Source: Acidobacteriota bacterium (GTDB lineage: Bacteria; Acidobacteriota; Terriglobia; UBA7540). From it: a stretch of 32,053 nt of DNA. Below, in pieces: positions 1 to 32,053 of the stretch. The stretch is taken from contig QHZO01000026.1 in NCBI GenBank assembly GCA_003224695.1, forward strand, positions 31,895 to 63,947, in the 5' to 3' direction. The position numbers and the translations under genes are program-made. How positions within the stretch are numbered: position 1 is the first letter of the stretch; each line of letters begins with the position of its first letter. Under the pieces are notes generated by a model that saw only the letters and a list, made by a program, of their open reading frames with translations, was not told the origin of the DNA and made no database searches.

Positions 1-744
1 GGAGACGCTGGTGCAATAGTTGGTCATCAGGTCGCCGTCGCCGGTGGCGCTGGCCGCGCCGACGTTGTCATTGGCATAGACGCCGCAGCCCACCAGCGGC
101 GAGTCGCCCACGCGGCCGGGAATTTTCCACGCCAGGCCCGATGTCGAGCAACCGGAGACGACGTGCCCCTTGCCGTCGGTTCCGACCATGCCGATCGTGT
201 CGTGGTTCGAGGCGCTGAGCCAGAATGATTCATGGTCGGGCTTGGCCTTCCACTCGAGCCACCGCTTCAGGCTTTCCGGCGTCAGCAGTTGCTCGGGTTT
301 GAACCCCACACCGAGCGCGAAGCGAAACGCTCCCTCGCCGGCCAGCGTGGTGTGCTTGGTTTTTTCCAGGACTTGCCGCGCGACGGAAATCGGATTTTTG
401 ATGCTGTGGAGGCTCGCCACGGAGCCCGCGCGATGCCGCGTGCCGTCCATAATGGCGGCGTCCAGCTCCACCACGCCCTCTTCGTTCGGCAGGCCGCCGT
501 AACCCACGCTCGTCACGTTCGGGTCGCTTTCCGGCACGTTGATGCCTTTTTCGATCGAGTCGAGCAGCGTCCCGCCGGATTTGAAAACTTCCGCGGCGCG
601 CTCGTTCGCGGGCTTGCCGTGCTCCCACGTGGAGAGAAACACGGGACCGGAGCCTTCCGCCGCGTGCGCGTCAACATCCGAGGCAGCCACCGCCGCCGCA
701 CCGGCGACGGTCTTCATAAAAGCGCGACGATTCACGGGTTCCAT
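1..744 (-). CDS. N4-(beta-N-acetylglucosaminyl)-L-asparaginase / isoaspartyl peptidase family (Ntn hydrolase), C-terminus beyond the window edge
   Basis: Open minus-strand frame from ATG at 744 running off the left edge: MEPVNRRAFMKTVAGAAAVAASDVDA...GPVFLSTWEHGKPANERAAEV...LDSIEKGINV..DPNVTSVGYGGLPNEEGVVELDAAIMDG...GMVGTDGKGHVVSGCSTSGLAWKIPGRVGDSPLVGCGVYANDNVGAASATGDGD. Tat-like RRAFMK leader. Missing from the ORF track because it is truncated by the edge. Confidence 0.85.
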   Translation of the reverse strand, partial: MEPVNRRAFMKTVAGAAAVAASDVDAHAAEGSGPVFLSTWEHGKPANERAAEVFKSGGTLLDSIEKGINVPESDPNVTSVGYGGLPNEEGVVELDAAIMDGTRHRAGSVASLHSIKNPISVARQVLEKTKHTTLAGEGAFRFALGVGFKPEQLLTPESLKRWLEWKAKPDHESFWLSASNHDTIGMVGTDGKGHVVSGCSTSGLAWKIPGRVGDSPLVGCGVYANDNVGAASATGDGDLMTNYCTSVS

Positions 745-758
745 GAGACCTCCTTGGA

Positions 759-1108
759 AAATCAGAAATCAGAAGTCAGGAGTCAGAAGCCAGGAGTCAG
801 GAGTCAGAAGCCGGAAGCCAGAAGTCAAGAGTCCAGGGTCGAGAGTCGAAAGTCAGGAGTCAGACTCTTAACATCGAATTGGAGATAACGAATGAGTAAT
901 TTATAACTCATAATTCTGAATTCAAATTGTTTATTCCGGACTCCGGCCACTCTGCACTCCAAACTCCGAACTCCAAACCTCGACCTCCCAACCCCGAACT
1001 GCCAACTCCGCACCTTCAACTCTCAACTTTCAACTTTAAACTCTCAACTCTCTCCGCCCACCGACTCTCGTTTAACGCGGCTTCTGACTTCTGTCTTCTG
1101 CCTTCTAC
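759..1108. repeat. Degenerate heptanucleotide tandem array, about 50 units in continuous 7-bp phase; purine-rich (AAGTCAG/GAGTCAG) on the left, pyrimidine-rich (AACTCCG/CTTCTGA) on the right
   Basis: Parsed by eye: 759 aaatcag aaatcag aagtcag gagtcag aagccag gagtcag gagtcag aagccgg aagccag ... 962 aactccg aactcca aacctcg ... 1018 aactctc aactttc aacttta aactctc aactctc ... 1081 cttctga cttctgt cttctgc cttctac. Confidence 0.85.
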
Positions 1109-2694
1109 TTTGCCTTCCCCCATCCCCCGCCGCCGGGAGACTCAATTCGCAAAATGCTTCCGGCCGGCAAGTCGAATAGCGCTTTCCCGGCCAGCCGCAT
1201 CGTTCGGCCGCCGGGCAGGCGCAGCAGGTTTTTTCCGGCGCGGCCGGGTTTCCCGCCCGCCAGTCCGTAGGGGCGCGTGCGGCGGCGGTCTGAAAGAATA
1301 CTCCCGCGGACCTGGGTAAGGAACTCAAATTCGCGGATGATGCCGTCGCCGCCGCGAAACCGCCCCGCGCCTCCCGAGCCCGGCCGCAGGGAATAGCGGC
1401 GGACGCGCACCGGGTAGGCGGACTCCAGCGCTTCGATCGGGGTGTTGAGAGAATTCGTCATGTGTGTATGGATACCATTCAAACCGCCCGCCGTGGGCCG
1501 CGCGCCCATGCCTCCCGCAATGGTCTCGTAATAAGTAAACGGCCTTGCGGTGCCGGGATGAGTCCCGCCGAAGGAGAGATTGTTCATCGTGCCGGAGCTC
1601 GCGGCGGGAATGCGGCCGGGAAGCGCCTTGGCGAGCGCGCGCAGCAGCACGTCCACGATCCGCTGCGAGGTCTCGACGTTGCCGGCGGCGACGGCGGCGG
1701 GCGGCCGCGCGTTGACCACCGTTCCCTCGGGCGCGCGTACCTCGATCGGGGCCATCAGGCCCGCCGAAGCAGGAACGTCTTCGCCGAGAAGACACCGGAA
1801 AACGTAAAAAACCGCAGAGGCCGTCACGGCGAGCACCGCGTTGACAGGGCCGCCAACGGCCGGCGAGGTTCCTTGAAAGTCCACGAGGGCGCGCCGGCCC
1901 CGGATTTGAATCGTCACGCGCAAACGAATGGGCCCCGAGCCGAAACCGTCGTCATCGAGAGAATCTTCCGCGGTGTAAGTCCCGCGGGGAATCGCTTCGA
2001 GCGCCGTCTCCATCAGCGACGCCGAGTAGCGCTGGAGCGTGTCGAGATAGAACTCGACCTTGGGCAAGCCGTATTTTCCCGCCAGCTCTTCGAGCCGCCG
2101 CTCGCCGAGCCTGCAAGCTGCGACCTGTGCGGTCAGATCGCCCTGACGCTCCTCGGGCGTGCGCACGTTGGCGAGGACCAAGGCGAGCGCGTCGGCTTGG
2201 AGCTTTCCGCCGCGCGCGAGCAGGACGGGCGGGATGCGCAAGCCTTCCTCGAACACCTCGCGGGCGAGACCCATCGAAGCGGGGCTCGCGCCGCCAACGT
2301 CGGCGTGATGCGCGCGATTCGCCACGTAAAACATCGCGCCTTGGCCTTTCGGACGGCCGCTTCGACCGCCGGCTCCCACCGGCATGAGCAGCGTGATGTC
2401 GGGGAGGTGCGTTCCTCCGGCGTAGGGATCGTTCAGCATGGCAATGTCGCCCGCGCGAAGTTCGAGCCGCTCGCGCGCGGCCGCGACGGACATCGGCATC
2501 GAGCCGAGGTGAACGGGCATGTGGTCGCCCATGGCCACGGCACGCCCGCGGCCATCGAAGACGGCGCAGGAATAGTCGCGCCGTTCTTTGATGTTCGCGG
2601 AAAACGCCGACCGCCGAAGCGCCGCGCCCATTTCCTCGGCCACCGAGTGCAGGAGGTTCTTGAAAATTTCGAGTTCCGCGGCGTCAATTTTCAC
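1105..2694 (-). CDS. hyuB: Hydantoinase B / oxoprolinase family protein (HyuB-like)
   Basis: 529 aa; ...EIFKNLLHSVAEEMGAALRRSAFSANIKERRDYSCAVFD...GDHMPVHLGSMPMSV...LNDPYAGGTHLPDITL...AGNVETSQRIVDVLL...GGGGWG. GTG start at 2694 overlaps the hyuA stop by 11 nt. Confidence 0.9.
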   Translation of the reverse strand: MKIDAAELEIFKNLLHSVAEEMGAALRRSAFSANIKERRDYSCAVFDGRGRAVAMGDHMPVHLGSMPMSVAAARERLELRAGDIAMLNDPYAGGTHLPDITLLMPVGAGGRSGRPKGQGAMFYVANRAHHADVGGASPASMGLAREVFEEGLRIPPVLLARGGKLQADALALVLANVRTPEERQGDLTAQVAACRLGERRLEELAGKYGLPKVEFYLDTLQRYSASLMETALEAIPRGTYTAEDSLDDDGFGSGPIRLRVTIQIRGRRALVDFQGTSPAVGGPVNAVLAVTASAVFYVFRCLLGEDVPASAGLMAPIEVRAPEGTVVNARPPAAVAAGNVETSQRIVDVLLRALAKALPGRIPAASSGTMNNLSFGGTHPGTARPFTYYETIAGGMGARPTAGGLNGIHTHMTNSLNTPIEALESAYPVRVRRYSLRPGSGGAGRFRGGDGIIREFEFLTQVRGSILSDRRRTRPYGLAGGKPGRAGKNLLRLPGGRTMRLAGKALFDLPAGSILRIESPGGGGWGKAK

Positions 2695-4722
2695 TGGATT
2701 GCTCCAGGCGCAAGTTCAGATGTGGGTCCAGGCGGCATTGGAAGCCGGGCGGGACGACCGTGGTGGAGCTGTACTCGAGAATGACCGCGGGCCCGGGCAA
2801 CCTTGTTCCCGCTTCGAGCGATTCCCGCAAGTAAAACCGAGTCAAGCGCGGTCCCTTTTCGAACCACACGGATTCGAGGCGCAACGGTTTTGGCAACCGC
2901 GCGCGCAAGTGGAGCCGTGCCGGGCGAAAGCGAGGCTGAGCGACGGGAATCGTCAGCCGCGCGCGTAGCGTGACGACTTCCGTCGGGCGCCCGGCGTGGA
3001 TGGTGCCGTGCGCGCGCTCGTGCTCCATTTCAAATTGCCGCTCGAAATCCGCCGTGAATGGAACCGTCAGCTCGTATGATTGTCCGGAGTAACGGACATC
3101 AATCTGCCGCTCGGAAGCCGCCCTCCGGGCGTCCAAGCCGTCGTGGGCAAGCTGGCGGCGGACCGCCTGTTCGAGCCTTTCGAAGCGGCGCTCGAGCCAC
3201 GTGTAAAATGGCTCGACCTCTGGCGAGTGGCGGCCGGGAACCGGCACGAGGAGCGTTTCGGAAGCATCGCGAACGATGTTGGAGGTGAGAATGCCGAGCG
3301 CCGAAAACGCTCCGGGATTTCGCGGGCCAGGTCCGCCGCGTGGAGCCCCCCCGCGCCGCCAAAGCAAATCAAGGTGTAGTCGCGCGGGTCGCGCCCACGC
3401 TCGACCGAGATAACCCGCAGCGCCCGCTCCATCGTGGCATTGGCAACGCGCACCACGCCCAGGGCGAGCTCGGCGGGATTCTTGAAGACGGCCTTGCCGC
3501 GCCGGCGGGTATGCGCCGCGATGAAGCTTCGGAAACCGTCTTCCGCCGCCCGACGATCAAGGCGGAATTCACCGCCGAGGAAATAATCCGGATCGAGCCG
3601 CCCGAGAATCACGTGTGCGTCGGTCACGGTCGGAAGCGTGCCGCGGCCATAGCAGATCGGTCCGGGGTCTGCGGCAGCGCTTTCCGGGCCCACGCGCAGC
3701 GCGCCGCCCGCGTCCAGGCGCGCCATCGAACCGCCGCCCGCGCCTACGGTGTGAACGTCGAGCACCGGAACCGCCACCGGCAGGCCGGCGACCAGCGTCT
3801 CGCGGGTCGTCGCCGCGGGCAAAAGACAAACGTCGGTGGATGTGCCGCCCATGTCGAAACTGATGGCCCGCGCGACCCCGAGCCGCGCGCCAAGCTCCGT
3901 CGCGGCCATCACCCCGCCGGCAGGCCCGGAAAGGATGGTGCGCACAGGCTCCCGCGCGGCGCGCGCCGACGTGGTGATGCCGCCGCTCGATTGCATCACC
4001 AACAAACGCGTGCCACTTGACCCGCGAGAGCGGCCGGAAATTCGGATTGCGCTTTGGGGCGCGCTGAATATTTTCCCCAATCCCTCGAAGTAGGCCTTAA
4101 GGCGCGGCGCGAGATACGCGTTGATGGACACCGTTGAAAGCCGCTCGTATTCACGAAATTCGGGAAGGATTTCGCTCGAAACCGAAACCGGCAGCCCCAG
4201 CCGCCGGACGGCGCGGGCGGCGGTCTGCTCGTTCGAGGCGTTCGCGAACGAGAAAAGAAAGCAGATGGCCAAAGACTCGACGCGGGCGCGGCGGACGCGC
4301 CGGACCAGCTCCGCAATCTCTCGCGAGCTGGGCCGCCGAAGGACCTTTCCGCCCGCGCCGATCCTTTCCGCAATTCCCCAGCGCCGCTCGCGCGGGACAA
4401 GCGGAGGCTCGACGCGCACGTTGAAATCGTACAGTTTCGGCCGGTTTTGCCTGGCGATTTCGATCAGATCCTCGAAGCCGGCGGTGGTGACCAGGCCCAC
4501 GCGCGCGCCGCGCCGCTCGAGCAGACTGTTGGTTCCGACGGTCGTGCCGTGGACAATTTCAAGCTTTCGGGCCTCCGCGCCGCCGCGCAGCAGCCGGATT
4601 CCTTCCACGATGCCGCGGCCCGGCTCTTCGGGCGTCGAAAAGACTTTGGCGATGCGGACTTCGCCGTCTTCTATGACCACGCAGTCCGTAAACGTCCCGC
4701 CGGTATCCACGCCGATGCGCAT
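2684..4722 (-). pseudogene. hyuA: Hydantoinase A / oxoprolinase (HyuA-like), split by internal deletion plus frameshift near 3314-3321
   Basis: N-terminal frame (3067-4722): MRIGVDTGGTFTDCVV...GGTSTDVCLL...LICFGGAGGLHAADLAREI. C-terminal frame (2684-3367) resumes at NPGAFSALGILTSNIVRDASETLL...VILEYSSTTVVPPGF. Confidence 0.85.
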
Positions 4723-4838
4723 GGGGTTCGCCGCGCCCTCGCCAAGCCGTCGCGGCGGAGTCAGCCGGAAATCGCTCGCGTCAGGCGGCTCATTTTAACC
4801 AATGCGCGCGCGTTGTGGAGAGAAGTTTGATATCGGAA

Positions 4839-5922
4839 TCACGAGCCGAGCGGCAAGGAGGCGTGGGCGGTCAGCGAGACGCCAGCGCGCTCGCCGTTTT
4901 GAAGCTTGAAGGTTCCAGCCGCGGCGATCATGGCGGCGTTGTCGGTGGAAAGCGCCGGGGAAGGGAAATGGACGCGCACGCGCCATTCATCGGCCGCTTT
5001 CGCGAACCGCTGGCGCAGCCGGGAATTCGAGGCCACGCCGCCCGTTACCAAGATGGTGCGTCTGCGTTTGGATTCGGTCGCCGCCCGAGTTCGCTCGACG
5101 AGATCGGTCACGGCACTGTTGGCGCAAGTCATCGAGGCTCGGGACGCCTGAAGCTTCACGGCGGGCACGGCGGCCGGCGGCTTCGGATTCGAGCGGGGAG
5201 CCTCGCACGCGATAAAGCACCGCCGTCTTGAGCCCCGAAAAGCTGAAGTCGAACGGATTCCCCTTCATCTTGACGCGGCCGAACGGGGCCTGGGAAGCAT
5301 CGCCAAAACGAGAGAGGCGGTCAATGACCGGGCCTCCCGGATATCCGAGCGCCAGGAGCTTCGAGACTTTGTCAAACGCCTCGCCCGCCGCGTCGTCGCG
5401 AGTCTGGCCGAGCATTTGGTAAGAGAAATTCGTTTTGCCGTTTGACGCCGCGGAGCCGACCTGAAAAAGGCACGTATGCCCGCCCGAAACCACCAAGGCG
5501 ACTGCTGGAAATATGATTTCGGCGACGGTTGCGATCTTGGCGCGCGCGAGTTTATTTTCCAGCAGCACGGCGTGGATGTGTCCTTCGAGGTGGTTGACGC
5601 CCACCAACGGTTTCCCCAGCGCCCCCGCGAGCGCTTTCGCGAAAACCACGCCGACCAGCAGCGACCCGACCAGGCCCGGCCCTTCGGTCACGGCGATGCC
5701 GTCAATCTGGTCCCAGCCGACTTGGGCGCGCGCCAGGGATTCTTCGAGGACCGGCACGATCCTTTTCAAGTGTTCGCGCGAGGCGAGCTCCGGCACCACG
5801 CCGCCGTATTTTTCGTGGGTGCGGACCTGCGAGGCGACGACGCTCGAAAGAATCCGCGCGCCGTCCTCGACCACGGCCGCAGCGGTCTCGTCGCAACTGG
5901 ATTCAATCCCCAGGACTCGCAT
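4839..5922 (-). pseudogene. tsaD: tRNA N6-adenosine threonylcarbamoyltransferase TsaD, split by short deletion/frameshift near 5119-5130
   Basis: Frame [22 protein letters not shown]...[12 protein letters not shown]...[15 protein letters not shown]...SLDDL. Frame B: ..[39 protein letters not shown]...FPSPALSTDNAAMIAAAG. Confidence 0.88.
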
Positions 5923-5990
5923 CGAGAAGCTATGTTAGCATAGCCGCCCGAAGGCCCCGGACGTGGGTGGTGATTCGGTTTGATCTTTTT

Positions 5991-6056
5991 GTAGTGGCGA
6001 GCTGCGCCTCGCCGCAATTTGGATCGTCGAAGCGGCGAGACGCAGCTCGCCGCTAC
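5991..6056. repeat. Long imperfect inverted repeat (25-bp arms, 16-nt loop) between tsaD and galU
   Basis: GTAGTGGCGAGCTGCGCCTCGCCGC-aatttggatcgtcgaa-GCGGCGAGACGCAGCTCGCCGCTAC; arms match at 23/25 positions. Confidence 0.9.
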
Positions 6057-6082
6057 AGGCCAGAGCATTGCGAGGTCGAATC

Positions 6083-6884
6083 ATGATTCGAAAAGCGGTT
6101 TTGCCCGTCGCCGGGCTCGGCACCCGATTTTTGCCCGCCACCAAAGCTCAGCCGAAAGAGATGCTGACCATCGTGGATAAGCCTTTGGTGCAGTACGCGG
6201 TCGAAGAAGTGGCCGAATCCGGGATCCCGATGGTGGTTTTCGTGACCGGGCGGGGAAAGACCGCCATCGAAAATCATTTCGACTATTCGGTCGAGCTCGA
6301 GCAGGAGCTCGCGGGGCGGGGGAAGCTCGAGCTTCGCAACCAGCTGCGCTCGATTTCGGGGCTCCTCGACGTGATGTACATTCGGCAGAAGGAGGCGCGC
6401 GGCCTCGGCCACGCCATTTTGACAGCCGAGCCGGGCGTGGGCCCGGAGGCATTCGCGGTTCTGCTTTCCGACGACGTCATTCGAAGCCGTGTCCCGTGCC
6501 TGCGCCAAATGCTCGAGGTGCACGAGCACTTCGGCGCGAGCGTCATCGCCGTCCAGCGCGTTCCCCGGCGCGACGTCTCGAGTTACGGCGTCATTCGCGG
6601 CGAGCCCGTCCGCGACCGCGGCTGGCACGGACGCCTGTTCCGCATCCTCGACATGGTTGAAAAGCCCAGTCCCGCCGAGGCGCCCTCAAACCTTGCAGTG
6701 GTCGGCCGCTATATCCTTACTTCGGCCATTTTTGTGGAGCTCAAGGAGACTCGGCCCGGAGCGGGCGGTGAAATTCAATTGACGGATGGAACTTGGCTTC
6801 CTCAAAGCTACGGTTGAAATCGCGCTTTCGCGCAAAGACCTTGGGAAGCCGTTCCGGAAATATTTGAAGTCGCTCAAACTGTGA
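6083..6884 (+). pseudogene. galU: UTP--glucose-1-phosphate uridylyltransferase (GalU), internal deletion plus frameshift near 6783-6800
   Basis: Frame A MIRKAVLPVAGLGTRFLPATKAQPKEMLTIVDKPLVQYAVEE...GAGGEIQLTDG then TWLPQSYG*. The other frame immediately gives LGFLKATVEIALSRKDLGKPFRKYLKSLKL*, the normal GalU C-terminus. Confidence 0.85.
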
Positions 6885-6943
6885 CCGGTGGGCGGCAGGT
6901 TTTCCTTTTTTCGGCCGAGATCATCATGCCACTGCCCGCACCG

Positions 6944-7798
6944 TCACGCGCGGACATAGCGAAGGCCGTAGAGCCACTTTTGTCCGGCGTAGAGGTTCAC
7001 GCGGCGCCTCACCTCCGCCTTCTGGGTTAACTGCTCGCTCTCCCCCGAATAAGCGCAAACCACACTCACCCTATCGCCGAGGGCCAACATCATGCCCAGG
7101 CATACGGCAATCCCGCCCTTCGAGACATCCTCGGTTTTCCCAACCTGACTCTTCCCCTGGGCCCACTGGACGAACACCGGCAGTTTCAGCGCCACGCGCT
7201 TGTGCGCCCGCCTTTCGGTCTTATGGTCCCACTTCTCGGCCCGGGGAACGGGTTCGACTTCCTCCACGGGCGGCGTCTGCTGAGGCCGCCGCTTGACGTC
7301 GGCATAGGCCCAAGGCGAAAGCTGCCCACAATAGTCGCAAAGTTGGTCCAGCCGGCCGGCCGTGTCGAGCATCCCTACTTCTGTGAAGGTTAGAACCCGA
7401 AGGACTTTCTTGCCGCAGCCTTCGCACTCGAGCAAGGCGCTGGCCCTGGCATCGCCCGTGGTCAAAGGCTCGGGAAAGTCTATGCCCCAAAGACTGCGAT
7501 CTTTGTCCAAACATTCCACTCCCCAGCCCGAAACCTTTCCGGCTTCGCTGAGCGCCGCCCCCGCCACGCGGAAATCCGCTTCGCGCATATTTTCCAAATT
7601 GATGATGCGGACGACGTCTTCCGGCGCCACCTTGTGCTTCAGGCGAATCAGCCCGCCGTCGTGATTCACGAAGATCGTGCGCGAGTCCTCGCTAAAGTCG
7701 CCGCCCGATCCGCCAAAGCAGATCACCCGGATCGGGATTTCCAGCATCACCCGTTCACTGCGTCGGCCCGCGTCCGATGGCGATGGCGTCTCAGACAT
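6944..7798 (-). CDS. PilZ-domain protein with central CxxC...CxxC zinc-ribbon-like segment
   Basis: 284 aa; N-terminal RRSERVMLEIPIRV..., central CEGCGKKV...LCDYCGQ, C-terminal RRAHKRVALKLPVFVQW...TEDVSKGGIAVCL. Confidence 0.65.
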   Translation of the reverse strand: MSETPSPSDAGRRSERVMLEIPIRVICFGGSGGDFSEDSRTIFVNHDGGLIRLKHKVAPEDVVRIINLENMREADFRVAGAALSEAGKVSGWGVECLDKDRSLWGIDFPEPLTTGDARASALLECEGCGKKVLRVLTFTEVGMLDTAGRLDQLCDYCGQLSPWAYADVKRRPQQTPPVEEVEPVPRAEKWDHKTERRAHKRVALKLPVFVQWAQGKSQVGKTEDVSKGGIAVCLGMMLALGDRVSVVCAYSGESEQLTQKAEVRRRVNLYAGQKWLYGLRYVRA

Positions 7799-8184
7799 TC
7801 AACCAACCAGTTTCAGGATTCTTACGGCCTCTATTCATCTAGGATAACCCACTCTGCTGTTATCAAGCAAGCGCAAATTATCTGTGGGTGCTGGTGTCGT
7901 TCGGGATGGGTCCTTTTAGAAATGCCGGTCATTCCTGCCCCCTGGTCATGCCCGCCCATGTCTCGCAAACGACACCCGTACATAACCGTATTGCCTTAAA
8001 TTATATCGGCGGTCCTTTGGATGGACTTTACCCCGGCCGTTCCCGCTGGCTCGCCTTTGCAGCCAAAAAGTACAAAGGCGGCCGCCGCAAACTCCCTTGG
8101 GCCCTCCCCGATGGCTCTTCGATTTCTTGTAGAAATACAACTACCCAGCCATCACAGGAATCAGGACGGGCGGCCGGCATTTGC

Positions 8185-8212
8185 GTAGGGGCAATTCATG
8201 AATTGCCCCTAC
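8185..8212. repeat. Perfect 28-bp palindrome, GTAGGGGC family
   Basis: GTAGGGGCAATTCATGAATTGCCCCTAC equals its own reverse complement; contains the fmdB-like stop codon. Confidence 0.95.
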
Positions 8213-8505
8213 TTGGTTTTGTCGGATTTGGCGGCGGGCTTGGGCTCGGAGGGTTTCTTCTCTTCCGATTTCGATTCCGACGCGGCGGGGGTTTCGGCTT
8301 TTTTCTCGCCCCCGTCGCCGCCGGATTTCCGCGCGTAGTCGGTGACGTACCAGCCCGCGCCCTTGAACTGGATGGCAGGCGGGGAAATCAGTTGCTCGAG
8401 CTTGCCGCCGCACTTCTCGCACCGGGTGAGCATGGGGTCCGAGAACTTCTGTATCTTCTCAACATGCGCGCCGCACTTCAGGCAGCGGTATTCGTATAAA
8501 GGCAA
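8209..8505 (-). CDS. FmdB-family zinc ribbon protein
   Basis: 98 aa MPLYEYRCLKCGAHVEKIQKFSDPMLTRCEKCGGKLEQLISPPAIQFKGAGWYVTDYA, then a Lys/Glu/Pro/Ala-rich tail. Confidence 0.9.
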   Translation of the reverse strand: MPLYEYRCLKCGAHVEKIQKFSDPMLTRCEKCGGKLEQLISPPAIQFKGAGWYVTDYARKSGGDGGEKKAETPAASESKSEEKKPSEPKPAAKSDKTK

Positions 8506-8592
8506 TCACACCTCCCCTGGTTCGCACCAACTATTATAACAAGCTCATCCGGGGGCTGCAAAACTTCGCGGCCGGCGGCCTGCCGTCACATG

Positions 8593-8650
8593 GTAGGGGC
8601 GCAAGGCCTTGCGCCCCCACGCCGCCACGCGGCGAGGTAAACTCGCCTCT
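8593..8650. repeat. Composite palindromic repeat cluster (GTAGGGGC family), three consecutive hairpins
   Basis: GTAGGGGCGCAAGGCCTTGCGCCCCCAC (8593-8620, one mismatch), then GCCGC-cac-GCGGC, then GGCGAG-gtaaa-CTCGCC followed by TCTACG. Confidence 0.85.
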
Positions 8651-8733
8651 ACGCCAAGCTGCACCACTTCGCGGCAAAACATCTCGGCTGGCGAGCCCGC
8701 CGGGGAACTGATAGACTTCGCTCGGGAATTGCA

Positions 8734-9618
8734 ATGCGCGCTTCGGCTCCAACTCGTTCGTCGAGTTCTCCCGGCAAACTCTTCGTCGTCGGCACTCCCA
8801 TCGGCAATCTCGAAGACATCACCTTTCGAGCCTTGCGGACGCTTAAGGAGGCCGACCTGATCGCCTGCGAGGACACGCGCCGCACACAATTGCTCCTCAA
8901 CCGCTATACCATTCGAACGCCCACGGTGAGTTACCACGAACACAATGAAATGACGCGCGCGCCGGAACTGATCTTGCAACTGGAAGAAGGCTCGCACGTG
9001 GCGTTGGTTTCGGACGCCGGCATGCCCGGCATTTCCGACCCGGGCTATCGGCTTGTCCACCTGGCCGTCCGGCACGGCATTCGGGTGATTCCCGTGCCGG
9101 GCGTCACGGCCTTCGTCGCCGCGCTTTCGGCGGCGGGGTCGCCCGTGGACGAATTCCATTTTGTCGGCTTCCTTCCCGCGAAGCGCGTCGGAAGGCGGAA
9201 GGCGCTCGAAGGTTTGAAAAAGGGGACCGAGACCTTGATCTTTTACGAGGCGCCCCACCGCTTGCTCGAGATGCTCAAAGACGCCCAATCCATCCTGGGC
9301 GACCGGCCGGTGGTGATCGCGCGGGAAATCACCAAGGTTTATGAGGAATTTTTGCGAGGCAGCCTGAGCGAGGTTCTGACAACTCTGAAATCGAAACCCT
9401 TGAAGGGCGAACTCACGGTGCTGGTCGGGCCGCCGACGGGCGAGGGAAAGCCCCGCGCACGAGAGACGGGCGCGAGTATCTCGGAAGAGATGGCGCGGCT
9501 GGCCGCCAAGCAGGGACTCGACGAGCGCGCGGCCCTCAAAGTCCTGGCGCGCGCCCGCGGCATATCCAAAAGCGAAGCCTACCGCCAATGGCAGGCTGAG
9601 AAGACCCTCAGCCGCTGA
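8734..9618 (+). CDS. rsmI: 16S rRNA (cytidine(1402)-2'-O)-methyltransferase RsmI
   Basis: 294 aa; GKLFVVGTPIGNLEDITFRALRTLKEADLIACEDTRRTQLLLNRY...VALVSDAGMPGISDPGYRLV...PGVTAFVAALSAAG...FVGFLP. Confidence 0.95.
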   Translation: MRASAPTRSSSSPGKLFVVGTPIGNLEDITFRALRTLKEADLIACEDTRRTQLLLNRYTIRTPTVSYHEHNEMTRAPELILQLEEGSHVALVSDAGMPGISDPGYRLVHLAVRHGIRVIPVPGVTAFVAALSAAGSPVDEFHFVGFLPAKRVGRRKALEGLKKGTETLIFYEAPHRLLEMLKDAQSILGDRPVVIAREITKVYEEFLRGSLSEVLTTLKSKPLKGELTVLVGPPTGEGKPRARETGASISEEMARLAAKQGLDERAALKVLARARGISKSEAYRQWQAEKTLSR

Positions 9619-9629
9619 GGCAATTTCTT

Positions 9630-9647
9630 CCGATCTAAGCGGATCGG
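9630..9647. terminator. Possible bidirectional terminator hairpin between convergent rsmI and PilZ gene
   Basis: CCGATC-taagcg-GATCGG lies between two convergent CDS ends; no long T-tract, so weak. Confidence 0.35.
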
Positions 9648-9648
9648 G

Positions 9649-9978
9649 TTATAGAGATTCAGATACGTAAGTGGTTAGCGTCGAGCCCACAAAGCGGATG
9701 GCGACGCGATTCTGCTCGCCCAAGCGCTCGACGCGCACGACCGTGGCGGCCGAGAAAAAGTCCGACGGACCGATGCCCGGCTGCGCGGGCCCGCGCCCGG
9801 GAATCGTGACGCTGAGGGAGCTGTAGAGCGCCAGATCGCGCCGCGTCAGGACGGACAGCCCGCGGCGGCTCACGTCTTGCGCCTCGAGCGTTTCGTCAAA
9901 AGCCTCGCCTCGCGCATCGGTCCCATGGATCACGACCGGGACCAAGGCCTTCGTGCGTCGCTGGCTTCTCTGTTCCAC
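9649..9978 (-). CDS. Small PilZ-domain protein
   Basis: VEQRSQRRTKALVPVVIHGTDARGEAFDETLEAQDVSRRGLSVLTRRDLALYSSLSVTIPG...; a GTG start at 9978 is more plausible than the ORF-track start, which runs through the 10015-10040 palindrome. Confidence 0.65.
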   Translation of the reverse strand: MEQRSQRRTKALVPVVIHGTDARGEAFDETLEAQDVSRRGLSVLTRRDLALYSSLSVTIPGRGPAQPGIGPSDFFSAATVVRVERLGEQNRVAIRFVGSTLTTYVSESL

Positions 9979-10014
9979 TGGAATCCTCCCGGCACGGTAC
10001 TCGCAGGGCTCATC

Positions 10015-10040
10015 GAGGGGCGAGCGCCGCTCGCCCCTAC
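10015..10040. repeat. GTAGGGGC-family palindrome
   Basis: GAGGGGCGAGCGCCGCTCGCCCCTAC; inner 23 nt is a palindrome with one central base; contains the dusB stop codon. Confidence 0.9.
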
Positions 10041-11086
10041 GGTGGCGCGGGCGTTTGCGGGGAGGGCGCCGAAGCCTCCAAGCCGGCGAAGAACTCATCC
10101 ACCAGCGTCAGCACTTCGCGAGTTTCTCGGGCGCTTTGAACGCTCCGGCGCAATTCCGCGCCGTTCCGCACGCCATGCGTGAACCAGCTCGCAAACTGTT
10201 TCATCTTGCCAATCGCTCCGGGAATTTCCTCTTCCGCGAGCATTTGATAGTAGGTGCGAATCAGTTGGTAGCGGTCGGCGTCGGAGGGTTCCCGGTACGC
10301 TCCGGTCGCGAAGTAGTCGGCCATTTGCCGGAAAATCCAGGGATTGGTGGGCGCGGCGCGGCCAATCATCACGGCGTCGCAATGCGTCTCGTCGAAAAGC
10401 GCCCGCGCGGCTTCCGGCTGGTGAACGTCGCCATTGCCGATAACCGGGATGCGCACGCTCTGTTTGATTTCGCGGATGATTTCCCAGCGCGCGCGGCCAC
10501 TGAAGCCTTGCAGGCGAGTGCGCGGATGGATGGCAAGGGCTTCCACGCCCGACTCCTCGGCGAGCTTTGCAACGGGCACTGCCACAATCTCCTCGTCGCT
10601 CCAGCCGGAACGGATTTTGACGGTGAAGGGAATCGTGACCGCGGCGCGGATTTCGCGAAAGATTCGCGCGAGCAACGGGAAGTCGCGCAGCAAGCCTGAG
10701 CCGCCGCACTTCACAACCTTTTTGGCCGGGCAGCCGAGATTCAGATCAATCAGGTCGCAGCCCAGGTCTTCGATCATCCGCGCGGCTTCGGCGAGGTGGG
10801 CCGGGTCGGCGCCGAAAATCTGGGCTGAAATCGGCCGCTCTTCTTCGGTGTAGTAGAGAAAGCGTTCGGACTTCAGGTTCCGCCGGAGCATGCCTTCGCT
10901 CGAAACGAATTCGGTCATGATCAGGCCGCAGCCGCCCAGACGCTTGATGAAGCGGCGAAAGACGGTGTCCGTAATGCCCGCCATCGGCGCCAGGATGTGC
11001 GCCGGGCGGATGGGAACGTTTCGAATCGTCAACTCTTCGAAGGGCATGCTGGGGGTATTCTGGCAGGAAAGGGGCGGCCTTGGCAA
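10037..11086 (-). CDS. dusB: tRNA-dihydrouridine synthase (DusB family)
   Basis: 349 aa; ILAPMAGITDTVFRRFIKRLGG...MTEFVSSEGM...QIFGADPAHLAEAARMIE...IDLNLGCPAKKVVKCGGSGLLRD...VIGNGDV...MIGRAAPTNPWIF. Start may be the internal ATG near 11047. Confidence 0.93.
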   Translation of the reverse strand: MPRPPLSCQNTPSMPFEELTIRNVPIRPAHILAPMAGITDTVFRRFIKRLGGCGLIMTEFVSSEGMLRRNLKSERFLYYTEEERPISAQIFGADPAHLAEAARMIEDLGCDLIDLNLGCPAKKVVKCGGSGLLRDFPLLARIFREIRAAVTIPFTVKIRSGWSDEEIVAVPVAKLAEESGVEALAIHPRTRLQGFSGRARWEIIREIKQSVRIPVIGNGDVHQPEAARALFDETHCDAVMIGRAAPTNPWIFRQMADYFATGAYREPSDADRYQLIRTYYQMLAEEEIPGAIGKMKQFASWFTHGVRNGAELRRSVQSARETREVLTLVDEFFAGLEASAPSPQTPAPP

Positions 11087-11092
11087 CCCGAT

Positions 11093-11144
11093 GTAGGGGC
11101 GGGCCTTGTGCCCGCCCTCGGGCGACCACGAGGGTCGCCCCTAC
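11093..11144. repeat. Two-hairpin GTAGGGGC-family element
   Basis: GTAGGGGCGGGCCTTGTGCCCGCCCTCGGGCGACCACGAGGGTCGCCCCTAC: inner hairpins GGGCGGGC/GCCCGCCC and GGGCGACC/GGTCGCCC; outer GTAGGGGC/GCCCCTAC; contains the fabZ-like stop codon. Confidence 0.92.
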
Positions 11145-11599
11145 GGGTGCTGGGAAAAAACCGCTTTCGCGTCAGTGATGGCAAATCGCATTTGCCCCTC
11201 GGCAACCAACTCACCGCCGACGCTCGCTCTGCCGGCGAGCTCGCCGAGCGATTCTTTCAGCTTCAACACTTCGGCCGCGAGTTCCAGAGTGTCTCCCACG
11301 CGGACGAGCTTCAACATTCGGGCCGAGGGGATTTGAAGGATGACAGCGATTTTGTCCCGCGTGTTTGGCCGTTCGAGCACCAGAATAGCGCCGAGCTGCG
11401 TCACCATTTCGATAAGCAGCGTCGTGGGGACCATCGGTTCGCCCGGGGAGCAACCGAAGGTCCCGGCTTCATTGGCGGTAATGGTCTTGATGCCCGCGAT
11501 GCTCCTTCCGGGAATGAAATCGGTGACGCGGTCCACAAGCAAAAAAGGATAGCGGTGGGGAATCAGGCGTTGGATTTCAGACTGGAACATTTCGCTCAT
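11141..11599 (-). CDS. FabZ-like hotdog-fold 3-hydroxyacyl-ACP dehydratase family protein (non-canonical HFPG motif)
   Basis: 152 aa; IQRLIPHRYPFLLVDRVTDFIPGRSIAGIKTITANEAGTFGCSPGEPMVPTTLLIEMVTQLGA...RVGDTLELAAEVLKLKE. Confidence 0.75.
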   Translation of the reverse strand: MSEMFQSEIQRLIPHRYPFLLVDRVTDFIPGRSIAGIKTITANEAGTFGCSPGEPMVPTTLLIEMVTQLGAILVLERPNTRDKIAVILQIPSARMLKLVRVGDTLELAAEVLKLKESLGELAGRASVGGELVAEGQMRFAITDAKAVFSQHP

Positions 11600-12015
11600 C
11601 GGTCGGAGCTTTCGGCGGACCCGGCCCGCGGTCGCGGGCGAACACGCGCGCCGAGCGGCGAGGGCGAATTGTCCAGGCCGCCTTGGGGCGCCGACTCCAA
11701 GTGCACGCGCAGGAGGTCGCGCGAACCGTTGAAAAAGTCGCGGACCACACGATCAATGGCGCGCTCGCGAAACAATTCTGCCGGCAAAGTAGGCCGGTAG
11801 ACGTGGCGCCGCCCGCGCTTTTCGCGCGCCAAAACTCCTTTCCCCGCCAGCCGCTGGAGCAGCGTCTCGACAGTTGTGTAAGCGAGCGGCCGCCGCGGGA
11901 AGAGCACCGCGCGGACATCGTGGACCGTTCCTTGGCCGTGCGACCAAAGCACCTTCATGCACTCCTGCTCGAGGGGTGGGAGTTCCGCCGGCGGGCTCAA
12001 AGCGCGGCCACGCAT
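11596..12015 (-). CDS. BlaI/MecI/CopY-family transcriptional regulator
   Basis: 139 aa; LPPLEQECMKVLWSHGQGTVHDVRAVLFPRRPLAYTTVETLLQRLAGKGVLAREKRGRRHVYRPTL. Overlaps the fabZ-like start by 4 nt. Confidence 0.85.
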   Translation of the reverse strand: MRGRALSPPAELPPLEQECMKVLWSHGQGTVHDVRAVLFPRRPLAYTTVETLLQRLAGKGVLAREKRGRRHVYRPTLPAELFRERAIDRVVRDFFNGSRDLLRVHLESAPQGGLDNSPSPLGARVRPRPRAGSAESSDR

Positions 12016-12953
12016 CTAGGGTTTGGCACCGTCTCCCGATGGGCGCTTGAAAAGCTCGCGGCCAAGCGCTCGGTTGCGCGTTGTCCAGTCGCCCGCGCGG
12101 CCCGCCTCGGCTGCGTATTGCGCGCGCATGCTTTGGAGCTTTGAATCCAGGTCGTCGAGGTAATGGACAACCAGCGCTTCGGGGAATGCCGGCTCTTTCG
12201 GCGAGCCGAATTCGAGCTTCCCGTGATGTGAAAGCAGGATGTGCTCTATTTGATTAGCCAGGCCGGCTGGGAAACCCTCGATGGCGCGCGTTTTTTCGCG
12301 AACGATTTCGAGCGAAAGAACGATGTGGCCAACGAGCTGCCCGCGAGTGGAATAGCGGAAACCGCCCGCATATTCCAGCTCCTCAATTTTGCCGATATCG
12401 TGGAGCACCAGCCCGGCCAGGATCAGCTCGCGGTCAAGCGACGGGTAATGGTCGCAAACCAAGTCGCCAAGCTCGACGAGCGACAAAACGTGTTCGAGCA
12501 GTCCGCCCAGGTAGGCGTGATGGAAGGTGGTGGCGGCGGGGGCGAGTTTAAATCTCGGAGCAATACTGGGGTCCTCGACCACCGAAAGCAGGAGGGAACG
12601 GATGGGCCCTTCGGGCGTCCGCCGCAGGCGCTCGCCGAGCCGCGCGGCCATTGCCTCCGGATCCTGGCCGCTCCTTCGGGGCGGCAACGCGCGATCGTGC
12701 GGACGATAATTTGCGGCGCGCCTTTGTAAGTATCCACTCGCCCATCGACGCGTACGACCTCGCCCGCCTCGAATTCGGCGCGGAGGCGGTCGGCATCCCA
12801 AACCTTCGCCTTAATCGCGCCCGTCGCATCGCGCAACTCGAGGTCGAGGTAGGCGCTGCCGTTGGCGGAAACCTTTCGCTCTTTGGATTGCACAAGGAAC
12901 AGGCTTTGAATGGAACTATCGGGCGTGAGCTCGGAGACGGAAAGGCGCTTCAT
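12016..12953 (-). pseudogene. YhaM-like 3'-5' exoribonuclease (OB-fold + HD domain), split by internal deletion/frameshift near 12660-12680
   Basis: N-terminal frame (12423-12953): LFLVQSKERKVSANGSAYLDLELRDATGAIKAKVWD...VRVDGRVDTYKGAPQIIV. C-terminal frame (12016-12801): GQDPEAMAARL...HHAYLGGLLEHVLSLVEL...GLVLHDIGKIEEL...SHHGKLEFGSPKEPAFPEALVVHYLDDLDSK. Confidence 0.85.
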
Positions 12954-14074
12954 TGGCCGGCTTTGGTGGATCCGGTTCCCGCGAAGGGCTCCGCGCCGGT
13001 GTCAATGAAACCCGAGGCGATATAGATGTAACTCTCTTTGCGGAGCTGCTGGAGGTACTTGCGCAGAGCCGGCTGCATTTTCTGGTCGTAGAGAGTTTCT
13101 TCCACTTGCTCTTCCACTTCATCAAACTTGGCCGGGCCGGCGGTACGGTGCTCGAGCACTTTCAGGATCAAGTAGCCCTGCTTGGTTGGAATGACGCCAG
13201 TTGTTTCCCCTGCGTCTACGTTGGCAAGGGCCTGGGCGATGACGGGATTCATTGTGCCTTGTTCCATAAAGCCGATGTCGCCAGCCGCGGGATTGGCGGT
13301 GTCGTCGGAATATTTTTTCACCACGTCTTCCCACCGGTCGCCGGCCTTAATCTCCGCCAGGGCGTCGTTCGCGCGCTTCTCGGCGTCCGCGGGGTGTTTC
13401 TCATTCGAAATCAAAATCTCAGCCAGATGAACTCCGGGGGCGTGGGCGAACTGGTCTTTATGCTGCTCGAAATATATCCGCGCGTCTTCGCGCGACACGA
13501 TAACGGTGCGCCCCACTTCGCGCCCGATCACTTCCCTCATCAGCAACTGGCGTTTGATGTTGTCCGCGAAGTCTTCCCAGATGAGTCCTTGTTTTTCGAC
13601 CTCGGTTTGAAGGTCCTCCTGCGTCGCGAAGCCGTAGCCCTTGCGCATCTCGTCCAGCCTTTTGACCACGTCAGTGTCCACGTTAATGTCGAGGTCCTTT
13701 GCCTTTTGCACCATCAGGTCCTGGTCAATCAAATCCCGAAGGAGGTTACGGCTCTGTTCCCGCACCTGCTTTTCGAGTTCGTCCCCGGAGGACTTTTGCG
13801 AAAGCTCTGCGCGAAGCTTTTCAAGCTCGCGGTCATATTGCCGCTGGGTGACGATGTTGCCGTTGACGCGGGCAACGATCCTTTCCACCACCTCGCGTCG
13901 CGCCCCCGCCGGCGCTGCCGCCAGCATCATCCCCGCCAGGGCCAGAGCCAGAGCCAGCCCGCGGGCCGAATTCCCGACTTGCCACAAATCCTTGCTCAAG
14001 AAGAGATCTCCCTCCGAGCGACCCATAATTTGGACGCGGCTCGTCAGCCGACGGGCTGCCCAGCGATTTTCCAT
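12950..14074 (-). CDS. SurA/PpiC-type periplasmic peptidyl-prolyl isomerase
   Basis: Signal-like GLALALALAGMMLAAAPAGA; VVERIVARVNGNIVTQRQYDRELEKLR...; parvulin region VHLAEILISNEKHPADAEKRANDALAEIKAGDRWEDVVKKYSDDTANPAAGDIGFMEQGTMNPVIAQAL. Start chosen 8 nt downstream of the mfd stop. Confidence 0.88.
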   Translation of the reverse strand: MENRWAARRLTSRVQIMGRSEGDLFLSKDLWQVGNSARGLALALALAGMMLAAAPAGARREVVERIVARVNGNIVTQRQYDRELEKLRAELSQKSSGDELEKQVREQSRNLLRDLIDQDLMVQKAKDLDINVDTDVVKRLDEMRKGYGFATQEDLQTEVEKQGLIWEDFADNIKRQLLMREVIGREVGRTVIVSREDARIYFEQHKDQFAHAPGVHLAEILISNEKHPADAEKRANDALAEIKAGDRWEDVVKKYSDDTANPAAGDIGFMEQGTMNPVIAQALANVDAGETTGVIPTKQGYLILKVLEHRTAGPAKFDEVEEQVEETLYDQKMQPALRKYLQQLRKESYIYIASGFIDTGAEPFAGTGSTKAGQ

Positions 14075-14081
14075 TTTAAGG

Positions 14082-17000
14082 CTAAGCGCTAAGCTCTCGC
14101 AAGGCGTATTCAATGCCCGCCGGGACCTGGTTTTCCGGGACGGCCAAGCGAAAGCGCAGCGTGCCGCCGGGCCGAAAACTGGCCTCCCGGCGTCGGCGGA
14201 TAAAGCGCGCCAGCTTTTCAGGGCTGACCGGGGCACGCTCATGGAAGCGTACCCAAACCTCCTCGGCCTTACGTTCCACGGATTGAACGAGCAAGCTCTC
14301 GGCGGTGAATTTGAGTTGAGCGTAGTTCAGCAAGTTCGTGACGGGCGGCGGCATGGGCCCGAAGCGGTCGGCGAGCTCCGCTTCGAGTTGCGCGCGCTCG
14401 TCGGCCGTGCTGAGGCTCGAAATGCGCTTGTACATGAGCAACCGCTGCCGCTCGTCGGCGATGTAACTGGCTGGAATCTTGATGTCCAGGCCCAAGTTGA
14501 GCGACGTCCGGACGTCCGGCCGGGGAGCCGCCCCGCGCAATTCCGCCACCGTTTCTTCGAGCATCTCCAGGTACAGGTCAATGCCGACCGCGTTCAAATG
14601 GCCGGATTGCTCCGCGCCCAGCAGGTTCCCAGCGCCCCTGAGCTCGAGGTCCAATGCCGCGAGGCGCAGGCCGGAACCCAGTTCAGAAAATTCCTTGAGG
14701 GCGGCCAGGCGGCGATGCGCCGTCGGAGTCAGGGATTCCTCCGAAGGCACCAGGAAATAGGCGTAGGCCCGGCGGTCCGAACGCCCCACTCGCCCGCGAA
14801 GCTGGTAGAGATCGGCCAGACCGAAGCGATCGGCATGGTTCACCAAAATGGTATTCGCGCGAGGGATGTCGAGGCCGTTTTCAATGAGAGCCGTCGCCGC
14901 CAGCACGTCGTAGCCGCCCTCGGTGAATTTCAGCATGACTTTTTCGAGTTCCTTCTCGCCCATCTGCCCATGCGCCACGCCAATGCGCGCCGTGGGCACC
15001 AGGCGCTGAATGAGCGCGGCCATGCTGAAAATGGATTCCACACGGTTGTGAACAAAGAAGACTTGGCCTTGCCGGTTCATTTCTTGAAGGATCGCTGACT
15101 GCACCAGGGCATCCGCAAAAGGCGCGACGACGGTCTGAATCGCCAGGCGTCCGAGCGGCGGAGTTTCGATCACCGAGAGGTCCCGCAAGCCGCCGAGCGA
15201 CATGTGAAGCGTGCGCGGGATGGGCGTGGCGGTCAAAGTCAGAAGGTCCACCTGGGCCTTCAGTTGCCTGAGCTTCTCCTTCGCCGCGACACCGAACCGC
15301 TGTTCCTCATCCACGACCAGCAAGCCGAGGTCGCGGAAGCGCACGTCCTTCGAAAGCAATCGGTGGGTGCCCACGAGAATGTCCACGCGGCCGGCCTCGG
15401 TATCGGTCAGCACCTGTTTTTGCTCGGCGGCCGTGCGAAAGCGGCTGAGCATTTCGATGTGGATGGGGAAGGCCGCCATGCGCTGGCAGAAGGTATTGAA
15501 GTGCTGAAAGGCCAGAACCGTGGTGGGCGCAAGCAAGGCCACTTGCTTCGCATCCTGGACGACTTTGAAGGCCGCGCGCACGGCCAGCTCCGTCTTCCCA
15601 TAGCCCACGTCCCCACACAGCAGCCGGTCCATCGGTTCGGAAGTTTCCAAGTCTTTGCGGATTGCCTCGAGCGCGGTCTTTTGATCCGGCGTTAGCTCGA
15701 ATTCGAAGGCCTGCTCGAATTCCTTCTGCCAAGGTGTGTCGGCGCTGAAGGCGTGGCCGCCTTTCATTTTGCGCTCGGCGTAGAGGCGGAGGAGCTCTTC
15801 CGCCATGTCGCGGAGCGCGCGTTTGACGCGCGTTTTTGTGCGCGCCCAGGTGGCGCCACCCAAGCGGTCGAGCGTGGGCTTTGCGCCGTCGCCGCCGCGG
15901 CGGTATTTCTCCACCAAGTCGAGCCGTTCGAGCGGGACGTAAAGTTTCGCGTCCTCTTGATAGGTCAGCAGCATGAAATCGCGCACCCGTCCGTCGTGCT
16001 CAATCTGTTTAAGCCCGTTGTAGAGGCCGATGCCGTGGTCCACGTGCACAACATAGTCGCCGACCTTGAGGTCGTTGAGGTCGGAAAGAAAACTCGCCGC
16101 CAGCGGCCGCAGACTTCGTGCGGTCCCGCGGAGCGGGACGGCGCCAAACAGGTCCGCGTCGGCGAGGATGGCGAGGCCAAGCTCGGGGAAAATCACTCCC
16201 TCGTCCATTTCGCCGCGAATCAGCACAACCGGCCTTCGTCCAGTGGTGATGGCCGTTTCCATCGAGCGGGAGTGGTCTGTCGAAGCCATTTCTCCATCGG
16301 CCGCATAGGGAATTTGATACTCCGCCAGAATCTCCGCCATCCGGGTGAGCTTTCCTGCGGCGGGCAGGACCAGGATCAACTGTTCTTCGCGCTCGTAACG
16401 GCTTCGAATTTCCTCGATGAGGCGTTTCAAGGCTCCGTGAAGCTTCGGAGTTGGCTGCGAGGCAATAACAAATTCTCTTACTGGTCGCGTCGCGATGGGG
16501 AGGGAAGGCGGATGGTTTTGGGTTCCGGCTTTCGCGGGATTGACGGGGTTCGGAGCCGCCTCAGCCGGGCCGCCAGGGAATTTCTGTGCGTCGCCGATTG
16601 GGAGCTCTCGCAGCCACAGTAGGGGCGATGCAGGAATCGCCCCTACGGAAGCCATGAACTCCTTCTCCGTAAAAAAAACCTCCTCCGGCCGAGGTCTTTT
16701 CGGAAGGGCATCGCGAATTTCCTCATACTCAGCGGCGAGGCTTTCCTGCCAGCTTCGAATCTGCTGAATCCGCTCCGCGGGCTCGTCCCAGGCCAAGTAA
16801 GGGCGGTCAAAAAGCTCGATGAGGGCCTTGGTCGAGGGCTCAACCAATGGAACGTAGAATTCCCAGCCCGGAAAGGCCCCGGCATACTCGGGCGCCCAAT
16901 CGGGTTCCCGCCCGCCTAAATTCCCGCTCCTTTCCTTAAGGCGTTCGAGCAACCGCGCGAAGAATTGCGGGGACCGCTTGTGTTCTGTGAGCGGGAGAAT

Positions 17001-17738
17001 GAGCGTTTGATCCAGCGGCTTCTCGGAGCGCTGGGTAACCACGTTGAAGGCCCGCAGGGACTCGAGCCGGTCGCCAAAGAATTCCATCCGCGCGGGCGCG
17101 CCGGAGGGCGGACAAACGTCCAGGATGCCCCCGCGCAGGGAATATTGGCCGGCCGTTGAGACTGGCTCGGCGCTCTCATACCCCACGTCGCTCAAATGGG
17201 AAACCAAATCTTCCAGGGGAACCTCATCGCCAACCTTCAGCTCCACAGCGAGCGAACGGTAAAATATGCGGTCCCGGAATCGTCCTAAAGCCGCCGGAGC
17301 CGGGGCAATGAGAATCCGCACCAAGCCACGCGCCACGGCCCATAGAGTCACAGCGCGTGTTTCCGCAATCTCTGCATGCAGCGAGCGGCATTGGTAAGGG
17401 GAGCAGTCGTAGGCGGGAAGAAGAGCCACGGCGTCGGGTGTTGTTTCCTGACTGAGCCAGTGAAGAAAAGTTGCAGTGACGGAGCGCAGCCGCTCGGCGT
17501 TCTCGTTATCCGAAGTGAGGACGATGATCGGGCGCTCCAGGCGATGTCCGAGCGCGGCAAGCGCCAGCGCTTTGGCCGTCCGCGTCAAGCCTTCCAGGCA
17601 AAGCGGCTCAGCATCGTGGTCGGGAGGCGGCTCATGCGCATCTTTGCGAGAGGAATCCCCCTGCGCCAAATGCAACCTGACATTTTCGAGCGAGGGATGT
17701 TCCAGGACAGGTTTGAGCAGCGAAGAGATTCTCGGCAT
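14082..17738 (-). CDS. mfd: Transcription-repair coupling factor Mfd
   Basis: 1218 aa; [123 protein letters not shown]. Confidence 0.97.
   Translation of the reverse strand: [1218 protein letters not shown]
16619..16646. repeat. GTAGGGGC-family palindrome inside the mfd coding sequence
   Basis: GTAGGGGCGAT-gcagga-ATCGCCCCTAC, perfect 11-bp arms; translated in frame in Mfd as [10 protein letters not shown]. Confidence 0.92.
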
Positions 17739-17743
17739 CGAGC

Positions 17744-18238
17744 TCAGGAGCCTTCCAGCCTTTCGCGGACAGTTTCAATCAGCTGGGAAGAAGAGTAGCC
17801 GGGCGAAACGGGCAGGGAAACGACCTGGCCGCCCGCCGCTTCCACTTCTCCCCGGCCGACGATTTGGTCAAGAGGCCAGTCGCCGCCCTTGACGAGCACG
17901 TCCGGCAACATCGCGGCGATGAGTTCACGCGGCGTGGCTTGGTCGAAGATCGTGACGATGTCCACAGCCGCCAGGGCGGCGAGGATTTCCGCGCGCTCCG
18001 GCTCCGTTTGAAGCGGACGGCCCGAACCTTTCAACTCGCCGACAGTTCGGTCGCTATTGACAGCGACGATCAGCACATCGCCTAGCTTCTTGGCCTCGGA
18101 GAGGTAACGGGTATGGCCTGGATGGAGCAGGTCGAAACACCCGTTGGTGAAAACCACGCGCTTCCCCTGGACCTTCATGCGGCGCACGAACTCGGTCGCG
18201 CGCTCGACGGGCAGGATTTTTTCCCGAGCCACGCTCAT
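17744..18238 (-). CDS. rfaE2: D-glycero-beta-D-manno-heptose 1-phosphate adenylyltransferase
   Basis: 164 aa; [51 protein letters not shown]...DVLVKGGDW. Confidence 0.92.
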
Positions 18239-18695
18239 CGGTTTTGCTGGAACGACCCCCCATATTCATTTTAACACCGAGCGCGGCCGGACGCCGCGAG
18301 CGAATTGAAGGCCCTGCCCTGAAATTTACACGTTCGGAGGCCGCGTGCTATCCTGAGCCCCTGCTTGTTGCGGATGGATGATGAACGTAATTTTGTGGGG
18401 ACATCCTGGACTACTAACGGGAAAAATGGTTGCGGCTCGCACAAATGGTCCGGACGGCGTACGAGTGGCGTTGTGCGCCTCTGTGACCTCCGCCGCTGGA
18501 ACAGATTAAACACGGAGAACACTGAGGCCCTCCGTGACCTCCGCGTGAAACTCTGAGGCACGGAGGACGCGGAGAAACCTGTTTTGATTGCGGCTGTTCC
18601 GCGCGGTGATCTCAGAGCGAGCTCGCTTGCCGGTGTCTGCATCGAGAACCCGCACACTGAGAGCTGAAATCGGCCGCATATAACACTGCCATCCC

Positions 18696-20021
18696 ATGGC
18701 TTCTCATTCCAAATCCGCGGAGCTATTCCGGCGCGCGATTGCCGTAATGCCCGGCGGAGTGAATTCTCCTGTCCGTGCCTTTCACGCCGTCGGAGGCGAT
18801 CCCATCTTCATCGCCAGCGGCCGGGGTCCGCGCGTCAAGGACGTAGACGGAAATGAGTACCTGGACTACGTCGGATCCTGGGGGCCGCTTATCCTCGGCC
18901 ACTGTCATCCCGACGTGATGGACGCCGTAGCGCGCGTGCTCGAGACAGGGACAAGTTTTGGCGCATGCACCGAGGCTGAGGTCGAGCTCGCGGAAGAAAT
19001 CACCAAGGCAGTGCCCTCCATCGAACGCGTCCGCCTGGTGAATTCCGGGACCGAGGCGACTCTGTCGGCACTCCGCTTGGCGCGCGCCGCAACCGGACGC
19101 GACAAAATCCTGAAGTTCGAAGGCTGCTATCACGGCCACGCCGACAGCCTGCTCGTGAAAGCCGGCTCCGGCGTCGCGACGCTCGGACTGCCGGACTCTC
19201 CGGGCGTGCCGCGGGCCCTGGCGGAAATGACGCTGACCGTCCCGTTCAACGATAAGCAGGCGCTCACGCGCGCCTTTGATGCCCATCCCCGGGAAATCGC
19301 CGCCGTGATTGTCGAGCCCGTCAGCGGTAATATGGGCTGTGTCCCGCCGGCCCCTGGTTTCCTTGAAGCGCTGCGTGACCTCACCGAGAAGCAAGGAACG
19401 GTTGTAATTTTCGACGAAGTTATGACCGGCTTCCGGGTGGCCTATGGCGGCGCCCAGGCCCTCTACGGCATCAAGCCGGATCTGACGACGCTCGGGAAGA
19501 TTATCGGCGGCGGACTGCCGGTCGGCGCTTACGGCGGGAAGGCCGCGCTGATGGATATGGTCGCGCCCGCCGGGCCCGTCTATCAGGCGGGCACATTGTC
19601 GGGGAATCCTGCGGCGGTTGCCGCGGGCCTTAAGACACTTGAAATAATTCGCCGCCCCGGGACTTATGAACGGTTGGAGGCTTTGACGGCGAAACTTGCC
19701 TCTGGGCTTGCGGGCGAGGCCCGGAAAGCTGGCGTAGTGACCAATGTCAATCGAGTCGCATCCATGCTGACGCTGTTTTTTGCCGGGGGCCCGGTCGTAG
19801 ATTTTGCGAGCGCCAAAAAATCCGATCCTCCAGCTTACGGCGCCTTCTTCCGCGTTTCGCTCGACCAAGGCGTTTATTTCCCACCGAGCCAATTCGAGGC
19901 CGCCTTCATTTCCATCGCCCACGCGGAATCTGATATTGAAGCCACCATTCGCGCGGCCGGAGCGGCCCTGAGCAGTTTGCGACTGGCCCCCAGTGAGAGG
20001 GGAGGAGGCGCGCCTCGTTGA
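18696..20021 (+). CDS. hemL: Glutamate-1-semialdehyde 2,1-aminomutase
   Basis: 441 aa; [59 protein letters not shown]...[44 protein letters not shown]...[14 protein letters not shown]...[18 protein letters not shown]. Confidence 0.97.
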
Positions 20022-20091
20022 GGGGACCTGCTGAAAATCCGCCGCACCCGACTTTCAATGAGCGGGCCATTTCTGGCCAGGTTCGATTGTA

Positions 20092-20122
20092 AGTGCCGGA
20101 GGGGGGAAGTTGAACCTCCATG
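20092..20122 (-). repeat. Degraded partial copy of a tRNA-Leu 3' end (T-arm plus acceptor strand)
   Basis: Minus-strand ATGGAGGTTCAACTTCCCCCCTCCGGCA versus tRNA-Leu GTGGGGGTTCAACTCCCCCCTCCAGG. Same orientation as the intact gene at 20792-20877. Confidence 0.5.
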
Positions 20123-20129
20123 CATTTTC

Positions 20130-20669
20130 TTACGGCTCGCTGCCCAGCACTTCGTTGACGGCAACATCCTCGCGCGAGCCGGTGGCGGATGTTAATCGGA
20201 CGGTGAGGATTTGCACGTGCCGCTTGCCGCAAGAAATCTCCACACCGCTTTTCTCGGTGGTCGGCTCTTGGTGATAGAACGTTTTGACGCTGCACGCCCG
20301 CGCTGACGCTCCAAACGACGACATGGCTCCGCGAATCGCTCGCACGACAGATCCCTTATCATCGCCGTTGATAGCCCAGACTTTCGTGACGGAAGCAAGG
20401 CTCGCTCCCTTGAACGAGACCCACCCGTATTGAACTCCAACTTTGCCGGCGGCAACGGAACCCTTGGATATAATCGCAACTTCACCGGTTGGCTCGTCCA
20501 CGACGTCAAAATTCTCACGTAACGCGCCAAGTGCGGAATCCTTCGGCATACCCAAGAAGAGTTGAATTTCTCCGAATTCGCCGATTAAAATTGAATCTGG
20601 CGATGGAGCCTGTGCCACGCTGGGCATGACAGCAAGCGCAAGGAATAGAAGACTTGCCCATGGTTTCAT
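20130..20669 (-). CDS. Hypothetical secreted protein
   Basis: MKPWASLLFLALAVMPSVAQA signal-peptide-like start, then PSPDSILIGEFGEIQLFLGMPKDSALGALRENFDVVDEPTGEVAIISKGS; no family recognised. Confidence 0.6.
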   Translation of the reverse strand: MKPWASLLFLALAVMPSVAQAPSPDSILIGEFGEIQLFLGMPKDSALGALRENFDVVDEPTGEVAIISKGSVAAGKVGVQYGWVSFKGASLASVTKVWAINGDDKGSVVRAIRGAMSSFGASARACSVKTFYHQEPTTEKSGVEISCGKRHVQILTVRLTSATGSREDVAVNEVLGSEP

Positions 20670-20791
20670 CACGACACCCCCTAAAGCAGGCCAGAACGTT
20701 TTCAGTTTGCTTATCGCACCCCTCCGAGAAAATCGCCATCCCATCCAGGATTCCCCATTCTAGCTCACAGAGCCGGGGGACCTGAGCAATG

Positions 20792-20877
20792 ACCTGGAGG
20801 GGGGAGTTGAACCCCCACGCTGTTTACACAGCGCGAGATTTTGAGTCTCGTGCGTCTGCCAATTCCGCCACTCCAGC
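20792..20877 (-). tRNA. tRNA-Leu (anticodon CAA)
   Basis: GCTGGAGTGGCGGAATTGGCAGACGCACGAGACTCAAAATCTCGCGCTGTGTAAACAGCGTGGGGGTTCAACTCCCCCCTCCAGGT: D-arm GGCGGAATTGGCAGACGC, anticodon stem-loop CGAGA-CTCAAAA-TCTCG, long variable arm, GTTCAAC T-loop. 1:72 does not pair as written. Confidence 0.88.
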
Positions 20878-21035
20878 CTGGAAGCATTTTAGCAATACTC
20901 CGCTGCCGGGAACAACACGGGCGCCAAGCGGGACGGGCCAACGTGACGGGCAGCAGCATTGCTACGCTGACCCTGCGACTCTATCTTTCGGGCCATTGAC
21001 AGGAGTGCTCAACCTCGCTAGGGTGAGTACATTAC

Positions 21036-23174
21036 ATGTATTCCCCTCGACGATTCCGTGGTGCGCTTAGCCCTTCCGCGGCACAGGCGACTATAACCTC
21101 AGAAATGTCCGAGCGGCGCTTTGAAATAAGCCCATCGAAGCAGAGAGGCTGGGTGGTGTTTGCAGCCCTCGCCCTGGCTTATTTTCTTACAGGAAAATTC
21201 GGACTCAGGCTCGCCCTGGTTAATCCCAGCGCGACGACCGTGTGGCCTGCCGCAGGAATTGCGCTATTTGCTTTTCTCGTTTATGGGTATGACGTATGGC
21301 CCGCGATCCTGCTGGCGTCATTCGGCGTTCACGCTACGAACTCCGGGTCCGTTTTCGCGGCGCTCGGCATCGCAGTCGGGAACACGCTCGAGGGACTCGT
21401 GGGTGCCTACCTGGTGACGAGGTACGCGGATGGGACGAACGCCTTCCTGCGCTACCGAAGCGTTTTCAAATTTGCTTTGCTGGCGGGGGCATTAAGCACC
21501 ATGGTGGGCGCGACGGTTGGCGTGAGCTGCCTCGCGTTGGCGGGGCTTGCCTCTTGGGCCAATTTCGTTTCCATATGGTTAGCTTGGTGGTTGGGTGACG
21601 CCGGAGGCGTTCTGCTCCTCGCTCCATGCCTGATCCTGTGGAGCGCCAGGCCCCGGCTGCCTGGAGCGCGGGGAGTGATCAGGGAGCGATTACTTTTACT
21701 CATCCTCGTAGCCGTTTTGGGGGTATTGGCTTTTGGCGAGTTTCCGCGCGGATTATGGGATTATACATGGGCACTTATTGCCATCCCCGTTCTCGCCTGG
21801 TCAGCAACCCAGGTTGCCCCGTATGAGTCGGCGTCAGCGACTTTCTTATTCTCCGCGTTCGCGGTCTGGGGCACGGTCCGTAGCCACGGCCAAATTCCCA
21901 ACTCTTCGCTCCACGAATCCCTCCTGCTCCTCCAGGCGTATCTGGGCACGGTCGCCGTGACCACGCTCACTATGTCGGCGGTGGTTTCCGAACGGAAGAA
22001 GGACGAGGAGGCGTTGCGTAGCGCCCGAGATGACTTGGAGAGCCGAGTCAGAGAACGGACGGCGGACCTCTCCCTGGCCAACCAATCGCTGCAAAAGATT
22101 GCCTACGAGCTGAGTCACGCCGAGGCAAGGTTTCGGGCCTTGCTCGAATCGGCTCCCGACGCGATGGTGGTGGTGAATCGCCAGGGGGAGATTGTGTTCG
22201 CGAACGTCATGGTCGAAAAGATGTTCGGTTACGCGAAGGATGAGTTATTGGGACGGCGGGTGGAAGTTTTGGTGCCGGAGCGCTTCCGAGGCAAGAATGC
22301 GTCGCGCGGAGCAGCCTTCTTCGGCCAACCCGGGATGCGGCCCATGGGGGAGGGCCCGGCACTATACGGCTTGCGAAAGGACGGCTCTGAGTTCCCGATC
22401 GAGATTAGCCTAAGCCCTCTGGAGTTGGAAGAGGGACCATCGGTTTCGAGCGCCATCCGCGATGTTAGCGAACGGATGCGGGTTGAGGAGGAGTTGCGCG
22501 AGCTGGGGCGGAACCTTCTCGACGCGCGTGATAATGAGCGAAGGCGGCTGGCGGGCGAATTGCACGAGGGGGTGGCGCAAAGCTTAGTGGCCATCAAGAT
22601 GAACCTGGAGTTGACGCGCGACGAGGAAGCTACCGCCCCGGACTCGGGCGTGGCCAAAGCGCTTGCCGACTCCTTGAAGCTCACCGATCAAGCCTTGCAG
22701 GAAATTCGCACTCTGGCTTATCTTTTGTACCCGCCGACGCTTGACGGCGCCGGGTTACGCTCCGCGATTCCATCCTATGCGGAGGGTTTCGCCCGGCGAA
22801 GCGGAATAAAAGCCGTGGCGGAAGTCGAAGACCGCATCGGCAGGCTTCCCAGGGATATTGAGATTGCCCTGTTTAACGTCGTGCAGGAAAGTCTCACGAA
22901 CATCCACCGCCACGCGAAAAGCCTGACTGCCAAGATCGGGATCCCTTCAGGAGACCTCACGCGTAAAGAGGTGCTCGGCGTCGGTATCCGCGGGATGAGG
23001 CAAACTATTGGTCTCGTCGGGGGGCGGCTGGAAATTGAGGCAGGGAATCCCGGGACGATCGTAAGGGCAGTGCTGCCGGTCCCGAATGACCGCCTAGACA
23101 CCGAGGGGGGGCTCAAGGGGAATCAAACAGACAGGCGGGAATCACCCGAAGAATTGGAAAATAACTCACTATGA
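21036..23174 (+). CDS. MASE1-PAS sensor histidine kinase (NarL-type, HisKA_3), apparently lacking the ATPase N/G1-box segment
   Basis: 712 aa; MASE1-like [65 protein letters not shown]; HisKA_3 [68 protein letters not shown]. Confidence 0.85.
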
Positions 23175-23608
23175 AAACTCTTAGAATCTTGGTCGTGGAC
23201 GATCACGATGTGGTGCGGGAAGGCGTTCGAACTCTGATTTCGCGCCGTCGCGATTTCGAGGTTTGTGGAGAAGCCAATTGTGGTCTGGACGCGATTCGGA
23301 AAGTTTTGGAGTTGAGACCCGATATCGCGGTGATCGACATCAGCATGCCCGACATGGACGGAGTGGAATTGACCCGGCGGATTCGGGACATCAGTCCGGA
23401 GACCGAGGTGGTTATCCTAACCATGTATGACTCCAGTGAGTTCGTCCAGAAATCGCTCCGGGCAGGCGCGCGAGCCTATGTCCTGAAATCCCACACAGGC
23501 AGAGATCTCGCCGACGCCATCAAAGCCGCAAGCCAGCAGGTTCGCTTTATCAGCCTTGAGATCCCCTTTATCAGCCCGAAGACCTCTAGGGTTGCACGGC
23601 CGACCTAG
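23171..23608 (+). CDS. NarL/FixJ-type response regulator receiver domain lacking a LuxR-type HTH output domain
   Basis: 145 aa; [35 protein letters not shown]...[23 protein letters not shown]...[41 protein letters not shown], then a short unrelated tail. ATGA overlap with the kinase stop. Confidence 0.85.
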
Positions 23609-23697
23609 CGCCTTGATGAAAACCGCGCCAAACTTCCTTCCTCAGGAGTCCGTCGGCCCTTCGACAGGCTCACGATTCGGCTTCGCTCAGCAGCATG

Positions 23698-24774
23698 CTA
23701 GAAAATGTGCAGTCGCAGGGTCAGGTATTTCTTCGGATTTTTTCGGAATTCGACCAGAAATTCCTTCAGTGACTTGGCGCTGTCGTTCAGTGTTTTGAAG
23801 AGCGAAGGGTCTGTCGAAAGCTTGCCCAGCGTTCCTTGGCCGTTGTCTATGCGTTCGGTGATGACGTCCATGTGCGTCATGGTGCTGTTGACACGGTTAT
23901 AAAGGTCCGGGTCGTTGATGAGCTTCGCGATTGTCCCCTGCCCCGATTCGATTTTGTCCATCAAGTTGTTTCCACGCGTGACTATCTTGTTGATGTTATC
24001 GTAGACCGACGGGTCGTTGAGAAGTTTTGGAAGGGTTCCTTTGCCCGTTCGGGCGTCGGCGACCAGTTGATTCATGGAGTCGAGCATGGAATTCATTTTC
24101 TGGTAGAGGGTTTCGTCCACGAGGAGCTTGCCAATCGTCCCTTGGCCGTTTTGCACATCGTCGACCATGGCCTGGACCTGGGCGGTCGTCTGATCGAAGC
24201 GATTGTAAAGCTTTTTGTCCATGATGAGCTCGCCGATCGTGCCTTGGCCGGAAGAGATCTGGCCGGTAATGTCCTTAAGCTGGACGCTCAGGACGCGCAG
24301 GTTTGAAATCACGTCGTTGGTGTTCTGCACGATCTGTTTGATATCCGCCTCCTCACGGGTCGTCAACGTACTTTTGTCGGGCAAGACCTTTTTCCCCGCC
24401 CCCCCGCGCGAAATGTCAATGTAGGATTCGCCAAGCAGCCCAAGGGTCTCCTTAGAAGCGACCGAATCCTCGCGAATTTCGTTCTGATATTGCCGCGATA
24501 TGCGCAGGTCAATTTCCACGGCCCGCGCCGGGTCGGCGAAGGGCGACATGCGTACACGGTCCACGTTTCCGACCGGGATGCCCGCCAGATGCACTTCCGT
24601 TCCTTCGCGCACTCCGCCGGCGCTGGGAAAGTAAGTGCTCAAGGTGTAGCGGCGGCTGAAGACGCCCACTTGGCCGCTGATAAAGAAAAGGCCCACGCCA
24701 AGACCCGCTAGACTCACGATCACCAGAAGGCCCACGCGTAGCTCGACCCAGGAGATTTCTTTGTGATGAGGCAT
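23698..24774 (-). CDS. MlaD/MCE-family lipid transport substrate-binding protein
   Basis: 358 aa; ELRVGLLVIVSLAGLGVGLFFISG...LSTYFPSAGGVREGTEVHLAGIPVGNVDRV...LLGESYIDISRGG, then five consecutive 34-aa GQGTIGKLxxDxxLY repeats. Confidence 0.88.
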   Translation of the reverse strand: MPHHKEISWVELRVGLLVIVSLAGLGVGLFFISGQVGVFSRRYTLSTYFPSAGGVREGTEVHLAGIPVGNVDRVRMSPFADPARAVEIDLRISRQYQNEIREDSVASKETLGLLGESYIDISRGGAGKKVLPDKSTLTTREEADIKQIVQNTNDVISNLRVLSVQLKDITGQISSGQGTIGELIMDKKLYNRFDQTTAQVQAMVDDVQNGQGTIGKLLVDETLYQKMNSMLDSMNQLVADARTGKGTLPKLLNDPSVYDNINKIVTRGNNLMDKIESGQGTIAKLINDPDLYNRVNSTMTHMDVITERIDNGQGTLGKLSTDPSLFKTLNDSAKSLKEFLVEFRKNPKKYLTLRLHIF

Positions 24775-24839
24775 GACTCGTCTCCGAATTGAGATTTACA
24801 CAGGGACCATTCTATGCCAGGCGGCCCGCCGGGAGGAAA

Positions 24840-25646
24840 TCAAGCGATGAATTTGCGCAGGTAAAGGTCCTCGGACCGCGCGAGCTCCAGGCTGGTTCCC
24901 TGAAAGTAAACCTTGCCGTCCCGGAGGACCAGGAATCGGCAGTGGACAGGTGCCCGGCCGACTCCATCGCTTCCTGCGGGCACCAGGTCGCGAGTTTCGG
25001 GAGAATAAACGTAGTTGGCGAGCGTGAAGGCGTCCTGGAGACGGTGGGTGACGAAGAGGGTGGTGACGGAGTTCAAGTCACGCAACTTGGCCAGCAGCAC
25101 GTTGATGGTATGCGAGGTGACGGGGTCGAGCCCCGCGGTGGGCGAATCGTAGAGCATCAAGCAAGGCTGGCTGACGGTCGCGCGGGCGATGGCCACGCGC
25201 CGGCGCATTCCGCCCGAAAGTTCCGAAGGCATCTTGTCTATGGCGTGTTCCATTTCGACAAATCCCAGCACTTCGCGAACCCGCTGCTCGATCGCTGCTT
25301 CGTCGCGCATGCCCTGTTCCCGCAGCGGGAAGGCTACATTTTCGAAAACGGAAAGCGAATCGAACAACGCGCCTTCCTGAAAGACCATCCCCATGCGGCG
25401 GCGATAGGGCGCAAGGTCGGCGTCCGCAAGCGGTGTAAGGTTGTGGCCCTCGACCCACACTTCCCCCGCGTCGGGTTTGATGAGGCCGAGAATGACTTTG
25501 AGCAGAACCGACTTGCCCGTTCCCGTGACGCCCAGCAGCGCCAATGTCCCGCCAGATTCGAGTGTCAGTGAGACGTCGGACAGCACCGCCTTCTCTTCAA
25601 AGAAGACCCAGACGTTCGAGAGCTCCACGGCCGGAGAAACAGGCAT
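24840..25646 (-). CDS. MlaF-like ABC transporter ATP-binding protein
   Basis: 268 aa; Walker A LLGVTGTGKSVLLKVILGL; LSGGMRRRVAIARA; Walker B CLMLYDSPTAGLDPVTS. Confidence 0.92.
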   Translation of the reverse strand: MPVSPAVELSNVWVFFEEKAVLSDVSLTLESGGTLALLGVTGTGKSVLLKVILGLIKPDAGEVWVEGHNLTPLADADLAPYRRRMGMVFQEGALFDSLSVFENVAFPLREQGMRDEAAIEQRVREVLGFVEMEHAIDKMPSELSGGMRRRVAIARATVSQPCLMLYDSPTAGLDPVTSHTINVLLAKLRDLNSVTTLFVTHRLQDAFTLANYVYSPETRDLVPAGSDGVGRAPVHCRFLVLRDGKVYFQGTSLELARSEDLYLRKFIA

Positions 25647-25743
25647 CTCTCCTCGCGCCCCGGCGCGTCATCTTCCAAGCTTCGGCAGAGCCACTCCGCG
25701 GCCAGGGAATGATTACATTGTAGCTGGTCTTTGGGTGCGGCGA

Positions 25744-26523
25744 CTAAGCGAATTTGATGCCGATGAGAAATTTGGTGATGAAAAAATCGAGGACCAATAT
25801 AAGAACCGAGGCCACGACCACCGCCTGGGTGGTGGAGCGGCCCACGCCCTCCGTGCCGCCGCTGGTATGGAGCCCGCAATAGCACCCTACCACCGCAATG
25901 ACCGGGGCGAACAGAACCGGCTTGATCAGGCCCTGAAAAACGTCCGAGGAGTCGAGCGCCTGATACGCGGCGGTCCAGTATTGCTCAGCCGAAAGATGAG
26001 CCGTATAGACGCTTACGATCGAGCCACCGAGCATCCCGACGATGTCGCTTAGGATCACGAGCAGCGGCAAGGTGAGGAGCGTGGCGTAAAGCCGCGGCGC
26101 GACGAGCTTGCGCAAGGGGTCGGTGCCGAGCGCGCGCATGGCGTCCACTTGCTCGCTCACCAGCATCGAGCCAAGCTCGGAAGCGATGCTCGAGCTGTTC
26201 CTCGCCACCACCATCAGGCCCGTGAGCACCGGCCCGAGTTCGCGCACGAAGGAGACCGAAACCGCCTGGCCGAGCAGCCCCACTTCTCCGAAATTGGCGA
26301 GCGTCCGGTAGGTCTGCAGCGCCAACACACTGCCCATGGAAAAGCCGGTCAGGAGCACGATGGGCAACGAGCCAAATCCGATCGCGTCCATTTGATACAG
26401 CAGGTCGGTAAGGTAACGCGGCGGTGTAAAGGCCAAGCGCAGAGCGTTCCCCATGAGGTCGGAAAATTCCTGGACCGCCAGCACGCGGCGTTTGAAATAG
26501 CCACCGATCGCTCCCTCAGCCAC
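25744..26523 (-). CDS. MlaE-like ABC transporter permease
   Basis: 259 aa; VLLTGFSMGSVLALQTYRTLANFGEVGLLGQAVSVSFVRELGPVLTGLMVVARNSSSIASELGSMLVSEQVDAMRALGTDPLRKLVAPRLYATLLTLPLLVILSDIVGMLGG. Confidence 0.92.
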   Translation of the reverse strand: MAEGAIGGYFKRRVLAVQEFSDLMGNALRLAFTPPRYLTDLLYQMDAIGFGSLPIVLLTGFSMGSVLALQTYRTLANFGEVGLLGQAVSVSFVRELGPVLTGLMVVARNSSSIASELGSMLVSEQVDAMRALGTDPLRKLVAPRLYATLLTLPLLVILSDIVGMLGGSIVSVYTAHLSAEQYWTAAYQALDSSDVFQGLIKPVLFAPVIAVVGCYCGLHTSGGTEGVGRSTTQAVVVASVLILVLDFFITKFLIGIKFA

Positions 26524-26651
26524 CGAAGCCTCTCATGTCGGCGCTCCTTGCCGCGCCTGACAACACCTGTCGCAATGTAACGGGCGGGTATATCGAAGTC
26601 AAGCGGCGCGGTCCTTCGGCAGCCACGGGATTTACTGTGCCCTCAGCCATT

Positions 26652-26782
26652 GTAGCGGCGATCTGCGCTCACCGAGGTTCAATGCTCCGACCAGGTTGGG
26701 GTGACAAATGCCTTGGTCGTGGCGGCGGCGTTCCGGCCGTCGCAATCCGGACTCGAATGCGGCGATGGGGAAATTGCCGCTA
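26652..26782. repeat. About 131-bp segment bounded by GTAGCGGC / GCCGCTAC inverted ends
   Basis: GTAGCGGCGATCTGCGCTCACCG at the left end and CGGCGATGGGGAAATTGCCGCTAC at the right end. Confidence 0.4.
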
Positions 26783-26836
26783 CAGAGAGGCCCAAACCTG
26801 TTGGAGGAAGGGCGGGAATCGTGTTACGTTTCCGGC

Positions 26837-27850
26837 ATGGAAGCGAGGCGGGGCAGCCCGCAGCTCGGGCGGGCCTTTACGGTCGGTCTGGTTCAGATGG
26901 CGATGTCGGCTGACCCGCGCGAAAACCTCGAGCGCACCGAGAAGCACATTGCGGGGGCGGCGCGCGCCGGAGCGGACCTGGTTTGCTTGCCGGAGCTTTT
27001 CCGCAGCCGGTATTTTTGCCAGCGGGAAGATGCCGCGAATTTCGATCTCGCCGAGCCGATCCCCGGCCCCACCACGCGCGCGCTGGGGAAAATTGCCCAG
27101 GCCAAACGGCTGGTGATTATTGCCCCCATCTTCGAGCGGCGCGCCTCGGGTATCTACCACAACTCGGCCGCGGTGCTTGACTCCACAGGAGAAATCGCCG
27201 GCGTCTATCGCAAGATGCACATCCCGGACGACCCGGCCTATTTCGAGAAGTATTATTTTACGCCTGGGGATCTCGGCTTTCACGCGGTCGAAACCCGCGT
27301 CGGGCGCATCGCGACGCTGATTTGCTGGGACCAGTGGTATCCGGAGGGCGCGCGGCTCGCGGCGCTCCGGGGCGCGAACGTGTTGTTTTACCCGACCGCC
27401 ATTGGCTGGCATCCTGACGAGAAAGCCCGCCACGGCGCGGCGCAGCGCGACGCTTGGCGTACCGTGCAGCGCGGCCACGCCATCGCCAACGGCGTGTACG
27501 TCGCGGCGGTGAATCGCGTGGGATTCGAGCCTGGAAGCATTGCGAAGGCGGACGGAAGTAGCGCCGCGCGTCGTGAAGCAGCCAAGGGCATCGAATTCTG
27601 GGGCTCGTCGTTTTTGTGTGACCCCTTCGGGATCGTGGTCGCGGAGGCAACTTCCGATCGCGAAGAAGTGCTCATCGGCCGGGTTGAGCCCGCGCGCATT
27701 GAGGAAGTCCGCCGCAACTGGCCCTTCCTGCGCGACCGGCGCGTGGATGCTTACGGCGGAATAGAATCACGCTATCTTGACGAGAGTGTGGCAAGGCGAA
27801 AAATCGGCCGGGCAAAGAAGGCCGCACCGAGAAGCGCAGCACCTCGCTAA
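26837..27850 (+). CDS. aguB: N-carbamoylputrescine amidase (nitrilase superfamily)
   Basis: FTVGLVQMAMSADPRENLERTEKHIAGAARAGADLVCLPELFRSRYFCQ...YRKMHIPDDPAYFEKYYFTPGDLGF...LICWDQWYPEGARLAALRGANVLFYPTAIGWHP; directly upstream of the agmatine deiminase gene. Confidence 0.9.
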   Translation: MEARRGSPQLGRAFTVGLVQMAMSADPRENLERTEKHIAGAARAGADLVCLPELFRSRYFCQREDAANFDLAEPIPGPTTRALGKIAQAKRLVIIAPIFERRASGIYHNSAAVLDSTGEIAGVYRKMHIPDDPAYFEKYYFTPGDLGFHAVETRVGRIATLICWDQWYPEGARLAALRGANVLFYPTAIGWHPDEKARHGAAQRDAWRTVQRGHAIANGVYVAAVNRVGFEPGSIAKADGSSAARREAAKGIEFWGSSFLCDPFGIVVAEATSDREEVLIGRVEPARIEEVRRNWPFLRDRRVDAYGGIESRYLDESVARRKIGRAKKAAPRSAAPR

Positions 27851-28865
27851 ATGTCAGCACGGGCGATTCGGCAAAACCAATCCACTCTGAAGAAAGCAAG
27901 CGAGAAGACCGGCCGAACCCCGGCGGCCGAGGGCTTCCGCATGCCCGCCGAATGGGAGCCGCACGAAGCTACTTGGATTGCCTGGCCACACAATCGCAGC
28001 GATTGGCCGGGAAAATTTGCGCCCATTTCCTGGGTTTACGGCGAAATCGCGCGAAAGACAATTCCCGGGGAAATTCTGCGCGTGCTCGTGGAGTCAAAGG
28101 CACACGAGGCTTCCGCGAGCCGCGTGCTTAAACGCGTAGGCGCGGACTCGGCGCACGTCGAGTTCTTCCACATTCCGACCAACCGCGGCTGGACGCGTGA
28201 TTGCGGCCCTATTTTTGTTTGCCGCGAGAGTCCCAAGCCTGGATGCGCCATCGTGAAGTTCCGCTTCAACGGCTGGGCGCGCTATCCTGACTGGCGAAAG
28301 GACGATTCTGTGCCTATGCGCGCGGCGCGGTCGCTCGGCTGCCGCATGTTTCGAATGCGGTGGGGCGGCCACGACTTTGTCCTCGAGGGGGGAAGTGTGG
28401 ACTTCAACGGCCGCGGGACTGTGCTGACCACGGAAGAATGTCTTCTCGATCAGAAGACGCAGGTCCGAAATCCTGGTCTCGACCGCCGCGAAGTCGAGCG
28501 GGCGCTGGCATCGTTTTTCGACTGAGAGTGACCCGAGCGACGCCAACTACCGCGCTCTTGAGGAAAATTGCGAGCGCGCCGAGTCCATGCGCCTAGAAGA
28601 TGGTTCCAAACTCGAAGTCGTGCCGCTCCCGATGCCCCGGCCCTTGTTTTTCGACGGCCAGCGCGTGCCGGCAAGCTACGCGAATTTCTATATTGCCAAC
28701 GCCGCCGTGCTCGTTCCGACTTTTAACGATCCGAATGACCGCAAGGCCCTCGGCTTGCTTGCCGAGCTTTTTCGCGACCGGCCCGTGGTCGGGATTCACG
28801 CCGTGGATCTGGTCTGGGGTCTTGGCACTCTCCACTGCCTGACGCGGGAACAACCGGCACTCTGA
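27851..28865 (+). pseudogene. aguA: Agmatine deiminase, split by internal deletion plus frameshift near 28520-28535
   Basis: Frame A: GFRMPAEWEPHEATWIAWPHNRSDWPGKF...TNRGWTRDCGPIFV...FRFNGWA...VLEGGSVDFNGRGTVLTTEECLL...REVERALASFFD*. Frame B: ESDPSDANYRALEENCERAESMRLEDGSKLEVVPLPMP...FFDGQRVPASYANFYIANAAVLVPTFNDPND...VVGIHAVDLVWGLGTLHCLTREQPAL*. Confidence 0.9.
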
Positions 28866-29066
28866 CTGCGGCTAATCGGTCCCCGGAGAATCTCCGCCTC
28901 TCGAACCGCCCGCAACAGTTTCCGACTGGCCCGTCATCCAAGCTTAATCGTAATGGATGACGCCCAGATTGCTTTAACGATTGGCCAACTAACCAGGCGT
29001 GTTCGATAAGTGCACTTTGCCCGTGTATAGTCAACGTGTATCGACAAAGCGCAGTACTGACTTTGC

Positions 29067-29921
29067 ATGCCTTTTCATATGAGAAATTTTGAAACGGCAC
29101 GAACGATAAAGTTCAGGCAAACCGCACTGCGCCCGGAAAGCGAACGCACCATCAGTCACATCGAGGAATTTGGCTGCTCTGTTGTAAGCGTGGCGCGGAC
29201 GAACTACGGTCTTGGTTGGTCGTACACGATCGGTATTTTCGACACCTGCGGCAAACCCGAGATTATCACGGTGGGACTGCCGCCAGAGACAGCGCACTTC
29301 GCGCTCAATGAAGCCGCGAAGCTATTGCGAGCCGGTGTGGATCTGACAAAGGGGCGACACGGTCAACTAGTAGGTGAGGTCGACTGCGAGTTTCGTCCTC
29401 TTGATCAAAAGTGGATCGCACAGCTGATGGACTGGGCTGTATGGTACTACGATGGCGCTGACTTCCCTGTGCTGCAGGCGGTGTATCCCGATCTCGAAAA
29501 TCGATTCCCGGAAGACGCACAATTTGACAAAGCGTTTGAGCAGCCGTTGATGCAGCCCACAGCTAAGATGACAAGAGTTGAGAATGATTCTTGGGCGTCG
29601 ACCGATCCGACCAGCAGTCTTTTCAATTGGAAATTCCCAGATCCTCCGCACACGGGAGTCTATCTTTCGGAGACGGTTCACAACGGGATTGAGCCAGTCA
29701 CGTACGTATCACACGACGCAGAAGATGGGACCTGGCAGCTCTTGGGTAACAGCATGTCCGATGGAGGCGGCCCGGTGCTCTCCTGCTTTCACCATCCAAT
29801 CGACCGCGATCCTAGTCTGGCTGAATTAGCCGACCTGCCTCTAGGCTGGTATGCGGAACGCGCTAAGGTCGGAGAACTGTGGGTGCGAAAAAAGCACTCG
29901 TCGGACGAAGAATCTGGATGA
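29067..29921 (+). CDS. DUF4262-like domain protein
   Basis: 284 aa; ISHIEEFGCSVVSVARTNYGLGWSYTIGIFDTCGKPEIITVGLPPETAHFALNEAAKLLRAG...; family recognised by motif only. Confidence 0.6.
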   Translation: MPFHMRNFETARTIKFRQTALRPESERTISHIEEFGCSVVSVARTNYGLGWSYTIGIFDTCGKPEIITVGLPPETAHFALNEAAKLLRAGVDLTKGRHGQLVGEVDCEFRPLDQKWIAQLMDWAVWYYDGADFPVLQAVYPDLENRFPEDAQFDKAFEQPLMQPTAKMTRVENDSWASTDPTSSLFNWKFPDPPHTGVYLSETVHNGIEPVTYVSHDAEDGTWQLLGNSMSDGGGPVLSCFHHPIDRDPSLAELADLPLGWYAERAKVGELWVRKKHSSDEESG

Positions 29922-30126
29922 GCAATTAGCGTAACAGGTGGCCGATTAACGCCGTACCTGCGGGTGTGCCCGGCGACGCTTTCGGGCGTATCGTCGGCTA
30001 CTCGGAGGTTGGTCCAGTTCCTCGCGGACTTTTCCTGCCTAGTCGTCGAGCGTTTGCGTGAAGCCGGTGGCCGCCGTCATGGGGCAAGGCCCAGAGACGA
30101 GCTTTTCGTGGAGTGGTCCGCCACCG

Positions 30127-30750
30127 TTACGGCTTATACAGGGCGGGAAATTGCTTTTGAACGAGGAAGTCCTGGTGATAGGCTTCGGCCGGATAAAACC
30201 CCTTGAGCGGGGCAACTTCGGTAACGATCGGCGCCCCGAAAACGCCGGCTTTGTTCAATTGGGCGATATAGGCAAGCGCCAATTGCTTCTGCGCTTCGTC
30301 GGCATAGAAAATCGCCGAACGGTACTGGGTCCCCTCATCCGGACCCTGGCGATTGAGTTGTGTTGGATCGTGCGCGACGGAGAAGAAAACCCGCAAAAGG
30401 TCTTCGTACGAAACTTGGGAAGGGTCGAAGGTGATCTCCACTGATTCGGCATGCCCCGTTGTGCCGGTCGAGACGATTTCGTAGTGAGCCGATCGGGCGC
30501 TGCCTCCCGAAAAACCGGAGACCGCGCGGGTGACGCCCTTCACGTGTTTGAAGACGGCATCTACGCCCCAAAAGCACCCTCCCGCAAAAACCGCTGTCTG
30601 CTCGCCCTTCGCTTGAGGGGCCGGGAATTTGCCGGCAAACGCTGGGATTTGGCCGTGCGCCGGGCCACGCCCTAGCGCCAGGAACATTCCTGTCAACGCC
30701 AATGCCAACACGACTGCTTTTAGAAACTTCTCGTCAGAACCTGTCCTCAT
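30127..30750 (-). CDS. msrA: Peptide-methionine (S)-S-oxide reductase MsrA with signal peptide; C-terminal region apparently shortened in frame
   Basis: 207 aa; [103 protein letters not shown]...[23 protein letters not shown]. Confidence 0.9.
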
Positions 30751-30904
30751 CGTGCCTCCCCGTTTTAAGTCCTGATGTCAAGGGCCCTATTGGTCCGCCA
30801 CGCTCGCTCAAGTGTGAGATACCTGGGTCAAGGCAAAGGTTTCACGGAGGTCAGCGGATACTGGACGAAAAGTGAACAGTGGCGATTGGCGGTTGAGTCT
30901 GGGG

Positions 30905-31090
30905 CCTTGGCACCAAAAAAAACAGGGGGGATTACTCCCCCCTAAGCGTCGGGTGTTGGGTCTAATCTTGGAGCCTTGCGCCAGATTGTTCCCTCCTTCC
31001 GGAGAGTCTGGAGTTGGCTCGCATTTCCGAATCGCATGTGGAATACCAAAGCGCATGCCTCGTATGCAGGTAATTTAAGTGCCTGCATCT
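30905..31090. other. Hairpin-rich non-coding region, candidate structured RNA or leader
   Basis: Hairpins read by eye: GGGGGG-attact-CCCCCC (30925-30942) enclosed by GGCACC/GGTGTT; nested GAGCC(CCAGA(CTCC-ttcc-GGAG)TCTGG)GGCTC (30971-31020); ATGCAGG-N11-CCTGCAT (31064-31088). Confidence 0.4.
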
Positions 31091-31372
31091 AAAGATGTTA
31101 GTGACAGACTTTCGAATTATTTCTAACAATTCGCATCCGAAACTAATTCATAATTCCGAATTTGGGAGAGTTCAATACAATATATAACAGTCCGCCCGCG
31201 AAAACGTGTCGGCAGCCGGGAAGTTGCATTCCTCCTGAAAGACCCACTTCCCACCCTTGACGAAACTCCATTGCGAAGTTACGTTTGGTGAGTAAGAGTG
31301 CGAGACTGAAGGACCTTGGGAAACCCCATGCGGCGATCCGTTGGCTGACGGACGCGCGAAGCCCGACCCCGA

Positions 31373-32053
31373 ATGATTGACATTCACTGCCATCCCCTCC
31401 CTAAGACGGACGATGGGGCGCGAAGCTTTGAGGAGGCCGTCGAAATGCTGAAGATGGCGGCGGCCGACGGCATCACCCACTTGGTAGCCACGCCCCATTC
31501 CAATTATAAGTACGCCTTCAGGCCCGACGAGAATCGCGTCAAGCTCCAGGAGCTACAAAAGGCGGTGGGCGAGAGCCCGAAGCTCATGCTCGGCTGCGAC
31601 TTTCACCTTCATTACGAAAACATTCGCCAGCTTGTCGAGGATCGCGGCTCGTTCACCATCAATCAGGGTGATTACGTTTTGGTGGAATTCGGCGACCAGT
31701 TCGTTCCCGAGCAGATGGATCGCGTCTTCTATGAGATCGAATGCGCCGGTTTAATCCCGATTCTGACCCATCCGGAGCGCAACCCGGTCTTTTACCGCAA
31801 GCCGGAACTTCTTTACCGCTGGGTGTCGCGCGGCTGCCTGTGTCAAATCACGGCCAAGTCTTACACGGGAGGATTCGGCCCCGAGCCCCAGCAATTTGCC
31901 GAACGCTGGCTCGCTCAGAACTTGGTGCATTTCTTCGCTTCCGACGCGCACGACTTGAAATTTCGCACGCCAATCCTTTCCGAATGCTACAAGAAGCTCT
32001 GTGAAACTACGGGCGAGGAAACGGCCAAACGGCTGCTCGAAACTAATCCCGGT
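31373..32053 (+). CDS. CpsB/YwqE-type PHP-domain tyrosine-protein phosphatase, 3' end beyond window
   Basis: MIDIHCHPLPKTDDGARSFEEAVEMLKMAAADGITHLVATPHSNYKYAF...LGCDFHLHYEN...ILTHPERNPVFYRKPELLYRWVSRGCLCQITAKSYTGGFG...FFASDAHDLKFRTPILSE; absent from the + ORF track because it runs off the edge. Confidence 0.88.
   Translation, partial: MIDIHCHPLPKTDDGARSFEEAVEMLKMAAADGITHLVATPHSNYKYAFRPDENRVKLQELQKAVGESPKLMLGCDFHLHYENIRQLVEDRGSFTINQGDYVLVEFGDQFVPEQMDRVFYEIECAGLIPILTHPERNPVFYRKPELLYRWVSRGCLCQITAKSYTGGFGPEPQQFAERWLAQNLVHFFASDAHDLKFRTPILSECYKKLCETTGEETAKRLLETNPG

Follow-up and report, generated by a model that had tools for sequence, protein, structure and literature searches.

Heptamer repeats have been published for Xanthomonas, for cyanobacteria and for Beggiatoaceae (PMC4692102, PMC4679880). 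The GGGAATC repeats of X. campestris and X. axonopodis are degenerate, about 90% intergenic, located near the end of the upstream ORF, rare between divergent ORFs and able to form G-quadruplexes; they mostly lie between the same genes in the two species, with length and sequence varying, and convergent inverted pairs account for 70/186 and 75/183 in two genomes (PMC4692102). The cyanobacterial heptanucleotide repeats (STRR) are represented by GGGGA(T/C)T in Nostoc (PMC4692102), while the TAACTGA repeats, known from Beggiatoaceae, some Cyanobacteria and Bacteroidetes, consist of one fixed word in direct repeats upstream of start codons, with only one indirect repeat in the Maribeggiatoa genome (PMC4679880).

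The array described here occupies positions 759-1108 of the 32,053-nucleotide stretch of DNA that was analysed (the window). Its units stand head to tail with a period of 7 and its like are dispersed between genes, as in heptameric simple sequence repeats of the LSSR/STRR kind, and it shares the 7-bp tandem units and the dispersed intergenic copies with the cyanobacterial STRRs. The original prediction had compared it to the latter; the kind of repeat was correctly named, but the host is an uncultured Acidobacteriota lineage and no cyanobacterium. The source assembly comprises 4.62 Mb in 380 contigs, and the hyuB gene that adjoins the array has nearly all of its closest relatives in Acidobacteriota MAGs, the named ones carrying the labels gp13, Terriglobia and Acidiferrales. 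Besides the host, the word (TCAGAAG/TCAGGAG) and the predominance of inverted pairs separate these arrays from STRRs proper. With TAACTGA they have in common that they are many-copy intergenic heptamers, whereas TAACTGA is a single fixed word in direct orientation. Like GGGAATC in Xanthomonas, they form convergent inverted pairs behind the upstream ORF and are few in divergent gaps; however, Xanthomonas has one word family with the unit GGGANTN, which does not describe the more than 60 words found here in one genome, and its repeats have a G-quadruplex potential that the window array lacks.

In the window, heptamers fill the entire gap between the stop codon of hyuB (1105-2694, minus strand; hydantoinase B/oxoprolinase family, Pfam PF02538, E 1e-204) and the Shine-Dalgarno-like AAGGAGG (749-755, minus strand), which sits immediately between the array and the following, co-oriented gene, an asparaginase/isoaspartyl peptidase family gene that runs off the window (1-744, minus strand; PF01112, E 1e-60). 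As predicted, the hyuB stop codon, TAG on the minus strand and CTA at 1105-1107, falls within the last heptamer. The left arm (759-863) holds about 15 units of AAGTCAG, GAGTCAG and AAGCCAG, purine-rich on the plus strand (lag-7 segment score 56, 77/98 matches). It is followed by a junction (864-896, unstranded) where the register is lost and the anchor is shifted by -1, and by an A/T-rich centre (897-948, unstranded, TAATTTATAACTCATAATTCTGAATTC...) that is weakly 7-periodic, with an anchor phase unlike that of either arm. The right inner array (949-1052, minus strand) reads AACTCCG, AACTCTC and AACTTTC (CGGAGTT/GAGAGTT on the transcript strand) and is partly complementary to the left-arm units GAGTCGA and GAAAGTC. 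Beyond a degenerate, unstranded stretch (1053-1080), the right outer array of CTTCTGA (1081-1115; TCAGAAG on the minus strand) pairs with the outer part of the left arm (ungapped score 22 for 756-791 against 1079-1114), which bears out the proposed complementarity of the two ends. On the far side of hyuB, hyuA appears to be split (2684-4722), through a frameshift or an assembly error: its N-terminal and central hydantoinase A domains are encoded by one ORF (3067-4722) and its C-terminal domain (PF19278) by a different frame (2684-3367).

The periodicity of the array is genuine. Over 759-1108, the lag-7 self-match reaches 0.624, whereas dinucleotide shuffles give 0.256±0.025 (z 14.8); the values at lags 14 and 21 are high too, and those at every other lag in the autocorrelation are far lower. 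The middle part, on which the original prediction had let its single array depend, is still 7-periodic (868-945: 0.493 versus 0.278 in shuffles, z 4.2, 0/1000 shuffles as high; 890-932: z 3.3), and we are thus not dealing merely with two unrelated arrays. The register, however, is neither exact nor unbroken as had been claimed. The segment finder cuts the array at 864-896 (9/26 lag-7 matches), a second break lies at 1053-1087 (10/28), both near background, and although 17 of the 21 occurrences of the A[GC]TC anchor share one phase, its spacing is off at 858->864 (6 nt), 920->926 (6 nt) and 940->949 (9 nt). The array thus contains small indels that compensate one another, the net shift being zero. 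A constant register between arms was considered and rejected as a rule, since the arm-to-arm phase offsets of other inverted arrays in the genome vary (0, 0, 0, 1, 1, 1, 3, 5 and 5).

On the transcript strand, the window gap folds, as anticipated, into a single long but imperfect hairpin (-144.3 kcal/mol, z -5.6, 0/100 shuffles as good), whose 3' arm is pyrimidine-rich throughout. The orthologous gap of a congener yields two stacked nested hairpins in two tiers (-71.1 kcal/mol, z -5.6), and the hyuB gap transcript of a third genome (L031) also folds with a z of -2.7. No intrinsic terminator site, that is, a GC-rich stem followed by a U run, is present within the window array, and an Rfam search of the array gave no match.

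The hyuB-gap array is an ordinary member of a genome-wide class. An 810-kb sample of the genome, partly picked for arrays, contains 97 lag-7 segments compared with 0-3 at any lag not divisible by 7; the lag-7 segments group into 67-80 arrays depending on the threshold. In contigs taken arbitrarily, which we report apart, there are 29 arrays per Mb for this genome and 35 for the congener, densities that would amount to well over a hundred arrays in each complete genome. The sampled genome uses no fewer than 62 different exact words, the commonest being AAGTCAG, AAGTGGC, ACTCCTG, AAATCAG and AATCCTG. The polarity switch had been described as less usual; in fact about every second array is a pair of inverted arms of a single word, in this genome (inverted-repeat score ≥15 in 32/67; 0/67 in shuffles) and in the congener, and some arrays nest a second word inside (for example L150 5074-5241 and L147 6283-6385). 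The purine-rich arm comes first in 29/34 inverted arrays here and in 21/23 in the congener (50/57 pooled), a rule that the window array obeys, so that its polarity switch is the normal form. Two further regularities were sought. Mirror-image unit order in the two arms, which would be a trace of fold-back copying, is not supported in general (combined p 0.46, 2/32 arrays significant), and a preference for the purine-rich word on the mRNA strand of non-inverted arrays (15/20 here, 4/9 in the congener) was dropped. As a separate observation, an A-N-T core is contained in 36 of the 62 distinct words (25.0±3.2 in letter-shuffled words), in 18 of 27 words from relatives (9.8±1.9) and likewise in the published words GGGGATT, GGGAATC, TAACTGA and GTGATTA; it is a lead only, because the words are not independent.

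The place of the arrays relative to genes was judged from rough gene calls made with a purpose-written dicodon finder; 72-78% of array bases fall outside these calls. The arrays occupy 79 of the 671 gaps with at least one 3' end and 3 of the 131 divergent ones (Fisher p 4e-4), starting a median of 5-6.5 nt after the stop codon and ending about 14-20 nt before the next start codon. In three relatives the array starts at or inside the last hyuB codons (L031 5587-5690, L033 5605-5760, L103 5569-5663), and there it encodes the C-terminal tail and the stop codon. L103, a contig of the cultured Acidobacteriota strain AB60, has several such arrays. Only 9/79 hyuB 3' ends have any lag-7 array.

Comparison with related genomes indicates what is kept at these sites. 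In the hyuB-asparaginase gap, the outer word TCAGAAR is common to the window, the congener (L033) and the third genome (L031), whose arrays are likewise inverted, with inner parts and lengths that differ. The same gene pair is separated by a short gap without an array in L032 and L034, so the array is not essential, and in other relatives the arrays behind hyuB are of AATTACG, GCAGTAG or GGGAACA. Across 88 scorable orthologous gaps of the two congeneric genomes, on contigs partly picked for arrays, both genomes have an array in 12, only one in 15 and neither in 61 (OR 13.6, p 1.3e-5); when the palindrome threshold is lenient, the association between the two genomes taken by itself is not significant (p 0.09). 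In about nine of the orthologous gaps, strong palindromes are present in both genomes and their words are unrelated; these include L158:7815-7874, 8662-8905, 10774-10871, 11329-11421 and 13015-13161, as well as L169:7769-7888 and L167:3860-4355. This implies that both arms changed together, and we regard this apparent both-arm word change, as read from the sequences of two genomes, as the most notable result, one that lies outside the hyuB locus.

At two other gaps (L158:10154-10217 and L158:2471-2565), a heptamer palindrome in one of the genomes corresponds, in the other, to a palindrome that starts GTAGGGGC and is not made of heptamers. The latter represents a second family of palindromic repeats, of non-heptamer type, with GTAGGGGC at its start and GCCCCTAC at its end (L158 10154-10217 and 11986-12086, L225 10472-10515, L150 3254-3330), which occupies the same type of gap and replaces heptamer palindromes at orthologous sites. 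L158 and L150 (contigs C133 and C59 of this genome) carry a phage head cluster (portal, scaffolding, maturation protease and major head protein), nearly all of whose gaps hold a palindromic array. Synteny extends to the congener, where the DNA is about 70-84% identical, and the cluster seems to be an old one of phage origin that has been inherited vertically. Furthermore, 94 viral-contig stretches in IMG/VR (L245-L324) have three consecutive TCAGRAG units, L260 nine times. Either the phages themselves may bear arrays of this type or the collection may include host DNA.

How could such arrays arise and what could they do? Our preferred reading, to which we give slightly less than even confidence, is that slippage-grown heptamer arrays form intercistronic hairpins in the mRNA, with a putative function. 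By gaining and losing 7-bp units through local duplication and deletion, arrays would grow and drift. Identity between units, 0.72 for adjacent ones, declines to 0.39 at a distance of eight units, as expected if arrays lengthen through local duplication. In the transcript from hyuB to the asparaginase gene, the array would fold into one long imperfect hairpin reaching from the stop codon to the next ribosome-binding site, and this could act as an intercistronic structural element in 3'-end protection, processing or partial attenuation. Evolution would keep the palindrome at its place and leave the word free to change. If the palindrome is kept and the word is not, the two arms must be renewed together, either through selection for pairing or because one arm is copied from the other.

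A purely neutral origin is almost as likely, and we hold it to be a serious, if tentative, possibility. The arrays would then be a by-product of polymerase slippage at 7-bp units with occasional strand switching, without function, and would persist only where they are harmless, that is, in the gaps behind stop codons. The decay of unit identity with distance speaks for this as well, as do the relatives that lack an array at the same gap, and the avoidance of divergent gaps could be mere promoter avoidance. In addition, period 7 is the commonest among long bacterial simple sequence repeats and an origin in polymerase contacts has been proposed (Mrazek 2007, as presented in PMC4679880 and PMC4692102). 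However, slippage alone would not keep the arms complementary while both change their word, nor does random strand switching predict the purine-first sign.

The other explanations fare considerably worse. REP, BIME and REPIN elements are intergenic palindromes, often situated behind stop codons, that form hairpins in mRNA. A mobile palindromic element of the REPIN or MITE type, moved by a Y1 (RAYT-like) transposase, would account for arrays that are dispersed, intergenic and palindromic; Y1_Tnp genes are found in 52/61 relatives, and over all genomes they correlate weakly with array counts (rho 0.40). Yet the repeats here are tandem with period 7 and have no conserved palindrome unit, no conserved ends and no fixed length, and one genome holds more than 60 words. 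Moreover, the link to a RAYT is not clear-cut, as each of the two array-rich genomes, this one included, has only 2 Y1_Tnp genes, and within the family the correlation is not significant (rho 0.24, p 0.15). We therefore consider this origin improbable. Equally improbable would be sites for a DNA- or RNA-binding protein reading every 7 nt, or a Rho-loading function of the pyrimidine-rich arm. The composition of the 3' arm in the transcript is in line with the latter, and TAACTGA repeats have been argued to act post-transcriptionally in Beggiatoaceae (PMC4679880), but a sequence-specific reader would not tolerate a word that differs between orthologous gaps and even within one array, and the enrichment among words is limited to the loose A-N-T core. 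Finally, G-quadruplex formation as in Xanthomonas and Nostoc, which words carrying GGG such as AGGGACT might suggest, can practically be discarded, as a G4 motif occurs in only 10/67 arrays of the genome and is absent from that of the window.

Returning to the hairpin reading, one could go further and propose that the array hairpins are a maintained feature: their place and two-arm architecture would be passed on, and the word would be rewritten simultaneously in the two arms. We consider this stronger version rather doubtful. If it were true, it would point to a dedicated or recurrent array-writing process, such as fold-back templating between the arms, or alternatively to strong selection that favours pairing whatever the sequence.

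Heptamer arrays as such are already on record for Xanthomonas, and so are their location between genes, their arrangement in inverted pairs and their scarcity in divergent gaps (PMC4692102). As far as the literature shows, what is new here is the large repertoire of words in one genome, the nesting of word within word in the arms, the purine-first sign and, at orthologous gaps, the apparent switch of both arms to another word. The nesting and this switch set the arrays apart from those of Xanthomonas. The preference of long simple repeats in bacteria for units of 7, and whether these arrays do anything at all, have been in question since 2007. This lineage offers material for separating mutation from selection, by counting arm co-changes on a tree, and comparisons of intergenic regions among Acidobacteriota will look unrelated even though the structure is shared.
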